A stretch of DNA of 64,000 nucleotides from Olsenella sp. An290. GTDB lineage: Bacteria > Actinomycetota > Coriobacteriia > Coriobacteriales > Atopobiaceae. Where the stretch lies: contig NZ_NFIU01000011.1 of the NCBI RefSeq assembly GCF_002159535.1, positions 1 to 64,000 on the forward strand. Direction: 5' to 3'. The notes under the pieces are model-generated. The model searched no databases and was not told where the DNA came from. It saw only the letters and a program-made list of their open reading frames with translations. The position numbers and the translations under genes are program-made. Shown here in pieces: positions 1-64,000 of the stretch (position 1 is its first letter; the number at the start of each line of letters is the position of its first letter).

Positions 1-45
1 GACCCCGACCCCGCAGAAACCAACCCGACTTCTCCCGAGGAGTGA
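1..45 (+). CDS. 3' end of an upstream gene (partial)
   Basis: Frame 1 is open from the window edge to a TGA at 43-45 and encodes a short acidic, proline-rich tail (DPDPAETNPTSPEE). It ends 6 nt before the nnr start codon, and the GAGGAG that serves as the nnr ribosome-binding site lies in its last codons. This suggests translational coupling with a gene outside the window. In many bacteria acpS precedes nnr, but too little is visible here to name the gene. Confidence 0.45.
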   Translation, partial: DPDPAETNPTSPEE

Positions 46-51
46 TCGCAT

Positions 52-1665
52 ATGCAGCCCGTACTCAACACCGAGGATGTCAAGTGCGTCGAGGTGGCGC
101 TCACGCGTGAGGGAGTGAGCGTCTCCGAGCTCATGCACCGGGCGGGGTGCGCCGCCGCGCAGGAGGTCATGGAGCTGGGCGACGCCGAGAGCGTCGTCGT
201 GCTCGTGGGCCTGGGGAACAACGGCGGCGACGGCTGGGTCGCCGCGGAGGCGCTCCACGCGCGCGGCCTCAACGTGACGGTGGTCTCGCCGATCGAGCCC
301 GACCAGCTCTCCGGCGACCTCGCGCGCCAGGTGGCGCAGAGCGCGCTCAAGGCGGGCATCGAGCCCGTGGTGGGTCCTTCTCGCGATGAGCTCGAGGGGC
401 TTCTGTCGACGGCCGACGTGGTGCTCGACTGCATGCTCGGGACGGGCTTTCACGGCGAGGTCCGCGCCCCCTTTGACATCTGGATCGAGTGCGTGAACGG
501 CTGCGGGGCGCGCGTCATTGCCGTCGACGTGCCGAGCGGCCTCTCCGCGCAGACGGGCCTTGCCGCAAAGACCTGCATCGTGGCGGACATGACGGTCACG
601 ATGCTCGCCCTGAAGCCGGGCCTTCTCGCCGATGACGGCCGCGACGTGTGCGGCGCCATCGTGGTGGCCCCGCTCGCCGAGCAGACCGGCCGGCTCGTGG
701 TGGATGCCGACCCCGTGGCCTGGCGCACCGACCTGGCCGACTACCTCGACGTCCTGCCGGCGCCCACGACGGCCGTGGACAAGTTCTCCCGCGGCTCCGT
801 GCTCGTGGTGGCCGGCTCGCGCCGCTTCCCGGGAGCCGCCATCATGGCGGCTCGCGCGGCCGCGCGCATGGGTGCGGGCTACGTGACCCTGGCCATCCCG
901 GCCTCCGCGGCCTACGTTGCCCAGAGCCACCTGCTCGAGATCCCGGTGGTCCCGCTGCCCGAGGACCCCGACGGCGTGGTCTCGAGCGAGGCCGCCGAGA
1001 TCGTGTCCAAGCTCGCCGCGCGCTCCTCGGCCGTGCTCGTGGGCCCGGGCCTGCGCGTCACGGGGGGCTCCTCCGCCGTGGTCTCGGCGCTGCTCCAGGC
1101 GGAGGTGCCGCTCGTCGTCGACGCCGACGGCCTCAACTGCCTGGCGCGCCTCACCAACAACTGCCTGCCTGAGTTTCCCGAGCTCACGCGCCGCGCCGCC
1201 CCGCTCGTGCTCACCCCGCACCGCGGCGAGCTCGGCCGCCTCGTGGGCCAGCCGGACAACCCGCCCGTCTCCCTCGTGGAGCAGCTCGAGGCCGCGCGCA
1301 AGATCGTGTGGGCCGACGGCGGCTCGGAGCTTGTCGTCGTGACCAAGGGCACCGCGACGGGCTGCGTGAGCGTGGAGCAGGCCGTGATGCCCAAGCCGGG
1401 CCCCGCGGCGCTCGCCACGGCGGGCTCGGGCGACGTGCTCGCCGGCATGATGACGGCGGCCCTCGCGCAGCGCGCGGGGGAGGACGTGGACCTGGCGCTG
1501 CTCGCCGCCTTCGTGTGCGAGGTCCACGGCTACGCGGGCTCGCTCGCGGCGGAGCGCGTGGGCTCGCACGCCGTCATGGCCTGCGACCTCATCGACGTCA
1601 TCGGACTTGCCTCCGACGCCGTCGAGGAGCACGCCACGTACCCGACGGACCCCGAGGAGGACTAG
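52..1665 (+). CDS. nnr: Bifunctional NAD(P)H-hydrate epimerase / ADP-dependent dehydratase
   Basis: A cytosolic metabolite-repair enzyme. The N-terminal YjeF_N epimerase half (about residues 1-225, with the NNGGDGW motif) interconverts S and R forms of NAD(P)HX. The C-terminal ribokinase-like half (about 240-525) dehydrates S-NADHX using ADP. In the second half the sequence shows GSVLVVAGS, then VGPGL, then the TAGSGDVLAGM motif typical of the dehydratase. At 537 residues it has the usual length of the fused form. The ATG at 52 follows a GAGGAG site with good spacing. It precedes alr by 33 nt, an arrangement common in Gram-positive bacteria, and probably begins the alr-udg-tsaE transcription unit or continues one from upstream. 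Confidence 0.93.
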   Translation: MQPVLNTEDVKCVEVALTREGVSVSELMHRAGCAAAQEVMELGDAESVVVLVGLGNNGGDGWVAAEALHARGLNVTVVSPIEPDQLSGDLARQVAQSALKAGIEPVVGPSRDELEGLLSTADVVLDCMLGTGFHGEVRAPFDIWIECVNGCGARVIAVDVPSGLSAQTGLAAKTCIVADMTVTMLALKPGLLADDGRDVCGAIVVAPLAEQTGRLVVDADPVAWRTDLADYLDVLPAPTTAVDKFSRGSVLVVAGSRRFPGAAIMAARAAARMGAGYVTLAIPASAAYVAQSHLLEIPVVPLPEDPDGVVSSEAAEIVSKLAARSSAVLVGPGLRVTGGSSAVVSALLQAEVPLVVDADGLNCLARLTNNCLPEFPELTRRAAPLVLTPHRGELGRLVGQPDNPPVSLVEQLEAARKIVWADGGSELVVVTKGTATGCVSVEQAVMPKPGPAALATAGSGDVLAGMMTAALAQRAGEDVDLALLAAFVCEVHGYAGSLAAERVGSHAVMACDLIDVIGLASDAVEEHATYPTDPEED

Positions 1666-1698
1666 TCCGGCCCAGGCCGGGGGAGGAGCCGCTGGCTC

Positions 1699-2865
1699 AT
1701 GGAGAGAGACAGGGTGAGGAGCCCGGAGAGCCGCTGGGCGTGGGTCGAGGTGGACCTTGCCGCGCTGCGGAGAAACACCGCCGCGTTCAGGCGCCTCATC
1801 GGGCGCGGGACGCAGATGATGTGCGTGGTCAAGGCGGATGCCTACGGGCACGGCGCCGTGGCCTGTGCCAAGACCATGCGCGCCGCCGGTGCCGACCAGT
1901 TTGCCGTCGCCACGGTGGCCGAGGGCGTGGCCCTGCGCGAGGCGGGCATCGAGTGGCCCATCCTCATCCTCTCCGAGCCGCCCGTCGACTGCGTGCGCAC
2001 GCTTGTGGAGCACGACCTCATGCCCTCGGTCTACACGGCCGACTTTGCCCTCGCCCTAGGCGAGGCCGCGGCGTCCGCGGGGCGCGTGGCCCGCTACCAC
2101 CTGGCGCTCGACACGGGCATGACGCGCATCGGCGTGCGCCGGGGCGACGTCGTCGAGCTGCGCCGCACCATCGACTTTCACCGGGGCCTCGAGTGCGCGG
2201 GCACCTTCACGCACTTCGCGACCGCCGACGTCCCCGACGACTGGGACTTTGCCCTCCAGCTCAACCGCTTCCGCGAGTCCGTGGAGGCGCTGCGCGGGGC
2301 GGGCCTGGAAACGGGGCTCGTCCACTGCGACAACACGCCGGGCACGGTCATGCACCCCGAGTGCCGCTTCGACATGTGCCGCGTGGGCATTGGCCTCTAC
2401 GGCCTGCACCCCGCCGACGTCACGCGGGTGCGCCTGGAGCTCGAGCCCGTGATGAGCGTGCGCGGCCGCGTGACGCGCGCGGTCTACCCCAGCGTGGGCG
2501 ACGGCGTGGGCTACGGGCTCACCTGGCGCGTGCCCAAGCAGAACATCCAGGTCGCCACGGTGCCCATCGGCTACGCGGACGGCCTCGCGCGCGAGCTCTC
2601 CAACAACATGGACGTCCTGGTGGACGGCTGCCGCTGCCGCCAGGTGGGCAACATCTGCATGGACCAGTTCATGTTCGCGGTGGACGTCAACAGCGCCCGT
2701 TCCTATCGCCCGTCGCGGCCGGTGGAGTACGGCGACGTGGTCACCCTCATCGGGTCCGACGGCGACGAGCGCATCACCGCTGACGAGATGGCCCGCCTGA
2801 GAAACACCATCAACTACGAGGTTGTCTGCGACTTTGGGATGCGCCTTGAGAAGATCTACACCTAG
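1699..2865 (+). CDS. alr: Alanine racemase
   Basis: A PLP enzyme that makes D-alanine for peptidoglycan. The N-terminal TIM barrel has the cofactor lysine in VVKADAYGHG (Lys45), and the C-terminal beta domain carries the catalytic tyrosine in VGYGLTW. At 388 residues it has normal family length. The ATG at 1699 is preceded by GGAGGAG, though the spacing is long (about 12 nt), so the exact start is slightly uncertain. It lies directly between nnr and the uracil-DNA glycosylase on the same strand. Confidence 0.95.
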   Translation: MERDRVRSPESRWAWVEVDLAALRRNTAAFRRLIGRGTQMMCVVKADAYGHGAVACAKTMRAAGADQFAVATVAEGVALREAGIEWPILILSEPPVDCVRTLVEHDLMPSVYTADFALALGEAAASAGRVARYHLALDTGMTRIGVRRGDVVELRRTIDFHRGLECAGTFTHFATADVPDDWDFALQLNRFRESVEALRGAGLETGLVHCDNTPGTVMHPECRFDMCRVGIGLYGLHPADVTRVRLELEPVMSVRGRVTRAVYPSVGDGVGYGLTWRVPKQNIQVATVPIGYADGLARELSNNMDVLVDGCRCRQVGNICMDQFMFAVDVNSARSYRPSRPVEYGDVVTLIGSDGDERITADEMARLRNTINYEVVCDFGMRLEKIYT

Positions 2866-2914
2866 CGCCGGCACGCGCCGCGCGACCGCCGCGCAGAGAA
2901 GGGGGCTCGACCTC

Positions 2915-3547
2915 ATGTCCGTCATGTACATTCCCGGGCACGACCACCAGGGGCCGCGCGAGGTCTCCCTGCAGGAGATTCGCGACCTCATGGGCAACTG
3001 CCAGCTCTGCCCGCTCGGCGCCACGCGCACGAACCTCGTCTTTGGCGTGGGCAACCCGCACGCGCGCGTCATGTTCATCGGCGAGGGCCCCGGGCGCAAC
3101 GAGGACCTGCAGGGCGAGCCCTTCGTTGGGGCGGCGGGCAAGAAGCTCGACTCGCTGCTCGCCTGCGCGGGCCTCACCCGGGACGAGATCTACATCGCCA
3201 ACGTGGTCAAGTGCCGCCCGCCCGGAAACCGCAACCCGCGCCCCGAGGAGATCGAGGCCTGCGCGCCCTTCCTGCGCGAGCAGATCCGCTCCATCTGGCC
3301 GGACGTGATCGTGTGCCTGGGCAACTTCGCCTCGCAGTTCGTGCTGCGCACCAACGCCGGCGTGACCACGCTGCGCGGCCGCCTGCACCAGACGGGCCAC
3401 TTCGTGGTGTGCCCCACGTTCCACCCCGCGGCCTGCATCTACCACTCCGAGTGGCAGCCCCTGCTCGAGGAGGACCTTGCGATGGTGGGGGCCTGGCTCG
3501 CGGAGCATCCCGCGGGCTCGGACGCCGCCCAGGGAGGTGCGCGATGA
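2915..3547 (+). CDS. Uracil-DNA glycosylase, family 4 (Fe-S)
   Basis: Removes uracil from DNA. The family-4 signatures are present: GEGPGRNEDLQGEPFVG near the N terminus, HPAA near the C terminus, and cysteines at QLCPL, VVKCRPP and VVCPTFHP consistent with the 4Fe-4S cluster these enzymes bind. The ATG at 2915 is chosen because GAGAAGGGGG lies just upstream. The open frame also extends back into alr, but that would give an implausible basic N terminus. About 210 residues is typical. Its stop overlaps the tsaE start (ATGA), indicating translational coupling. Confidence 0.9.
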   Translation: MSVMYIPGHDHQGPREVSLQEIRDLMGNCQLCPLGATRTNLVFGVGNPHARVMFIGEGPGRNEDLQGEPFVGAAGKKLDSLLACAGLTRDEIYIANVVKCRPPGNRNPRPEEIEACAPFLREQIRSIWPDVIVCLGNFASQFVLRTNAGVTTLRGRLHQTGHFVVCPTFHPAACIYHSEWQPLLEEDLAMVGAWLAEHPAGSDAAQGGAR

Positions 3548-4023
3548 GCGAGAAGAGCTTCCGCACGACCTCGCGCGAGGAGACGATCGCCCTGGGGGAG
3601 CGGCTGGGGCGCGTGCTCGCCGCCGGCGACGTGCTCGTGCTGACGGGCGACCTTGGCGCGGGGAAGACCCAGCTCACCAAGGGGATCGCCGCCGGCATGG
3701 GCGTGACCGACGACGTCACGAGCCCCACCTTCACCATCGAGATGGTCTACGAGGGTGCGGGGATGCCGCTCTACCACTTTGACCTCTACCGCCTGGACTC
3801 GCCCGAGCAGCTGGAGGACACGGGCATCTTTGACGTGCTCGGCGCTGACGGCGTGTGCTCGATCGAGTGGGGCGAGCAGTTTGCCGAGGAGATCGGCGAC
3901 GCGCGCGTGGACGTCTTCGTGACGCGCCTCGACGATGAGGCCGCGCCGGGCGAGGAGCCCCCGCGCGAGGTGCGCCTGGTGGCGCACGACCCCCGCGGCG
4001 AGGAGCTTCTCGCGAGTCTCTGA
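3544..4023 (+). CDS. tsaE: tRNA t6A37 biosynthesis ATPase TsaE
   Basis: The ATPase that works with TsaB and TsaD to make N6-threonylcarbamoyladenosine at position 37 of ANN-decoding tRNAs. The Walker A motif GDLGAGKTQ is clear, followed by TSPTF and the YHFDLYRL segment typical of the family. At 159 residues it is full length. It overlaps the preceding glycosylase by 4 nt. Its partners TsaB and TsaD lie 2.3 kb downstream as one fused gene, separated by the perR-rubrerythrin-DUF3783 group. Confidence 0.94.
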   Translation: MSEKSFRTTSREETIALGERLGRVLAAGDVLVLTGDLGAGKTQLTKGIAAGMGVTDDVTSPTFTIEMVYEGAGMPLYHFDLYRLDSPEQLEDTGIFDVLGADGVCSIEWGEQFAEEIGDARVDVFVTRLDDEAAPGEEPPREVRLVAHDPRGEELLASL

Positions 4024-4075
4024 CGGGGCCTGCCAGGTCACGGGCCGCAGGTTCTTCTCGCCCGCGCCCTCCAAA

Positions 4076-4121
4076 ATTGAGAGAAATTCTCAGTTGATAT
4101 TAACTCTCAATATGCTAGAAT
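4076..4121 (+). promoter_or_regulatory. Promoter and probable PerR/Fur-type operator of the repressor gene
   Basis: An AT-rich island in GC-rich DNA. ATTGAGAG (4076-4083) is inverted at 4104-4111, and a second dyad TGAGA-N5-TCTCA lies within it (4078-4092). TTGATA (4095-4100) and TAGAAT (4116-4121) make a plausible -35/-10 pair with a short 15-nt spacer, so the dyads overlap the promoter. This fits autoregulation by the Fur-family protein encoded 25 nt downstream. The exact operator is inferred. Confidence 0.6.
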
Positions 4122-4145
4122 CTCCTCAGCGAGAGGGGAGGGGAC

Positions 4146-4544
4146 ATGCCAGCACGAAACACGGTTCAGCGCCAGGTCATCGAGGAGACGCTGAGGTCGC
4201 TGGCCAACCATCCCACCGCCGACGAGGTCTATGACGCCGTCCACGCAGAGCACCCCAGCATCGGCAAGGCCACGGTCTACCGGACGCTGGGCAGGCTCTC
4301 CGACGAGGGGACGATAGGCCGCGTGCGCATCAACAACGGCGCGGACCGCTTTGACCATCGCACGTTTTCCCACTACCACGTGCGCTGCGTGCGCTGCGGT
4401 CGGGTGGACGACGTGATGATCCCCCTTCTGGGGGACGTCGACGAGGCGGCCGCTCGCGCGTCGGGCTATCAGATCTGTGGTCATACGCTGCAGTTTGATG
4501 GCATCTGCCCCGCGTGCCAGGCATGCGGGGAGGAGCGGGGCTAG
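4146..4544 (+). CDS. Fur-family repressor, PerR-like
   Basis: A metal-dependent transcriptional repressor of 132 residues. An N-terminal winged helix (about 1-75, HPSIGKATVYRTLGRL) is followed by a dimerisation domain with HYHVRCVRCGRVDD and a C-terminal CPACQACG. These two Cys pairs form the structural zinc site of PerR/Fur proteins. The context argues for PerR rather than iron or zinc Fur: the next gene is rubrerythrin, a peroxide-reducing protein that is a classic PerR target in anaerobes. Assignment within the family is inferred. An operator-like dyad overlaps its promoter. Confidence 0.88.
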   Translation: MPARNTVQRQVIEETLRSLANHPTADEVYDAVHAEHPSIGKATVYRTLGRLSDEGTIGRVRINNGADRFDHRTFSHYHVRCVRCGRVDDVMIPLLGDVDEAAARASGYQICGHTLQFDGICPACQACGEERG

Positions 4545-4641
4545 GCATCTCCGGCCCAGGCGTCGCCCGGGCCGCGTGCATAGGAGAGGACGGCGGAGCT
4601 GAGGGGCTCCGCCACCTACGCGACAACAAGGAGGTTTCACG

Positions 4642-5229
4642 ATGGACAAGTGGGTCTGCAAGGTCTGCGGTTACATCTACGAGGGCGCCGAGCCGCCGGC
4701 GGAGTGCCCGGTCTGCAAGGCTCCCGCGAGCCAGTTCGAGAAGGTCGAGGGTGAGCTCAAGCTCGCCGCCGAGCACGAGTACGGCATCTACGCCAAGACC
4801 GTGAAGGACAACGCCGACATCTCCGACGAGGACAAGGCCTACATCCTCGAGCAGCTCAAGGCCAACTTCACCGGTGAATGCTCCGAGGTCGGCATGTACC
4901 TCTGCATGGCGCGCATCGCTCACCGCGAGGGCTACCCCGAGATCGGCCTCTACTGGGAGAAGGCCGCCTACGAGGAGGCCGAGCACGCCTCCAAGTTCGC
5001 CGAGCTGCTGGGCGAGGAGCTCGAGCCCAACATGAAGGCCGACACCAAGGCCAACCTGGCCTGGCGCGTTGACTGCGAGTTCGGCGCCACCGCCGGCAAG
5101 ACGGAGCTCGCCGCCTGCGCCAAGAAGAACGGCCTCGACGCCATCCACGACACCGTCCACGAGATGGCTCGTGACGAGGCCCGCCACGGCAAGGCTCTCA
5201 AGGGCCTGCTCGAGCGCTACTTCGGCTAA
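4642..5229 (+). CDS. rbr: Rubrerythrin with N-terminal rubredoxin domain (reverse type)
   Basis: A cytosolic peroxide reductase of anaerobes. The rubredoxin domain comes first (residues 1-38, Cys pairs at CKVCG and CPVCK), followed by a ferritin-like di-iron domain with E-x-x-H motifs in EEAEHASKF and [11 protein letters not shown]. This order is opposite to the classical rubrerythrin layout and matches reverse rubrerythrins, known in clostridia to be strongly peroxide-induced. The ATG is preceded by AAGGAGG. It follows the PerR-like repressor by 97 nt and probably belongs to its regulon. Confidence 0.94.
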
Positions 5230-5735
5230 TGGCTGGCCGGCCGAGGAAGAAGGCCGCCGGATCTGCCCGATCGAAGAAGGTCAAGCCCTCGGGGCCCGTG
5301 CCGTGCGCGGTGCTCTGGGGGCTTGACCCCTCTTCCGAGAGGGGCGCGGCGGTGCGGGCGGTGCTGCGCGAGATGGGCGTGGTGGCGCGCACGGCGGGGT
5401 ACGAGCGGCTGGGCGACGCGGCGGGCGCCTTCGCGCGGCTGCCGGGATTCCGGCCGGCGCCGGTGCCGTTTGCGGGGCCGGAGCCGTCGGTGGGGGAGTT
5501 CGTGCTGCTCTGCGGGCTTACGGACGCGCAGGTGAACGAGTTTCTGGCGCGCTCGCGCGAGGCGGGGTGCGTCGTGGACGCAAAGGCGCTGATCACGAAG
5601 GTCAACCGCGCCTGGCCGCTCGCGCAGCTGATCGAGGCCGTGGCCGAGGAGCACCGCCAGATGGGGTCGGGTCAGGCTGCGGGCGCGCCGGGGCCGGGTG
5701 CGGGGCCGGAGGGCGCGGAGGGCGCGGCGGAGTAG
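5229..5735 (+). CDS. DUF3783-family protein of unknown function
   Basis: A 168-residue protein whose start codon overlaps the rubrerythrin stop by one base, so it is almost certainly translated from the same mRNA. The N terminus is basic ([17 protein letters not shown]). The core matches the DUF3783 pattern: a GLTDAQVNEFL helix, then KALITKVNRAWPLAQLIEAV and EEH. The C-terminal 25 residues are Ala/Gly/Pro-rich. No catalytic motif or membrane segment is visible. The link with peroxide stress is by position only. Confidence 0.75.
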   Translation: MAGRPRKKAAGSARSKKVKPSGPVPCAVLWGLDPSSERGAAVRAVLREMGVVARTAGYERLGDAAGAFARLPGFRPAPVPFAGPEPSVGEFVLLCGLTDAQVNEFLARSREAGCVVDAKALITKVNRAWPLAQLIEAVAEEHRQMGSGQAAGAPGPGAGPEGAEGAAE

Positions 5736-5990
5736 GCGGCCGCTGGCGCGCCCGAGCCCGTTCCTGTCCTGTCGATGTGCCTGGCGCGGTTCTTCTCGCC
5801 GGGCCCGACCTTGGTTCCTCTTGCGGGTGCGCTCGGGCGTCTCGCCCCCTCCCGCGCGGCCGAGCTCATATCCTTTGCGTGGTTGGCCGCGGTCGGCTGC
5901 GGGCTGGCCTCGACCGCGTGGGAAGACAACGACATTGGGTGTTTTGGCCCCTCGCGTATCTCCTGAGGACGATTTCGTGCGGTTTTGGAA

Positions 5991-6137
5991 CGGTATTGGG
6001 TCAATGGTTTTATATCAACGCAAAGAATCAGCCCAATCTTGCCCTCATTTTTGACCAAATTGCCGTGTTATCGCCGGTATTGGGTAGGGGGTTTGATGTG
6101 TTGGGGATTCTCATATCAAACCGTTGACCCAATACCG
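5991..6137. repeat. Nested inverted-repeat element (candidate MITE) in the 5736-6288 gap
   Basis: The 553-nt gap before tsaBD has no convincing gene. Within it, GC content drops sharply. CGGTATTGGGTCAATGGTTT (5991-6010) is repeated inverted at 6118-6137 with one mismatch. The 11-mer CGGTATTGGGT also occurs at 6075-6085, so 6075-6137 alone folds as a hairpin with an inner stem GGTTTGAT/ATCAAACC (6090-6097, 6115-6122). A GC hairpin (GCACGCC/GGCGTGC, 6174-6191) and TACACT (6248-6253, possible -10 for tsaBD) follow. No target duplication was recognised. Confidence 0.55.
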
Positions 6138-6288
6138 TCGCGCTCGGCTGACCGGGCCGGCACGCGCCGCCCGGCACGCCCCCCGGCGTGCACGCCGCCC
6201 CGGACCAGCGCGCGAACTGCGGGAGTACGGGCCCGTGCCGCTCGCGCTACACTAGACGGGTTGAAATCCCGACCGAGAAGAGCCGCCC

Positions 6289-8772
6289 ATGAGCGAGAAG
6301 AACCCTGAGGCCGTCGCGCCCTCTGCCGAGAAGATCGTCCTTGCGCTGGACACGTCCACGGACATGCTGGCGTGTGCCGTCGGGCGCGTGGGCGCGGACG
6401 GCTCCGTGACGGTGCTGGCCGCGCGCGACCATATGTGTCGCCGCCAGGCCAACGTGGAGCTCGTGACCACGGCGCAGCAGGCGCTCGCCGATGCGGGCCT
6501 TGCGATGGGCGACCTCGACGCCGTGCTCGTGGGGCGCGGTCCGGGCTCGTTCACGGGCGTGCGGATTGGCATCGCCACGGCCAAGGGCCTGGCGTGCGGC
6601 GCGGGCCTGCCTCTGTACGGAACTTCCGCGCTCGACGCGATGGCGTGGTCGGCGCATGCCGGCGGCGCGCGCGGCACGCTCGCGGTGGCCGGCGACGCCA
6701 TGCGCGGCGAGGTCTACCCCGGCATCTACGAGCTTGACGAGGCCGGCGCGCACCGCACCTTTCCGGCCGAGACCGTGCTCAAGGCGGATGCCTGCGTGGC
6801 CGCGTGGGCCGGTCGCGCGGACGCCGCCGAGCTCACGCTCACGGGAAACGGCCTGGCCAAGTACCGCGCGCGTTTTGAGGCCGCGGGGCTCGCGTCCTTC
6901 TCGCCCGAGGAGGCGTGGTATCCCACGGGCGAGGGGCTGCTCCGCGCGGCGGTGGAGGCCGGCGTGTTTGACGGCGCCGCGGCCCAGCCCGGCGACCCGG
7001 CGCTGGTGCTTCCCATCTACACCCGCCTCTCTGACGCCGAGGAGGCGGAGCGCACGCGCCTGGGCCTCAAGAAGCCGGCGACCGTGGAGCTCACCGGCGT
7101 GGATGACGCGCTCGCGGGGATCCACCTGCAGCTGCGCCCCATGACGGTGAACGATACCGCCGCCGTGGCCGCGCTCGAGGCGGCGGCCTACGAGGGCTCC
7201 GCGCACACGCCGTGGACCGAGAAGATGTTCTACGAGGAGCTCTCCCAGCCCGGTCGCAGCTGGTGGGTCGCGCACGACCAGGGGACCGTCATCGGATTTG
7301 CGGGCGGCGTGCTTGCCGGCGCCGACTTTGAGATCGAGGAAGTTGTGGTGGACGCGTCGCGCCGGCGCGAGGGCATCGCCACGCGCCTCGTGGCGCGCGT
7401 TGCCTACGACGCGCAGATGCTCGGCGCGAGCACGATCTCCCTCGAGGTGGACGAGAAGAACGAGCTCGCCCGCGCCCTTTACGGCGCGCTCGGACTCGCG
7501 GAGGAGGGCCGTCGTCCGGGCTACTACCCGGCAGCCGCCGGCGAGCCCGCGCACGATGCGCTCATTCTGCGCGCCCCGCTGCCGCTCGCGGCGGACGCCG
7601 TGATCGCGACCGGCCGCCCGGAGCCCGCCCCCTCCATCCGCCCATGGCCCATCGTGCCCGCGCCGCGCAGCGACGAGGCGCGCGCCGCGCTGGCCGCCGC
7701 CGGTCCGCTCATCCTTACGATCGAGTCCTCCTGCGACGAGACCGCCATGGCCGTGACGGACAGCCATGGCGTCGTGTGCGCGAGCGTCGTGGCCACGCAG
7801 ATCGACTTCCACGCGCGCTTTGGCGGCGTGGTGCCCGAGATCGCCTCCCGCAAGCACACCGAGGCCATCGTGGGCGTCTTCGAGGAGACGCTTGCACGCG
7901 CCGGCGAGCACTTCGGCGTGGACACGCTGGCGCCTTCGGACCTCGCGGCCGTGGGCGTCACGGCGGGCCCTGGCCTCGTGGGCGCGCTCGTGGTGGGCGT
8001 CGCGTTTGCCAAGGGCCTCTGCGCGGCCGCTGACCTGCCGCTCATTGCCGTGCACCACCTCGAGGGCCACCTCATGGCCAACCTCTTCGAGACGCCGGAC
8101 CTCGAGCCCCCCTTCGTGGCGAGCATCGTCTCCGGTGGCAACACCATGCTCGTCCACGTGCGCGCCTGGGGCGACTATGTGCTCCTGGGCGCCACGATCG
8201 ACGACGCTGTGGGCGAGGCCTTCGACAAGGTGGCCAAGGCGCTCGGCCTGGGATACCCCGGCGGCCCCGTGATCTCCAAGCTCTCCGCACAGGGCAACCC
8301 GCGCGCGATTCACTTCCCGCGTGCGATGATGCACAGCGGTGACTACAGCTTCAGCCTCTCCGGCCTCAAGACGGCCGTCATCACCTACATCGAGGGCGAG
8401 AACCGCGCCGGCCGCGCGATCAACCTGCCCGACCTGGCGGCGAGCTTCGAGGCCGCGGTCATCGACGTGCAGGTGGCCAAAGCCGTGACGGCCGTGGAGG
8501 AGACCGGCGTGACGGACTTCTGCGTCGGTGGCGGCGTGGCGGCCAACCCGGGCCTGCGCGCGGCGTACAAGAAGGCGCTCGAGAAGCGCGGCGTGCGCGT
8601 GACCGTGCCGCCCATGCGCGCCTGCGGCGACAACGCGGCCATGATTGGCATCGCGGCGCTCAGGAGCTACAACGCCGGGTCCTTCTCGCCGCTCACGCTG
8701 GACGCCGACCCCAACGCCGCCCTGGGCACCTGGTCCACCCCCGACGCCCCCGTCCCTCCCGTGTGGGAGTGA
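6289..8772 (+). CDS. tsaD: TsaB-RimI-TsaD fusion: t6A37 transferase subunits with an N-acetyltransferase
   Basis: Three proteins normally encoded separately are joined in 827 residues. Residues about 1-265 are TsaB (VLALDTSTD, GPGSFTGVRIG). Residues about 280-430 are a RimI-like GNAT domain (RRREGIATRLV acetyl-CoA loop). Residues about 455-827 are TsaD, with IESSCDETA, the metal-binding HHLEGHLMA motif and GGGVAANPGLR. TsaB and TsaD form the threonylcarbamoyl transferase; RimI acetylates the N terminus of ribosomal protein S18. Each domain looks complete. The three genes are often adjacent in other bacteria. Linkers are rich in Pro/Arg. The stop is followed after one base by a REP unit. Confidence 0.95.
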   Translation: MSEKNPEAVAPSAEKIVLALDTSTDMLACAVGRVGADGSVTVLAARDHMCRRQANVELVTTAQQALADAGLAMGDLDAVLVGRGPGSFTGVRIGIATAKGLACGAGLPLYGTSALDAMAWSAHAGGARGTLAVAGDAMRGEVYPGIYELDEAGAHRTFPAETVLKADACVAAWAGRADAAELTLTGNGLAKYRARFEAAGLASFSPEEAWYPTGEGLLRAAVEAGVFDGAAAQPGDPALVLPIYTRLSDAEEAERTRLGLKKPATVELTGVDDALAGIHLQLRPMTVNDTAAVAALEAAAYEGSAHTPWTEKMFYEELSQPGRSWWVAHDQGTVIGFAGGVLAGADFEIEEVVVDASRRREGIATRLVARVAYDAQMLGASTISLEVDEKNELARALYGALGLAEEGRRPGYYPAAAGEPAHDALILRAPLPLAADAVIATGRPEPAPSIRPWPIVPAPRSDEARAALAAAGPLILTIESSCDETAMAVTDSHGVVCASVVATQIDFHARFGGVVPEIASRKHTEAIVGVFEETLARAGEHFGVDTLAPSDLAAVGVTAGPGLVGALVVGVAFAKGLCAAADLPLIAVHHLEGHLMANLFETPDLEPPFVASIVSGGNTMLVHVRAWGDYVLLGATIDDAVGEAFDKVAKALGLGYPGGPVISKLSAQGNPRAIHFPRAMMHSGDYSFSLSGLKTAVITYIEGENRAGRAINLPDLAASFEAAVIDVQVAKAVTAVEETGVTDFCVGGGVAANPGLRAAYKKALEKRGVRVTVPPMRACGDNAAMIGIAALRSYNAGSFSPLTLDADPNAALGTWSTPDAPVPPVWE

Positions 8773-8773
8773 T

Positions 8774-8800
8774 GTGACGAAGGGACAGTCCCTTCGTCAC
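8774..8800. repeat. REP-like 27-bp palindrome
   Basis: GTGACGAAGGGACAG with its near-perfect mirror, centred on GGGACAGTCCC. It starts one base after the tsaBD stop codon and is followed by ATTTT, so it may serve as a terminator hairpin. It is the most divergent member of the dispersed family that otherwise begins GTGCAA. Confidence 0.8.
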
Positions 8801-8840
8801 ATTTTGCGAGAGGTGGATGCGGGGTGAGAGAAGGGGTGCG

Positions 8841-9497
8841 ATGTACTTCCGGTACGGACAGGAGGAGACGGACTACCTCAAGGCGCGCGATCCGGTGCTC
8901 GGCGAGCTGATCGAGAAGATCGGCCCCGTGCGCCGCGAGGTGGACCCTGACGTCTTTTCTTCCGTGGTGCACCACATCGTGGGCCAGCAAGTCTCCACTA
9001 AGGCGCAGGCGACGATATGGGCGCGCCTGCAGGAGCTCCTGGGTACGGTGGACGCGGCGCACGTGCTTGCGCGTACCCCTGCTGAGCTGCAGTCTGTTGG
9101 TATGACCTTCCGGAAGGTGGACTACATACGGGAGTTTGCGCGGTGCGTCTCGGACGGCGAGTTCGATCTTGCCGCAGTGGCGGTGATGCCGGACGAGGAG
9201 GCCATTGCGGCACTTTGTGCGCTACCAGGCATCGGACGCTGGACGGCGGAGATGATCCTGCTCTTCTGTCTTGAGCGTCCCGACGTGCTGGCCTTTGATG
9301 ACCTGGCAATCCAGCGTGGCCTGCGCATGGTCTACCATCATCGCAAAATCACGCGCAAGCTCTTCGAGAAGTACCGGCGTCGCTACAGCCCCTACGGCAG
9401 CGTGGCCAGCCTCTATCTTTGGGCCGTGGCGGGCGGCGTCATCCCCGGAATGCGCGACTATGCGCCCAAGACCAAGCCATCGTTGGGAAAGGTGTGA
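8841..9497 (+). CDS. DNA-3-methyladenine glycosylase II-like (HhH-GPD)
   Basis: A base-excision repair enzyme for alkylated purines. It has the helix-hairpin-helix LPGIGRWTAEMIL and, 19 residues on, the catalytic aspartate in LAFDDLAIQRGL, as in AlkA. At 218 residues it lacks the N-terminal AlkA domain, like many short AlkA-type glycosylases. The ATG at 8841 has GAGAAGGGG upstream; an earlier in-frame ATG at 8817 has no such site. It is followed after one nucleotide by the alkyltransferase gene, forming a two-gene alkylation-repair unit. Confidence 0.88.
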   Translation: MYFRYGQEETDYLKARDPVLGELIEKIGPVRREVDPDVFSSVVHHIVGQQVSTKAQATIWARLQELLGTVDAAHVLARTPAELQSVGMTFRKVDYIREFARCVSDGEFDLAAVAVMPDEEAIAALCALPGIGRWTAEMILLFCLERPDVLAFDDLAIQRGLRMVYHHRKITRKLFEKYRRRYSPYGSVASLYLWAVAGGVIPGMRDYAPKTKPSLGKV

Positions 9498-9498
9498 C

Positions 9499-10041
9499 AT
9501 GCATACCTGCGACCACGAATCCCCGCTGGGAAAGATGCTGCTCGCGGCCGACGACGCCGGGCTCACGGGCGCATGGTTCTACGGTCAGCGCTCCTTTGCG
9601 CGCGGGCTGGAGGGTGCCGAGAAGGACGCGGAGACAGGCGAGCCCGCCGACTCGCCCGTTCTTCTCGCCGCACGTTGCTGGCTGGACGCGTACTTCGCAG
9701 GAGAGCGTCCGGGCGTGGCCGACGTCCCGCTGGCGCCGCGCGGCACCGCGTTCCAGCGTCGCGTGTGGGACGCGCTTCTCGCCATCCCGTACGGGGAGAC
9801 GCGCACGTACGGCGAGCTTGCGGCTGAGCTGGGGTCGTCGCCGCGTGCCGTCGGCGCCGCCGTGGGCAGGAACCCCGTCAGCGTGATTATCCCGTGCCAC
9901 CGCGTCCTGGGCGCGGGCGGCTCTCTCACCGGCTACGCCGGCGGCCTCGAGCGCAAGCGAGCCCTTCTCGCGCTTGAGCGGGCCCATGCGCCGGAAAGGC
10001 CGCACGGGGCATACGTAAACTCGCTTTTTCGGAAATTCTAG
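9499..10041 (+). CDS. ogt: Methylated-DNA-protein-cysteine methyltransferase
   Basis: A suicide repair protein that removes O6-alkyl groups from guanine. The PCHRV motif with its acceptor cysteine (VIIPCHRVLG) is present, preceded by the FQRRVWDALLAIPYGETRTYGELA wing region. The start ATG lies two bases after the glycosylase stop. The family core ends near RALLALE; the last roughly 17 residues (ending VNSLFRKF) are encoded by the AT-rich repeat element starting at 10014, so the natural C terminus was probably replaced. This should not affect the active site. Confidence 0.93.
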   Translation: MHTCDHESPLGKMLLAADDAGLTGAWFYGQRSFARGLEGAEKDAETGEPADSPVLLAARCWLDAYFAGERPGVADVPLAPRGTAFQRRVWDALLAIPYGETRTYGELAAELGSSPRAVGAAVGRNPVSVIIPCHRVLGAGGSLTGYAGGLERKRALLALERAHAPERPHGAYVNSLFRKF

Positions 10042-10182
10042 TTTGCGCGTTCTCGAGCTCGCGGTTTTTGATGCGTAAACGAGAAAAACAGTGTAATTTG
10101 ACCGGGAATCTGGGTTTACGCGTTAAAAACTTCAAATCAAATCACGCGTAGCCAAAGGTTTCCGAAAAACCAGATTGCGCGT
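10014..10182. repeat. AT-rich repeat element after ogt
   Basis: A locally AT-rich stretch with several repeats. CGTAAAC occurs at 10014-10020 and 10074-10080 and inverted at 10114-10120. TTTTTCGGAAA (10025-10035) is inverted at 10159-10169, and both copies are followed by a similar block ending TTGCGCGT (to 10050 and 10182). No open frame is convincing. It resembles a small non-autonomous mobile element or a relic; the ogt reading frame ends inside it. Confidence 0.5.
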
Positions 10183-10199
10183 CCCCGAACTGCCGAACC

Positions 10200-10260
10200 G
10201 TGCAAAAGTGCCTGTCCCCCTTGCACGCAGGCCGTGCAAGGGGGACAGGCACTTTCGCAC
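10200..10260. repeat. Pair of inverted REP units
   Basis: Two 27-bp units in opposite orientation (10200-10226 and 10234-10260), beginning GTGCAAAAGTGCC and GTGCAAGGGGGAC, with a 7-nt spacer. Together they can form one long hairpin, as in bacterial interspersed mosaic elements. The right unit ends two bases from the cyuA stop codon. Confidence 0.9.
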
Positions 10261-10262
10261 GC

Positions 10263-11549
10263 CTAGCACGCACCGGACCCGCACATGAGCTCGATGATCG
10301 TGCGGTCGGTCTCGCGCATGCCCTGAGCGGCCAGAACGCCCACGTTGCGGATCGTGTTCTCCACGCCCTTGACCACGATGCCGTCGCCGCCAAAGAACTG
10401 CTTGCCCTGCCGCTGCATCTGCATGCCCAGAAGGCCGGCCTCCACCGCGCTCGCGATCTTGGCCGCGCAGCTCGCCTTGGCGCCGTCGCAGACCATGCCG
10501 GACTCGATGGCGATGGCGTTGACCACCGTGTGCGCCACCTCGTCGGCGCGCCCGCCGTAGAGGTAGGTGATGCCGGCCGCCGCGCCCGCGCCCGCGCTCG
10601 TGGCGCCGCAGTAGGCGGAGAGCCGGCCTATGCCGGTCTTGAGGTGGATGGTCACCAGGTTGGACACCACAAGCGCGCGCAGCAGCTCCTCGTGCGCCAC
10701 GCCCAGCTCCTGCGCGTACACGATCACGGGCACGCTGGCCGTGAGGCCCTGGTTGCCGCTGCCGGAGTTGATGACCACGGGCAGCTCGCAGCCGCCCATG
10801 CGCGCGTCGGAACCGGCGGCGGCCCAGGCCTTGGCGCGGTTGGCCACGCCGTCGCCGTACGCCTCCAGGAGCACCTTGCCAATGCCCGCGCCCCAGCCGC
10901 CCGTGAGCCCCTCGCGCGCGATGGCCACGTTGCAGGCGATCTGCCGGCCCAGGACCTGCTTCACGTCCTCCAGGTCCACCGCGCCGGCAAACTCGACGAT
11001 CTTCTCGACAGAGAGGAGGCTGCGGTCCGCCCCGGAGTCCTTCTCGCCCGCGCCCTCCTCGAAGGGCTGGTCGAGAAGAACCTCGCCATCACGCTCCACG
11101 CGGATGACGTTGGTGTGCGAGCCGGCGATCTCGCAGAACGCCGTGTGGCCGCCGCCGGAGACGCGCACCTGGATGTCGAAGATCCACGGCCGCTCGCTCG
11201 GCGTCACGGTGACCTCGTGCGTGGCGAGAAACGCGCGCATCTCCTCGACCTGCTCGGGGGTGACGCCGGCCAGGACCTCGAGCTTGGCGTCCGCGTTGCC
11301 CGCGACCACGCCTGCCGCCGCGGCCGCCTCGATGCCGCGCGCGCCGCCCGTGTTGGGCACGACGACGCTCTTCACGTTCTTGATGATGTTGGAGGAGGCG
11401 GCCACGTCCACGCGCTCCGGCGCCGCGCCGAGCGCGCTCCGCGCGAGCGCGGCGCAGTAGGCCACGGCGATGGGCTCGGTGCAGCCCATCGCGCAGACGA
11501 GCTCCTCCTCGAGGATGGCGACGTAGGCGTCGTAGGTCTCCTGGTCCAT
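10263..11549 (-). CDS. cyuA: L-cysteine desulfidase / L-serine dehydratase-like protein (CyuA, UPF0597)
   Basis: A 428-residue member of the YhaM/CyuA family, which degrades cysteine to pyruvate, ammonia and sulfide using an Fe-S cluster. Family hallmarks seen include the N-terminal MGCTEPIAVAYCAALAR (first cluster cysteine), SSNIIKNVKSVVVPNTGG, GSGNQGLTASVPV and a C-terminal CDGAKASCAAKI and MCGSGAC. The start at 11549 follows GAAGGGATCCC on its strand. It is flanked on both sides by REP pairs and transcribed divergently from the amino-acid ABC transporter, which could supply substrate. CyuA versus serine dehydratase activity cannot be settled from sequence. Confidence 0.85.
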   Translation of the reverse strand: MDQETYDAYVAILEEELVCAMGCTEPIAVAYCAALARSALGAAPERVDVAASSNIIKNVKSVVVPNTGGARGIEAAAAAGVVAGNADAKLEVLAGVTPEQVEEMRAFLATHEVTVTPSERPWIFDIQVRVSGGGHTAFCEIAGSHTNVIRVERDGEVLLDQPFEEGAGEKDSGADRSLLSVEKIVEFAGAVDLEDVKQVLGRQIACNVAIAREGLTGGWGAGIGKVLLEAYGDGVANRAKAWAAAGSDARMGGCELPVVINSGSGNQGLTASVPVIVYAQELGVAHEELLRALVVSNLVTIHLKTGIGRLSAYCGATSAGAGAAAGITYLYGGRADEVAHTVVNAIAIESGMVCDGAKASCAAKIASAVEAGLLGMQMQRQGKQFFGGDGIVVKGVENTIRNVGVLAAQGMRETDRTIIELMCGSGAC

Positions 11550-11565
11550 GGGATCCCTTCCCGAC

Positions 11566-11630
11566 GTGCAAGGGGGACAGGCACTTTTGCACGCCCCGGA
11601 AGCGTGCAAAAGTGCCTGTCCCCCTTGCAC
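11566..11630. repeat. Pair of inverted REP units
   Basis: Units at 11566-11592 and 11604-11630, starting GTGCAAGGGGGACAG and GTGCAAAAGTGCC, separated by 11 nt. They lie in the divergent promoter region between cyuA and the ABC transporter genes, 17 nt upstream of the cyuA start, so they could influence cyuA expression. Confidence 0.9.
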
Positions 11631-11816
11631 GCTCACCCGTTACGGCGGTGTTTCCCAGTAGTCTATCAGCTCGCGGTCCTTCTCGACCCGCGGTATTCTT
11701 CTAGCGTGCGCGTAACTTTCTCGCATCGGGTGTGCCCGCTTGCAAGGGGGAGGGGAATGGGTCCCCTCCGGTTGCGTCGCGCGGAAGGGGATTACCAAAC
11801 AGGGAAAGGAACCACC

Positions 11817-12743
11817 ATGAAGGCCACCCCGCACGTGTACGTATCTGACAGAGTCTCTCGCCGCGACTTCCTCAAGCTCTCGGGCCTCGTGGCGGGCATG
11901 GGGGGCGTGATGGTCCTTTCCGGCTGCGGTCCCGCCGCGCAGGAGCCCACCGCCGACGCCTCGGACGAACCGGCCGCCGACGCCGCGTCCGACGGCGCCG
12001 TCACGCTCGGCGACGGCACGACGCTGCGCGTGGGCATGGAGGCGGCCTACGCCCCGTACAACTGGCAGGTCTCCGAGGAGTCCGAGTACACCATCCCCAT
12101 CGAGAACGTCTCCGGCGCCTTTGCGGACGGCTACGACGTGCAGGTGGCCAAGATGATCGCCGAGGGCCTGGGCATGGAGGCCGTGGCCGTGAAGCTCGAC
12201 TTTGCCGGCCTCATCGACGCGCTCAACAACGGCCAGATCGACATCGTCTGCGCCGGCATGTCCGTCGACCCGGAGCGCGCCCAGTCCGCGGACTTCTCCG
12301 ACTCCTACATCGACGACGACATCGTCATGATCACCACCAAGGACTCCGCCTACGCCGGCGCCACCACCTTCGCCGACCTCGCCGGCGCCTCCGTCCTGGG
12401 CCAGGCCGCCACGATGTACGACACCGTGATCGACCAGATCCCCGACGTCAACCACATGACGCCGGCCGAGACCGTGCCGCTCGTGGTCCAGGGCCTCACC
12501 AACGGCACCTGCGACATCATCACCTACTCGATGCTCTCGGTGCCCAAGCTGCTGGAGACCTACCCCGACTTCGTGGAGCTCGAGATGACCGACAAGTTCG
12601 AGGGCTCCGTCATGCCCGACAACGCGGCCATCGCCAAGGGCCAGGATGCTGCGCTCGAGAAGATCAACGAGATCATCGCCGGCATCCCGGAGGACGAGCG
12701 CCAGCAGATGTGGAACGACTGCATGGACCGTCAGCCGGCCTAG
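11817..12743 (+). CDS. Amino-acid ABC transporter substrate-binding lipoprotein (Tat-type signal)
   Basis: An extracellular solute-binding protein of family 3 (308 residues). The N terminus combines a twin-arginine motif (SRRDFLKLS) with a lipobox (LSGC), so it is predicted to be exported folded and lipid-anchored. After an Ala/Asp-rich linker comes the binding domain (LRVGMEAAYAPYNW, GYDVQVAKMIAEGLG, NNGQIDIVCAGMSVDPERA). It is the first gene of a three-gene operon with a permease and an ATPase. The substrate is probably a polar amino acid; the divergent cyuA gene hints at cysteine or serine, but this is inference. Confidence 0.9.
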   Translation: MKATPHVYVSDRVSRRDFLKLSGLVAGMGGVMVLSGCGPAAQEPTADASDEPAADAASDGAVTLGDGTTLRVGMEAAYAPYNWQVSEESEYTIPIENVSGAFADGYDVQVAKMIAEGLGMEAVAVKLDFAGLIDALNNGQIDIVCAGMSVDPERAQSADFSDSYIDDDIVMITTKDSAYAGATTFADLAGASVLGQAATMYDTVIDQIPDVNHMTPAETVPLVVQGLTNGTCDIITYSMLSVPKLLETYPDFVELEMTDKFEGSVMPDNAAIAKGQDAALEKINEIIAGIPEDERQQMWNDCMDRQPA

Positions 12744-12830
12744 GCCTGGTGCACAACAGCGATCTGCCTTGGAACGGGGCGGGGGCGCGGGCCCTCGTCC
12801 CGTTTGGGGCGAGAAGTACGAGGGGTTTGC

Positions 12831-13994
12831 ATGAGAAAACTGCGTGACTTCGTGGCGGGCGACCACCGCTACGTCCTTCTCGGCACGTCCGCCGTGGCTC
12901 TGGTGGGCATGCTGCTCTCCAGCTCGCCGCGCCCCGCGATGAGCTTCCTGGCCCAGGCGTTTACCGTCGAGCTGGTGATGTACTACTTGCTGGTGGCGTG
13001 GCTCGTGGTGAGCGCCGCGGCCCTGGTGCTCAAGCTCGCGCACTGGCGCAGCTACGGGACGACGTCGCCCTTCGTGAGGCCGGCCGCCCGCCGCGCCCTG
13101 CGCTACGGCTCCTACGCGGTGTGGGCGATCGCGCTCGTGCTCCTGGCTGACCGCGGGGTCATGGGCGTCGCGTCCGCGTGGCAGGCCGCCGCCGCTGCCT
13201 CGGCCCGCCCCCAGGACGACATGCTCCAGGGCATCCTCTACATCCTCCAGCACGACCACCAGACCTTCACCACGGGCCTCGCGACCACCGTTGAGCTGGC
13301 GGTCTTTGGCACCGTCTTCGCCTTCTTCCTGGCGCTGCTGCTGGTCTTTGCGCGCATCCAGACCGTCGACCGGCCGGACAACGACTTCGTGCGCTTCTGG
13401 AAGAGGCTCGGCTGCGGCTTTGCCAAGGCGTACAGCACCGTGATCCGCGGCACGCCGATGATGATCCAGGCCATGATCATCTACCCGGCGATCTTTGCGC
13501 TCTTTCGCGGCACGGGCATGACCACGACGGAGATCAACGGCCTCTGGACGCCGTTTCTCGGCGGCCTCGTCACCATCACGCTCAACTCCACCGCGTACAT
13601 GATGGAGGTGCTGCGCGGCGGCATCGAGTCCGTCGACCGGGGTCAGACGGAGGCGGCGCGCTCGCTCGGCCTCTCCCAGTGGCAGGCCATGCGCAAGGTG
13701 GTCTTCCCGCAGGGCATCAAGTTCGCGATCCCCGGGCTCTCCAACGAGCTCATCATCAACATCAAGGACTCCTCGGTCCTCTCGGTCATCGGCACCTTCG
13801 AGCTGGCCTTTGCGAGCACCACGGCAACCGGCGTCTACTACAACCAGCTGCAGCCGAGCCTCATCTCGGCGGTGGTGTACCTCTTCCTCACGATGGTGGC
13901 GTCCTGGCTGCTCGGGAAGTTTGCCAAGCACTTTGACGTCAAGCCCGAGCCGGTGGGGAGCACGTCCGACAAGAACCTCGTGGGGGAGGAGTAA
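12831..13994 (+). CDS. Polar amino-acid ABC transporter permease (His/Glu/Gln/Arg type)
   Basis: A 387-residue inner-membrane permease. It begins with extra membrane segments (about residues 15-120) not found in short family members. The core permease domain (about 140-375) carries the coupling EAA loop ([25 protein letters not shown]). The ATG at 12831 follows ACGAGGGG. It sits 87 nt after the binding protein and 2 nt before the ATPase gene, so all three are one operon. Confidence 0.9.
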
Positions 13995-13996
13995 GC

Positions 13997-14788
13997 ATGG
14001 CCGAGAAGAACGTCACGACCGCCGGCGCCGCCGGAGCCGGCGCCCGCTTCGCCGAGCCCATGGTCCGCATCGAGGGCCTGCAGAAGAGCTTCGGCGACCT
14101 GGAGGTCCTGCGCGACATCAACCTTGACGTCATGCCCGGCCAGGTGGTCACGATCATCGGCGCCTCCGGCTCCGGAAAGTCGACGCTTCTGCGCTGCATC
14201 AACCTGCTCGAGACGCCCGACGCCGGCCACGTGTGGTTCCACGGCGCCGACCTCGCGGCCGAGCACGTGGACGTGAACCGCCTGCGCGAGAAGATCGGCA
14301 TGGTGTTCCAGGGCTTCAACCTGTTCAACAACATGAACGTGCTCGACAACTGCACGCTTGCGCCCGTGACCCTAAAGAAGATGAAGAAGGCCGAGGCCGA
14401 GGAGGTCGCGATGCGCCACCTCGAGTCCGTGGGCCTTGCGGACTTCGCGCGCGCGGACGTGAACAACCTCTCCGGCGGCCAGAAGCAGCGCGTGGCCATC
14501 GCGCGCGCCCTCTGCATGCAGCCCGACCTCATGCTCTTCGACGAGCCCACCTCGGCGCTCGACCCGGAGATCGTGGGCGAGGTCCTGGAGGTTATGCGGC
14601 GCCTGGCCGCCGAGGGCATGACGATGGTCGTGGTCACGCACGAGATGGCCTTCGCCAAGAACGTCTCCGACGAGGTCGTCTTCATGGACAAGGGCGTCAT
14701 TGCCGAGAAGGGCGCGCCGTCCAAGATCTTCTCGGCACCCGAGCACCCGCGCACCCGCGAGTTCCTCGCCCGCTACCTCGAGGGGTAG
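13997..14788 (+). CDS. Amino-acid ABC transporter ATP-binding protein
   Basis: The GlnQ-type ATPase of the transporter (263 residues). Walker [11 protein letters not shown]-loop FQGFNLF, signature LSGGQKQR, Walker [13 protein letters not shown] and the switch histidine in VVVTHEM are all present. An extra N-terminal stretch of about 20 Ala/Gly-rich residues precedes the domain. The stop codon is followed after one base by a REP unit, then by the RAYT transposase gene. Confidence 0.95.
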
Positions 14789-14789
14789 C

Positions 14790-14816
14790 GTGCAAAGGGG
14801 ACAGGCACTTTTGCAC
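14790..14816. repeat. REP unit left of the RAYT gene
   Basis: A 27-bp palindrome starting GTGCAAAGGGGACAG. It begins one base after the ATPase stop (context GTAG-C-GTGC) and ends 59 nt before the RAYT start codon. Together with the unit at 15702 it brackets the transposase gene. Confidence 0.92.
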
Positions 14817-14875
14817 GCCGTCCTGGGGTCTGAAGGGGTATAACATCTCCCATCAACAAGGCGAGGGGAGGGGCT

Positions 14876-15700
14876 ATGCCCAGATTACCAAGACGTGTTG
14901 CAGAATCTGGCTTTTACCACGTAGTTCTCTACGCAAACGGTCGGCAGAACCTCTTTGAGGAAGACGCCGACCGTTTGGCTTTTCTTGACATGTTCGTGGA
15001 AGCTGCGCGCAAGCACGGCGTCAGCATTCTGGCATGGTGTCTCATGGCAAACCACATCCACCTGCTTCTCGAGGACCCGGACGACTGCCTGAGCGAGCTG
15101 ATGCGCTCCCTTGCCACGCGCTACGCCCAGCGCTTCAACAGGCGAGGGGGTCACGCAGGGCACGTGTTTCGAGGGCGGTTCTACAGCAGCCCCGTCGAGG
15201 GCGAGGCCTATCTCCTCGAGGCCATGCGCTACATCCACAACAACCCCGCGAAGGCCGGCATCTGCGCGGCGGAGGACTATCCGTGGAGCAGCTACCATGA
15301 GTACGCCGGCGCTCCCGACCGCACCGGCACCGGGCGCGCCGGCACCGGGCGCACCGGCGCTCCCGACCGCGCCGACACCGACCGCCCCGGCGTTCCCGAC
15401 CGCACCGACACCGGGCTGCTGCTCGAGATGCTCGGCGGCCGCGAGGCGTTCGTCAGGTTCTCGAGCTCTTCCGAGCGCGTCCGCTACCGCCCGCCGGCCC
15501 GGCCAAGGCTCGCCGACGCCGCGGCGGAGGAAGTCGCGCGCGAGGTTTTGGGCCCACTGACGGCATCGGAGCTCAAGGGCCAGGAGCAGGCCCGGCGCAA
15601 TGCGCTACTCTGTGAGTTGCGGGAGGCGGGGCTGTCCGTGAGGCAGATCGAGAGGCTCACGGGCATTGGCCGCGGCACCATCACAAGAGCAACGACGTAG
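14876..15700 (+). CDS. REP-associated tyrosine transposase (RAYT, Y1/HUH family)
   Basis: A 274-residue single-strand DNA transposase related to IS200 TnpA. The HUH metal site is MANHIHLLL (His60, His62). The catalytic tyrosine lies in RYIHNNP (Tyr119), followed by the family motif WSSY. Residues about 146-180 are a degenerate tandem repeat (APDRTGTGR/ADTDRPGV type), probably a flexible linker. The C terminus (about 225-274, LSVRQIERLTGIGRGTI) looks like a helix-turn-helix. RAYTs act on REP hairpins, and this gene is flanked on both sides by 27-bp REP units, with more across the window, so it is their likely mobiliser. RBS GAGGGGAGGGG precedes the ATG. Confidence 0.93.
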   Translation: MPRLPRRVAESGFYHVVLYANGRQNLFEEDADRLAFLDMFVEAARKHGVSILAWCLMANHIHLLLEDPDDCLSELMRSLATRYAQRFNRRGGHAGHVFRGRFYSSPVEGEAYLLEAMRYIHNNPAKAGICAAEDYPWSSYHEYAGAPDRTGTGRAGTGRTGAPDRADTDRPGVPDRTDTGLLLEMLGGREAFVRFSSSSERVRYRPPARPRLADAAAEEVAREVLGPLTASELKGQEQARRNALLCELREAGLSVRQIERLTGIGRGTITRATT

Positions 15701-15701
15701 C

Positions 15702-15728
15702 GTGCAAAGGTGCCTGTCACTTTTGCAC
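15702..15728. repeat. REP unit right of the RAYT gene
   Basis: A 27-bp palindrome starting GTGCAAAGGTGCCTG, one base after the RAYT stop (context GTAG-C-GTGC). It ends 21 nt before the nadE start codon. Confidence 0.92.
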
Positions 15729-15749
15729 GCCGTTCACGGAGGAGGCAGG

Positions 15750-17687
15750 ATGAGGGACGGGTTCGTCAAGGTGGCGGCGCTGACGCCGGAGGTCCGCGTG
15801 GCGGACGTGAGCTTCAACGTGGGCGCCTGCACGGCGGCGGTCCGCGAGGCGGCCGCGCAGGGAGCCGCCGTCATCGTTCTCCCGGAGCTCGCCATCACCG
15901 GCTACACCTGCGAGGACCTCTTCTGGCAGGACGCGCTCGTCCGCGCCGCCGACGCCGGCCTCGCCGACCTCGCCGCCCGCACGGCGGACCTTGCCGCCCT
16001 GATTCTCGTGGGCGTGCCCGTGCGCGCCAACGGAAAGCTCTACAACTGCGCCGCCGCCCTGAGCGCCGGGCGCCTGCTCGGCCTTGTCCCCAAGACGCAC
16101 ATCCCCACCTACCACGAGTTCTACGAGGGCCGCCACTTCGTTCCCGGCCCGGCGGACCCCGTGGCCGTCTCGTTTGCCGGCAAGAAGAACGTGCCCTTGG
16201 GCACCAACCTGCTCTTCTCGTGCGCGGAGCTCCCCGAGCTCGTGGTGGCCGCGGAGATCTGCGAGGACCTCTGGGCGCCTGACCAGCCCTCCGTCTCCCA
16301 CGCGCTCGCGGGCGCCACGCTGATCTGCAACCTCTCCGCCTCGAACGAGCTCGTCGGCAAGGCCGACTACCGCCGCGACCTCGTGCGCGGCCAGAGCGCC
16401 CGGCTCGTCTGCGGCTACCTCTACGCGAGCGCCGGCACCGGCGAGTCCACGCAGGACGTGGTCTACTCCGGGCACGACCTCGTGTGCGAGAACGGCCGCG
16501 CCCTCGCCGAGGCCGCGCCCTTCGGCTGCGGCCGCGCCATCTCGGAGGTCGACGTCCGGCACCTCGTCGCCGAGCGCACCCGCATGTCCACGTTTACGTG
16601 CGCGGCAGCGCCGGAGGAGGCGGGTTACGCGTGCCTGTCCTTCTCGCTCGGCGAGGGCGCCGCGGAGCGCGAGACCTCGCTCACCCGCTGGGTGGACCCG
16701 CACCCCTTTGTGCCGTCCGACGCGCACCGCCGCGCGGAGCGCTGCGAGGAGGTCTTTGCCATCCAGGCCCACGGCCTCGCCAAGCGCCTCGCGCACACGC
16801 ACTCGCGCCGTGCGGTGATCGGCCTCTCGGGCGGGCTGGACTCCACGCTCGCCCTGCTCGTGTCCGTGCGCGCCTTCGACCTGCTCGGCCTTGACCGCGC
16901 CGGCATCGTGGCCGTGACCATGCCCGGCTTTGGGACCACGGACCGCACCTACAACAACGCCTGCGAGCTCGCCCGCACCGTGGGGGCCGAGCTGCGGGAG
17001 ATCGGCATCGCCGCCGCCGTGCGCCAGCACTTTGCCGACATCGGCCACGACGAGGCCGTCCACGACGTCACCTACGAGAACTCCCAGGCCCGCGAGCGCA
17101 CGCAGATCCTCATGGACGTGGCCAACCAGGAGGGCGGCCTCGTCATCGGCACCGGCGACCTCTCCGAGCTGGCCCTTGGCTGGGCCACCTACAACGGCGA
17201 CCACATGTCCATGTATGCGGTCAACGCGAGCGTGCCCAAGACGCTGGTGCGCCACCTCGTGCGCTACGTGGCTGACACCTGCGGGGACGAGGCCGAGAAG
17301 AACGTCCTGCTGGACGTCCTTGACACCCCGGTCTCCCCGGAGCTTCTGCCCGCCACGGGCGACGGGCAGATCGCTCAGAAGACGGAGGACCTTGTGGGCC
17401 CCTACGAGCTGCACGACTTCTTCCTCTACGAGGTGCTGCGCCGCGGGACCAGCCCGGCCAAGGTCTACCGGCTTGCCCGCCATGCGCTGGGCGAGAAGTA
17501 CGACGACGAGACGATCCTCGCCTGGCTCAAGGTCTTCTACCGGCGCTACTTTGCCCAGCAGTTCAAGCGCAGCTGTCTGCCTGACGGCCCCAAGGTGGGC
17601 TCGGCGGCCGTGAGCCCGCGTGGCGACCTGCGCATGCCTTCGGACGCCTGCTCCGCCCTCTGGCTCTCCGAGCTCGAGAGCCTGTAG
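15750..17687 (+). CDS. nadE: Glutamine-dependent NAD+ synthetase
   Basis: Catalyses the last step of NAD synthesis, amidating deamido-NAD with ammonia channelled from glutamine (645 residues). The N-terminal nitrilase-type glutaminase has its Glu-Lys-Cys triad at Glu46 (LPELAITGY), Lys115 (VPKTHIP) and Cys171 (EICEDLW). The C-terminal synthetase has the PP-loop GLSGGLDST and GTGDLSELALGW. The ATG at 15750 follows GGAGGAGGC. A REP unit lies immediately upstream and a large REP palindrome begins one base after its stop. Confidence 0.96.
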   Translation: MRDGFVKVAALTPEVRVADVSFNVGACTAAVREAAAQGAAVIVLPELAITGYTCEDLFWQDALVRAADAGLADLAARTADLAALILVGVPVRANGKLYNCAAALSAGRLLGLVPKTHIPTYHEFYEGRHFVPGPADPVAVSFAGKKNVPLGTNLLFSCAELPELVVAAEICEDLWAPDQPSVSHALAGATLICNLSASNELVGKADYRRDLVRGQSARLVCGYLYASAGTGESTQDVVYSGHDLVCENGRALAEAAPFGCGRAISEVDVRHLVAERTRMSTFTCAAAPEEAGYACLSFSLGEGAAERETSLTRWVDPHPFVPSDAHRRAERCEEVFAIQAHGLAKRLAHTHSRRAVIGLSGGLDSTLALLVSVRAFDLLGLDRAGIVAVTMPGFGTTDRTYNNACELARTVGAELREIGIAAAVRQHFADIGHDEAVHDVTYENSQARERTQILMDVANQEGGLVIGTGDLSELALGWATYNGDHMSMYAVNASVPKTLVRHLVRYVADTCGDEAEKNVLLDVLDTPVSPELLPATGDGQIAQKTEDLVGPYELHDFFLYEVLRRGTSPAKVYRLARHALGEKYDDETILAWLKVFYRRYFAQQFKRSCLPDGPKVGSAAVSPRGDLRMPSDACSALWLSELESL

Positions 17688-17688
17688 C

Positions 17689-17778
17689 GTGCAAGGGGGC
17701 GTGCAAGGGGGACAGTCACTTTTGCACGCATGGGGCGGCGTGCAAAAGTGACTGTCCCCCTTGCACGCCCCCTTGCAC
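17689..17778. repeat. Large REP palindrome (two units plus half-units)
   Basis: Full units at 17701-17727 and 17740-17766 in opposite orientation, each extended outward by a half-unit (GTGCAAGGGGGC 17689-17700, mirrored at 17767-17778). The 90-bp block is nearly a perfect palindrome. It separates convergent genes: nadE on the left ends GTAG-C, and the broken gene on the right ends GTAG-GC when read on its own strand. It may act as a bidirectional terminator. Confidence 0.92.
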
Positions 17779-17780
17779 GC

Positions 17781-18357
17781 CTACCGTACGGTGATACGTA
17801 CTCGATGCGGTCGCTGCCGGACCCAAAGGTCGCGCGCACGGCATAGCGTCGTCCGGGCTCCACTTCAAAGGCGAGCTGGCCGTTCTCGTAGGTGGAGGGA
17901 ACCTCGTCGCCCAGCGAGTCGGCGGTGTCGAGCACGGGACGGACCCGCCGGAAGAGCAGCGAGTCCAACGCCGATTCCTCGCGCGGCTCGACCTCCTCCC
18001 AGTCGCGCACGTAGGCGGTGATCGGCGTCACGTCAAAGCGCACGGTGACGGGGGTGCTCCCGGCCATGTCCAGCTGCGCCAGCTCACTCGCGTCCAGCCG
18101 TTGTGGGCCAACCTGCACCAGCTGCCTTGCGTAGCGCTGGCCGTTCGCGGTGTAGCTCCAGTCGTAGCTGCCAAAGGTGAGCGTGAGCTCGTTCTCGGCG
18201 CCATTGGCGCTGAGGTGCGCCTCGGGGCCGTTGGCCTCCGGGATGGCCGGGTGCGGCAGCATGGCGCACGAGACGATCGTGGCGACAAAGATGGCCACGA
18301 CCGCCACGATGACGATGGCGCGAGCAGGAACAGCTCGACCGTCTCCCTGTCGTGCAT
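17781..18357 (-). pseudogene. Broken paralogue of the downstream envelope protein
   Basis: The likely start is the ATG at 18357 (MHDRETVELFLL), after a GGGGGG stretch. The membrane segment AIVIVAVVAIFVATIVSCAML then continues in a different frame, so a one-base frameshift near 18320 is needed to join them. The rest resembles the neighbouring protein at 18567-19382: FGSYDWSYTANG versus CGYEWSYGPAE, and GQLAFEVEPGRRYAV versus GQVRFTAEPGARYAA. At the 3' end the in-frame reading has no stop and runs through the REP block; a TAG (17781-17783) lies one base out of frame. A sequencing error at either point cannot be excluded. Confidence 0.6.
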
Positions 18358-18417
18358 GCGGACCCCCCGTCTGGGCGCCTCCCGGCGTCCAACTTTTCGT
18401 CCGCACCCCCCACTCGA

Positions 18418-18545
18418 AAAAGGTTGGGTACTTTTTTGAGGGACCGTCGAGTAGCCCTCTGATCGGGCAGGCTCCTGAGCTGGTGTTTATCAGAATAGAA
18501 ACAAAATCGTACTCAGGGGTCCCGTGAAAAAGTACCCAACCTTTT
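18418..18545. mobile_element. Miniature inverted-repeat element, copy 1
   Basis: A perfect 19-bp terminal inverted repeat, AAAAGGTTGGGTACTTTTT (18418-18436) and its complement at 18527-18545, encloses about 90 bp without a gene. A related copy lies at 36531-36648. Both share TACTCAGGGG next to the right arm. The element lies between two paralogous genes and 60 nt upstream of the start of the broken one. No target duplication was recognised, and no matching transposase is present in the window. Confidence 0.65.
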
Positions 18546-18566
18546 GTGGGCGACCGCCGCGCGGCC

Positions 18567-19382
18567 CTATGCCGTGAAGCCGTAGGTGACGGTGCCGTCC
18601 TCAAAGGCGACCTCGGCGGCGTAGCGCGCCCCCGGCTCGGCGGTGAAGCGCACCTGGCCGTCCTCGAGCGCAACGTCCACGGCCGTGCCGCCGGCGTCGA
18701 GCGAGCCCTCGTCCCAGGACGTGACCGAGGCATCCGTGGCGTCAAACTCAAAGGTCATCGTGACCTCGGTGGGCTCGGAGAGCGTTGCGTCGGGCAGCTC
18801 GCCCACCGCGTAGTCCGTGACGGCCGGTGCGTCCACGGCGATGGTCCTGCGCGTCTCGGCGGGCCCGTAGCTCCACTCGTAGCCGCAGGTCAGGGGCACA
18901 AGCGAGACCACCGCCTGGTCCGTGCGGTACTCCACCAGGGCGGAGGCGGGAGCCGCCGGGTCGCGCGGCGCCCAGATCTGGCTTACGAGGTCCTGGTACT
19001 CATCGGCGTCCTCGGGCGCGCCTTCGTCTATGAGCTCCACGCTCGTGATGCCTGGGTACTGCGCGGGGTAGCTCTCCAGCATGATGCCGTTGCCGGTCAC
19101 GCGCACGACGTTGCCGGGCGCAAGCTCGGGCGTGCCGGCGGGAAGGGTGGGGAAGTAGGGGGCCTCGGTGTCCCGGTCCACAAAGAGGACCTCGTCGCCC
19201 TCTGCGCGGACGACGAGCGCGGTGCTCACGAACGCGTCGCCGGGGGCCTCCCCGGCCTGCTCCTCCGCGTCAGTGCCGCGCCCGTCCGTCTGTGGTGTCG
19301 TCTGCGGCGTGCAGCCCGCGCCTCCCAGCACGGCGACAAGCGCAAGCGCGGCGAGCGTGGTCGGGATGGCCTGGGTTCTCAT
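18567..19382 (-). CDS. Putative secreted lipoprotein of unknown function
   Basis: 271 residues. The N terminus is a signal peptide with a lipobox (MRTQAIPTTLAALALV then GGAGC), followed by a Thr/Asp-rich linker, predicting surface anchoring. The mature part is acidic and beta-rich, with DDVL/FVDRDTEAPYFP, NVVRVTGNGIMLESYP and a C-terminal region (YEWSYGP to VTYGFTA) shared with the broken gene to its left. The two are tandem paralogues. No known domain is recognised. It is transcribed away from groES. Confidence 0.75.
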   Translation of the reverse strand: MRTQAIPTTLAALALVAVLGGAGCTPQTTPQTDGRGTDAEEQAGEAPGDAFVSTALVVRAEGDEVLFVDRDTEAPYFPTLPAGTPELAPGNVVRVTGNGIMLESYPAQYPGITSVELIDEGAPEDADEYQDLVSQIWAPRDPAAPASALVEYRTDQAVVSLVPLTCGYEWSYGPAETRRTIAVDAPAVTDYAVGELPDATLSEPTEVTMTFEFDATDASVTSWDEGSLDAGGTAVDVALEDGQVRFTAEPGARYAAEVAFEDGTVTYGFTA

Positions 19383-19541
19383 GGCGTCCTCCGGGTGGGT
19401 TCGTTGCGTTAGAAAAATGCTACCCGTGCCGGGCCCTGGCCTTGCGTGTCGGTCGGCGGGCGCACGAGAAGGGCCCGTCCTCCGGGCGGCGTTGCGCGGC
19501 TCCCCTTCTCGCCCGGCGTCCTCTGCGCACGAACGCCTCAG

Positions 19542-19609
19542 AAAATCTAAGTGCGAGTTGGAAGATTTTTTTACGCGAGGTGGTATAAGTCACGTCGGCT
19601 GGGTATGAT
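19542..19609 (+). promoter_or_regulatory. Probable groESL promoter region
   Basis: AAAATCT (19542-19548) is inverted at 19563-19569, around a TTGGAA (19558-19563). TATAAG (19584-19589) and TATGAT (19604-19609) are possible -10 hexamers; none has ideal spacing to a -35, so the exact start is unclear. No CIRCE element (TTAGCACTC-N9-GAGTGCTAA) was found here, which is notable for a groESL operon. Confidence 0.4.
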
Positions 19610-19692
19610 TCTGAACGTTGGATTGGGCGGTGCAAGACTCCACCCGCACCGCAGGAACGCCCGAACGGGCGCAAAGAAGGAGGTTCTTGAAG

Positions 19693-21716
<2,024 letters not shown>

Positions 21717-21741
21717 GCTCAAGGTCTGACACGCGCTAGTC

Positions 21742-21807
21742 GGCGCCCCCGACCTTCCTACGAGAAGTGCTCTTCGAGAAACTTCTCTCCGGAAGGTCGG
21801 GGGCGCC
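21742..21807 (+). terminator. Three-tier hairpin after groEL
   Basis: An outer 17-bp stem (21742-21758 with 21791-21807), a middle stem GAGAAGT/ACTTCTC (21762-21768, 21781-21787) and a small CTC-TTC-GAG hairpin at the tip (loop GCTCTTCGAGAA). It lies between convergent groEL and the flavoprotein gene. The tract after it (TTCTCGTTTC) is only weakly U-rich. It belongs to the family also seen at 24541 and 39033. Confidence 0.85.
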
Positions 21808-21853
21808 TTCTCGTTTCAAGCCTTGAAGGTCCTCGGCCGGGGTTGCGGGGGGC

Positions 21854-22345
21854 TCAGCCGCGCTGCCGGGTGAGCTCGATGGCCTCCTTGCCGCTTACGT
21901 GCTCCGGCACCAGCTCGAGGATGCAGAGCGCGCGCCAGAAGCGGTCGATCTCTGCCGCAACGCCCTCGGCGCTCTCCTCGGGGCAGTACTTCTGGGCCAG
22001 GAGCTCCGCCGCGGCGCGCCGCCCGGCGTCGTCCTCGACCACGCTCGCCCGCCCAAAGACGATTACGCTGCGGAAGTAGGTCGTGTACTCCTCGGGCACC
22101 ACGCGGTCCTGGTCCACCACGCAAAACGAGACGCGGGGCTCGCGCGCGATGGCGTCGAGCTTGTGCCCCGCCTTCGCGCAGTGAAAGTACAGCCTCCCGT
22201 TTGCGTAGACGTAGCTGAGCGGTACCGCATACGGGTGCCCGCCATCGCCGAGAACCGCGAGCACGCCCGAGCTGCCCCGCTTAAGCACCGCCTCGCACTC
22301 CTCTGCCGACAGCGCCTGCCTCTTGCGTCTCATCTCACGAAACAT
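21854..22345 (-). CDS. PNPOx-fold flavin-binding protein (NimA-like)
   Basis: A 163-residue split-barrel protein of the pyridoxamine-phosphate-oxidase-like superfamily. GHPYAVPLSYVYANGRLYFHCAKAGHKLDAI is the hallmark of the NimA/5-nitroimidazole-reductase-related branch, whose members usually bind FMN or F420/heme and act as small reductases. The ATG at 22345 has GGAGGCTGAC before it. It is divergent from an XRE regulator, with a dyad in the shared upstream region. The actual substrate is unknown. Confidence 0.8.
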   Translation of the reverse strand: MFREMRRKRQALSAEECEAVLKRGSSGVLAVLGDGGHPYAVPLSYVYANGRLYFHCAKAGHKLDAIAREPRVSFCVVDQDRVVPEEYTTYFRSVIVFGRASVVEDDAGRRAAAELLAQKYCPEESAEGVAAEIDRFWRALCILELVPEHVSGKEAIELTRQRG

Positions 22346-22373
22346 GTCAGCCTCCAATCATGAGGGCCCTCGC

Positions 22374-22411
22374 ACAACCGCTGGTTGTTCTCGCTGGTAA
22401 ACAGGTAGAAT
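22374..22411 (+). promoter_or_regulatory. Operator-like dyad and promoter before the XRE gene
   Basis: ACAACC-GCT-GGTTGT (22374-22388) is a perfect 6-bp dyad. It overlaps TTGTTC (22385-22390), a candidate -35, followed 15 nt later by TAGAAT (22406-22411) as -10. Its place between the two divergent genes fits an autoregulatory site of the XRE protein; this is inferred. Confidence 0.45.
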
Positions 22412-22498
22412 GGTAACTCGTTAGATGGTTGGTGGAACTCAACCGGGGGAGATGTCACAGTGGGAGCCGCGCGCAGAAGCCCGAGGAAAGGACCAACC

Positions 22499-23065
22499 AT
22501 GGACGAGAAGAACGAGACGCTGGGACGGCGCATCGCGCGGCTGCGCCTGGAGCACAGCATGACGCAGGAGCGGCTCGCCGGCGAGCTGGGCGTGACGCCG
22601 CAGGCGGTGAGCAAGTGGGAGAACGACCTCAGCGCGCCCGACATCTCGCTGCTGCCGGCGCTCGCCAGGACGTTTGGCGTGAGCGTGGACCAGCTTTTGG
22701 GCGTGGCGCCCATCGTGCGCGCCGTCGTGCCGGCGCAGGCGGCGGCTCCCGCGGAGCCTGGCGCCGCGTTCGAGCCGGAGCCGGAGCCCGCGCCGCGCCC
22801 TGACCGCGACGCCCGCCCGCACACCCTGCACATCCAGCTGCATGATGGCGACGACGGGAATGACGTCAACATCAACGTCCCCTTGGGCCTGGCGGACATG
22901 GTGCTGGGTGCCAGCAGGAAGGCTCCCGGCGCCATCAACCTAAACCTTGGCGATGCCGGCGTTGACCTGGACCTTGTCTCCGAGGCGATCAAGCGCGGCG
23001 AGAGGGGCACGCTGCTGGACATCGACGACGGCGACGGCGACCACGTGACCATCACGCTGGAGTAG
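22499..23065 (+). CDS. XRE-family transcriptional regulator with a small C-terminal domain
   Basis: 188 residues. An N-terminal Cro/CI-type helix-turn-helix (about 5-62: RLRLEHSMTQERLAGELGVTPQAVSKWEND) is followed by an Ala/Pro/Glu-rich linker and an acidic C-terminal part (about 105-188). That part ends LLDIDDGDGDHVTITLE, a pattern seen in small beta-alpha domains attached to regulators of envelope stress; its function is unclear. The ATG at 22499 follows GAGGAAAGGACC. The nucleotidyltransferase gene follows after 26 nt. Confidence 0.8.
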   Translation: MDEKNETLGRRIARLRLEHSMTQERLAGELGVTPQAVSKWENDLSAPDISLLPALARTFGVSVDQLLGVAPIVRAVVPAQAAAPAEPGAAFEPEPEPAPRPDRDARPHTLHIQLHDGDDGNDVNINVPLGLADMVLGASRKAPGAINLNLGDAGVDLDLVSEAIKRGERGTLLDIDDGDGDHVTITLE

Positions 23066-23091
23066 CGCGCGGGCCTGGGGGAGGGACGACG

Positions 23092-24474
23092 TTGGACAAG
23101 GGGTACGCGGCAGGCATCACGGGCATCGCGCGCCTTGACGAGGCAATCGCGCGCATCGTTGGCGCGGCGGTCGCCGACGGTCTGTGCGAGGCGGCTCTCC
23201 TCAGGGGCTCGATCGCCCGCGGAGACGCGGACGAGTTCTCCGACATCGACCTCTATCTCGTCGTCTCTCCCCAGAACCGCGACGCCGTGCTGGGGCGGCG
23301 CGAGAAGTACCTCGCCGCGTACGGCGACGTCGTGTTCGTCGAGGACGTCGACTTTGGCCTGCCGCAGAAGGTGGCCATCTTCTCCGACGCCCTCCACGTG
23401 GACCTCTACGTTGCCGAGCCCCAGCAGGTTGGCAGCCTTGACCCCGTCGTTGCGGTATACGACCCGGCGGGCCACTTCGGGAGCGTGTCGCCTGCTCGCC
23501 CGGACGTGACGGACGAGGAGCTCTGCCGGCACTTCTCGTCCGTGCTCTACTGTCTCGTCGAGGCGAGTTCCGCCTATGGCCGCAGGAACAACGCCTGGGC
23601 GGCAAAGATCATGAGCGACGCGGTGGGGGAGCTCTCCGTGCTGGTGCGCAGCCTCTACGACCGGCGCTACGCGTTTCTTGGCCTGAAGAAGCTCAACGAG
23701 GTGGTTCCTGCGGAGGACTACCGGCTGTTTGAGGATGTCTATGCCTGCGTGGGGCGCGGTGACTTCCCGGAGGCGGCCCGGACTGTCCTGAGCGTTCTTG
23801 ATGCGTTTCTTGCCAACGCGGACGAAACCCTTGCGCCCCATCTGGACACGCGCTTTCTCGCGTGGGCCAAGCTGAGCCTGGGCACCCTGCTCTTTGCGGA
23901 GCGCAGGAACGTGCTGGTGGCGGACGTGCCCATCACGAGCCCGCGCACGTACGAGGAGTTCCGCGCGTCGCTCGAGGACGGGACCGTCATCGGAACCGCC
24001 TTTGTCGAGGCTGACGAAGAGGCGCCGCGCATTCCCTGGTGGCCCGACCACAAGATCGTGCCCGGCACCAAGACGCCTGCGGAGCTGCGCGCCTGGCTCG
24101 AGGGGCATCTCGACCTGGAGCCGGAGCCGCTGGAGGGCGTCTCGCAGGCCCGTCTTTGGGCCATGCGCCACAACATCGAGACCGGTCTCGGAATCGATGG
24201 CTCCGACCTGGAGTTTGTTGCCTACCGCATCCTGCCCACGGAGCGCAACGCGCCCTATCTGGAGGACGTGCCGCAAAACTGTGTCGGCGAGCCAGAGCCC
24301 GCGATCGCCCTCATGGAGCTTGGAACGGGCTTCGTCGACCTTCAGTGCCCCCGCCTCTTCCACGAGTACGTCGTCGCGCGCGGCGTCAGCCATGAGGACC
24401 TCACGGAGAAGACCGTGAACCTCCAGGACTACCTCTTCCACCTCCGCAGCCTCGAGGACCCCGGCTGGAAGTAA
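23092..24474 (+). CDS. Nucleotidyltransferase-domain protein with unknown C-terminal half
   Basis: 460 residues. The N-terminal part (about 15-110) is a minimal Pol-beta-type nucleotidyltransferase: RGSIARGDADEFSDIDLYLV gives Gly39-Ser40 and Asp51/Asp53, with a third acidic residue at HVDLYV (Asp104). A helical region follows (about 140-280), as in aminoglycoside adenylyltransferases. Residues about 285-460 match nothing I recognise. The start is a TTG at 23092 with GGGGAGGGACGACG just upstream. It is probably cotranscribed with the XRE gene. Aminoglycoside modification is possible but not shown. Confidence 0.7.
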   Translation: MDKGYAAGITGIARLDEAIARIVGAAVADGLCEAALLRGSIARGDADEFSDIDLYLVVSPQNRDAVLGRREKYLAAYGDVVFVEDVDFGLPQKVAIFSDALHVDLYVAEPQQVGSLDPVVAVYDPAGHFGSVSPARPDVTDEELCRHFSSVLYCLVEASSAYGRRNNAWAAKIMSDAVGELSVLVRSLYDRRYAFLGLKKLNEVVPAEDYRLFEDVYACVGRGDFPEAARTVLSVLDAFLANADETLAPHLDTRFLAWAKLSLGTLLFAERRNVLVADVPITSPRTYEEFRASLEDGTVIGTAFVEADEEAPRIPWWPDHKIVPGTKTPAELRAWLEGHLDLEPEPLEGVSQARLWAMRHNIETGLGIDGSDLEFVAYRILPTERNAPYLEDVPQNCVGEPEPAIALMELGTGFVDLQCPRLFHEYVVARGVSHEDLTEKTVNLQDYLFHLRSLEDPGWK

Positions 24475-24540
24475 CGACCTTATTGTGTCGTCTGCGCCCT
24501 TCGGTGGTTTCAGACGAGAGGAACCTCTCGACAGCAAAAA

Positions 24541-24603
24541 GCCCTCCCGGTTTCCTAAGAGGAAGTTCCGCGAAGCGCACTTCCTCGTGGAAACCGGGAG
24601 GGC
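24541..24603 (-). terminator. Three-tier hairpin after nfnB
   Basis: A 15-bp outer stem (24541-24555 with 24589-24603), an 8-bp middle stem GAGGAAGT/ACTTCCTC (24559-24566, 24579-24586) and loop TCCGCGAAGCGC containing a CGC-GAA-GCG mini-hairpin. On the minus strand it is followed by CTTTTTGCTG, so it is a good terminator for nfnB. It shares its loop exactly with the element at 39033. Confidence 0.88.
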
Positions 24604-24631
24604 CGTCTGTTACAGCGCGAGGTTCTTCTCG

Positions 24632-26032
24632 CTACCCGACGAGCGCCTTGGTGATGCTTGCCGCAGCGGTCTTGCCGGCGCCCATGGCCAGGATGACCGT
24701 GGCCGCACCGGTGACGATGTCGCCGCCTGCCCAGATGCGCGGGTCGGAGGTGCGGCCGTCCTCGTCGGCGATGATGTAGCCCCACTTGTTGAGCTTGATG
24801 TCGCCGATCATCTTGGCAAACGGGTTGGCGTTGGTGCCGATGGCGGAGATGGCCACGTCGCAGGGGATCTCCTCGATGGCGCCCTCGATGGGCACCGGGC
24901 GACGGCGGCCGGACTCGTCGGGCTCGCCGAGCTCCATCTTCTGCACGCGCACGGCGCAGACGCAGCCGTCCTCGCCCTTCACGAACTCGAGCGGGGCCAC
25001 GAGCGGCATGACCTCGACGCCCTCGGCCTTGGCGTGGTGCAGCTCCGCACGACGGGCCGGCATCTCGGCCTCGGTGCGGCGGTAGGCGATGATGGCGCGC
25101 TCGGCGCCGAGGCGCTTGGCGGTGCGCACCGCGTCCATGGCAACGTTGCCGCCGCCAAAGACCACTACGTTCTTGCCGTGCTTGGTGGGGGTGTCGTACT
25201 CGGGGAACTTGTTCGCCTTCATGAGGTTCACGCGCGTGAGGTACTCGTTGGCGAAGAAGACGTTGGGGAGGTTCTCGCCGGGGACGTTGAGGAACTTGGG
25301 CAGGCCCGCGCCCGTGGCAATGTAGATGGCGTCGAAGCCCATCTCAAAGAGCTCCTCGGCGTCCGTGATGCGGCCCACGACCGAGTTGTACTCAAACTTG
25401 ACGCCCAGCTCCTCCAGGCCGTCGATCTCACGCTTGACGACGGCCTTGGGCAGACGGAACTCGGGGATGCCGTAGACGAGCACGCCGCCGCCGGTGAAGA
25501 AGGCCTCGAAGACGGTGACGTCAAAGCCGTTCCTGGCCAGCTCGCCGGCGCAGGTGATGCCGGACGGGCCGGAGCCCACCACGGCGACCTTCTTGCCGTT
25601 CTTGGGGGCCATCTTGGGCTTGGAGGCAAGCTCGGGCATGTCGCCCAGGAAGCGCTCCAGCTGGCCGATGGCCACCGGCTCGCCCTTCTTGCCGCGGATG
25701 CACTTGCCCTCGCACTGGTTCTCCTGCGGGCACACGCGGCCGCAGATGGCGGGCAGCATCGAGTCCTCGCGGATGATGTCCAGTGCCTCGCCGAACTTCT
25801 CCTCGCGGATCTTCTCGATGAACTTGGGGATGTTGATGTTAACGGGGCAGCCGTCAACGCAGAACGGCTTCTTGCAGTCCATGCAGCGCTCGGCCTCGGC
25901 CAGCGCCATCTCCTTGGTGAAGCCCTTGTCAACGGGGCGGAAGTCGCAGGCGCGCTCGGCGGCCGGCTCCTCGTTGTCCGGCGTGCGCGGGGACTTCATG
26001 TCCGGAACAAAGCGACCGTTTACCTGTGGCAT
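24632..26032 (-). CDS. NfnB/GltA-like FAD, Fe-S pyridine-nucleotide oxidoreductase large subunit
   Basis: 466 residues, annotated in many genomes as NADPH-dependent glutamate synthase small chain. The N-terminal cysteine clusters (ERCMDCKKPFC, CPVNINIPKF, CGRVCPQENQCEGKC) bind two 4Fe-4S clusters. FAD and NADP Rossmann motifs follow (VAVVGSGPSGITCAGEL; VVVFGGGNVAMD), with a C-terminal GGDIVTGAATVILAMGAGK. Next to the NfnA-like gene it is better read as the large subunit of the electron-bifurcating NADH-dependent ferredoxin:NADP oxidoreductase. It overlaps that gene by 13 nt, so the two are coupled. Confidence 0.87.
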   Translation of the reverse strand: MPQVNGRFVPDMKSPRTPDNEEPAAERACDFRPVDKGFTKEMALAEAERCMDCKKPFCVDGCPVNINIPKFIEKIREEKFGEALDIIREDSMLPAICGRVCPQENQCEGKCIRGKKGEPVAIGQLERFLGDMPELASKPKMAPKNGKKVAVVGSGPSGITCAGELARNGFDVTVFEAFFTGGGVLVYGIPEFRLPKAVVKREIDGLEELGVKFEYNSVVGRITDAEELFEMGFDAIYIATGAGLPKFLNVPGENLPNVFFANEYLTRVNLMKANKFPEYDTPTKHGKNVVVFGGGNVAMDAVRTAKRLGAERAIIAYRRTEAEMPARRAELHHAKAEGVEVMPLVAPLEFVKGEDGCVCAVRVQKMELGEPDESGRRRPVPIEGAIEEIPCDVAISAIGTNANPFAKMIGDIKLNKWGYIIADEDGRTSDPRIWAGGDIVTGAATVILAMGAGKTAAASITKALVG

Positions 26033-26862
26033 GCGCAGTTCGCCTCCTCGTAGGCCTTGAGGGACTGGCCCTCCTCGGTGAGATACGCGGCCTGACGCGC
26101 GCGCAGGTCGTTCCAGTCGACCTTGGTGGCGTCAAAGTCGGGGCCGTCGACGCAGGCGAACTTCGTCTTGCCGTCGACCTCGACGCGGCAGCAGCCGCAC
26201 ATGCCCGTGCCGTCGACCATGATGGGGTTGAGCGACGCGGTGATCGGCGTGTTGTACTTCTCGGCCGTGAGGGCGGAGAACTTCATCATGGGCACCGGGC
26301 CCACGCAGAAGACCTGGGTGACGGCCTTGGCCTCAAGCAGGCGCTCGAGCGGGGCGGTGACCACGCCCTTCTCGCCGTAGGAGCCGTCGTCGGTGGTGAT
26401 GTGGATGTGGTCGTCCGGGAGGATCTCGCGGAACTGGTCCTCGAGGAGCAGGAGGTCCTTGGTGCGCGCGCCCATGATGGCGTGGACCTCGTGGCCGGTC
26501 TCCACCAGGTGGCGGGCAACCGGGAAGGCGATGGCCAGGCCAACGCCGCCGCCGATGACGGCGCAGGGGCCGTCGGCCATCTCGGTGGGCATGCCCAGCG
26601 GGCCGGTGACGTCCCTGATGGAGTCGCCCGCCTCGTAGGTGGACAGCATCTCCGTGGTCTTGCCGATCACCATGAAGATGAACTCGACCCAGCCCTCCTC
26701 GGCGTTCCAGCCCGCGAGCGTGAACGGGACGCGCTCGCCCGTCTCGTTGGCGCGCACCATCAGGAACTGGCCGGCGTGAGCGTGCTTGGCCATCTGCGGC
26801 GCCTCGATGCGGAACTTGAACACCTTCTCGGAGAACTGCGTCTTTTCGAGGATCTTGTACAT
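26020..26862 (-). CDS. NfnA-like FAD/2Fe-2S oxidoreductase small subunit
   Basis: 280 residues, related to dihydroorotate dehydrogenase electron-transfer subunit PyrK/SudB. A ferredoxin-reductase-like FAD domain (GQFLMVRANETGERVPFTLAG), an NAD domain (CAVIGGGVGLAIAFPVARHL) and a 2Fe-2S cluster loop (GMCGCCRVEVDGKTKFAC) are visible. The start at 26862 follows GGAGAGGAG; TACAAT (minus strand, 26928-26933) is a possible -10. With the downstream large subunit it would transfer electrons among NADH, ferredoxin and NADP in a fermentative anaerobe. Confidence 0.87.
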   Translation of the reverse strand: MYKILEKTQFSEKVFKFRIEAPQMAKHAHAGQFLMVRANETGERVPFTLAGWNAEEGWVEFIFMVIGKTTEMLSTYEAGDSIRDVTGPLGMPTEMADGPCAVIGGGVGLAIAFPVARHLVETGHEVHAIMGARTKDLLLLEDQFREILPDDHIHITTDDGSYGEKGVVTAPLERLLEAKAVTQVFCVGPVPMMKFSALTAEKYNTPITASLNPIMVDGTGMCGCCRVEVDGKTKFACVDGPDFDATKVDWNDLRARQAAYLTEEGQSLKAYEEANCACHR

Positions 26863-27024
26863 TAACCGAACTCCTCTCCTGCATTCCCTCTCTTGGCGGC
26901 CCATAGGGGGGCCTGTCCAGCATTTCGATTGTACCCCAGGGCTCTGCGCGCCCTCTTTCAACTATCGATAAGAACGGCGAACGGAGGGCAGCGAGACGTG
27001 AGCCCGCGCCCCGCCCGCCGCGCC

Positions 27025-27594
27025 CTACAGCGTCTGCTCCACGAGGTCGGCCGCGCGCTGGACGGTGAGCTCGAAGTCCTCGAGGAAGCCCCCCTTGAGC
27101 TCGCGCAGCACGTAGTCTGCCACGGCCATGCGCCCGGGCGGGCGGCCGATGCCAAACTGCACACGCGCAAAGTCGCGGCTTCCGAGCTTGTCGGCGATGG
27201 AGCGCAGGCCGTTGTGCGCGTTGAGTCCGCCGCCAAGCTTGAGCTTGACCTCGCCGGCGGCCAGGTCCACCTCGTCGTGCACCACAAGGATCTCCTCGGG
27301 TCGGACGTGGTGGGCGCGGGCCAGCTTGGAGAGCGGGCCGCCGGAGGTGTTCATGTAGCTCATCGGCTTGGCAAGAAGGACCTCGCGCCGCTCGCCGTCC
27401 GCGCCGGTCGTGGCGATCGAGGCAACCTGGGCCCCGGCCTCGGACTTCCAGTAGCGGACGCCGTGGCGGGCGGCGAGCTCGTCGATGGTGGCAAAGCCGG
27501 CGTTGTGCCGCGTGCGGGCGTACTCGGCGTCGGGGTTGCCCAGGCCGCAGACAATGCGGACGGGCGCGGGACGCGGTGCTTGCTTGGCGGGCAT
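27025..27594 (-). CDS. pth: Peptidyl-tRNA hydrolase
   Basis: Recycles peptidyl-tRNA released from stalled ribosomes (189 residues). CGLGNPDAEYARTRHNAGF contains the catalytic His of Pth, and KPMSYMNTSG, VVHDEVDL and GLNAHNGLRSI are the other conserved blocks. The ATG at 27594 follows AGGAG. It lies downstream of prs and glmU on the same strand, a common conserved neighbourhood. Confidence 0.96.
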   Translation of the reverse strand: MPAKQAPRPAPVRIVCGLGNPDAEYARTRHNAGFATIDELAARHGVRYWKSEAGAQVASIATTGADGERREVLLAKPMSYMNTSGGPLSKLARAHHVRPEEILVVHDEVDLAAGEVKLKLGGGLNAHNGLRSIADKLGSRDFARVQFGIGRPPGRMAVADYVLRELKGGFLEDFELTVQRAADLVEQTL

Positions 27595-27716
27595 GTGACT
27601 CCTTACGTGTGCGGGGCCGCCTGTGGGCGACCCCGCTTCGTGGTACGTGATGGCACGTGATGACGCGCTGCCGCCCGCGGAGCGCGGGCCGGTCATGGCA
27701 GGTTACCCCGTCACCC

Positions 27717-28712
27717 TTAGAGGTTGAGGTTGCCGCCAAAGATCTCGGAGACGGAGCGACGCATGTAGACGCTGTGGATGGCCTCGGCGAGCTCGTTGGC
27801 CACGGAGATGGTGCGAATCTTGGAGCCGGGGAGGTCGGCGGCGTCGCACGGGATGATGTCGGTGACGACGCACTCCTCGAGCGGCGCGTCCTGCAGGCGC
27901 TGGACGGCCTGGCCGGAGAAGATGCCGTGGGTGGCGGAGACGTAGATGTCGCCGGCGCCCATCTCCTTGAGCTTCTTGACGGAGTTGCAGAGGGTGCCCG
28001 CGGTGTCGATCATGTCGTCGTTGACGATGCAGGTCTTGCCCTCGATGTTGCCGATGATGCCCATGACCTCGGCCGCGTTGTGCTTGGGGCGGCTCTTGTG
28101 CGCAATGGCGACCTCGCAGCCCAGGTAGTCGGCGAGCTTCTTGGCGTGCTTGGCGCGGCCCATGTCCGGGGAGACCACGACGGTGTTGTCCCAGTCGAAG
28201 TCCTTGGCGCGGAAGTAGTCGCCGATGAGGTAGAGGGCGGTGAGGTGGGTCACGGGGATGTCAAAGAAGCCCTGGATCTGGCCCTGGTGCAGGTCGACGG
28301 TGATGACCTGGTCCACCCCGGCCGCCTCGAGGAGGTTGGCCACGAGGCGCGCGGTGATCGGCTCGCGCGCGGCGGCCTTGCGGTCCTGGCGCGCGTAGCA
28401 GTAGTGGGGGAGCACCGCGGTGAACTTGGAGACCGAGGCGCGCTTGGCGGCGTCGGCCACCACGAGCGTCTCCATGAGGAGGTCGTTCACGTTCTGGCCG
28501 GAGAGCGACTGGATGAAGAAGACGTCGTCGCCGCGCACGGACTCGTCAAAGCGCGCGTAGATCTCGCCGTTGGCGAACTTCTCGATCTTGAGGCCCTGGA
28601 GCTCGAGGTGCAGGATGTCCGCGATCTTCTCGGACAGCTCCGGGTTGCCGGTGCCGGTGTAGAGCTTGATCTCCTTCTTCAGCGGCATGGGCTCGCACAG
28701 GTTCTCGTACAT
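27717..28712 (-). CDS. prs: Ribose-phosphate pyrophosphokinase
   Basis: Makes PRPP from ribose 5-phosphate and ATP for nucleotide, His and Trp synthesis (331 residues). TGTGNPELSEKIA at the start, the ATP loop YARQDRK, the PRPP-binding site IVNDDMIDTAGTL (family consensus contains DDxxDTxGT) and the VVSPDMGRAKHAKKLA flexible loop are present. The start codon directly follows the glmU stop with no gap. Confidence 0.96.
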   Translation of the reverse strand: MYENLCEPMPLKKEIKLYTGTGNPELSEKIADILHLELQGLKIEKFANGEIYARFDESVRGDDVFFIQSLSGQNVNDLLMETLVVADAAKRASVSKFTAVLPHYCYARQDRKAAAREPITARLVANLLEAAGVDQVITVDLHQGQIQGFFDIPVTHLTALYLIGDYFRAKDFDWDNTVVVSPDMGRAKHAKKLADYLGCEVAIAHKSRPKHNAAEVMGIIGNIEGKTCIVNDDMIDTAGTLCNSVKKLKEMGAGDIYVSATHGIFSGQAVQRLQDAPLEECVVTDIIPCDAADLPGSKIRTISVANELAEAIHSVYMRRSVSEIFGGNLNL

Positions 28713-30107
28713 CTAGGCCTCGCTTCTCTTGAGTCTCTCGAGACGCCTTGCGGCGTACCCCTCTACAATGCGCTGGTCGGCGCGCTCCAGGTAGAGCGCG
28801 TCGGCAGGGACGTCCTTGGTCACGCAGGAGCTTGCGCCCACGAGCGCGCCGTCGCCGATGGTCACGGGCGCGACCATCATGGTGTCGGAGCCCACGAACA
28901 CGCCGTCGCCGATGACGGTGCGGTTCTTGTGGACGCCGTCGTAGTTGCAGGTGATGGAGCCGCCGCCAATGTTGACGCCCGCGCCCATCGTGCAGTCGCC
29001 GATGTAGGAGAGGTGCGGCACTTTGGAGCCCTCGCCGATCACGGAGTTCTTGATCTCCACGTGCGTGCCCACGTGGGCACCGGCCAGCACGTGCGCGCCG
29101 CCGCGCAGGTAGCAGCGCGGGCCGCAGGTGACGTCGTCCTCGATGGTGACGTCTGTGCACACGGTCTCCTCCAGGGAGACGTTGTCGCCCACGCGCGTGT
29201 CGGTGAGGCGCGTGTTGGGGCCGAGGACGCACTCCTCGCCCACCGTGGTGCTGCCCCAGAGCATGGTCATGGGAAGCAGGACCGTGTCTCGCCCAACGGT
29301 CACGTCCGGGCCCACCCAGACGGTCGTGGGATCGAGCATGGAGACGCCCTCGAGCATGAGGCGCTCGTTGATGCGCGCCTGCGCAAGGCGCGCGAGCTCC
29401 GCAAGCTGGGAGCGGTTGTTGGCGCCGAGGCCCTCCACGTAGTCCGCGCAGTGGACGATCGTGGTGGCGTGCCCGTGGGCGCGCAGAATCTCAACCATGT
29501 CGGGGAGGTAGTACTCGCCCTGGGCGTTGTCGTTGCCGATCTCTGCCACGTGCGCGGCCAGCAGGGCGCCGTCGAAGGCGTAGCAGCCGGCGTTGCACTC
29601 CAGGAGCTGCGCGTCCTGCTCGGGCGTGCAGTCCTTCTGCTCGACGATGCGCGCGACGGTGCCGTCCTCGGCGAGCTCGATGCGGCCGTAGCCGGTGGGG
29701 TCGGGCGGGGTCATCGTGAGGATGGAGGCGGCATGGCTGCCGTCCGCCACGGACTCCGCAAAGGCGCGGACGGTCTCGGGCTCGATGAGCGGCAGGTCGC
29801 CGTTCAGGATGACGACCGGTCCCTCGTCGATCCCCGTGGCGTCAAGCGCCACGCGAACGGCGTGCCCGGTCCCCAGGCGCTCGGCCTGCTCGACGAACTC
29901 GACGTTCTTCTCGTTGGCAAGATGGTCCCGCACCTCTTGGGCGCCGTTGCCCACCACGACCACGATGCGCTCCGCCCCTGCCTCGCGCGCGGCGCGCGTG
30001 ACCCAGGAGACGAGCGGACGGTCGAGGAGCTTGTGCATTACCTTGGGGTGACGGGACTTCATGCGCGTTCCCTCGCCGGCGGCGAGGATGATCGCGGTCA
30101 TGGGCAT
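28713..30107 (-). CDS. glmU: Bifunctional UDP-GlcNAc pyrophosphorylase / GlcN-1-P acetyltransferase
   Basis: Makes UDP-GlcNAc for cell-wall synthesis (464 residues). The N-terminal uridyltransferase has AAGEGTRMKSRHPKVMHKL; the C-terminal left-handed beta helix has many hexapeptide repeats and NIGGGSITCNYDGVHKNRTVIGDG. The start at 30107 is chosen for the GGAGGCTGTCC before it; an ATG two codons later is an alternative. Order glmU-prs-pth on one strand is conserved in many Gram-positives. Confidence 0.96.
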   Translation of the reverse strand: MPMTAIILAAGEGTRMKSRHPKVMHKLLDRPLVSWVTRAAREAGAERIVVVVGNGAQEVRDHLANEKNVEFVEQAERLGTGHAVRVALDATGIDEGPVVILNGDLPLIEPETVRAFAESVADGSHAASILTMTPPDPTGYGRIELAEDGTVARIVEQKDCTPEQDAQLLECNAGCYAFDGALLAAHVAEIGNDNAQGEYYLPDMVEILRAHGHATTIVHCADYVEGLGANNRSQLAELARLAQARINERLMLEGVSMLDPTTVWVGPDVTVGRDTVLLPMTMLWGSTTVGEECVLGPNTRLTDTRVGDNVSLEETVCTDVTIEDDVTCGPRCYLRGGAHVLAGAHVGTHVEIKNSVIGEGSKVPHLSYIGDCTMGAGVNIGGGSITCNYDGVHKNRTVIGDGVFVGSDTMMVAPVTIGDGALVGASSCVTKDVPADALYLERADQRIVEGYAARRLERLKRSEA

Positions 30108-30237
30108 GGACAGCCTCCAAAGCGACGCGTGTGTCCCAACATTCTTTACCATCATACCGCAGGTCCGTCCGCCTGAAAGCCACTATGGGACACCGTGCGG
30201 GCCGACTACGCCGTTTCTTGATACAATGCTCGCGCAC

Positions 30238-30312
30238 AGGGGTATCGTCCAATGGTTAGGACAGTGGTTTTTGGTGCCATCAATGTGGGTTCGAGTCCTA
30301 CTACCCCTGCCA
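30238..30312 (+). tRNA. tRNA-Gln (TTG anticodon)
   Basis: A 75-nt cloverleaf: acceptor AGGGGTA/TACCCCT, D stem GTCC/GGAC, anticodon stem GTGGT/GCCAT around loop TTTTGGT (anticodon TTG), T arm GTGGG-TTCGAGT-CCTAC, discriminator G and an encoded CCA. TACAAT (30222-30227) is a plausible -10. A GC hairpin 11 nt downstream is the likely terminator. Confidence 0.95.
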
Positions 30313-30322
30313 GCGCACAGAG

Positions 30323-30355
30323 GCGCCCCGGCGAGAAGAACCTCGTCCGGGGCGC
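30323..30355 (+). terminator. Hairpin after tRNA-Gln
   Basis: GCGCCCCGG (30323-30331) pairs with CCGGGGCGC (30347-30355), with an inner GAG/CTC. The loop contains CGAGAAGAAC. No strong U-tract follows. The remaining bases up to 30431 show nothing else of note. Confidence 0.65.
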
Positions 30356-30431
30356 GGTTGCCTGTTATGGAAACGCCACCTCGATTACGTTGCGGATAGG
30401 CTGCGCCGGGGCGCTTGCTGGTGGGACGTCA

Positions 30432-31352
30432 TCAGGCAAGCTCCAGGCTCTCGAAGGCCGCGCAGATGGCGTCGAGGAGAATCACGGCAAAGGTCTGCGC
30501 GTCGCTGATCGTGAAGGCGGAGGTGCCCACGGGCAGCTCGATGCGCGCCGTCCGCGGAGCGGCGGCGGAGCTCTGGACCGCGGTGCGCAGGCGCAGCGCC
30601 AGGGTCTCAAAGTCGTCGAGCACGACGTTGCCCACGCCGGAGGCCACGTTCTCGGGCAGGGGGGAGGACGAGACCTCGATCACGGCGCGCGTCTCGGGGC
30701 TCGCGTCCGCGGCACTGTCCACGAGCTCGACGGCGCAGTCGTCCACGGTGGCGTGGGCGAGGTTCCAGATGCGGCCCGCGACGTTGCGGGAGATGGGGTC
30801 GTCCGCGGTGATGGCGATGTGGGCGTCCTCGAGCACGCTCGCCGCGCGCGCAAAGCCCATGCCGCCCTGCGGGTGGGGGCCCGCCGCGGGCTTGCCGCCC
30901 CAGACGTGCTTCAGGCGCTCGATGGCATCAAAGGTATCCGGGAAGGCCATGCCGTCGGCCAGGACCCCGATGCTCTCCTGGAAGAGCTTCACCGCGGCCT
31001 CCGTGTGGACGCCGTAGGTGCCGTCGGGCTCGCCGCAGGAGAAGCCCAGGATGTTGAGGCGCTCCTGGAGCTGGCGGACGTCGTTGCCGTGGAAGTTGGG
31101 GAGACGCAGGTAAAGGGTGCGGTCGCCAAGCTGGTAGCACTCGTCGACAAGGGTCGACCAGGTGGCGGTGTCCACGGCCTCGCCCAGGGAGAGCCCGTGG
31201 TCAAGGCGGAAGCGTGCCACGGCCGTGGCCGTGGAGCGGCCGAAGGTCCCGTTTGCGCGCTCCGTCTCGTCGATCTGGTAGCCGAGCGAGCCCAGGCGCT
31301 CCTGGATGTCCTCGACGGCGGCGCCGGCCGCCCCTTCCTGAATGGTTTCCAT
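30432..31352 (-). CDS. Peptidoglycan-binding-domain protein without export signal
   Basis: 306 residues. Two PG_binding_1 modules lie at about 7-70 (VEDIQERLGSLGYQID, GRSTATAVARFRLDHGL) and 85-150 (VRQLQERLNILGFSCGEPDGTYG). The C-terminal half (about 165-306) is not recognised. There is no signal peptide or membrane segment, so the protein is predicted to be cytosolic. The architecture recalls actinobacterial CwlM, a cytosolic regulator of peptidoglycan synthesis with two such modules, but the amidase-like part of CwlM cannot be confirmed here. It lies 36 nt upstream of the prenyl synthase end. Confidence 0.75.
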   Translation of the reverse strand: METIQEGAAGAAVEDIQERLGSLGYQIDETERANGTFGRSTATAVARFRLDHGLSLGEAVDTATWSTLVDECYQLGDRTLYLRLPNFHGNDVRQLQERLNILGFSCGEPDGTYGVHTEAAVKLFQESIGVLADGMAFPDTFDAIERLKHVWGGKPAAGPHPQGGMGFARAASVLEDAHIAITADDPISRNVAGRIWNLAHATVDDCAVELVDSAADASPETRAVIEVSSSPLPENVASGVGNVVLDDFETLALRLRTAVQSSAAAPRTARIELPVGTSAFTISDAQTFAVILLDAICAAFESLELA

Positions 31353-31388
31353 TGCCTCTCCTATACCGCGAGTGGGGTGGGGCGGGCC

Positions 31389-32429
31389 CTAGCCCGCACG
31401 CTCCACGAAGAAGTCTGCCATAGAGACGAGAAGGTCGCGGGCCTCAACCGTGATGTGACCCTGCTCGGCGAGCGCCCGGGCGCCCGCCTTGGCCTCGTCG
31501 GCCTTCTCGCGCGCGAGCGCACGGCACCGCTCGATGCCGCCGCCCGCCTCGATGAGCTCGACGGCGCGGTCGAGCCTCTCCGCATCCGCCGTCCGCATGG
31601 AGAGAAGGGCCACGAGCTCGTCTCGGTCCTTCTCGGCAAGGTGCTCGAGCGCCCACACGACGGCGAGCGTACGCTTGCCCTCGGTGATGTCCGAGCGAAA
31701 GTCCTTGCCCTGCGCCTCGGCGTTGCCGACCAGGTTGAGGAGGTCGTCCTGGAGCTGGAAGGCGATGCCCGCGGCAAGGCCCAGCTCGCGGAGGCCCCGC
31801 GCCGCCTCGGTGGAGCCGCCGCCCACGAGCGCGCCCACGAGAAGCGGCACCGCGGCGGAGTACCAGGCCGTCTTGCTCTCCACCATGTAGAGGTAGTCGT
31901 CCGAGGTGAGGTCCCAGCGGGCGTCGCGGACCCACCCCAGGTCAAGCGCCTGACCCTCGAGGGTGTGACGCTCCATCCGCACGAGCTCGCCCGCGGCGGC
32001 AAGGCGCCGCTCGGGGGAGAGCCGCTCGTCGGAGAGCACCACCTCGATGACCTGCGTGAGGGCAAGGTCGCCGGCGTTGATGGCCAGGCCCACGCCCTCG
32101 GTCCGGTAGAGGCAGGGCTCTCCGCGCCGAAGCTCGCCCTCGTCCGCGATGTCGTCGTGGACGAGGGCCGCGCTCTGGAAGAGCTCGACGGCCACGGCGC
32201 ACGAGAGCGCGTCCTCGGCCGTGCCGCCCACGGCCTCGGCGCCCAGGAGCGCGAGGACGGGCCGCACGCGCTTGCCGCCGCTCGCGGTGAAGCGGGCGAG
32301 CGGGCCGTAGAGGTAGCGCTCGAGGTCGGCGGGCGCGCCCGTGCCGAGCGGGCGCGCCGCGGCCTCAGAGAGCGCACGCTCGACGAGCGGCAGGCGCGCG
32401 GCCAGGTAGTCGACGAAGGGCTCTGCCAT
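31389..32429 (-). CDS. Polyprenyl (all-trans) diphosphate synthase
   Basis: Extends allylic diphosphates with IPP (346 residues). The first aspartate motif is LVHDDIADEGELRRG (DDIAD) and the second FQLQDDLLNL (DDLLN), followed by the typical GKDFRSDITEGKRTL. The last Asp of both motifs is partly altered compared with DDxxD but within family variation. Product length (C15-C40) cannot be told. The start at 32429 follows the galE stop by 11 nt; the frame remains open far upstream, but only because of GC-rich composition. Confidence 0.9.
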   Translation of the reverse strand: MAEPFVDYLAARLPLVERALSEAAARPLGTGAPADLERYLYGPLARFTASGGKRVRPVLALLGAEAVGGTAEDALSCAVAVELFQSAALVHDDIADEGELRRGEPCLYRTEGVGLAINAGDLALTQVIEVVLSDERLSPERRLAAAGELVRMERHTLEGQALDLGWVRDARWDLTSDDYLYMVESKTAWYSAAVPLLVGALVGGGSTEAARGLRELGLAAGIAFQLQDDLLNLVGNAEAQGKDFRSDITEGKRTLAVVWALEHLAEKDRDELVALLSMRTADAERLDRAVELIEAGGGIERCRALAREKADEAKAGARALAEQGHITVEARDLLVSMADFFVERAG

Positions 32430-32440
32430 GTTCTTCTCGC

Positions 32441-33496
32441 CTAGTTCTCGTAGCCGTTCGGGTTCTTGGACTGCCAGTTCCAGGAGTCGCGGCACATGTC
32501 CTCGATGTTGAACTTGGCCTCCCAGCCCATCTCGTTCTTTGCCTTGGAGCAGTCGGCGTAGTTGGCGGTGACGTCGCCGGGGCGGCGCGCCTCGATGACG
32601 TAGGGGATCTCGTGCCCGCAGGCGGCGGAGAACGCCTTGATGATCTCGAGGACCGAGGTGCCCTTGCCGGTTCCCAGGTTGAAGACCTCGACGCCGGTCT
32701 TGCCGTTCATCCACGCGAGCGCGGCCACGTGCCCCGTGGCCAGGTCGACCACGTGGATGTAGTCGCGCACGCCCGTGCCGTCGGGCGTGTCGTAGTCGTT
32801 GCCAAAGACGTGCACGGCCTCGCGCTTGCCGATGGCGGTCTGCGCGACGTAGGGCACGAGGTTGTTGGGGATGCCCTTGGGGTCCTCGCCCATGAGGCCC
32901 GAGGGGTGTGCGCCGATGGGGTTGAAGTAGCGCAGCAGCACGACGTCCCACTCGGGGTCGGCCGTGTGGAGGTCGGTGAGGATCTGCTCGATCATCCACT
33001 TGGTCCAGCCGTAGGGGTTGGTGGCCGGCTTCTTGGGGCTCTCCTCGGTGAGGGGCAGGGAGTCCGGGTCGCCGTAGACGGTGGCGGAGCTGGAGAAGAT
33101 GATGGACTTGCAGCCGTGCTCGCGCATGACGTCCACGAGCGTGAGCGTGTTGCCGATGTTGTTGGAGTAGTACTCGATGGGCTTGGAGACGGACTCGCCG
33201 ACGGCCTTGAAGCCGGCGAAGTGGATCACGCGGTCGGGGTGGTGGGCGTCGAAGATCTTGGTGAGGGCCTCGCGGTCGTTGACGTCGGCCTCGTAGAAGG
33301 TCATGCGGGACGCGGCCTCGTCGCCCACGATGGTCTTGATGCGGTCGAGCACCTTGACGGAGGCGTTGGAGAGGTCGTCCACGATGACGACCTGGTAGCC
33401 GCCGCTCAGCAGCTCGACGACCGTGTGGCTGCCGATGAAGCCCGCGCCGCCCGTGACGAGCACGCAGGTGTCCTGAGGTGCGATCTTCTCGCTCAT
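32441..33496 (-). CDS. galE: UDP-glucose 4-epimerase
   Basis: Interconverts UDP-glucose and UDP-galactose (351 residues). The NAD-binding VTGGAGFIGSH, the SSSATVYG serine and the YGWTK catalytic Tyr-Lys pair are intact, as is RYFNPIGAHPSG. The start at 33496 (MSEKIAP) has GGAAAGGACCCTCC before it. TATACT on the minus strand (33554-33559) is a reasonable -10. It is the first gene of a unit with the prenyl synthase and perhaps the peptidoglycan-binding protein. Confidence 0.96.
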   Translation of the reverse strand: MSEKIAPQDTCVLVTGGAGFIGSHTVVELLSGGYQVVIVDDLSNASVKVLDRIKTIVGDEAASRMTFYEADVNDREALTKIFDAHHPDRVIHFAGFKAVGESVSKPIEYYSNNIGNTLTLVDVMREHGCKSIIFSSSATVYGDPDSLPLTEESPKKPATNPYGWTKWMIEQILTDLHTADPEWDVVLLRYFNPIGAHPSGLMGEDPKGIPNNLVPYVAQTAIGKREAVHVFGNDYDTPDGTGVRDYIHVVDLATGHVAALAWMNGKTGVEVFNLGTGKGTSVLEIIKAFSAACGHEIPYVIEARRPGDVTANYADCSKAKNEMGWEAKFNIEDMCRDSWNWQSKNPNGYEN

Positions 33497-33766
33497 GGAG
33501 GGTCCTTTCCCCGAGGCTTCGGCCGGGAGCCCCGACCATTTCGACCACCATTCAGTATACGTCGTGCGCCGGCGCTTGCGGGGGCGCGCGGCAAGGGGAT
33601 GCGGGGCATTTTGCGGCAAGGGGCCGCGCGCGGGAGCCGTTGGGCGAAATGCGGGGCTCTCCTCGCGCCGGGCGTCGCAAAATGGCTAGACTTGCAGCTG
33701 TTGGTTCTTATCGCTGGGGCGCCGGCCGTGGCCGGCCGCGACCGGCGGCGTGAGATGGGAGCAGCC

Positions 33767-34945
33767 ATGGCAGAGGACGCCAAGCAGTACGCGCTGGACA
33801 AGCACCGCGAGTGGCAGGGCAAGATCGAGGTGATCGCCCGCGCGCCGATCACCACGCCGGAGGAGCTGGCCGTGGCCTACACGCCGGGCGTCGCCGAGCC
33901 CTGCCTCAAGATCTCCGAGAACGTGGAGGACTCCTACACCTACACCCGTCGCGGCAACCTGGTGGCCGTGGTCACGGACGGCACCGCGGTGCTGGGCCTT
34001 GGTGACATCGGCCCCGAGGCGGGCATGCCGGTCATGGAGGGCAAGTGCGCCCTGTTCAAGACCTTCGCGGACGTGGACGCGTTCCCGCTGTGCGTGCGCT
34101 CCAAGGACGTGGACGAGATCGTGCGCACCGTGGAACTCATCGCCGGCTCCTTTGGCGGCATCAACCTCGAGGACATCTCCGCGCCGCGCTGCTTTGAGAT
34201 CGAGCGCCGCCTCAAGGAGTCCTGCGACATCCCCGTCTTCCATGACGACCAGCACGGCACCGCCGTCGTGACCTGCGCCGCGCTCATCAACGCGTGCCGC
34301 CTCACCGGCCGCGACCTGGCCGACGTGCGCGTGGTCTTCTCCGGCGCCGGCGCCGCGGGCATCTCCATCGCCAAGCTCATGCAGCGCATGGGCGTGAAGG
34401 ACGTCATCATCTGCGACCGCACGGGCGCCATCTACGAGGGCCGCGAGGGTCTGAACCCCGAGAAGGCCGAGATCGCCACGTGGACCAACCGCGAGGGCGT
34501 GAAGGGCAGCCTCGCCGACGCCGTGCGCGGCGCCGACGTCTTTGTGGGCGTGTCCGCGCCGGGCGTGCTCACTCAGGACATGGTCCGCACGATGGCGGCC
34601 GACCCGATCGTCTTTGCCTGCGCCAACCCCGTGCCGGAGATCATGCCGGACGAGGCGCTCGCCGCCGGTGCCGCCGTGGCCGCCACGGGCCGCTCCGACT
34701 TCCCCAACCAGATCAACAACGTGCTCGCGTTCCCGGGCATCTTCCGTGGCGCCCTCGACGTGCGCGCGTCCGACATCAACGACGACATGATGGAGGCCGC
34801 GGCCTACGCGATCGCCGGCCTCGTGGACGACGAGCACCGCGCCGCCGACCACATCATCCCCGGCGCCTTCGACGAGCGCGTGGCGCCCGCCGTCGCCGCT
34901 GCCGTGGCCGAGGCCGCCCGCAAGTCCGGCGTCGCCCGCATCTAG
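33767..34945 (+). CDS. NAD(P)-dependent malic enzyme
   Basis: Oxidative decarboxylation of malate to pyruvate (392 residues, the short bacterial type without a phosphotransacetylase tail). AYTPGVAEPC, VTDGTAVLGLGDIGPEAGMPVMEGK, FHDDQHGTAVV and the Rossmann VVFSGAGAAGISIA are present. The ATG at 33767 has GATGGGAG at good spacing; an ATG at 33755 is the alternative. A REP unit touches its stop codon and a terminator hairpin follows. Confidence 0.95.
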   Translation: MAEDAKQYALDKHREWQGKIEVIARAPITTPEELAVAYTPGVAEPCLKISENVEDSYTYTRRGNLVAVVTDGTAVLGLGDIGPEAGMPVMEGKCALFKTFADVDAFPLCVRSKDVDEIVRTVELIAGSFGGINLEDISAPRCFEIERRLKESCDIPVFHDDQHGTAVVTCAALINACRLTGRDLADVRVVFSGAGAAGISIAKLMQRMGVKDVIICDRTGAIYEGREGLNPEKAEIATWTNREGVKGSLADAVRGADVFVGVSAPGVLTQDMVRTMAADPIVFACANPVPEIMPDEALAAGAAVAATGRSDFPNQINNVLAFPGIFRGALDVRASDINDDMMEAAAYAIAGLVDDEHRAADHIIPGAFDERVAPAVAAAVAEAARKSGVARI

Positions 34946-34972
34946 GTGCAAAGGGGACAGGCACCTTTGCAC
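34946..34972. repeat. REP unit after malic enzyme
   Basis: A 27-bp palindrome starting GTGCAAAGGGGACAG directly after the malic-enzyme TAG, with no gap. Confidence 0.92.
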
Positions 34973-34976
34973 ATTC

Positions 34977-35019
34977 CGCCGCCCCGACGTTCCTCCGAGA
35001 GGGGAGCGTCGGGGCGGCG
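34977..35019 (+). terminator. Hairpin between convergent genes
   Basis: CGCCGCCCCGACG (34977-34989) pairs with CGTCGGGGCGGCG (35007-35019), 13 bp. It lies between malic enzyme and the convergent gene at 35025-35834, probably serving both. Confidence 0.7.
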
Positions 35020-35024
35020 TCGTG

Positions 35025-35834
35025 CTACTCGGCGAGCTCGGTGAGACAGAAGAGGCTGGGCGGGTTCGTGCGGAGCGCCTCGGCCCGCTCGGGCTCGGCC
35101 GATGCCATCTCCTCGAGGTGGCTGGCATAGATCTGGGCATAGCCCTCGCGAGTGGAGAAGGCGTAGCGCTTGGTCTGGGCGGAGCCGTCGGAAAAGTCTG
35201 CCGTCATGACGAGCGTCGCCCTCTCGAGCTCCGTCGCAAGCACTTCGAGCGCGCAGACGCTTCCCCGGTCGGAGAGCTCGGCCATCTGCCCCAGCTGGTC
35301 CTCGCTCGGCTCGTCCCCCGTGCTGATCGCGTCGTGCAGGTCCTGCATCTGGGCAAGCAGCCCTCGCATCTCGTCCCCGAGCGGGGCGTTCGCGTACACC
35401 CGGTAGTCAGAGCCCGTTGTGTCGGCCCTGACCTGCTCGTCGTAGGGGACCGTGTAGCTCTGGACGCTTCCTCCTGGCCAGTGGATCCAGATGCCCTGCC
35501 TCGAGGCGAGGCCGCTCTCCATGCGGAGCCCCTGCTCGGCGATGACGTTGTCGCCTTCGAGCGAGTAGGTGATCGTCCTTACGTTGGCTCCGGTGCACGT
35601 GAGGTCGAGGACCGTGTTCACCATAATAAACTCGCTCTCGGGCCCACCCGACCAGCCGAGCGTGCCGTTGAACAGCCGGCCAAGCGCCAGGTGCGTGTTG
35701 TCCTCCCCGCCTGTGCCCTCAGCGTAGGCGGTGAGCGCGAACCAGTTGCCCTCCTTGTCCGCCAGGCGGTTCATGAGGGCGCTCGCGCCAAGAAACGCCG
35801 CGACGCTTCCGGCCGCCACGGCGCCCGCGCGCAC
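35025..35834 (-). CDS. Exported protein of unknown function, N terminus truncated
   Basis: The first in-frame start is a GTG at 35834, giving 269 residues beginning RAGAVAAGSVAAFLGA, the hydrophobic half of a signal peptide. The frame continues upstream and encodes LTRRTFV, the twin-arginine half of a Tat signal, but has no start codon there because it runs into the sigma-factor gene. So the gene appears to have lost its own start in a deletion. The rest is a soluble, acidic protein of unknown fold (FALTAYAEGTGGED, WIHWPGGSVQSYTVPYDEQV). It may be non-functional or translated only by reinitiation. Confidence 0.6.
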   Translation of the reverse strand: MRAGAVAAGSVAAFLGASALMNRLADKEGNWFALTAYAEGTGGEDNTHLALGRLFNGTLGWSGGPESEFIMVNTVLDLTCTGANVRTITYSLEGDNVIAEQGLRMESGLASRQGIWIHWPGGSVQSYTVPYDEQVRADTTGSDYRVYANAPLGDEMRGLLAQMQDLHDAISTGDEPSEDQLGQMAELSDRGSVCALEVLATELERATLVMTADFSDGSAQTKRYAFSTREGYAQIYASHLEEMASAEPERAEALRTNPPSLFCLTELAE

Positions 35835-36268
35835 GAAGGTCCGCCTCGTGAGTACTCCTCCACGTAGTGGAGCAGCGCCACCGCGCGGAGCTTCTCGGGC
35901 AGGACCTGGAGCGCCTGCCAGACCGGGTCGGCGCGCAGCTCCGCGAGGGCCGCGTCCTCGGTGCCCGTGCCGGGCGCCGGCAGCTTGCGACCCACGTCAT
36001 CCGCGCTCTCCACGCGGCGGCGCCACGGTGTGCGCCAGAGCTCGCGGCATCGGTTGACGGTCACGCGCAGGAGCCAGGCGCGCAGGTGCTCGTCGCTGGT
36101 GAACGCGGTGTCGTCCGTGAGCAGTCGGCAGAAGACGTCCTGGGCCACGTCCTGGGCGTCGGCCTCGGAGCGCGCCTGCGCAAGGGCGACGAGATAGACC
36201 GAGTTGCCGTGCGCGGCCATTGCGTGCCGCATGAACCTCTCGGTGCGCTTGATGCTCTTGTCGGTCAC
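35771..36268 (-). CDS. ECF-type RNA polymerase sigma factor lacking region 4
   Basis: The start is a GTG at 36268 preceded by AAGGAGGTGA. Region 2 is intact (YLVALAQARSEADAQDVAQDVFCRLL ... LRAWLLRVTVNRCRE). The protein reaches the start of region 4 (LPEKLRAVALLHYVEEYS), where the helix-turn-helix should follow, but instead continues RGGPSCARAP and out of frame through the next gene. The -35-recognition domain is therefore missing. A deletion joining this gene to the downstream Tat-signal gene explains both defects. Sigma activity is unlikely unless sequencing is at fault. Confidence 0.65.
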   Translation of the reverse strand: MTDKSIKRTERFMRHAMAAHGNSVYLVALAQARSEADAQDVAQDVFCRLLTDDTAFTSDEHLRAWLLRVTVNRCRELWRTPWRRRVESADDVGRKLPAPGTGTEDAALAELRADPVWQALQVLPEKLRAVALLHYVEEYSRGGPSCARAPWRPEASRRFLARAPS

Positions 36269-36346
36269 GCACCTCACCTCCTTGCCAACTACATGCGCCA
36301 GCGTCGCATAATGTTCCCTTGGGGCGGGTTCGTGCCGAGGGGGAGT

Positions 36347-36523
36347 GTGGTGGACGATCAGGAGTTCAGGGCGTGCGGGCGCAAGAAGCGCTACGAGACG
36401 CGCGTCGACGCTAAAAAGGCGGCGGAGAAGAGCTCGCGGCGCAAGGACGCGCCCAAGATCTTCGTCTACGAGTGCCCATACTGCGGCGGTTGGCACCTCA
36501 CGCACCGCCGCCCGGGGCGCTGA
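36347..36523 (+). CDS. Small zinc-ribbon-like protein
   Basis: 58 residues from a GTG start (36347, or the adjacent GTG at 36350) after GAGGGGGAG. The sequence is basic with a Cys-containing N-terminal part (FRACGRKKRYETR) and a C-terminal CPYCGGWHLTHRR. Such C-P-x-C-G-x-W-H-L-T proteins are common small hypotheticals in Actinobacteria and phages and may bind zinc and nucleic acid. It is divergent from the sigma-factor gene and is followed within 10 nt by a miniature element. Confidence 0.6.
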   Translation: MVDDQEFRACGRKKRYETRVDAKKAAEKSSRRKDAPKIFVYECPYCGGWHLTHRRPGR

Positions 36524-36530
36524 GTCAAAG

Positions 36531-36648
36531 GTTGGGTACTTTTTCGGAGAGTCCCGAAGTACGACCGCTCTTGTGCCATTTTTCTACCTGCGAAAACTCG
36601 GGGCCCAAGTGTTCCGATACTCAGGGGGCGTCCAAAAAAGTACCCAAC
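36531..36648. mobile_element. Miniature inverted-repeat element, copy 2
   Basis: GTTGGGTACTTTTT (36531-36544) is perfectly inverted at 36635-36648. The internal sequence is related to copy 1 at 18418 mainly near the ends (TACTCAGGGG near the right arm). It lies between the small zinc-ribbon gene and the serpin gene. No open frame of its own. Confidence 0.65.
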
Positions 36649-36661
36649 ATATGCAAGTGGG

Positions 36662-37924
36662 CTACTCGACGCCCATGACGGTGCCGATGAACACCGGCGT
36701 CATCGTGGCGTAGTCAACAATGAGGTAGACAAAGGGACGATCGAGGATGACCTCCTTGACCTCGGGCGGCTCGCTGGGCGCCGTCGCACCGGTCTCCAGC
36801 TCAACGACCGTTGCCGCCGCGGCCCTTGTGCCCTCCTCGTTGACGTCAATGAACGTCTTGTGCAGCACGGCGCTTGCGTAGAGGGGGCCGTTGTCGGAGG
36901 TGCCCAGGCGCGTGAGGTCGGCGCGCTCCGGGTCAAAGACGTCCGTCACGCCAAGGGAGGCCAGCTCCTCAGAGAGCTCGTTGCCGTAGGTGACGCTGAA
37001 CTGGGGAAGCCCCACGTCAGCGACGGTGTTGCCGCGCGGCCTGAGCAGCGCTTGGAGGCTGGCGCCATCGAGGCTCGCGAGCAGCTCGCTCACCGTGACG
37101 CCCTCGTTGGGCAGAAGGCCCACAAAGCCGTACTCGTAGCCCTCGTACGGACGAACAAAGCCCGTTGCCAGTTCGCCCTCAAGGTAGGACTGCTCCCTCG
37201 AGAGCATCATGTCGATGTCTTGCGTGGTCCCATCCTCGCAGGTAAAGGTGTCCGCCACAACACGCGCAGGGTCATAGGGGTCTTGCCACGGCGCCTCGAA
37301 CGCAAGGGCGTTCACAAGGTAGAGCTGCGCCTCGTCGGGGATGTCCTCGACGATGCTCGGAATCATCCCGTGGGTGTGGTCGCTCACCCAGCCGTTGATG
37401 TCGTTCTTTGTGGTCTCGTCAAACGGCGCGGCATACGCCTGCGCCCCGAGGCTTGCGGCGCAGGCGTCAAGGTAGCCGTCGCTCACGTGCAGCCCGTCGG
37501 AGTCGCGCAGCCAGATCGAGTTGGCGAGCGAGAGCGGGGAATCGTCGAGCGCGGCGCGCAGCGCACGCGCCTGAAGCGCCTCGGTGAGCGTGTCCGCGCT
37601 CATGCCCGTTGCGGCCTCTATCTGGGCCAGCGTCTCGCCCGAGGCCCCGTTCTCGACCATCGAGAGCGCATAGAGCACGGAGAGCGGCGAGACGAGCGCG
37701 TTCTCGCTCGGCGCCTCCTCGGCGCAGGCGCGCAGCAGGTCAAGCGAGAAGTCATAGGCGGCCGGGTCGGCGGGTGCCAGCTCGAGCGACCCCTGCTCGG
37801 CGAGCGCCCGACCGGAGGTGGGCTCCGTTGCGGCGATGCTTGTCCCCTGGTGGCAGGCCGCCAGCGCAAGCGCCAGAAGCGGAGCGAGGGCAAGGGCAAC
37901 GAGCGAGCGGCGTCTGCGGCACAT
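36662..37924 (-). CDS. Serpin-family protease inhibitor, lipoprotein
   Basis: 420 residues. A lipoprotein signal (lipobox LAAC at about residue 24) predicts surface anchoring. The serpin fold is recognisable: NALVSPLSVLYALSMVENGASGETL, LVNALAFEAPWQDPYD, and the hinge VNEEGTRAAAATVVE, whose small residues at P12-P9 are the mark of an inhibitory serpin. The reactive loop runs to about EPPEVKEVILDRPFVYLIVD. The exact P1 residue and target protease are unknown. Bacterial serpins are uncommon; a bifidobacterial one inhibits elastase-like host enzymes, which suggests a similar gut role here. The ATG follows AGGAGG. Confidence 0.92.
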   Translation of the reverse strand: MCRRRRSLVALALAPLLALALAACHQGTSIAATEPTSGRALAEQGSLELAPADPAAYDFSLDLLRACAEEAPSENALVSPLSVLYALSMVENGASGETLAQIEAATGMSADTLTEALQARALRAALDDSPLSLANSIWLRDSDGLHVSDGYLDACAASLGAQAYAAPFDETTKNDINGWVSDHTHGMIPSIVEDIPDEAQLYLVNALAFEAPWQDPYDPARVVADTFTCEDGTTQDIDMMLSREQSYLEGELATGFVRPYEGYEYGFVGLLPNEGVTVSELLASLDGASLQALLRPRGNTVADVGLPQFSVTYGNELSEELASLGVTDVFDPERADLTRLGTSDNGPLYASAVLHKTFIDVNEEGTRAAAATVVELETGATAPSEPPEVKEVILDRPFVYLIVDYATMTPVFIGTVMGVE

Positions 37925-38015
37925 AAGCGCCTCCTCTCGGACGGCTTTGCGACCTAGTGTGCCACAGCGGGCGGCATAACGCGCCGCCTTTCGGCGAGCG
38001 CCCCTCGACGCGAGC

Positions 38016-38981
38016 CTACGCTCGCTCCGGACGGTTCACGATGACAATGCCCACGCTCACCAGCACCAGCGCGGCCACCGCGACCGCAGGGCTCACCACG
38101 TTGGTCTCGCCGAGAAGGACGGCGGAGAGCAGCACGCCAAAGACCGGGTTCATGAAGCCAAAGACCGCCACGCGCGAGACGGGGTTCACGGCAAGCGTCG
38201 CGGACCAGAGAGAGTACGCGGCGGCAGAGATAAACCCCAGGTAGGCGAGAAGCGCGAGCGCTGGCAGAGGATTCGCGAGGTCGGCCGGCGCCACGTGCCC
38301 GCCCGCCGCAAGGCCTACGGCGAGCATGACCAGCCCGCCAAAGAGGAACTGCCAGCCAGAGAGCAGCACCGGGTCGTGGCTGCGCGAGAAGAGCTTGGCC
38401 AAGTTGCTCGACGCCGCCGCGGCAACGGTGGAGAGCAGCACCATGCCCTCGCCGGCAAGCGAGAACGAGAGCCCGCCGCCCTCGCCCGTCACGTTGACGA
38501 GCACGACGCCCGCAAAGCCGATGAGGCAGCCGAGCACCTTGCGCCCCGTGAGCCGCTCGAAGCGAAACACGAGCGCCGCAATGAGCACGCACAGAAACGA
38601 GTTGCTCGCCTCGAGGATGGAGCTCGTGACGCCCGCGCAGTTTGCGAGCCCCACGTAGAAGAGGACGTACTGCACGATGGTCTGCGCCAGCGAGAGCGCG
38701 CCAATGGCGGGCAGGTCGCGACGCTCGGGCACAAAGGCCCGCCGCGTGGCAAGGCTCATGCCAACCGCCACCATCGCGCCGGCAATCGTGAACCGCAGCC
38801 CCGCAAAGGCCAGGATTGAGGGCACGTCAGCGGCGTCGATGCCAAAGAGCTCGTAGCCGATCTTCACGCACGGGAACGCCGACCCCCACAGAAAGCAGGC
38901 GGCCAGGCACGCCAGCACCATTCCCGGCGTCGTGGCAAGAAACGCTCTCTTTGCGGCCGTGTTATTGATTTCAGCAGTCAC
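38016..38981 (-). CDS. EamA/DMT-family transporter
   Basis: A 321-residue membrane protein with about ten helices and two EamA halves (about 15-150 and 165-310). GSAFPCVKIGYELFG and the second-half NPVSRVAVFGFMNPVFGVLLSAVLLGE are typical. The start is a GTG (38981) after GAGGAGCTGGAC. The substrate is unknown; such proteins export amino acids or metabolites. Confidence 0.9.
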   Translation of the reverse strand: MTAEINNTAAKRAFLATTPGMVLACLAACFLWGSAFPCVKIGYELFGIDAADVPSILAFAGLRFTIAGAMVAVGMSLATRRAFVPERRDLPAIGALSLAQTIVQYVLFYVGLANCAGVTSSILEASNSFLCVLIAALVFRFERLTGRKVLGCLIGFAGVVLVNVTGEGGGLSFSLAGEGMVLLSTVAAAASSNLAKLFSRSHDPVLLSGWQFLFGGLVMLAVGLAAGGHVAPADLANPLPALALLAYLGFISAAAYSLWSATLAVNPVSRVAVFGFMNPVFGVLLSAVLLGETNVVSPAVAVAALVLVSVGIVIVNRPERA

Positions 38982-39032
38982 GTCCAGCTCCTCAGGCGGC
39001 GTCTGCGCCGCGCGAATACCGTGCCAGCAACA

Positions 39033-39097
39033 GGCCGCCCCGGTTTTCTAAGCAGAGGTTCCGCGAAGCGCACCTCTGCGTGAAAACCGGGGCGGCC
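39033..39097 (-). terminator. Three-tier hairpin after purL
   Basis: A 16-bp outer stem (39033-39048 with 39082-39097), middle stem GCAGAGGT/ACCTCTGC (39052-39059, 39072-39079) and loop TCCGCGAAGCGC. The loop is identical to that at 24541, while both stems differ by compensating changes. It follows purL on the minus strand, without a strong U-tract. Confidence 0.85.
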
Positions 39098-39113
39098 ACC
39101 CTTGTGTACGAGT

Positions 39114-42100
39114 CTACTCCGTGAAGTACGCCACGCCGCCCTCGATGAGCGGCTGGTACGCGTTGCCCGGCACGTTCTTGTAGAGCCCGGCGCCGGAGCG
39201 CTCGGTGTGGCCCATCTTGCCCAGCACGCGGCCGTCAGGCGAGGTGATGCCCTCGATGGCGAGGACCGACCCGTTGGGGTTGACGTCGAGCGCCATGCCC
39301 GGCACGCCGTCCTCGCCCACGTACTGCGTGGCCACCTGGCCGGCGGCCACGAGCGCGTCCACCGTCTCGGGGGAGGCCACGAAGCGGCCCTCGCCGTGGG
39401 AGATCGCGATGTTGTGGACGTCGCCGACGGCGCACTTGGAGAGCCAGGGCGAGAGGTTGGACGCCACGCGCGTGCGCACGAGGCGGCTCTGGTGGCGCCC
39501 GATGGTGTTGAACGTGAGCGTGGGGGCGTCCTCGTTGGCCTCGACGATGTCGCCGTAGGGCACGAGGCCCAGCTTCACGAGCGCCTGGAAGCCGTTGCAG
39601 ATGCCGAGCATGAGGCCGTCACGCTTCTGCAGCAGCTCGCGCACCGCCTCGGTGACCTCGGGCGCGCGGAAGAAGGCGGTGATGAACTTGGCCGATCCGT
39701 CGGGCTCGTCGCCGCCGGAGAAGCCTCCGGGGATCATGACGATCTGGGACTCGCGAATGCGTCGCGCGAGCTCGTGCGTGCTCTCGGCCACGGCCTCGGG
39801 GGTGAGGTTGTTGATCACGAAGACGTCGGCCGCGGCGCCGGCGCGCTCGAAGGCGTGCGCGGTGTCGTACTCGCAGTTGGTGCCGGGGAACACAGGGATG
39901 ATGACGCGCGGGCGCGCCACGTGGAGGGCGGGCGTCGCGCGCGAGACGTTCTTCCGGGCCACGTCAAAGGAGACGGGCTCGACGGCCGGACCCTCGGCGC
40001 GGTAGGGGAAGACGGACTCGAGCGCGCCCTCCCAGGCCTCCTGGAGCTCGGCAAGATCGATCTTCTCGCCCGCCACGGAAAGCTCGTAGGCCTTGGTCGT
40101 GGTGCCGAGGAGCGAGGCGGTCACGCCGGACGGGGCCTTGGGCATCTGCGCGTCGTCGGTGAGCTCCACGATGAAGCTGCCGTAGGACGGGCAGAAGAGC
40201 GCCTCGGCGCCAAAGGCCGGCGCGATTTCGAGGCCGATCCGGTTGCCCACGCACATCTTGAAGAGGGCCTCGGCCGCCCCGCCGTAGCCCGGGGTGGACA
40301 CGGCGAGCGCCTCCCCGCGGGAGACGATGCCCTCGACGAGGGCGTAGGTGGCGAGAAGGTCGTCGGCCTCCGGGGCCAGGCCGTCGTCGGCGTAGCGCGG
40401 GACGATCACCACCACGCGGTGGCCGGCGCCCTTGAACTCGGGGGAGGTCACGCGGTCGACGTGGCCGAGGCCGGTCGCAAACGAGACCAGGGTGGGCGGC
40501 ACGTCGAGGTCCTCGAAGCTGCCGGACATGGAGTCCTTGCCGCCGATCGAGCCGATCCCCAGGTCGACCTGGGCCATGAGGGCGCCGAGCAGGGCGGCCA
40601 TGGGCTTGCCCCAGCGGCGCGGGTCGTCGCGGAGCTTCTCGAAGTACTCCTGGAACGTGAGGTAGAGGTTCTTGTGCTCAAAGCCGGCGGCCACCATGCG
40701 GCTCACGGACTCCACCACGGAGAGGTAGGCGCCCGTGAACTGGTTGGCGCTCATGAGGTAGGGGTTGAAGCCCCAGGCCATGCCGGAGCACGTGGTGGTC
40801 TCGCCGTCCACGGGGAGCTTGGCGACCATGGCCATGCTCGGTGTGAGCTGCGTGCGGCCACCGAACGGCATGAGCACGGTGGCGGCGCCGATGGTGGAGT
40901 CAAAGCGCTCCGAGAGGCCCTTGTTGGAGGCAACGTTGAGGTCCGTGACGAGCGAGCGCATCATCTCGGCGACGGTCTCGCCGGCCCAGCCGTGCTCAAA
41001 CTCGGCGGGTGCCTCCACGCGCACGGAGGTGGACTTGGGCGCGCCGTTGGAGGCCAGGAACTCGCGGCTCACGTCCACGATCGTGGCGCCGCGCCAGCTC
41101 ATGCGCAGGCGGGGCTCGGCGGTGACGGTTGCGACGACCGTGGCCTCGAGGTTCTCCTCGTTCGCGTAGCGCAGGAACTCGTCCACGTCCTCGGGCGCCA
41201 GCGCCACGGCCATGCGCTCCTGGGACTCGGAGATGGCGAGCTCGGTGCCGTCGAGGCCCTCGTACTTCTTGGGCACGAGGTCGAGGTTGATGTCCAGGCC
41301 GTCGGCCAGCTCGCCGATCGCCACGGAGACGCCGCCCGCGCCAAAGTCGTTGCAGCGCTTGATGAGGCGGCAGGCGTCCTCGCGGCGGAAGAGCCGCTGG
41401 AGCTTGCGCTCGACGGGCGCGTTGCCCTTCTGGACCTCGGCGCCGTCCTTCTCGAGGGACTCGACGTTGTGGGCCTTGGAGGAGCCGGTGGCGCCGCCGA
41501 TGCCGTCGCGGCCGGTGCGCCCGCCCAGAAGCACGATCTTGTCGCCGGGCGCCGGGCACTCGCGGCGGACGTGGGAGGCCGGGGTGGCGCCCACGACGGC
41601 GCCGATCTCCATGCGCTTGGCCACGTATCCCGGGTGGTAGAGCTCAAAGACCTGTCCTGTGGCCAGGCCGATCTGGTTGCCGTAGCTGGAGTAACCGGCG
41701 GCGGCGGTGGTCACGAGCTTGCGCTGCGGCAGCTTGCCGGCCATGGTCTCGGACACGGGGACCGTGGGGTCGGCCGCGCCGGTCACGCGCATGGCCTGGT
41801 AGACGTAGCTGCGGCCGGAGAGCGGGTCGCGGATGGCGCCGCCGATGCAGGTGGCCGCGCCGCCGAAGGGCTCGATCTCGGTGGGGTGGTTGTGGGTCTC
41901 GTTCTTGAAGAGGAAGAGCCAGTCCTCGTCCTGCCCGTTGACGTCCACCTTGACCTTGACGGTGCAGGCGTTGATCTCCTCGGACTCGTCGAGGCCGGTG
42001 AGCTGGCCGGTCTTCTTGAGCCACTTGGCGCCGATGGTGCCCATGTCCATAAGGCAGACGGGCTTCTCGTCGCGGCCGAGCTCGTGGCGCATCTCGAGGT

Positions 42101-42848
42101 AGCGGTCAAACGCGGTGCGGACCACCTCGTCGTCGATCTGGACGTGCTCGAGCGCCGTGCCAAAGGTGGTGTGGCGGCAGTGGTCCGACCAGTAGGTGTC
42201 GATCATCTTGATCTCGGTGATCGTGGGGACGCGGCCCTCGCCCGCAAAGTAGCGCTGGCAGAACTGGATGTCGGCGAGGTCCATGGCGAGCCCGCGCTCG
42301 TCGATGAACGCCCTGAGCGCGGCCTCGTCGAGCTCGAGGAAGCCGTCGAGCACCTCAACGTCGGCGGGCTCGGGGTAGTCCTGGCGCAGGGTGGCGCGCT
42401 CCTCGAGGGAGGCCTCGCGCGCCTCGACCGGGTTGATCACGTAGTGCTTGATGGCGGCCACGTCCTCGCCGGAGAGGTCCCCCTCGAGCACGTAGACCTT
42501 CGCGGAGCGCACGATGGGGCGCTCGCCCTGGGAGATGAGCTGGATGCACTCGCTCGCGGAGTCGGCGCGCTGGTCAAACTGGCCGGGCAGGAACTCCACG
42601 GCAAAGACGACGGCGCCCGGCGCGGTCCGGGGCATCGAGGTGGTGGCGCGGTCGGTCTGCGGCTCCGAGAAGACCGTGGGGACGCACGTCTCGAAGAGCT
42701 CCTCCGAGATTCCCTCGACGTCGTAGCGGTTGATGAGCCTGAGGCCGGCAAGGGCGTCTATGCCAAGGAGGGTCCTGAGCTCGCGCTCAAGGGCCCGGGC
42801 CTCGCCGTCAAACCCCGGCTTCTTCTCCACGTAGATGCGAGAGACCAT
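39114..42848 (-). CDS. purL: Phosphoribosylformylglycinamidine synthase, single chain
   Basis: The fourth purine-synthesis step (FGAR to FGAM with glutamine). At 1244 residues it is the one-chain type combining PurS-like, PurL and PurQ parts. KMIDTYWSDHCRHTTFGTAL, PFGGAATCIGGAIRDPLSGRS and NDFGAGGVSVAIGELADGL belong to the synthase part. The C-terminal glutaminase has VFPGTNCEYDT, MIPGGFSGGDE and LMLGICNGFQAL with the nucleophile Cys. The ATG follows AGGAGGTAGCAGCGT. An IS481-type element sits 117 bp upstream and may have displaced its original promoter. No purine riboswitch was seen. Confidence 0.97.
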   Translation of the reverse strand: MVSRIYVEKKPGFDGEARALERELRTLLGIDALAGLRLINRYDVEGISEELFETCVPTVFSEPQTDRATTSMPRTAPGAVVFAVEFLPGQFDQRADSASECIQLISQGERPIVRSAKVYVLEGDLSGEDVAAIKHYVINPVEAREASLEERATLRQDYPEPADVEVLDGFLELDEAALRAFIDERGLAMDLADIQFCQRYFAGEGRVPTITEIKMIDTYWSDHCRHTTFGTALEHVQIDDEVVRTAFDRYLEMRHELGRDEKPVCLMDMGTIGAKWLKKTGQLTGLDESEEINACTVKVKVDVNGQDEDWLFLFKNETHNHPTEIEPFGGAATCIGGAIRDPLSGRSYVYQAMRVTGAADPTVPVSETMAGKLPQRKLVTTAAAGYSSYGNQIGLATGQVFELYHPGYVAKRMEIGAVVGATPASHVRRECPAPGDKIVLLGGRTGRDGIGGATGSSKAHNVESLEKDGAEVQKGNAPVERKLQRLFRREDACRLIKRCNDFGAGGVSVAIGELADGLDINLDLVPKKYEGLDGTELAISESQERMAVALAPEDVDEFLRYANEENLEATVVATVTAEPRLRMSWRGATIVDVSREFLASNGAPKSTSVRVEAPAEFEHGWAGETVAEMMRSLVTDLNVASNKGLSERFDSTIGAATVLMPFGGRTQLTPSMAMVAKLPVDGETTTCSGMAWGFNPYLMSANQFTGAYLSVVESVSRMVAAGFEHKNLYLTFQEYFEKLRDDPRRWGKPMAALLGALMAQVDLGIGSIGGKDSMSGSFEDLDVPPTLVSFATGLGHVDRVTSPEFKGAGHRVVVIVPRYADDGLAPEADDLLATYALVEGIVSRGEALAVSTPGYGGAAEALFKMCVGNRIGLEIAPAFGAEALFCPSYGSFIVELTDDAQMPKAPSGVTASLLGTTTKAYELSVAGEKIDLAELQEAWEGALESVFPYRAEGPAVEPVSFDVARKNVSRATPALHVARPRVIIPVFPGTNCEYDTAHAFERAGAAADVFVINNLTPEAVAESTHELARRIRESQIVMIPGGFSGGDEPDGSAKFITAFFRAPEVTEAVRELLQKRDGLMLGICNGFQALVKLGLVPYGDIVEANEDAPTLTFNTIGRHQSRLVRTRVASNLSPWLSKCAVGDVHNIAISHGEGRFVASPETVDALVAAGQVATQYVGEDGVPGMALDVNPNGSVLAIEGITSPDGRVLGKMGHTERSGAGLYKNVPGNAYQPLIEGGVAYFTE

Positions 42849-42964
42849 ACGCTGCTACCTCCTGGGTGGTCTGGAGCCATTTCCATGTCATGCCATTTTA
42901 CGGCAAATGGGCTGAGCGGGGGTTCGGTGGGGCCGCCCTCCCGCAATGCCGGGCCGGCGCCTAG

Positions 42965-44042
42965 GTGTTCAGTGCCAAGACGTTGTTTACGCCCGGAGGG
43001 TGACAAATAGGGATGGCTCCCGCATGCTGTGAGTTGTCTAGGCTTACGGCAAAGGGGGCCATCCCATGTCCCAACATCCTAACGCAAGGCTCACCCCGCG
43101 CGGCCGGGAGCTGCTGTGCAGCCGGGTCGCCGGCGGCATGCGCGTCTCCGAGGCGGCGCGGCAGGCGGGCGTGAGCCGCCAGACCGCCTCGAAGTGGCTC
43201 GCCCGCGCGAGGCGCGGCGAGCCGATGTCCGACCGCCCGAGCAGGCCCCGCAGGCTCGCCAGGCTGACGCCGCCCGGAGCCGAGGCGCGCGTCCTCGAGG
43301 CCCGCCGATCCATGCTGCTCGCGCCCCTCGCGCTCGCCGCCGCGACGGGCGTCCCCGCGCGCACCTGCGCCAGGATCGTCGCGCGCTCCGGGCTGCCGAG
43401 GCTCGCCGACGTCGACCGCGTGACCGGGGAGGTCCGCCGGCGCGGCCCGGTCACGCCCGTGCGCTACGAGCGGGAGCGCCCCGGCGAGCTCCTGCACGTC
43501 GACGTCAAGAAGGTAGCCCGCATCCCGGACGGGGGCGGCTGGAGGGCGCTCGGGCGCGGCAACGACCCCTCCGGGGGGCACTCCGGCCTCGGCTCGTCGT
43601 GCCTGCACGTCGCGGTGGACGACTTCTCCCGCGTCGCCTACGCGGAGCTGCTCCCCGACGAGAGGAGGGGGACCTGCTCGGCGTTCGCGGACCGCTGCCT
43701 CTCCTTCTTCGCCGGCCTCGGCGCCCCCGTCGAGCGCGTGATGACTGACAACGGCCCCGGCTACCGCAGCCGCGACTTCAACGCGCTGCTCGAGTCCCGG
43801 GGCGTCCGCCACCTGTACACGAGGCCCTACAGCCCCTGGCAGAACGGCAAGGTGGAGAGGATGAACAGGACGCTGGCGCAGGAGTGGCAGTACGGACGCG
43901 CGTGGGAGAGCGAGGCGGGCAGGGCCGACGCCCTGCCCGCCTATCTGGAGCGCTACAATTGGGAGCGTCCGCACAGCGCGTGCGGGGGCCTCCCGCCCAT
44001 GTCGCGCATCGTCGGCGTAAACAACCTATTGGCACACAACAG
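42965..44042 (+). mobile_element. IS481-family insertion sequence, about 1.08 kb
   Basis: Imperfect 28-bp terminal inverted repeats, starting TGTTCAGTGCCAAG (42966) on the left and TGTTGTGTGCCAAT (complement, from 44041) on the right and both ending GTTGTTTACGCC, enclose one transposase gene. CTAG occurs directly outside both ends (42961-42964 and 44043-44046), a probable 4-bp target duplication. The right copy provides the stop codons of both the transposase and the flanking DUF362 gene. Confidence 0.85.
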
Positions 44043-44046
44043 CTAG
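43066..44046 (+). CDS. IS481-family DDE transposase
   Basis: 326 residues. An N-terminal helix-turn-helix (VSEAARQAGVSRQTASKWLARA) is followed by an rve integrase core. The catalytic DDE triad is visible in LLHVDVKKV, RVMTDNGPGYRS and WQNGKVERMNRTL. It looks intact. The stop TAG lies in the CTAG target duplication, beyond the right inverted repeat, so a copy at another site would need a different stop. The ATG follows AAAGGGGGCCATCCC. Confidence 0.95.
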   Translation: MSQHPNARLTPRGRELLCSRVAGGMRVSEAARQAGVSRQTASKWLARARRGEPMSDRPSRPRRLARLTPPGAEARVLEARRSMLLAPLALAAATGVPARTCARIVARSGLPRLADVDRVTGEVRRRGPVTPVRYERERPGELLHVDVKKVARIPDGGGWRALGRGNDPSGGHSGLGSSCLHVAVDDFSRVAYAELLPDERRGTCSAFADRCLSFFAGLGAPVERVMTDNGPGYRSRDFNALLESRGVRHLYTRPYSPWQNGKVERMNRTLAQEWQYGRAWESEAGRADALPAYLERYNWERPHSACGGLPPMSRIVGVNNLLAHNS

Positions 44047-45416
44047 GCGCGCGTCACCTCGACGGTTCCCGTCATCCCCGCGATCGCCTCCGCGCCCGCC
44101 ACCGCGTGGCCCAGCTCGTAGAGGCTGCCGTTGCGGGAGAAGTCGTCGTAGAACATCACGACGTCACCCCACGGCTCGTAGTAGGCGAGCACGCCGGCAC
44201 CGCCCGAGGCGAGCGGCGCGTCCGAGCAGTCAAGCGCCTCGGGCGGGTAGAAGGTCTGCTCGTTGCTGCCGAAGGGCGTCACCTCGAGCGTCAGCGGCAG
44301 CTGCTCCACAAGGCCGCGCGCCGCAGCGCTGTCGTTGAGCTCGTAGGTCACCGTCTGACCTGCGCAGGTCACGTTGATGGTCATGGTCTCCTCCTCCGGG
44401 GCCTCGTCGAGGTCCACCAGCTCGTAGGTCTGCGTGCCCAGGCCCATGGCCTCGGCGTAATCCAGCGTGTGCGTGCCGTTTCTGCTCTCGATGCGCTCCA
44501 CGAGCGCCGTGCCGTCCGCCGCCGCGTAGACGAGGTCCACGCACGCGCGGTCAAGCGCCACCGGGTCCGTCGAGGCCAGGATGCCAATGTCGGCCATCTC
44601 GGGCTCGGCGGGATGCGAGTCGCAGTCCACCGAGAGGCGGTTCATCACGTTGACGTAGGCCATCGCGCCGCCCGCGCCGCCGAAGTGGTCGCTCACGGCC
44701 TTGGCGGCCTCGGCCATGGACTCGAGGAAGTCGTCCTGCGCGGGACTGCCCCAGCCTGTAGTCGAGGTGCCCGCGCTGTGAATGAGCATCTTGCCCTCAC
44801 GCGCCGCGATGCCGATGGAGCAGTTCTTGATGGCCCCGCCAAAGCCGCCCATCGCGTGCCCCTTGAAGTGCGCGAGCGAGACCACGGAGTCGTAGTTCGC
44901 CAGATGGGCGCCCACGAGGTCCTCCGTAAGGTGCGCACCACCCGTGACCGGCAGGCTCATCGAGCCGTCGGCGTCCATGATGTCCACGTCCGCGATGGCC
45001 GTGAAGCCGTGATCGGCGGCCGCTCGCAGGTGACTCTCCGTGGTGCCGCGCGCCCCTCCGTAGGCGGTGTTGCACTCCACGATCGTGGCGTCGAGGTCCC
45101 GCACCAGATCCGCGATCAGGTCCGGCGAGAGGAAGTTGTGCCCGCCCGGCTCGCCGGTCGAGAGCTTCACGGCAACGTTGCCCGCGGGCGAGAAGCCCAG
45201 GGCGTCGAAGGCCCGGCGCAGGCCGGCGGGGCTGATGTCGCGCGTGAGGTAGACCGTCGCCGGTGCCGCGGCCTCGAGGGCGGCGTTGTCAGCGGGCGCA
45301 GGCTGAGCCCCGGGCTCGGGCGCATCCGGCGCGGACGCCTCGCACCCCGCAAGAGCGGCCGTTGCCGCAACGCCGGCAAGCGCGCCCATGAACGTCCTTC
45401 TCGTCAGTCCGGACAT
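44043..45416 (-). CDS. DUF362 lipoprotein fused to a cyclophilin-like domain
   Basis: 457 residues. The Tat-like N terminus LTRRTFMGALAG ends in a lipobox (LAGC). The DUF362 domain (about 55-330) includes VAVKLSTGEPGGHNFLSP, FKGHAMGGFGGAIKN and DPVALDRACVDLVY. The C-terminal part (about 345-457: MTINVTCAGQTVTYELNDSAAA ... VVMFYDDFS) resembles the cyclophilin-like fold of small putative oxidoreductase-associated proteins. Function is unknown; related DUF362 proteins often carry Fe-S clusters, but no ferredoxin cysteine motif is seen here. It lies downstream of a flavin reductase under a TetR-type regulator. Confidence 0.8.
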   Translation of the reverse strand: MSGLTRRTFMGALAGVAATAALAGCEASAPDAPEPGAQPAPADNAALEAAAPATVYLTRDISPAGLRRAFDALGFSPAGNVAVKLSTGEPGGHNFLSPDLIADLVRDLDATIVECNTAYGGARGTTESHLRAAADHGFTAIADVDIMDADGSMSLPVTGGAHLTEDLVGAHLANYDSVVSLAHFKGHAMGGFGGAIKNCSIGIAAREGKMLIHSAGTSTTGWGSPAQDDFLESMAEAAKAVSDHFGGAGGAMAYVNVMNRLSVDCDSHPAEPEMADIGILASTDPVALDRACVDLVYAAADGTALVERIESRNGTHTLDYAEAMGLGTQTYELVDLDEAPEEETMTINVTCAGQTVTYELNDSAAARGLVEQLPLTLEVTPFGSNEQTFYPPEALDCSDAPLASGGAGVLAYYEPWGDVVMFYDDFSRNGSLYELGHAVAGAEAIAGMTGTVEVTRA

Positions 45417-45480
45417 GTCGTCCCCCTTTCGGCGGGGGCGAGAAGAACCGCGGGCTCGAGGTCCTTCTCGCCCGCTCGCG

Positions 45481-46050
45481 CTAGTCTGCGGAGGCATTCC
45501 CCTTGCGGGCCCTGGCAAAGCTCAGGCAGTCCGCAGCCTTCTCGCCCGTGCGCAGGTAGGTGTAGGTGGGCATCTCAAAGAGCACGGGACTGAGCGCCGC
45601 CACGTCGACCTTGCCGTCCTCGGTCACAATCGCGTCGTCCGCGTAGGTGCCCGCCACCGAGCAGATGAAGTTCTCAAAGTGGTCGACCTCGTAGACGTCC
45701 TCCACGCGGCACTCCATGGAGAGCCTGGCGTCGTCGATGAGCGGGGCGCCGGCCTCGCCCGCGGTCCAGGCGAAGACGTCGGCCTTGCACTGGCGCGCGC
45801 CGCTCACGCTGCCGCAGTAGTCCGCGCGGTCGAGCCAGGACTCGTCCACCACGTTCACGGAGAGCACGCCGGCCTGCTTGATGCAGCCGTTGATGAAGTG
45901 CGCGCCGGCCAGGCTCACCATGATCTTGCTGTGGCTCGGGATGCCCGTGTGCGCGACGAGCGTCCAGGTGGGCTCGTCGCCGTTCATGGCGCCCACCACC
46001 ACGACGGGCATGGGATAGAGTGCGGGCTTGGGTCCGATGTTTCGCTTCAT
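45481..46050 (-). CDS. Flavin reductase-like / flavoredoxin family protein
   Basis: 189 residues with a split-barrel FMN-binding fold: ALYPMPVVVVGAMNGDEPTWTLVAHTG and SLAGAHFINGCIKQAGVLSVNVVDE match the flavoredoxin family. The ATG at 46050 follows AAAGGAGAGCC. It is transcribed divergently from a TetR gene, with a clear dyad operator between them, and is probably cotranscribed with the DUF362 gene 64 nt downstream. An electron-transfer role is inferred. Confidence 0.85.
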   Translation of the reverse strand: MKRNIGPKPALYPMPVVVVGAMNGDEPTWTLVAHTGIPSHSKIMVSLAGAHFINGCIKQAGVLSVNVVDESWLDRADYCGSVSGARQCKADVFAWTAGEAGAPLIDDARLSMECRVEDVYEVDHFENFICSVAGTYADDAIVTEDGKVDVAALSPVLFEMPTYTYLRTGEKAADCLSFARARKGNASAD

Positions 46051-46083
46051 GGCTCTCCTTTCGACAGGCAGGCTCGGTCGAGA

Positions 46084-46119
46084 CCTGTCCCGTTTTTTCT
46101 GAGAGAAAAAACCTGTCCC
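46084..46119. repeat. Degenerate REP-related hairpin
   Basis: GTTTTTTCT-GAG-AGAAAAAAC (46092-46112) forms a perfect 9-bp stem. CCTGTCCC lies on both sides as a direct repeat (46084-46091, 46112-46119) and matches the core of the REP units. It may be a decayed or chimeric member. It lies in the flavin reductase leader. Confidence 0.5.
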
Positions 46120-46123
46120 CTAT

Positions 46124-46149
46124 TCACGTAGGTTACGTGACGTCACGTA
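46124..46149. promoter_or_regulatory. TetR-type operator with three TACGTGA half-sites
   Basis: TCACGTA-GGT-TACGTGA (46124-46140) is immediately followed by a perfect 16-bp palindrome TACGTGACGTCACGTA (46134-46149) sharing its right half-site. It sits in the divergent region between the flavin reductase and the TetR gene. It is the probable binding site of that regulator, controlling both directions; this is inferred from position and symmetry. Confidence 0.7.
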
Positions 46150-46232
46150 TCTTGTAAAGGGGTTAGATGGGCCCAGAGAACTTTTCCGAGGTGGACGCTA
46201 TACTAGGCAGAAGGAGACACACGGAGGGTTCC

Positions 46233-46874
46233 ATGGCCGATTTCATACGGGCGCGCAGCGCCGAGCAGAAGGAGCAGCGCCTCGAGGAGATCAAGGGCGC
46301 GGCCCGCCGCCAGTTTTCCGAGCGCCCCTACCACGAGATCACGCTCACCACGATTGCCGACGAGCTGGGTTGGTCGCGCGCCAACCTCTACAAGTACGTG
46401 ACCACCAAGGAGGAGATCTTCCTGCTCCTCGCCGGGGACGAGTGCGGCAGCTACTTCCAGGCCCTTCTCGCCGCGCTCCCCGAGGGCTGCGGTCTTGCGC
46501 CCGACGTCGTGGCCGAGGTCTGGGCCGGAATCGCCAACGCCCACCAGGAGTACTTCCGGCTGGGCGACCTGCTCACCACGATCATCGAGACCAACGTGAC
46601 GGTGGAGCGGCTCGCCCACTTCAAGGGCGGCTACTATGCCAAGGTCGACGAGATGTCCGATCGCCTGCCGCGCATCCTTCCCATCGCCCCCGAGCGCGTC
46701 GAGCCCCTGCTCATGGCCATCTACTATCACGCCGTCGGCCTCGTGAGCGGGTGCTGGCGCAACCCGCTCGTGGCGCAGGCCCTCGAGTCGATCGGCCGCG
46801 GGCGGCGCCAGGTTGACTTCCGCGCCGAGATGCGCGACTTCATCGGGATGTGCCTCGCGCACTGCGCGGGGTAG
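46233..46874 (+). CDS. TetR/AcrR-family regulator
   Basis: 213 residues. The N-terminal helix-turn-helix (about 15-62: EEIKGAARRQFSERPYHEITLTTIADELGWSRANLYKYVTTKEEIF) is classic. The C-terminal ligand domain (about 75-213) is helical and unassigned. The ATG at 46233 follows ACGGAGGG; TATACT (46199-46204) is a possible -10. It most likely represses the divergent flavin reductase-DUF362 pair. Confidence 0.9.
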   Translation: MADFIRARSAEQKEQRLEEIKGAARRQFSERPYHEITLTTIADELGWSRANLYKYVTTKEEIFLLLAGDECGSYFQALLAALPEGCGLAPDVVAEVWAGIANAHQEYFRLGDLLTTIIETNVTVERLAHFKGGYYAKVDEMSDRLPRILPIAPERVEPLLMAIYYHAVGLVSGCWRNPLVAQALESIGRGRRQVDFRAEMRDFIGMCLAHCAG

Positions 46875-46926
46875 CCACAGGGCCCAGGGGCCTGCCCCCG
46901 CACCCCCACATCCGCGAGTGACTGAT

Positions 46927-46966
46927 TTCGGGCGGACGGGCCCCCAGGGAGGCCCGTCCGCCCGAA
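46927..46966 (+). terminator. Hairpin after the TetR gene
   Basis: A perfect 16-bp stem, TTCGGGCGGACGGGCC (46927-46942) with its complement at 46951-46966, in the convergent gap before the copper ATPase gene. No U-tract. The rest of the 46875-47136 gap shows only GC-rich sequence. Confidence 0.7.
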
Positions 46967-47136
46967 TGCCGTCACCTGGACGCGGCGGGGGCCAGGCCCA
47001 AGCGCGAGTGAGCGCAGAGCGCCCCCACCCCAAGAACGGCAGGGGCGAGGGCGTTCTACTTAGGGAGTCCTTCTTACGACGTCCCTCTTACGACATCCTT
47101 CTCGCCAGGCCCTCCCGCCCGGCACGTGACTCGCGG

Positions 47137-47343
47137 CTACGCGACGGCGGCCTCGTAGCCCGCCTCGGCGACGGCGGCCACGAGGGCGTCGTCGGCCACG
47201 GAGTCAGCGGCCTCGACGGTGGCGGTGCCAGCCTCGAGGCTCACGTCCACGGAGCTCACGCCGTCGACGCCCTCGAGCGCCTTCTTCACGTGCGCGACGC
47301 AGTGCTGGCACATCATGCCGGTGACGTTCAGGGTCTTGGTCAT
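47137..47343 (-). CDS. Possible internal CopZ-like copper chaperone inside copA
   Basis: The last 68 codons of copA form a complete HMA domain that begins with its own ATG (MTKTLNVTGMMCQHC) preceded by AGAAGGGA at 7-nt spacing. This looks like a stand-alone copZ start that has been joined in frame to copA through an Ala/Pro-rich linker. Internal initiation could yield a free chaperone in addition to the pump. There is no direct proof of translation. Confidence 0.4.
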   Translation of the reverse strand: MTKTLNVTGMMCQHCVAHVKKALEGVDGVSSVDVSLEAGTATVEAADSVADDALVAAVAEAGYEAAVA

Positions 47344-49722
47344 GGTCCCATCCCTTCTCTCGGTCGCGGGCGCAGGCGCGCCGGCGACGCTCTCAACGGA
47401 CACGGCCACCTCGGTGGCCGGGGTTGCCTCGGACGCCGCGCGCTCGCTCGGCCTCCAGGTGCGCAGGCGCAGGGCGTTGGTCACCACGAAGACGGAGCTG
47501 AAGCCCATGGCGGCCGCGCCGATCATCGGGTTGAGCGTGATGCCCCAGGGCGTGAGCGCGCCGGCGGCCACGGGGATGCAGATCGCGTTGTAGAAGAGCG
47601 CCCAGAAGAGGTTCTGCTTGATGTTTCTCATCGTGGCGCGGGAGAGCTCCATCGAGGTGGCCACGTCGGCCGGGTCGGAGTGCATGAGGACCACGTCGGC
47701 CGAGGAGATGGCCACGTCGGTGCCCGCCCCGATGGCAATGCCCACGTCCGCGCGGGCGAGCGCCGGCGCGTCGTTGATGCCGTCGCCCACCATGGCCACG
47801 GTGCGCCCGGCCTCCTGGAGCTCGCGGACCTTGGCCTCCTTCTGCGCGGGCAGCACGCCGGCGATGACCTCGTCCACGCCCACCTGCCGCGCCACGGCGG
47901 CCGCGGTGCGCTCCTGGTCGCCGGTGAGAAGCACCGTGCGGGCCCCCATCGCGCGGAGCCGTGCGATGGCGGAGGCGCTCGTGGGCTTCACGGGGTCGGC
48001 CACGGCGACCATGCCCAGCGCACGGCCGCCAAGCGAGAAGAACAGCGGGGTCTTGCCGTCGTCCGCGAGCGTCGCGGCCGCGTCGGCGAGCGAGCCGAGC
48101 CCCACGCCGCGCCCCTCCATGAGGCGGGCGTTTCCGGCGAGCGCGGGCATGCCGTCCACCGTCGCCGCAAGGCCGCCGCCCGGGATCTGGTCGAACCCCT
48201 CGACGCGCGCGCTGCGCTCGGCGCCCGGGTCCTTCTCGTCCGCGTAGGCGCAGATGGCGGACGCCAGCGGGTGCTCGCTCCTGCGCTCGAGGGCCGCGGC
48301 CACGCGCAGCAGCTCGTCCTCGGACACGCCCGGGGCAAGAAGGACGTCCGTCACGCGCGGCGCGCCCGCCGTCACGGTGCCCGTCTTGTCGAGCACGACG
48401 GCGTCCACGTTGCAGGCGGTCTCGAGCGCCTCGGCGGACTTGATGAGAATCCCGTTGGCGGCGCCGCGGCCGGTGCCCACCATGATGGCCGTGGGCGTGG
48501 CCAGGCCGAGGGCGCACGGGCAGGAGATCACGAGGATCGAGATGGCGTGCGTGAGCGCCGTGGCCACGTTGCCCGCGAGCGCGAGCCACGCCACGAACGT
48601 CACCGCGGCGATGGCGATGACCACGGGCACGAAGACGCCGGCGATCTTGTCAGCCATGCGCTCGATGGGGGCCTTGGAGCTCGTGGCCTCGTCCACGAGG
48701 CGGATGATGCCGGCGAGCGTGGTGTCGTCGCCGACGGCGCGCGCCTCCAGGGCGAGCCAGCCGCGCGTGGAGACCGTGGCGCCGGTCACGTGGTCGCCGG
48801 GGGCCACCTCGCGTGGCACGCTCTCCCCCGTGATGGCGGACTCGTCGATGGCGGCCGTGCCCTCCACCACCACGCCGTCCACCGGTACCGACTCGCCGGC
48901 GCGCACGATCACGCGCTCCCCCACGGCCACGTCCTCGGTGGGGACCTCGCGCTCCTCGCCGTCTCGGACGACCGTGGCCGTCTTGGGCGCGAGGTCCATG
49001 AGGGCGGCGATGGCGTCCGTGGTGCGTCCCTTGGCCCGCGCCTCGAAGAACTTGCCGAGCGTGATGAGGGTGAGGATCATGCCGGCCGAGTCGAAGTAGA
49101 GGTCGTGCGCGGCCGCGTGGAGCGCGGCGGCGTCACCCGCACCCGCGGCCCACGCCATACGGTAGAGCTGCGCGATCGACCAGGCGGCCGAGGCGGCCGA
49201 GCCCAGCGCGATGAGCGAGTCCATGTTGGGCGCGCGATGCCAGAGCGTGCGGAAGCCCGTTATGAAGTAGTGCCGGTTCACAAAGAGGATCGGCGCACAC
49301 AGCAGGAGCTGCGTGAGGCCGAGCGCCATGAGGTTGGCCTCGCCCGCGAGCGCGGGCGGCTGCGGCCAGCCGAACATCGGGCCCATGGCCACGTAGAAGA
49401 GCGGCACCGAGAAGACCGCTGAGACTATCAGCTGGTCGCGCTTCTCGCGAATGGCCTTCTCGGCGGCCGCGCCGGGGCGCTCCGTCGGGGCCGCGCCCCT
49501 CTCGCCCGGCCGCGCGCGCCGGGTGGCCCCGTAGCCGGACTCCTCGATGGCCGCCACCACCGCGGCCGCCGTCTCGGGCGAGCCGTCGTAGTCGAGCTCC
49601 ATCGAGTTCTTGAGCAGGTTCACGTTGGCGCAGGTGACGCCCGCCACCTCGCCCGCCGCCTTCTGCACCCGGCTCGAGCACGCCGCGCAGGTCATGCCCG
49701 TGATGTCAAACGTCTCTCTCAT
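47137..49722 (-). CDS. copA: Copper-transporting P1B-type ATPase with N- and C-terminal metal-binding domains
   Basis: 861 residues, a membrane pump exporting Cu(I). One HMA domain at the N terminus (GMTCAACSSRV) and a second, unusually placed, at the C terminus (GMMCQHCVAHV). In between are the ion-site CPC in SCPCALGLATP, phosphorylation DKTGTVT, HP motif SEHPLA, TGD and GDGINDAPAL. Both HMA CxxC pairs are intact. The start at 49722 follows GGAGGTGGG. csoR lies just upstream on the same strand, with a REP pair between. Confidence 0.96.
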   Translation of the reverse strand: MRETFDITGMTCAACSSRVQKAAGEVAGVTCANVNLLKNSMELDYDGSPETAAAVVAAIEESGYGATRRARPGERGAAPTERPGAAAEKAIREKRDQLIVSAVFSVPLFYVAMGPMFGWPQPPALAGEANLMALGLTQLLLCAPILFVNRHYFITGFRTLWHRAPNMDSLIALGSAASAAWSIAQLYRMAWAAGAGDAAALHAAAHDLYFDSAGMILTLITLGKFFEARAKGRTTDAIAALMDLAPKTATVVRDGEEREVPTEDVAVGERVIVRAGESVPVDGVVVEGTAAIDESAITGESVPREVAPGDHVTGATVSTRGWLALEARAVGDDTTLAGIIRLVDEATSSKAPIERMADKIAGVFVPVVIAIAAVTFVAWLALAGNVATALTHAISILVISCPCALGLATPTAIMVGTGRGAANGILIKSAEALETACNVDAVVLDKTGTVTAGAPRVTDVLLAPGVSEDELLRVAAALERRSEHPLASAICAYADEKDPGAERSARVEGFDQIPGGGLAATVDGMPALAGNARLMEGRGVGLGSLADAAATLADDGKTPLFFSLGGRALGMVAVADPVKPTSASAIARLRAMGARTVLLTGDQERTAAAVARQVGVDEVIAGVLPAQKEAKVRELQEAGRTVAMVGDGINDAPALARADVGIAIGAGTDVAISSADVVLMHSDPADVATSMELSRATMRNIKQNLFWALFYNAICIPVAAGALTPWGITLNPMIGAAAMGFSSVFVVTNALRLRTWRPSERAASEATPATEVAVSVESVAGAPAPATERRDGTMTKTLNVTGMMCQHCVAHVKKALEGVDGVSSVDVSLEAGTATVEAADSVADDALVAAVAEAGYEAAVA

Positions 49723-49735
49723 CCCACCTCCTACC

Positions 49736-49791
49736 GTGCAAAGGGGACAGTCACTTTTGCACGCGTGCAAAAGTGACTGTCCCCTTTGCAC
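49736..49791. repeat. Pair of inverted REP units between csoR and copA
   Basis: Units at 49736-49762 (GTGCAAAGGGGACAG start) and 49765-49791 (GTGCAAAAGTGACTG start), only 2 nt apart, forming a nearly continuous palindrome. The right unit ends three bases from the csoR stop codon; the left one is 13 nt from the copA start codon. Confidence 0.92.
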
Positions 49792-49794
49792 ACA

Positions 49795-50118
49795 TCACAT
49801 GAACTTCTTGAAGAGGCCCATGACCTCGTCGATGACCTCCTCGTCACCGGCGCGGACGCGCTCGACCACGCAGGTCTCCAGGTGATCGCGCATGACCTCG
49901 CGCGAGATGGCCTTCACGGCCGACTCCACGGCGGCGAGCTGCGTGAGGACGTCGCCGCAGTATCGGTCCTCCTCCACCATCTGCCGGATGCCGTTCAGCT
50001 GCCCCACCGCGCGGTTGATCCGGCGCGTCACGCTTGCCTTGAGCTCGGGAGAGCGAGGCGTGTGCTTGTGCGCGCCGCACCGCGGGCAGGCCGCCGTCCC
50101 GTCAAACTCTGTCTCCAC
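49795..50118 (-). CDS. csoR: CsoR-family copper-sensing repressor
   Basis: 107 residues from a GTG at 50118 (AAGGGAGG upstream, spacing about 10); a GTG at 50142 is possible but has a poor site. The all-helical CsoR core has the copper-ligand pattern Cys (DRYCGDVLTQL), His (MRDHLETC) and Cys (ETCVVERV). An extra N-terminal CPRCGAHKH is present. It represses copper-export genes; copA lies just downstream and two dyads with the CsoR-operator pattern lie upstream. Confidence 0.92.
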   Translation of the reverse strand: METEFDGTAACPRCGAHKHTPRSPELKASVTRRINRAVGQLNGIRQMVEEDRYCGDVLTQLAAVESAVKAISREVMRDHLETCVVERVRAGDEEVIDEVMGLFKKFM

Positions 50119-50142
50119 GAAAATGCGACCTCCCTTGGACAC

Positions 50143-50198
50143 ATACCCCCATGGGGTTTGCTGCTGCCAACTCTATACCCATAGGGGGTATGTGTCAA
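50143..50198 (-). promoter_or_regulatory. csoR-copA promoter with two CsoR-type operators
   Basis: On the minus strand TTGACA (50193-50198) and TATAGA (50172-50177) form a promoter with a short spacer. The dyad TATACCCATAGGGGGTAT (50174-50191) fills the space between them. A second similar block, ATACCCCCATGGGGT (50143-50157), lies downstream. G/C tracts flanked by TAT/ATA match known CsoR operators. Confidence 0.75.
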
Positions 50199-50289
50199 AC
50201 AGTGTTTCCCAGACCACGAAGAAGCGCCCGACCGTGCTACGCTAGCCCAGACGCACCACTACGCACCAGTGCCCGGCAGGGAGGAAACC

Positions 50290-50856
50290 ATGCAGCTCAG
50301 GACCCCTCGGCTCATCCTGCGCCCCTGGACCGCCAGCGACGCGGAGGCGCTCTTTCGCTATGCCCGCGACCCCGAGGTCGGCCCGCGGGCAGGCTGGCCG
50401 GCACATGCCAGCGTCGAGGAAAGCCGGGAGGTCATCCGGACGATACTCTCGATGCCGGAGACCTACGCCCTCGTGGTGAGAGGGGCCGAGCCGGCCGACG
50501 AGCCCGTCGGGGCCGCGAGCCTCATGATCGGCGCGGCGTCACGGCTCTGCGTCGGCGCGCGCGAGGCGGAAATCGGCTACTGGCTGGGGCGGCCGCTCTG
50601 GGGGCGGGGCTACATGCCCGAGGCCGTGGGCGCGCTCGTCGCCCACGCCTTCCGCGACCTCAGGCTCGACGCCGTCTGGTGCGGCTACTACGAGGGCAAC
50701 GAGCAGAGCCGCCGCGTGCAGGAGAAGGCCGGGCTCATCCCGCACCACGTGGTCGACGTGGCGCCGGGGAGCTCATCGTTCGGGACCACGAGCGAGCACG
50801 TGACCCGCCTTACGCGCGCCGAGTGGGAGAGCCGGGAGGCCGACGGCCGGCGCTAG
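50290..50856 (+). CDS. GNAT acetyltransferase, RimJ/RimL type
   Basis: 188 residues. LRTPRLILRPWTASDAEALFRYA at the N terminus, the acetyl-CoA loop WLGRPLWGRGYMPEAVGALVAHAF and NEQSRRVQEKAGL mark the RimJ/RimL subfamily. ATG follows GGGAGGAAACC. The substrate is unknown. It stands alone between csoR and the choloylglycine hydrolase. Confidence 0.88.
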   Translation: MQLRTPRLILRPWTASDAEALFRYARDPEVGPRAGWPAHASVEESREVIRTILSMPETYALVVRGAEPADEPVGAASLMIGAASRLCVGAREAEIGYWLGRPLWGRGYMPEAVGALVAHAFRDLRLDAVWCGYYEGNEQSRRVQEKAGLIPHHVVDVAPGSSSFGTTSEHVTRLTRAEWESREADGRR

Positions 50857-50901
50857 CCCGACACGGCCCCGCGCCCCGCCCGCCACTTCCCGCGCGCGTC
50901 C

Positions 50902-51822
50902 CTACCCCGCGAGCGGATAGGCCCTGATCTGCGGGTCCTCGTAGGTGGCGTGGTAGTACGTGAGCGTGGCGGCCGAGAACCCGCTCGTATAGAGCGTGCG
51001 CTCCCACGAGCCGTCGGCCTCCTGGGCGCACCCCATCGGCACGGCCACCGACCCAAGCGTCCTGAAGAGGCGCGTGACGTTGTCGCGCTCCCCGCTCTGC
51101 GCCGGGTAGTGGGCGTTCACGAAGGCGGCCTTCGCAAGGCGTGCAGGCGAGCAGTAGTCGCCCGGCATCCCGCGCATCCCCGCGCCCGACCCAAAGGGCG
51201 CAAGGCTCGCCGAGCCCCACGAGGCCGTCGCCGGCTCCTCCGTCCCCAGCAGCAGGTAGTTCCTGAGGTTCTGGCGATGCCAGCCAAACTCGGGCTCGTT
51301 GGCGAGCGCGTCGACGTCGTCCTCCCAGACGGTGAGGCCCCGCTCCAGGCACTCGACCACGATGGAGCCCGTGGCGTCGGCGACGATCCAGTGAAGGCTC
51401 GCCACAGGAAGGCGCCCGCTCACCGGCCGCGCGACCACGGTGACCCGCGCCAGGGCGGCGCGAGCCTCCGCGACGCTCGAGAAGTTGCGCGCGATCCAGT
51501 ACGGCAGCTCGTAGGCCGCCACGTTGACGGTGCCCTCCACGGGGGCCTGGGCGTAGCGCGCGCTCTGGGGGAAGTTGAGCCCGGCGACGGCGAGACCGGC
51601 GTCGTTGCCGCAGTCAAAGTAGAGCGGCACGCCCTCCTCGACGATCCCCATGCCAATGACGGCATGCCCGCGCGCCGGCTCGTCGGGCCGCTCGAAGGCA
51701 CGGGGGACGTTGGCGTCGGCCGGGGTGCGGAGCACCCGCTCGCCGTACCCGAAGCTCCAGTCAAGGTTGCGGCCAAAGAACATGCCGCCCTTGTCGTCCG
51801 TGAACCTGACCGCCGTGCACAT
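50902..51822 (-). CDS. Choloylglycine hydrolase family protein (bile salt hydrolase-like)
   Basis: 306 residues. After Met removal, Cys2 (MCTAVRF) would be the N-terminal nucleophile. GRNLDWSF supplies the conserved Arg and Asp, GLNFPQSARY, LANEPEFGWHRQNLRNY the conserved Asn region, and ERTLYTS the C-terminal Arg. No signal peptide, so cytosolic. The start at 51822 follows GAGGGGAGGG. Bile salt hydrolase and penicillin V acylase share this fold; the gut-type gene content favours the former. Confidence 0.9.
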   Translation of the reverse strand: MCTAVRFTDDKGGMFFGRNLDWSFGYGERVLRTPADANVPRAFERPDEPARGHAVIGMGIVEEGVPLYFDCGNDAGLAVAGLNFPQSARYAQAPVEGTVNVAAYELPYWIARNFSSVAEARAALARVTVVARPVSGRLPVASLHWIVADATGSIVVECLERGLTVWEDDVDALANEPEFGWHRQNLRNYLLLGTEEPATASWGSASLAPFGSGAGMRGMPGDYCSPARLAKAAFVNAHYPAQSGERDNVTRLFRTLGSVAVPMGCAQEADGSWERTLYTSGFSAATLTYYHATYEDPQIRAYPLAG

Positions 51823-51948
51823 GGGCCCTCCCCTCGCCATGGGCCCGCCTCGGGCCCTTTCAGGTGATGGTACCCACGCGCACGCGAGGGGTCCCCCGGC
51901 CCACCCCATCGCCATCATGCTGAAACGGCGCTGGCCCCGCCCGCGATC

Positions 51949-52146
51949 CTAAGGGCGCCGGGCGAGAAGAACCCCCGCCCCAAACATCACCGCACCCATC
52001 AGGAGCGCAGGGACAACGTCGGTGGCGGGGGCAAGCACGACGAGCGGGAGGGACACGACGACGCATCCCCCACAGAGCGTCGCGCAGAGCGCACCGAGCC
52101 TCCTCAGGTACGAGGCCTCCCCTAGCGGCGAATACGTTCCGGGCAT
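51949..52146 (-). CDS. Small two-helix membrane protein
   Basis: 65 residues from an ATG at 52146 after ACGGAGGGAG. Two hydrophobic stretches (about 20-38, CATLCGGCVVVSLPLVVLA, and 42-60, DVVPALLMGAVMFGAGVLL) are preceded by a short polar head. No family recognised. Confidence 0.6.
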   Translation of the reverse strand: MPGTYSPLGEASYLRRLGALCATLCGGCVVVSLPLVVLAPATDVVPALLMGAVMFGAGVLLARRP

Positions 52147-52588
52147 GGCGCGCTCCCTCCGTCGTCTCCTCTTCAGCCCGAGCGTAGGCCGGCCGTGTAA
52201 GCGCCCCGTAAGCGAACGAACAGGGCGTCGCAAGCGCCACGTCAGGCTTCCGGTAGCTCTGAGCAGGGAAAAGAGCGGGACGCGCACCAAAGGTCAACGA
52301 GCCCGCCAGCGCATGGGCACGCGTCCGCCGCTCACGGGCGCACGTCCGCCGCCCACCGAAACCTCGCCCGCCGCACGCGGGCGCCCACCGCCTGTGACCG
52401 GCCCCGTCAGTGGGCGGGCAGCCAGCCGAGAGACAACGCCTCGGCAGCCGCTGATACGCTCCTTCCCCCATGTCGGATCGAGCGAGAGGAGCGGCCATGA
52501 GACAGACACGGCACATCCCCGCGGGCAAGGCCCCGGGAGCGCGCACGAACGGGCGAGGCAGGGAGGGACGCGGAGCGAGGAGGCGCGC
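52147..52588. other. Intergenic region, no supported gene
   Basis: 442 nt between a small membrane-protein gene and the surface-protein gene, divergently oriented. Open frames here are only continuations with poor codon use. TGATACGCT near 52450 could be a -10 for the surface protein, but no firm promoter or repeat is seen. Confidence 0.5.
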
Positions 52589-55348
52589 ATGAGGAGGCTG
52601 AGAAGGGCAAGGCGACGGGCGGCGCGAGTCGTGCTCGCAGCGATCATGGTGCTCGCGGTCCTGTCACAGGGGCTCGGGGCCCGGCCGGCACGGGCGGCCG
52701 CGGATGCCCGCGCCGTCTCGAGCGTCTCCTGGCAGGCAGCAAAGCCGCAGATCGAGGCGCTCATGGGCGTGCCCTACGTCTGGGGCGGCAAGAGCCCCAG
52801 CGGCTGGGACTGCTCGGGCTTCGTGGGGTGGGTCATGGCAAACGTCTACGGCACCGGGTGGCCCGGAGGCTCGCCGGCCTCCTGCGGGACGGATGCGATC
52901 AAGGCGGCCGTTCGGGACGGCTGGGTGCTGCACGGCACCTCGGCGGGAGACTACGCCGCAGGCTGCGCCTCAGGCGTCGTCCGACCGGGCGACGTCATCA
53001 TCCTCTACAACGCAAGCGGCGCGACGGTCCACTGCGCCATCGCCGGCGAGAACCAGACGATCTACCATGCATGGTCGGAGTTCTACGGCACGTGCCACAA
53101 GCCCTTTGACGAGGTCTGGGGGCAGAACGGCGGCCACGGCAAGACCTACGCGAGCTTCGACGTCTACCGCGGCCTCGAGGACGCGGGGCGCATCCGGCTC
53201 CGGAAGGCGTCGGCCCAGCCCGCCGCCACGGAGGGCAACCCGAGCTACAGCCTCGCCGGGGCGGAGTACGCGGTCTACGACGACGCCGGCGCGCAGGTGG
53301 CCACGCTCGTCACCAACGAGGCGGGCGCGGCGGGCCCCACGGGGGACCTGCCCAGCGGCACCTACACCGTGAGGGAGACGAAGGCCCCGGAGGGCTTCTC
53401 GCTCGACCCTGCGACGTACACCGTCGAGCTTGGGAGCGGCACATGGGACGCCGAGCGCACGGTCCTCGTGACGCCCGACCCCGAGGCCCCGCTCCTCGCA
53501 GGCTCGGCCGTGGCGCGCAAGCACGACGCCGAGGGCGCGGGCGGCTCGGGGCAGGGCTCGGCCACGCTCGCCGGGGCGGTGCTCCGCTTTGACCACTACG
53601 CCGTCGACCCGAGCACGGTCGATGGCCCCTCCGACCTCGACGGTCTCACGCCCATCCTCAGCGCCACGGCAACGACCGGCCCCGACGGCCGAGCCGAGGT
53701 GAGCTCCATGACAGCCCCCGACGGCACGGAGGTCCCCGGCATCCCCCTGGGCGTCCTCGTGGTAAGCGAGGTCGAGGCCCCCGCGGGCTACCTCGTCTCC
53801 AACGAGCGGTTCCTGCTCAAGGTGTCGTCCGAGGACAACGTCGTCGTGGAGGTCTCCAACGAGGCCGACTTCGCCGAGAAGGTCGCGCGCGGTGGGGTAC
53901 GCATCGAGAAGAGAGACCTCGAGACCGGCGAGAACGCGCCCCAGGGCGGGGCCTCGGTGGACGGCGCGGTCTTCGAGGTGGTGAACGCGTCCGCCGCGCC
54001 CGTGCTCGTGGGCGGCGAGGAGGTCGGGCCCGGCGAGGTCGCGCTCACGCTCGAGACCGAGGGAGGGGCCGCCGAGTCCGCGCCCGACGCCCTGCCCTAC
54101 GGCGACTACCTCGTCCGCGAGGTCGTGGCGCCCGAGGGCTACCTCGGCACCGACGCCGAGGTGCCGTTCTCGATCGCCGCGGACGGCGAGGTCGTCGAGC
54201 TCACCGGGGAGCGCGCCGTGGCCAACCAGGTCAGGCGCGGCGACCTCGAGCTCGTGAAGGTCTCCGACGGCGACCTCTCCCGCATGGCGGGCGTGCCGTT
54301 CCGCATCACCAGCGCGACCACCGGCGAGTCCCACGTCGTCGTGACCGACGGCAACGGGTACGCCAGCACCGCGGCCTCGTGGAACCCGCACACCGCCTCG
54401 ACCAACGCCAACGACCAGGCGGCCGACGGCTCCTGGGACCCCTCCGCCGGCGTGTGGTTCGGGACGTCGGGGCCCGACGACTCCAAGGGGGCGCTGCCCT
54501 ACGACACCTACGAGGTCGAGGAGCTGCCCTGCGAGGCCAACGGGGGCAAGCAGCTCCTCGGCCCCATCGAGGTGAGGGTCTACCGCGACGCCGTCACCGT
54601 GGACCTGGGAACGCTCACGAACGACGACCTGCCCCGCACCGTGGTCTCCAAGAAGTCGGTGACGGGCGAGGACGAGCTGCCCGGCGCGACGCTTCGCGTG
54701 TACGACGCGGACGGCGAGCTCGTGGAGGAGTGGGTCTCGGGCGACGAGCCCCACGAGCTGACGCTCATGCCCGGCTCCTACACGCTCCACGAGGAGGCCG
54801 CGCCCGAGGGCTACCTCGTCACCTCCGACGTGGAGTTCGAGGTCCTCGAGGGCGTCCCCGTGACGCAGGTCGAGATGGTCGACGACTACACCAGAGTGGA
54901 GTTCGAGAAGGTCGACGCCGACACGGGCGAGCCCCTCGCAGGCGCAACGCTGCGCCTCTACGACGCCGGCGGCGAGCTCGTGGAAGAGTGGGTCTCGGGC
55001 GACGAGCCCCACCTCATCGAGGCGCTCGCCCCCGGTGACTACGTCCTCCGCGAGGTCGAGGCGCCCGAGGGCTACGCGCTCGCCGATGACGTGGCCCTCA
55101 CGGTGAGCGAGACTGCCGAGGTGCAGGTCGCAACGATGGTCGACGAGCTCCTTCCCGACGCCCCGGAAGAGGGAAGCGATCATCCCGAGGAGGCGCCCGC
55201 TCGCGAGGAGATGCCCTCCACGGGTGACCCCTCGGGCGGCATCGCGGTCGGTTGCGCGCTTGGCGCGGCGGGAGCCTTCGCAAGCGCTATCGCGCTCGCG
55301 GCGCGGGAGCGAAGGCGCGACTCCCTGACGAGAGGGCGCCGCAGGTAG
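52589..55348 (+). CDS. LPXTG-type surface protein with NlpC/P60 domain and SpaA-like repeats
   Basis: 919 residues. An Arg-rich signal peptide ends near residue 38. An NlpC/P60-like cysteine-peptidase domain (about 45-190) has Cys75 in WDCSGF and His148 in ATVHCAI. Then come about six prealbumin-like SpaA/Cna-B modules with repeated EAPEGY-type ends (KAPEGF, EAPAGYL, VAPEGYL, AAPEGYL, EAPEGYA), the last two sharing GELVEEWVSGDEPH. The C terminus has a sorting signal MPSTGD (875-880), a hydrophobic stretch and an Arg-rich tail. It is presumably sortase-anchored and could both cut peptidoglycan and present an adhesive stalk. RBS GAGGAGG precedes the ATG. Confidence 0.9.
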   Translation: MRRLRRARRRAARVVLAAIMVLAVLSQGLGARPARAAADARAVSSVSWQAAKPQIEALMGVPYVWGGKSPSGWDCSGFVGWVMANVYGTGWPGGSPASCGTDAIKAAVRDGWVLHGTSAGDYAAGCASGVVRPGDVIILYNASGATVHCAIAGENQTIYHAWSEFYGTCHKPFDEVWGQNGGHGKTYASFDVYRGLEDAGRIRLRKASAQPAATEGNPSYSLAGAEYAVYDDAGAQVATLVTNEAGAAGPTGDLPSGTYTVRETKAPEGFSLDPATYTVELGSGTWDAERTVLVTPDPEAPLLAGSAVARKHDAEGAGGSGQGSATLAGAVLRFDHYAVDPSTVDGPSDLDGLTPILSATATTGPDGRAEVSSMTAPDGTEVPGIPLGVLVVSEVEAPAGYLVSNERFLLKVSSEDNVVVEVSNEADFAEKVARGGVRIEKRDLETGENAPQGGASVDGAVFEVVNASAAPVLVGGEEVGPGEVALTLETEGGAAESAPDALPYGDYLVREVVAPEGYLGTDAEVPFSIAADGEVVELTGERAVANQVRRGDLELVKVSDGDLSRMAGVPFRITSATTGESHVVVTDGNGYASTAASWNPHTASTNANDQAADGSWDPSAGVWFGTSGPDDSKGALPYDTYEVEELPCEANGGKQLLGPIEVRVYRDAVTVDLGTLTNDDLPRTVVSKKSVTGEDELPGATLRVYDADGELVEEWVSGDEPHELTLMPGSYTLHEEAAPEGYLVTSDVEFEVLEGVPVTQVEMVDDYTRVEFEKVDADTGEPLAGATLRLYDAGGELVEEWVSGDEPHLIEALAPGDYVLREVEAPEGYALADDVALTVSETAEVQVATMVDELLPDAPEEGSDHPEEAPAREEMPSTGDPSGGIAVGCALGAAGAFASAIALAARERRRDSLTRGRRR

Positions 55349-55430
55349 CGAGCAGGCACGGGCGGCGGGACACCGGCTCTGCCAGACGGCGCCGAATCGG
55401 CCCGGCAGCGCGCTGGCCCCGCCGCCCGCC

Positions 55431-55449
55431 CCGTTTTACGGGCTTTTTG
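55431..55449 (+). terminator. Terminator after the surface-protein gene
   Basis: CCCGT-TTT-ACGGG (55431-55443) followed by CTTTTTG, a compact intrinsic terminator 82 nt after the stop. Confidence 0.7.
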
Positions 55450-55527
55450 TCGGAATGCGCCCCCATGGGCAGCCAAACGGTATAACAGTGCGTGCCCCAC
55501 CCGCCGCAGGCTCCCCAAGGAGGCCCC

Positions 55528-56163
55528 ATGGAGTCCGCCTTTTTCGACCTCATCAACCAGTTCGGCTACTTCGGCGTCTGGTTCCTCATCTTCTTCGAGA
55601 ACGTCTTCCCGCCCATCCCCTCCGAGCTCATCCTGCCCCTCTCGGGCTTCTTCACCACCTCGACCTCGCTCACGCTCCCGGGCGTGATCATCGCCGCCAC
55701 CGTGGGCTCGGTCACCGGTGCCTTCATCCTCTACGGCGTGGGCCGGCTGCTCTCGCGCGAGCGCCTCATGACGTTCTTCGGCACGCGCCCGATGCGCCTT
55801 CTGGGCTTCAAGCCGGACGACATCGCCTCCGCCGTGGACTGGTTCGACCGCAAGGGCCAGGTCACGGTTCTCATCTGCCGCTGCATCCCCATCGTCCGCA
55901 GCCTCATCTCCATCCCCGCCGGCACCGCCAAGATGGGCGTCGTGAGGTTCTCGCTCTACACGCTCGTGGGCTCGGCGGTGTGGAACACGATCCTGTGCTC
56001 GCTCGGCGCCGCGGCCGGCAGCGCCTGGGAGACCGTCACCGCCCAGGCCGAGTGGGTCTCGGACATCGTCAAGTACGTCATCATCGCGCTCGTGGTGGTG
56101 GCCATCGCCTTCTGGACGGTCAAGCGCATCATCCCCGCCCTGAAGGAGCGCCGCTCCGAGTAG
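55528..56163 (+). CDS. DedA/SNARE-associated-family membrane protein
   Basis: 211 residues, four to five membrane segments. FGVWFLIFFENVFPPIPSELILPLSGFF is the classical DedA start; RCIPIVRSLISIPAGTAKM is the conserved central arginine motif. DedA proteins take part in lipid-carrier flipping and membrane homeostasis. The ATG at 55528 follows CAAGGAGG. Confidence 0.92.
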   Translation: MESAFFDLINQFGYFGVWFLIFFENVFPPIPSELILPLSGFFTTSTSLTLPGVIIAATVGSVTGAFILYGVGRLLSRERLMTFFGTRPMRLLGFKPDDIASAVDWFDRKGQVTVLICRCIPIVRSLISIPAGTAKMGVVRFSLYTLVGSAVWNTILCSLGAAAGSAWETVTAQAEWVSDIVKYVIIALVVVAIAFWTVKRIIPALKERRSE

Positions 56164-56326
56164 CCCCGGGGACCCCTGAGCCAATCGCAGCTCCCCTTGC
56201 GTCGCACCCCTTGGCCGTGCCCCCTGCCGTTCGCGCCACGCATCCGACACATCGTGCCTCAGGCGCGGCCGCTCGCCACGCCCCTTCTATGATGGAGCCG
56301 AGTGAGGCCCCGCCGAAGGAGCGAGC

Positions 56327-58831
56327 ATGAGACACGCCGACGTCATACGAAAGCTCTCCCTGATCGAGAAGTGCGCCCTGCTCCAGGGCGCCACGACCTT
56401 TGGGAGCTGGCCCAACGAGCGCGCCGGGATTCCCTCCGTCGAGTTCTCGGACGGCCCCTCCGGCGTACGCCACCAGGTGGGCGCCGCCGACCACCTGGGC
56501 CTCAACGGCTCCGAGCCGGCCACGTGCTTCCCCACCGCCGTCACCATGGCCAACACCTGGGACACGGAGCTCGAGGAGCGCGTGGGGGCCGCGATGGGCC
56601 AGGAGGCCGCCGTCCAGGGCGTGGGGACGCTCCTCGGCCCGGGCCTCTGCATCAAGCGCAACCCGCTCTGCGGCCGCAACTTCGAGTACTTCTCGGAGGA
56701 CCCACACCTCTCCGGCAAGATGGCCGCCGCCCTCGTGCGCGGCATCCAGAGCAACGGCATCGGCGCCTGCCCCAAGCACTTCGCCGTGAACAGCCAGGAG
56801 GCGCGCCGCCAGGCCTCCGACTCGGTCCTCGACGAGCGCACCATGCGCGAGCTCTACCTCACGGGCTTCGAGATCTGCGTGCGCGAGAGCGCGCCCAAGA
56901 CGATCATGACCTCGTACAACCTTGTGAACGGCACCTACGCCAACGAGAACGCCCACCTGCTGCGCGACATCCTGCGCGACGAGTGGGGCTTCGACGGCGC
57001 CGTGGTCACGGACTGGGGCGGCTCGAACGACCATGCCGCCGGCGTTGCCGCGGGCTCCACCCTCGAGATGCCGGCCCCGGGCCTGGGGTCGGTGCGCGAG
57101 CTCGTGGCGGCCGTCCGCGCGGGCCGACTCTCAGAGCGCGACATCGACGCCCGCGTCGACGAGGTCATCGAGCTCGCCCGCTCCGTAACCCCCGCCGTCG
57201 TGGCCGCTCCGGCCGCCTTTGACGCCGCGGCCCACCACGCGCTCGCGCGCGAGGCCGCCGCCAGGGGCTGCGTCCTGCTCAAGAACGACGGGGCGCTCCT
57301 CCCGCTCGCCCCCGGCACGCGCGTGGCCCTCATCGGGGACTTCGCCAAGACCCCGCGCTACCAGGGGGCCGGCTCCTCCGCCGTGAACAGCACGCGCGTG
57401 GACAGCCTTCTTGGCCTCATCGGCGACTCCTGCCTCGCGCTCGTGGGCTACGAGCCCGGCTTCGAGCGCCACGGCGGGGCGAGCGCCGAGAAGCGCGCGG
57501 CCGCGCTCGACCTCGCGCGCCGCGCCGACGTCGTCCTTCTCTGCCTCGGCCTCGACGAGATGGCCGAGTCCGAGGGCGCCGAGCGCCCCTCCATGCGCCT
57601 GGACGAGAGCCAGGTCGAGCTCGCGCACGCCGTCGCCCAGGTCAATCCCAACGTCGTGGTCCTGCTCAGCGCGGGGTCCTGCGTTGAGACCGACTGGGTC
57701 GCGGACGCCCGCGCGGTCCTCTACTGCGCGCTCGGCGGCCAGGCGGGCGCGGGCGGGGCGCTCGACGTGGTGACCGGCAGGGTGTGCCCGTCCGGCAGGC
57801 TCGCCGAGACCTGGCCCGTGCGTCTCGAGGACGTCCCCTCCTCGGCGCACTTCCCCTCCGAGGAGCGCAGCGCCGAGTACCGCGAGGGGCCCTACGTTGG
57901 CTACCGCTACTTCCAGACCGCGGGCGTTGACGTGGCCTTCCCCTTTGGGTTTGGACTCTCCTACACGTCCTTCTCGTACGCCGACCTCGCCGCCTCGCGC
58001 GAGGGCGTCACGCTCACCGTGACCAACACCGGCCCGGTGGCCGGCGCCGAGGTCTGCCAGCTCTACGTGGCCAAGCCGGACCACGAGGTCTTCCGCCCCG
58101 CCCAGGAGCTCCGGGGGTTCGCGCGCGCGGAGCTCGCACCCGGGGAGTCCCGTCGCGTCAGCATCCCCCTCGGGGCGGACGCCTTCCGCTACTTCAACGT
58201 GGCCACGGGCCGCTGGGAGGTCGAGGGGGGCACCTACGAGCTGCGCGTGGGCGCCTCCAGCGAGGACATCCGGCTCACGGGCGAGCTCGCGCTCGAGGGC
58301 ACGGGCGCGCCCAGCCCCTACGCGGGCCTCGACGTGGCCCCCTACGAGACGGCCGACGTCACGGAGGTCGACGACGCGCACTTCGCCGCCCTTCTCGGCC
58401 GCCCGGTCCCGACCGTCGAGACCTCCGTCGGGCGCAACTCCTGCTTCCGCGACCTCAACCACGGGCGATCGCTCGTCTTCTGGCTCGTCTGGGCCGTGCT
58501 GCGCACCCTCAAGGCCGCGGCCGACCGCAGGGGCCGGCCCGACCTCAACATCCTCTTCGTCTGGAACATGCCGCTGCGCGCGCTCGCCAAGATGACCAAC
58601 GGCATCGTCGACATGACCGTCGTCGACGCGCTCGTGCGCGAGGCGCGCGGCGTCGGCTGGGCGGGCGCGCTGCTGCTTGCGGGCGCGCTGCTGCTGGGCT
58701 GGGGCTGGGCCGTGGGCGCGCTGCTCTGGGCGCTCTGGGTCATCCTTCCCATCGCGGGCGCGGTCGTGGTGAACCTGGCGAGAAACGCCAGGCTCGCCGG
58801 AAAGATCAGGGAGGCGTCACGTGCCCGCTAG
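56327..58831 (+). CDS. Glycoside hydrolase family 3 (beta-glucosidase-like) with C-terminal membrane anchor
   Basis: 834 residues. The GH3 N-terminal barrel has CPKHFAVNSQEARR and the nucleophile Asp229 in GAVVTDWGGSND. The C-terminal GH3 domain (VALIGDFAKTPRYQGAGSS; AEPERPSM-like acidic region) and a fibronectin-III-like domain (TNTGPVAGAEVCQLYV) follow. An additional tail (about 700-834) contains two hydrophobic helices (GWAGALLLAGALLLGWGW; LLWALWVILPIAGAVVV). There is no N-terminal signal, so the catalytic part should face the cytosol while tethered to the membrane. ATG follows GAAGGAGC. Confidence 0.9.
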   Translation: MRHADVIRKLSLIEKCALLQGATTFGSWPNERAGIPSVEFSDGPSGVRHQVGAADHLGLNGSEPATCFPTAVTMANTWDTELEERVGAAMGQEAAVQGVGTLLGPGLCIKRNPLCGRNFEYFSEDPHLSGKMAAALVRGIQSNGIGACPKHFAVNSQEARRQASDSVLDERTMRELYLTGFEICVRESAPKTIMTSYNLVNGTYANENAHLLRDILRDEWGFDGAVVTDWGGSNDHAAGVAAGSTLEMPAPGLGSVRELVAAVRAGRLSERDIDARVDEVIELARSVTPAVVAAPAAFDAAAHHALAREAAARGCVLLKNDGALLPLAPGTRVALIGDFAKTPRYQGAGSSAVNSTRVDSLLGLIGDSCLALVGYEPGFERHGGASAEKRAAALDLARRADVVLLCLGLDEMAESEGAERPSMRLDESQVELAHAVAQVNPNVVVLLSAGSCVETDWVADARAVLYCALGGQAGAGGALDVVTGRVCPSGRLAETWPVRLEDVPSSAHFPSEERSAEYREGPYVGYRYFQTAGVDVAFPFGFGLSYTSFSYADLAASREGVTLTVTNTGPVAGAEVCQLYVAKPDHEVFRPAQELRGFARAELAPGESRRVSIPLGADAFRYFNVATGRWEVEGGTYELRVGASSEDIRLTGELALEGTGAPSPYAGLDVAPYETADVTEVDDAHFAALLGRPVPTVETSVGRNSCFRDLNHGRSLVFWLVWAVLRTLKAAADRRGRPDLNILFVWNMPLRALAKMTNGIVDMTVVDALVREARGVGWAGALLLAGALLLGWGWAVGALLWALWVILPIAGAVVVNLARNARLAGKIREASRAR

Positions 58832-58881
58832 CCCGGGAGGAACAAGACGGCGGGGCCGAGCCCCGGGACAAGGAGGAGACC

Positions 58882-59517
58882 ATGACAAAGAGGGCGGGCA
58901 CGGGCGCGCAGGGCGGCGGCGTACTCGGCCGCTGGTGGGACGGCTTCTCGAGCCGCCACCCCAGGGCATCGACCTGGATTCGCGAGGGCGGGCTGTTCAT
59001 CATCATCAGCTACCTCGTCACCTTCTTCAAGTACCTGATCATGCTGTTCCTGCCCAACCTCTTCGGCCTCGGGCTCGCGGGGAACGGCTGGGGCTGGCCC
59101 GACGCCACCTTCACCGTGGCCGGCGTGACCTTCACCTTCAACGTCCTCGGCTACGCCCCGCTGCTCGATGGCGCCGGCCAGGTCGTCATCGGCGGCGGCC
59201 TGGGCTACTGCCTTGCGGTCTGGATCTCCATCATCCTGGGCGAGTGCGTCAACTTCCCGCTGCAGCGCAGGTTCACCTTCAAGAACAGCGGGCCGCTCGC
59301 CAAGCAGGTGCCCATCTACGCCGTCGGCGTGCTCGTGGTAAACCTCGCCCTCAACGCCTTCAACAGCGTGTGGACCGGCCTCGCGCAGTACCTCGTCCCG
59401 CCCGCGGTCTACAACATCGTGACCACGGTGGTGGCGGGCGGCATCTGCATGGTCGTCTTCTTCGTGATCGACAAGATCATCTTTGCCCCGGGCTTCGGCC
59501 GGCCAAAGCGCAGGTAG
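58882..59517 (+). CDS. GtrA-like membrane protein
   Basis: 211 residues with four predicted helices. The segment ECVNFPLQRRFTFKNSGPLAKQVPIY resembles the NF-RR-FTF signature of GtrA family proteins, which flip or handle undecaprenyl-linked sugars. An extra loop (about 65-95) is inserted. The ATG at 58882 follows AAGGAGGAG. It is 50 nt downstream of the GH3 gene and probably cotranscribed. Confidence 0.75.
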   Translation: MTKRAGTGAQGGGVLGRWWDGFSSRHPRASTWIREGGLFIIISYLVTFFKYLIMLFLPNLFGLGLAGNGWGWPDATFTVAGVTFTFNVLGYAPLLDGAGQVVIGGGLGYCLAVWISIILGECVNFPLQRRFTFKNSGPLAKQVPIYAVGVLVVNLALNAFNSVWTGLAQYLVPPAVYNIVTTVVAGGICMVVFFVIDKIIFAPGFGRPKRR

Positions 59518-59538
59518 CGGGCGTCTTCTCCCCCAGGC

Positions 59539-59576
59539 GCCCGCACGCGTCCCAGAGGCCCCGGACGCGTGCGGGC
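59539..59576 (+). terminator. Hairpin after the GtrA-like gene
   Basis: GCCCGCACGCGTCC (59539-59552) pairs perfectly with 59563-59576 (14 bp). No U-tract follows. Confidence 0.65.
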
Positions 59577-59660
59577 ACTACCTCGCGCACCGCCCACGCA
59601 CCACCAGATGTTGGCAATGCGTGGCGCAAGAAGCACAACAGGTTGTGTGAATAGGTAGAC

Positions 59661-59678
59661 TGTTAGCTATCACTAACA
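59661..59678. promoter_or_regulatory. Dyad in the pflB upstream region
   Basis: TGTTAG-CTATCA-CTAACA is a perfect 6-bp inverted repeat in an AT-richer stretch 100 nt before pflB, close to TTGTGTGAAT (59644-59653). It could be a redox- or metabolite-responsive operator. The binding protein is unknown. Confidence 0.45.
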
Positions 59679-59777
59679 TTTCTCGCCCACAAATGCGCAC
59701 ATCTCTGGTAGTTTTTAAGCTGCCGTTGACCGACGGCAGACGCAACGCGTCCAACACCTGAGCAAGGAGCGTGACAA

Positions 59778-61865
59778 GTGAGTCAGGAAGCATGGCAGGG
59801 ATTTGTCGGCGGTAACTGGGAGCACGAGATCGACGTCCGCGACTTCATCCAGAAGAACTACACCCCCTACGACGGCGACGAGTCCTTCCTCGCCGGCCCC
59901 ACCGAGAGCACGACGAAGCTCTGGGACGAGGTCATGGGCCTCTTTGCCAAGGAGCGCGAGGCCGGCGGCGTCCTCGACATGGACACCAAGGTCGTCTCCA
60001 CGATCGTCTCCCACCCGGCCGGCTACATCGACAAGCCGCTCGAGAAGATCGTGGGCCTGCAGACCGAGAAGCCGCTCAAGCGCGCCCTCATGGTCAACGG
60101 CGGCATCCGCATGGCCGTGGCCGCCTGCAAGCAGAACGGCTACGAGGTCGACCCCGAGGTCGTCGACTTCTACACCAACTACCGCAAGACCCACAACGCC
60201 GGCGTCTTTGACGCCTACACGCCCGAGATGCGCGCGTGCCGTCACTCCCACATCATCACGGGCCTGCCCGACGCCTACGGCCGCGGCCGCATCATTGGCG
60301 ACTACCGCCGCGTGGCCCTCTACGGCGTCGACCGCCTCATCGAGGAGAAGAAGGCCGAGCACGCCGGCACCCAGAAGACCATGAACGAGCCCACGATCCG
60401 TCACCGCGAGGAGCTTGCGGAGCAGATCCGCGCCCTCGGCGAGCTCAAGCAGCTCGGCCAGATCTACGGCTTCGACATCTCCCGCCCGGCCGCCAACTTC
60501 CAGGAGGCCGTGCAGTGGCTCTACTTCGGCTACCTCGCCGCGGTCAAGGAGCAGAACGGCGCCGCCATGTCCATCGGCCGCAACTCCACCTTCCTTGACA
60601 TCTACGCCGAGCGCGACCTCAAGGCGGGCGTCATCACCGAGGCCGAGGTCCAGGAGATCATCGACCACCTCGTCATGAAGCTCCGCATGATCAAGTTCGC
60701 GCGCACCCCCGAGTACAACGAGCTCTTCTCCGGCGACCCGCAGTGGGTCACCGAGTCGCTCGGCGGCATGGGCGTCGACGGCCGCTCCATGGTCACCAAG
60801 ACCGCCTTCCGCTACCTGCACACCCTCGAGAACATGGGCACCAGCCCCGAGCCCAACCTCACGGTGCTCTGGTCCACGCGCCTGCCCGAGGCCTTCAAGC
60901 GCTACTGCGCCAAGATCTCCATCACCACGAGCTCCATCCAGTACGAGAACGACGACCTCATGCGCGTCTACCACGGCGACGACTACGCGATTGCCTGCTG
61001 CGTGTCCTCCATGCGCATCGGCAAGGAGATGCAGTTCTTCGGCGCCCGCGCCAACCTCGCCAAGTGCCTCCTCTACGCCATCAACGGCGGCCGTGACGAG
61101 AAGACCGGCGAGCAGGTCGGCCCGCGCTACCGTCCGGTCGAGGGCGACTACCTCGACTACGACGACGTCGTGTCCAAGTACCGCGACATGATGCAGTGGC
61201 TGGCCGAGGTCTACGTCAACGCCCTCAACATCATCCACTACATGCACGACAAGTACTGCTACGAGCGCCTGCAGATGGCTCTGCACGACGAGCACGTCCA
61301 CCGCTGGTTCGCCACCGGCATCGCGGGCCTCTCCGTCGTCGCCGACTCGCTCTCCGCGATCAAGTACGCCAAGGTCAAGGTCGTTCGCGACGAGACCGGC
61401 CTCGTCACCGACTACGAGGTCGAGGGCGACTTCCCCAAGTACGGCAACGACGACGACCGCGTGGACCAGATCGCCCACGACGTGGTCGAGGTCTTCATGA
61501 AGTACGTCCGCGAGACGGACACCTACCGCAACTCCGTCCCGACGACCTCAATCCTCACGATCACCTCGAACGTCGTCTACGGCAACGCCACCGGCAACAC
61601 GCCCGACGGCCGCCGCGCCGGCGAGCCCTTCGCCCCGGGCGCCAACCCCATGCACCGTCGCGACACCCACGGCGCCGTGGCGTCGCTCGCCTCCGTCGCC
61701 AAGCTCCCCTTCCGCGACGCGCAGGACGGCATCTCCAACACGTTCTCCATCGTCCCCAACGCGCTCGGCAAGGAGGGCGAGGTCATGTTCGGCGAGCTCG
61801 ACCTCGACGCCCTCGGCGTGGACATCCAGATCGAGAACCCCGCCCCCGACTGCGGCTGCTGCTAG
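59778..61865 (+). CDS. pflB: Pyruvate formate-lyase catalytic chain lacking the glycyl-radical domain
   Basis: 695 residues from a GTG after CAAGGAGCGTGACAA. It follows canonical PflB closely from the N terminus ([21 protein letters not shown]) through the active-site Cys-Cys ([15 protein letters not shown]) to [14 protein letters not shown]. There canonical PflB would continue into the C-terminal glycyl-radical domain (about 60-70 residues). Here it ends with a different tail rich in acidic residues and closing DCGCC. The missing domain is encoded separately at 61992. The chain would cleave pyruvate to acetyl-CoA and formate only together with that partner. No frameshift is visible; the proteins are separated by 126 nt. 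Confidence 0.95.
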
Positions 61866-61871
61866 TTCCAC

Positions 61872-61890
61872 CCGCCCGCTCACCGGGCGG
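61872..61890 (+). terminator. Short hairpin after pflB
   Basis: CCGCCCG-CTCAC-CGGGCGG, 7-bp stem, 6 nt after the pflB stop and without a U-tract. It may be a partial terminator or processing site between the two pfl genes. Confidence 0.55.
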
Positions 61891-61899
61891 AATCGAGAA

Positions 61900-61971
61900 T
61901 TGACACTGTTTCAGTGACAATTTTCAGCTACACTGTGGTAAACGAAGGGCCGCCCCACCCCGGGGCGGCCC
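61900..61971 (+). promoter_or_regulatory. Promoter-like dyad and leader hairpin of the glycyl-radical subunit gene
   Basis: TTGACACTG (61900-61908) is inverted at 61912-61920 with one mismatch and contains TTGACA. TACACT (61929-61934) is a possible -10, though the spacing to TTGACA is long. A very stable hairpin GGGCCGCCCC/GGGGCGGCCC (61947-61956, 61962-61971) sits just upstream of the GAAGGGA ribosome-binding site. The arrangement suggests separate transcription and a stabilised leader; both are inferred. Confidence 0.5.
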
Positions 61972-61991
61972 CAACGAGAAGGGATACCACC

Positions 61992-62243
61992 ATGAAGACC
62001 GCTGATGTCGCTCCCGAGCAGGTTGACAACCTCGTTTCCATGATCGACGGCTACGCTGAGGAGGGCGGCCACCACCTCAACGTCAACGTCTTCACCAAGG
62101 AGACGCTGCTCGACGCCCAGGCCCACCCCGAGAAGTACCCGCAGCTGACCATCCGCGTCTCCGGCTACGCGGTGAAGTTCAACTCCCTCACCAAGAAGCA
62201 GCAGGACGACGTCATCTCCCGTACCTTCCACGAGTCGATGTAA
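61992..62243 (+). CDS. grcA: Separate glycyl-radical domain of pyruvate formate-lyase (GrcA-like)
   Basis: 83 residues. From [11 protein letters not shown] through [20 protein letters not shown] to the end HESM it matches the last part of canonical PflB, with the radical glycine at Gly58 (RVSGYAV). The first 20 residues replace the linker of the full-length enzyme. The ATG follows GAAGGGA. In E. coli the similar YfiD/GrcA is a spare part for an oxygen-damaged, complete PflB; here the main chain has no such domain at all, so this protein should be essential for activity. Confidence 0.94.
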
Positions 62244-62267
62244 GGTCAGCCTGACCTGCTAGGCAGA

Positions 62268-62341
62268 CGGCCCGGGCAATTGCTCCGCAAAGTGCTTCGC
62301 GCTCCGCGCTCAGGAACTTTGCCTCGCAAGTGCCCGGGCCG
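62268..62341 (+). terminator. Three-tier hairpin after the glycyl-radical gene (diverged copy)
   Basis: An 11-bp outer stem CGGCCCGGGCA/TGCCCGGGCCG (62268-62278, 62331-62341) and a middle stem GCAAAGT/ACTTTGC (62287-62293, 62316-62322). The loop begins GCTTCGCG and ends GGA like the other family members but has about ten extra bases. It may separate grcA from pflA transcription. Confidence 0.7.
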
Positions 62342-62388
62342 TTCCCTCTATCATGGTGACATCACAGGTCTGGGAGGAAGGTGCGGAT

Positions 62389-63204
62389 GTGACTGCGGAT
62401 ACCGAGGGGCGTGCCCGCGACGTTGACGTGGTTGGGCGGGTGCACTCCACCGAAAGCTTTGGGACGGTGGACGGGCCGGGCACGAGGTTCGTGGTGTTCT
62501 GTCAGGGCTGCCCGATGCGCTGCCAGTACTGCCACAACCCCGACACCTGGGAGTTCGCGCGCGCCGACGGCACCGGCCCCGGGACCAGCGCGAGCGTTGG
62601 CGAGCTGCTCGAGCGCTTCGAGCGCAATCGTCCCTTCTACCGCAAGGGGGGCATCACCGTCACGGGGGGCGAGCCGATGGCTCAGCCCGACTTCGTGGCA
62701 GCCCTCTTCCGAGCCGCCCACGAGGCCCCGGCAGGCCGCATCCACACCTGCCTCGACACCTCCGCGGCAACCTTCTCCGCCGAGCGCGCCGGGCGCTTCT
62801 CGGCGCTCCTCGATGCCACCGACATGGTTCTTCTTGACATCAAGACCTCGGACGCGACGCTCCACGAGCGGCTCTGCGGCATGCCCGCAAGCCACGCCCT
62901 CGAGCTCGGCGACGAGCTGGCACGGCGCGGCATCCCCACCCTCGTCCGCCATGTGGTCGTGCCCGGGCTCACCGACTCCGAGGAGGAGTGCGCGGGTGTG
63001 GGCCGGATCATCGGCGACTGGGACAACGTCGTGGGGCTCGACTTCCTCCCCTACCACACCCTCGGCCGCTCCAAGTACGAGAAGCTCGGCATCCCCTACC
63101 CGCTCGAGGGCGTGAAGGCCATGGAGGCCGCCCGCGCCAAGGAGCTCCGGCGGGTCGCACTTGCCGCCCGCGCGAGGCGGCGCGCAGAGCGCGGGAAACG
63201 CTAG
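62389..63204 (+). CDS. pflA: Pyruvate formate-lyase activating enzyme (radical SAM)
   Basis: 271 residues. It installs the glycyl radical on pyruvate formate-lyase using SAM and a 4Fe-4S cluster. The CxxxCxxC motif is CPMRCQYC, preceded by GTVDGPGTRFVVFCQG, and TVTGGEP, DIKTSD and HVVVPGLTDSEE follow. The GTG at 62389 is chosen because GGGAGGAAGG lies seven bases upstream; an ATG at 62353 has no such site. Its substrate here is presumably the small separate subunit rather than a full PflB chain. Confidence 0.93.
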   Translation: MTADTEGRARDVDVVGRVHSTESFGTVDGPGTRFVVFCQGCPMRCQYCHNPDTWEFARADGTGPGTSASVGELLERFERNRPFYRKGGITVTGGEPMAQPDFVAALFRAAHEAPAGRIHTCLDTSAATFSAERAGRFSALLDATDMVLLDIKTSDATLHERLCGMPASHALELGDELARRGIPTLVRHVVVPGLTDSEEECAGVGRIIGDWDNVVGLDFLPYHTLGRSKYEKLGIPYPLEGVKAMEAARAKELRRVALAARARRRAERGKR

Positions 63205-63264
63205 GAGGCAGGCGGACGGGACCTTCCCGCTGCCGACGAAAGCCAGTCCGCTCGATTACGGAAA

Positions 63265-63292
63265 GGGGGGCGAGCCCACAGGCCTGCCCCCC
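63265..63292. terminator. Hairpin between pflA and the convergent DAHP synthase
   Basis: GGGGGGC (63265-63271) pairs with GCCCCCC (63286-63292). No U-tract. The rest of the gap up to 63332 shows only a short GTGCTCGTCCGG / GTCCGGGTGC redundancy. Confidence 0.5.
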
Positions 63293-63332
63293 TCTCTCGT
63301 CCGGGTGCTCGTCCGGGTGCGCGCGACACGTG

Positions 63333-64000
63333 CTACGCGCGCTCGGCGATCTCCTTGACGAGGCGCTCGGTCTTCTCCCAGCCGAGGCAGGCGTCGGTGA
63401 TGGACTTGCCATAGACGCCGCCACCCACGGGCTGGGCGCCGTCCTCGAGGTAGGACTCGACCATGAAGCCGCGCACGAGACCGCGAATCTGGGCGTTGCG
63501 CGCACAGGAGTCGAGCACCTCGTGGCAGATGCGGATCTGCTCGAGCGGCCGCTTGCCGGAGTTGTCGTGATTGCAGTCGATGATCGCCGCGGGGTTGGGG
63601 AACTTGTCCACCGTGTACTTCTCGGCAAGGCGCTCGAGGTACTCGTAGTGGTAGTTGGGGTAGTTGATTCCGTCGAGGCCCACGTAGCCGCGCAGGACCG
63701 CGTGTGCGAGCGGGTTGCCCGTCGTGGAGACCTCCCAGTTGCGGAAGATGAAGGTCTGGCGCTGCTGGGCGGCGTAGATGGAGTTGAGCATGACGTCGGT
63801 GGAGCCGCCGGTGGGGTTCTTCATGCCCACGGGCATGGGGACGCCGGAGGCCACGAGGCGGTGCTCCTGGTTCTCCACAGAGCGCGCGCCCACCGCGATG
63901 TAGGCCAGAAGGTCGATGAGGTACTGGTAGTTGGTGGGATAGAGCATCTCGTCGGCCGTGAAGAGGCCCGTCTCCTCAACCACGCGCAGGTGCATGCGAC
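63333..64000 (-). CDS. 3-deoxy-7-phosphoheptulonate synthase (DAHP synthase), 5' end beyond window
   Basis: The first committed step of aromatic amino-acid synthesis (PEP + erythrose 4-phosphate). About 220 C-terminal residues are visible. VGARSVENQEHRLVASG, PVGMKNPTGGSTDV and AIIDCNHDNSGKRP with metal-binding residues match the class I (AroF/G/H) enzymes. The frame is open to the window edge; the N-terminal third is outside. It converges with pflA. Confidence 0.92.
   Translation of the reverse strand, partial: RMHLRVVEETGLFTADEMLYPTNYQYLIDLLAYIAVGARSVENQEHRLVASGVPMPVGMKNPTGGSTDVMLNSIYAAQQRQTFIFRNWEVSTTGNPLAHAVLRGYVGLDGINYPNYHYEYLERLAEKYTVDKFPNPAAIIDCNHDNSGKRPLEQIRICHEVLDSCARNAQIRGLVRGFMVESYLEDGAQPVGGGVYGKSITDACLGWEKTERLVKEIAERA

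Follow-up and report, generated by a model that had tools for sequence, protein, structure and literature searches.

The 64,000-nucleotide stretch of Olsenella sp. An290 DNA that we analysed (the window) contains a gene for a HUH/Y1 transposase (14876..15700, plus strand), flanked by two hairpins whose relatives are dispersed over the window, the rest of the genome and the genomes of related species. We consider it quite likely that the gene product is a nuclease-ligase of the TIRYT kind, which would process single-stranded DNA, remain at a fixed place and act in trans on cognate hairpins of ~27–35 bp, including the conversion of some of them in place to another type. Sequence comparison showed the features from which this proposal is drawn: pairing of the transposase clade with the arm sequence of the hairpins, copy numbers linked to the gene, compensatory changes in the outer stem around the core GGGGACAG, identity of the two units in most doublets, and some slots shared between genomes that hold hairpins of differing type. 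That the transposase and the hairpins are a cognate pair is supported by these comparisons.

The first-pass annotation had described a 274-residue HUH transposase between two 27-bp hairpins, and this was confirmed. The reading frame is intact (274 amino acids, ATG start, no internal stop), with the HUH motif at H60-I61-H62 and the tyrosine motif at Y119-I-H-N-N-P124. H62, Y119, N123 and P124 do not vary among 60 aligned transposase sequences, and H60 hardly does. Pfam Y1_Tnp matches the protein at an E-value of 1.1e-15. The catalytic domain (residues ~1–147) is followed by a low-complexity linker (~149–171) and a C-terminal helical, HTH-like domain. The best PDB match of the structure model (pLDDT 88.6, built on the 60 aligned sequences) was E. 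coli TnpA-REP with a bound REP hairpin, 4er8 (Z 17.7, 161 residues, 2.8 Å). The C-terminal consensus of the 60 sequences, AGLSVRQIERLTGIGRxTI, is conserved, helical in the models and helix-turn-helix-like in appearance. Pfam matches of this region to HTH families were weak (at E 0.1, HTH_31 in 12, HTH_23 in 4 and HTH_28 in 1 of 60, with Bac_DnaA_C absent from the list), and a fold search with it gave nothing above background (best Z 6.5; ParB-like 6.3; DnaA 5.0).

The upstream flanking hairpin (14790..14816, plus strand; core GGGGACAGGCAC) lies 1 base past the stop codon of a conserved gene (13997..14788, plus strand), which we take from its sequence character to encode an ABC transporter ATPase. 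The downstream one (15702..15728, minus strand) reads GACAGGCAC on the minus strand, lies 1 base past the stop codon of the transposase gene and precedes another conserved gene (15750..17687, plus strand), presumably for an NAD synthetase-like protein. Both are of type A, with GTGCAAA arms. The core GGGGACAG at 14797 has an inverted match with the hairpin at 15702, where the copy itself reads GGTGCCTGTC.

Every one of the 14 units that had been reported in the window could be read in the sequence. Besides the flanking two, there are five close inverted pairs; several head-to-head pairs had been noted. Type A pairs are found at 10200..10226 (minus)/10234..10260 (plus), at 11566..11592 (plus)/11604..11630 (minus), at 17701..17727 (plus)/17740..17766 (minus), the last within a longer palindrome of ~17689–17778, and at 49736..49762 (plus, consensus type A)/49765..49791 (minus); the two 27-mers are identical in the latter three. 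The first of these pairs, 10200/10234, stands in reverse order. The fifth pair, upstream of a groEL-like gene (start 20079), combines a unit with GTGGAAA arms (19992..20018) and a partner with GTGCAAA arms (20032..20058), both perfect palindromes with no strand assigned. Two further units are dispersed singly: 34946..34972 (plus strand), immediately past a TAG, and 8774..8800, another perfect palindrome without a strand. Most units had been described as starting GTGCAA and carrying a GGGGAC or GTCCCC core; two corrections are that the core at 15702 is GGTGCCTGTC and not GGGGAC, and that the arms at 8774 are GTGACGAA. Four units (8774, 14790, 15702 and 34946) lie 0–1 base past a stop codon. When the window was searched with the pattern GTGCAAAGGGGACAGTCACTTTTGCAC (up to 3 mismatches), 13 rows were obtained for 12 distinct places, as 20032 matched on both strands, against 0 matches in 100 dinucleotide shuffles. 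The units at 8774 and 19992 were recovered not by this pattern but by a palindrome scan, which returned nine of the listed units and two unrelated GC-rich palindromes; 20 first-order Markov resamplings gave 6 hits.

The gene fits the description of a TIRYT and is probably close to RAYT subclass 2.1. It has a Y1_Tnp core with HuH and Y---NP, and inverted repeats with GGGGWSAS lie beside it. In the TIRYT/TIRtron systems, too, a RAYT-like tyrosine transposase lies between inverted repeats with the motif GGGGWSAS, here GGGGACAG, and the parts of that report available to us describe such repeat families, often as dimers or clusters and one of them self-complementary, in S. maltophilia and K. versatilis (Di Nocera et al. 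2013, PMC3733652). The present system differs from what is described there in belonging to Coriobacteriia, in having clade-specific outer stems that could be tracked over orthologous loci and slots, and in its ~159 model hits in 2.15 Mb. According to the available sections of a 2018 survey, 20 of the 26 TIRYTs fall into subclass 2.1, the second largest subclass (14.9% of strains), whose genes had no REP-like sequences found alongside (Quentin et al. 2018, PMC6006769). Our protein shares with this subclass (RAYT group 1; the group names of Bertels et al. 2017 are used as given in PMC6006769) the Y---NP motif, altered residues in the GTAG-reading region and a long protein with a C-terminal extension, which in the subclass is likened to HTH domains (Bac_DnaA_C, HTH_23, HTH_28) and here is HTH-like in appearance. 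Unlike in that survey, as far as its text was available, inverted repeats (score ≥16 between the two flanks) accompany 65 of the 71 RAYT loci examined here. Transposases of that subclass were reported without a REP-like partner; here a partner becomes plain once GTAG is not demanded.

A canonical REP/RAYT system guided by GTAG, of the subclass 2.2 or 2.5 type, appears highly improbable to us, in spite of the E. coli enzyme being the closest solved structure. NCBIfam NF047646 (REP-associated tyrosine transposase) matches all 60 family members at E 0.001, but the 274-residue protein, for which alone the cut-off was checked, scores 77.5 bits against a cut-off of 80. GTAGC precedes both flanking units, and was considered as a guide; it belongs, however, to the stop codon of the preceding gene, and it fails for the family. 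GT[AG]G, which marks the 5' foot of hairpins in canonical systems (subclasses 2.2, 2.4, 2.5, 2.7 and 2.8), was found within 8 nt 5' of only 4 of 88 units of the genome, two of these being the flanking units in their stop-codon context; three more have the complement on the 3' side, again no farther than 8 nt away. E. coli W94, Q95, E100, H101 and R104, discussed as GTAG readers in the part of PMC6006769 available to us, align in 4er8 with F98, R99, S104, S105 and E108, so that the guide-reading W94, Q95 and R104 are F98, R99 and E108 here. F98 and S104 are invariant in the 60 members, and the Q of E. coli Q95 is retained in the consensus. As GT[AG]G is nearly absent and most guide residues are replaced, knowledge of RAYT/REP systems of the E. 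coli type is not directly transferable. The protein resembles E. coli TnpA-REP in the fold of its catalytic domain, and differs from it, as described in the portion of Corneloup et al. 2021 (PMC8266576) at hand, in having no GTAG word to read and an additional C-terminal domain. Judged from these sequences, the hairpins do not qualify as REPs in the narrow sense. The earlier proposal of a RAYT acting on REP hairpins thus stands as regards a cognate pair of transposase and hairpin, which the comparison of 31 genomes upholds, and not as regards the term REP.

A genome-wide count of the units, as suggested in the first-pass annotation, gave 99 matches to GGGGACAGNCNC against 3 for the reversed pattern, and ~159 hits of a covariance model, R1, at E 0.01 in the 2.15 Mb of this genome. 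We read 88 units in ~463 kb (the window and 20 stretches picked for holding units, hence not a random sample; 2 of 90 rows were discarded as chance GC-rich matches), and these form 29 close doublets and 30 singles. The two 27-mers are identical in 22 of the 29 doublets, where 2.0 were expected and at most 7 were obtained in 5000 shuffles, and 25 of the 29 have the same order, with the G-rich arm outward. Inverted doublets with matching units are also the mark of the REPINs of P. fluorescens SBW25. Unlike those, as presented in the available part of Bertels and Rainey 2011 (PMC3116915), the doublets here are not evidently one copied unit: their spacers range from 1 to 37 nt and are unrelated by eye among the 29 doublets. 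Identical units with unrelated spacers suggest that both members of a doublet originate, or are corrected, together wherever they stand, and not by copying of the whole doublet. The uniformity of the units suggests that the transposase may still be active, as the first-pass annotation had thought probable. Near the gene the units are denser, with 9 in 30 kb of this genome against 2.2 expected. On the contig of T. mediterraneus (G007), 9 of 36 type A slots lie within 25 kb of the gene against 1.4 expected, a radius picked after the list had been seen, and 5 lie within 15 kb against 0.85. The clustering is not general, since the type H RAYT of T. provencensis (G022) has merely its two flanking units within 15 kb among the units listed.

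We compared 31 genomes of the genus that includes Thermophilibacter, namely our own and 30 mates, among them Thermophilibacter provencensis (NZ_LT671417.1, G022) and T. mediterraneus (NZ_FPKO01000009.1, G007). A RAYT match was found in 27 of the 30 mates, with several homologues in many genomes, and in ~19 genomes, our own included, its neighbours are the ABC ATPase and NAD synthetase-like genes. At this locus the flanking hairpins keep the core GGGGACAG or close variants of it, and the outer stem is clade-specific: GTGCAAA (type A), TTGACAA/G (B), TTCAAAA or TCCAAAA (C), GTCAAAA (D), GATACGAA or GTTACGAA (E) and GATACAAA (F). Other RAYT paralogues in the genus carry other arms. Both sides were changed in 7 of 12 stem pairs, and the covariation score was 0.50 against 0.18 for shuffled and at most 0.13 for slid stems; the alignment consisted of 11 distinct upstream units, hand-picked, without those of G015, which shares the type of G008, and of G013, whose unit is a hybrid. 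Among 80 named loci, mainly from Coriobacteriia with some from Bacillota, 77 had enough flank; the repeat was present in 59 and the repeat together with the core in 46 of the 77, against 3 in the mispaired control (73 pairs, derived from the printed mean). Our searches of a limited collection of literature for REP-associated tyrosine transposases in Coriobacteriia, and for Thermophilibacter repeats, gave no match. Carrying six or more arm types at a single locus, the genus provides ready-made cognate and non-cognate pairs on which recognition can be studied.

In a tree, the local RAYTs group differently from three neighbouring genes near the locus (shown without support values), in that G011 and G018 have type A RAYTs among type C relatives, and RAYT alleles therefore appear to have been exchanged there. 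A genome keeps both types after such a swap; G018, for example, holds 57 units of type A and 44 of type C/D. This recalls the orthoswitch of RAYT/REP systems in Pseudomonas and Stenotrophomonas, where orthologous RAYTs go with different REP classes, several classes occur per genome and relics persist after the switch (Nunvar et al. 2013, PMC3686654). As set out in the sections of that paper available to us, its REPs bear the GT[AG]G word, which the present hairpins mostly do not, and its model lets new copies spread as the old ones stay and decay, whereas here differing types are also found in the same slots.

We counted the copies of four arm patterns in the genomes of 60 relatives, with reversed controls of 0 or 1 for each genome and strand, and related the copy numbers to the type of RAYT held by each of the 31 genomes, which are related and hence not independent, with the holders assigned by us. 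Type A has 14–120 copies in 7 holders and 0–10 in the 24 others (p 2.3e-5), type H 5–148 in 6 holders and 0–5 in 25 others (p 7.5e-6), type C/D 21–113 in 7 holders and 0–44 in 24 others (p 9.2e-5), and type E 28–155 in 5 holders and 0–92 in 26 others (p 0.0012). Some of the holder calls were made on little: G007 as H on one adjacent unit, G029 as E on a relic, and G025 and G018 as A with broken genes. Many units also occur where no such RAYT was assigned, namely C/D in G018 (44) and G025 (35), and E in G010 (92), G005 (45), G001 (34) and G023 (30). We read these surplus units as relics or as products of unsampled RAYTs, the RAYTs having been sampled in part and the cognate assignment being incomplete to that extent. 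Between the two neighbour genes, the three RAYT-less mates G004, G019 and G026 lack both a gene and a hairpin of the family, and they gave 6, 12 and 0 model hits against 159 in our genome. G029, where only the C-terminal part of the gene is left at the locus, gave 6 hits, and G021, whose RAYT matches lie elsewhere than at the locus, gave 0. Over the 31 genomes, the number of model hits correlates with −log10 of the best RAYT E-value (Spearman 0.77).

More than nine other genomes could be compared at only three of the seven non-flanking places of the window (11566, 17701 and 19992); the places 8774, 34946 and 49736 were comparable in 1, 2 and 0 genomes, and for 10200 no convincing counterpart was seen in the 9 genomes compared. 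At 11566, where many mates hold types other than A, a hairpin is present in 15 of 16 genomes with a RAYT at the locus against 2 of 8 without (24 genomes with our own; Fisher p 0.0013), and at 19992 in 16 of 17 against 1 of 9 (26 genomes; Fisher p 4.9e-5), p values that serve as a guide only, the genomes being related. The count at 19992 includes G016 and G018 as occupied, whose hairpins the slot detector had missed and which are visible in the sequence. G023 carries a RAYT and is empty at both slots. The slot at 17701 (12 genomes with our own) is occupied in all 7 genomes with a RAYT and empty in G002, G003 and G010; it holds hairpins of other kinds in G019 and G029, of which G019 is RAYT-less. 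Had the same positions been filled in species without a RAYT, the proposal would have been undermined, as the first-pass annotation had pointed out. In general they are not: G004, G019 and G026 have few or no units, and the slots 11566 and 19992 are free of hairpins in them where readable (in G026 only 19992 was). The hairpin of G019 at 17701 is the exception.

The hairpins in a shared slot are often of different types. At 11566 we found types A, B, C, D and E and a type with GAGACAAA, all ending at or a few bases before CACCCGTTACGG (~16 in G011). At 19992 types A, E and GATGAAAA precede ATCGGAAAGG or TCGGAAAGG, and type D precedes a shortened GGAAAGG; type C goes with a different flank haplotype. 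The type in the slot tracks that of the local RAYT only partly, judging from 19992, where type C is found in G008, G013, G015 and G025 with RAYTs of type B, E, B and A, the GATGAAAA type in G016 and G018, and type D in G006 with a type C RAYT.

A first general hairpin detector was dropped as too loose (its reversed control came close to the signal), and a tighter one gave controls of 14–20 in 376–463 kb; the slots were scored with stricter versions, whose controls were 0–2, 0, 0–6, or 0–2 at a higher threshold, depending on the run. In the close pair G016/G018 (81 kb aligned, mean identity 92.5 and 94.8%), eight of nine non-flanking slots are shared, five with the same type and three retyped (A for GATGAAAA, GATGAAAA for C, and a C-like hybrid for GATGAAAA), and none is cleanly empty. 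The stricter scan had given seven slots, all shared, to which a looser one added the shared slot 85690/46022 and the G016 unit 13893; this unit is without a counterpart, G018 missing ~0.75 kb between 13893 and 14675. Retyped slots, alongside empty ones, were also found in G005/G016, G006/G022 and G006/G007. In the distant pairs, G006 has a unit at 3 of 10 slots of G022 and 3 of 12 of G007, and G007 at 3 of 9 slots of G006 and 7 of 12 of G022, counting slots with both flanks found and the flanking units among the shared, with a detector that misses some. Clean empty sites do occur, such as that of G006 149908 in G007, and copies must therefore sometimes be inserted or lost. Shared slots with differing types are, in our view, best read as retyped in place, but there are two serious rivals, re-insertion at hot spots and exchange of alleles. 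In a limited collection of literature on RAYTs and REPINs, the orthoswitch, concerted evolution of REPs and RAYT gene conversion, we found no description of retyping of resident hairpins in place; the mention of gene conversion in PMC3116915 is the title of a cited 1988 review. At shared slots, copy-and-insert can be told apart from conversion in place, which bears on how REP-like repeats spread and on why the copies within a genome look alike.

Under the first rival, ordinary insertion and loss would suffice, if a few favoured or tolerant gaps, such as those past stop codons and in leaders, were hit again near the same base by each type in turn. This is a possibility to be taken seriously, although on balance we do not favour it. 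Many slots are unshared between distant species, clean empty sites exist (slot P, for instance, is empty in G006), and the positions of 8774, 14790, 15702 and 34946 just past stop codons are of the expected kind. Against it stands a boundary that is base-exact on one side between types at the slots P, Q and R, and within a few bases in most genomes at 11566, G011 apart. At 19992 the flank ATCGGAAAGG (or TCGGAAAGG, or GGAAAGG for D) is common to species with four types and absent in the empty ones, though G021 has a similar sequence, and 0 of 9 slots in G016/G018 are cleanly empty. Short homologous recombination in the conserved flanking genes could instead import a slot together with a foreign hairpin from another species, the RAYT allele being swapped likewise; we regard this as rather unlikely. 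The conflict between the RAYT and neighbour-gene trees at G011 and G018 agrees with it, as does the hairpin at slot P, which is identical in G018 and G000. But such exchange carries types from genome to genome without generating the variety of types seen at a homologous place, its tracts would have to be very short given left flanks at P, Q and R that are 91–97% identical, and it leaves aside that genome-wide copy number tracks the type.

The units might also be passive, that is, terminators or mRNA stabilisers kept by selection with the transposase gene as a mere neighbour, and hairpin-forming units past stop codons or before groEL agree with this; it would leave unexplained why a single arm sequence recurs so often and matches the transposase clade, and why units are scarce in RAYT-less genomes, and we hold it to be very improbable. 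An ordinary insertion sequence moving whole between its inverted repeats is likewise very improbable. The gene does lie between such repeats and many genomes have several homologues, but it occupies one locus in the ~19 genomes, and the second homologue in our own genome is only 62% identical to it in the catalytic domain and so no recent copy.

If the transposase acts in trans on its cognate hairpins, as we propose, it would bind the folded, single-stranded hairpin, with the catalytic domain reading the clade-specific outer stem and the C-terminal helix-turn-helix perhaps reading the shared core. The strand would be cut near the foot of the hairpin through Y119 and then joined to a new site or exchanged for a resident hairpin; this would give rise to new copies and convert some of the existing ones in place to another type. 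As a guess, the second arm, and likewise the second unit of a doublet, could be completed by copying templated by the hairpin, which would account for both symmetries. It is also conceivable, if doubtful, that the transposase is a homogenising engine more than a copy-and-insert one, which would know resident hairpins by GGGGACAG and replace them arm by arm with its own type, the family being rewritten in concert whenever a new allele takes over. A strict search for hybrid hairpins found 0. In a looser search the two arms differed in 35 of 141 hairpins, many of which are near-variants or common by descent, and we do not rely on these. One unit of G022 has type D arms around a symmetric, A-like core.

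A second RAYT homologue was found in the An290 genome itself (L059, G000:C23:130746); its catalytic domain is 62% identical to that of the window RAYT, and the repeats flanking the two genes differ. The transposase of the window exceeds its closest relatives in length by 27 residues, and repeats at 15320–15400 expand its linker. In G018 the type A transposase gene was observed to be interrupted, with a frame that stops at 140 aa, and in G025 it is in pieces (L032, L049). Either these two genes are truly broken or the breaks are assembly errors in those genomes. The gap between the ABC ATPase and NAD synthetase-like genes, which is occupied by the RAYT in the window, is devoid of it in G004 and G026 (L175 and L179) and holds unrelated perfect inverted repeats there (arms of 28 and 25 nt).

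In G016, two hairpin units of the type C arm class lie ∼0.78 kb apart (L327, 13893 and 14675; G016:C11) and correspond to a single unit in G018 (G018:C7:80436), which lacks the intervening segment. Recombination between the units, leading to a deletion or an insertion, is a possible origin of this difference. Elsewhere, unit pairs face each other at distances of ∼530–650 bp (L076, 5962 and 6493; G007:C1, 395929 and 396576), as if a segment were enclosed between them.

Within the window, a Corio-PBP RNA (RF02945) was detected at 11706–11788 (88.5 bits), ∼75 bases away from the hairpin doublet at 11566–11630. The leader directly preceding the groEL-like gene carries hairpins in many genomes of the genus (19992–20058 in the window), and these may affect the expression of this gene.

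Other repeats with inverted ends were also observed. A stretch of ∼128 bp at 18418–18545, whose inverted ends (AAAAGGTTGGGTACTTTTT) are perfect over 19 nt, looks like a separate dispersed element; a second copy is present elsewhere in the same genome, and a related element in G006. Another dispersed element spans ∼140 bp and occurs in three species (G022, G006 and G007 stretches); its inverted ends (AATGCCCCTTGTTGGTCAGCGAC) are 23 nt long and spaced by 96–97. Using positions 4914–5054 of L343 as query, dozens of matches of ∼73–92% were obtained in G016 and G005; this stretch is comparable in length to the ∼140-bp AATGCCCCTTGTTGGTCAGCGAC element and may be the same element.
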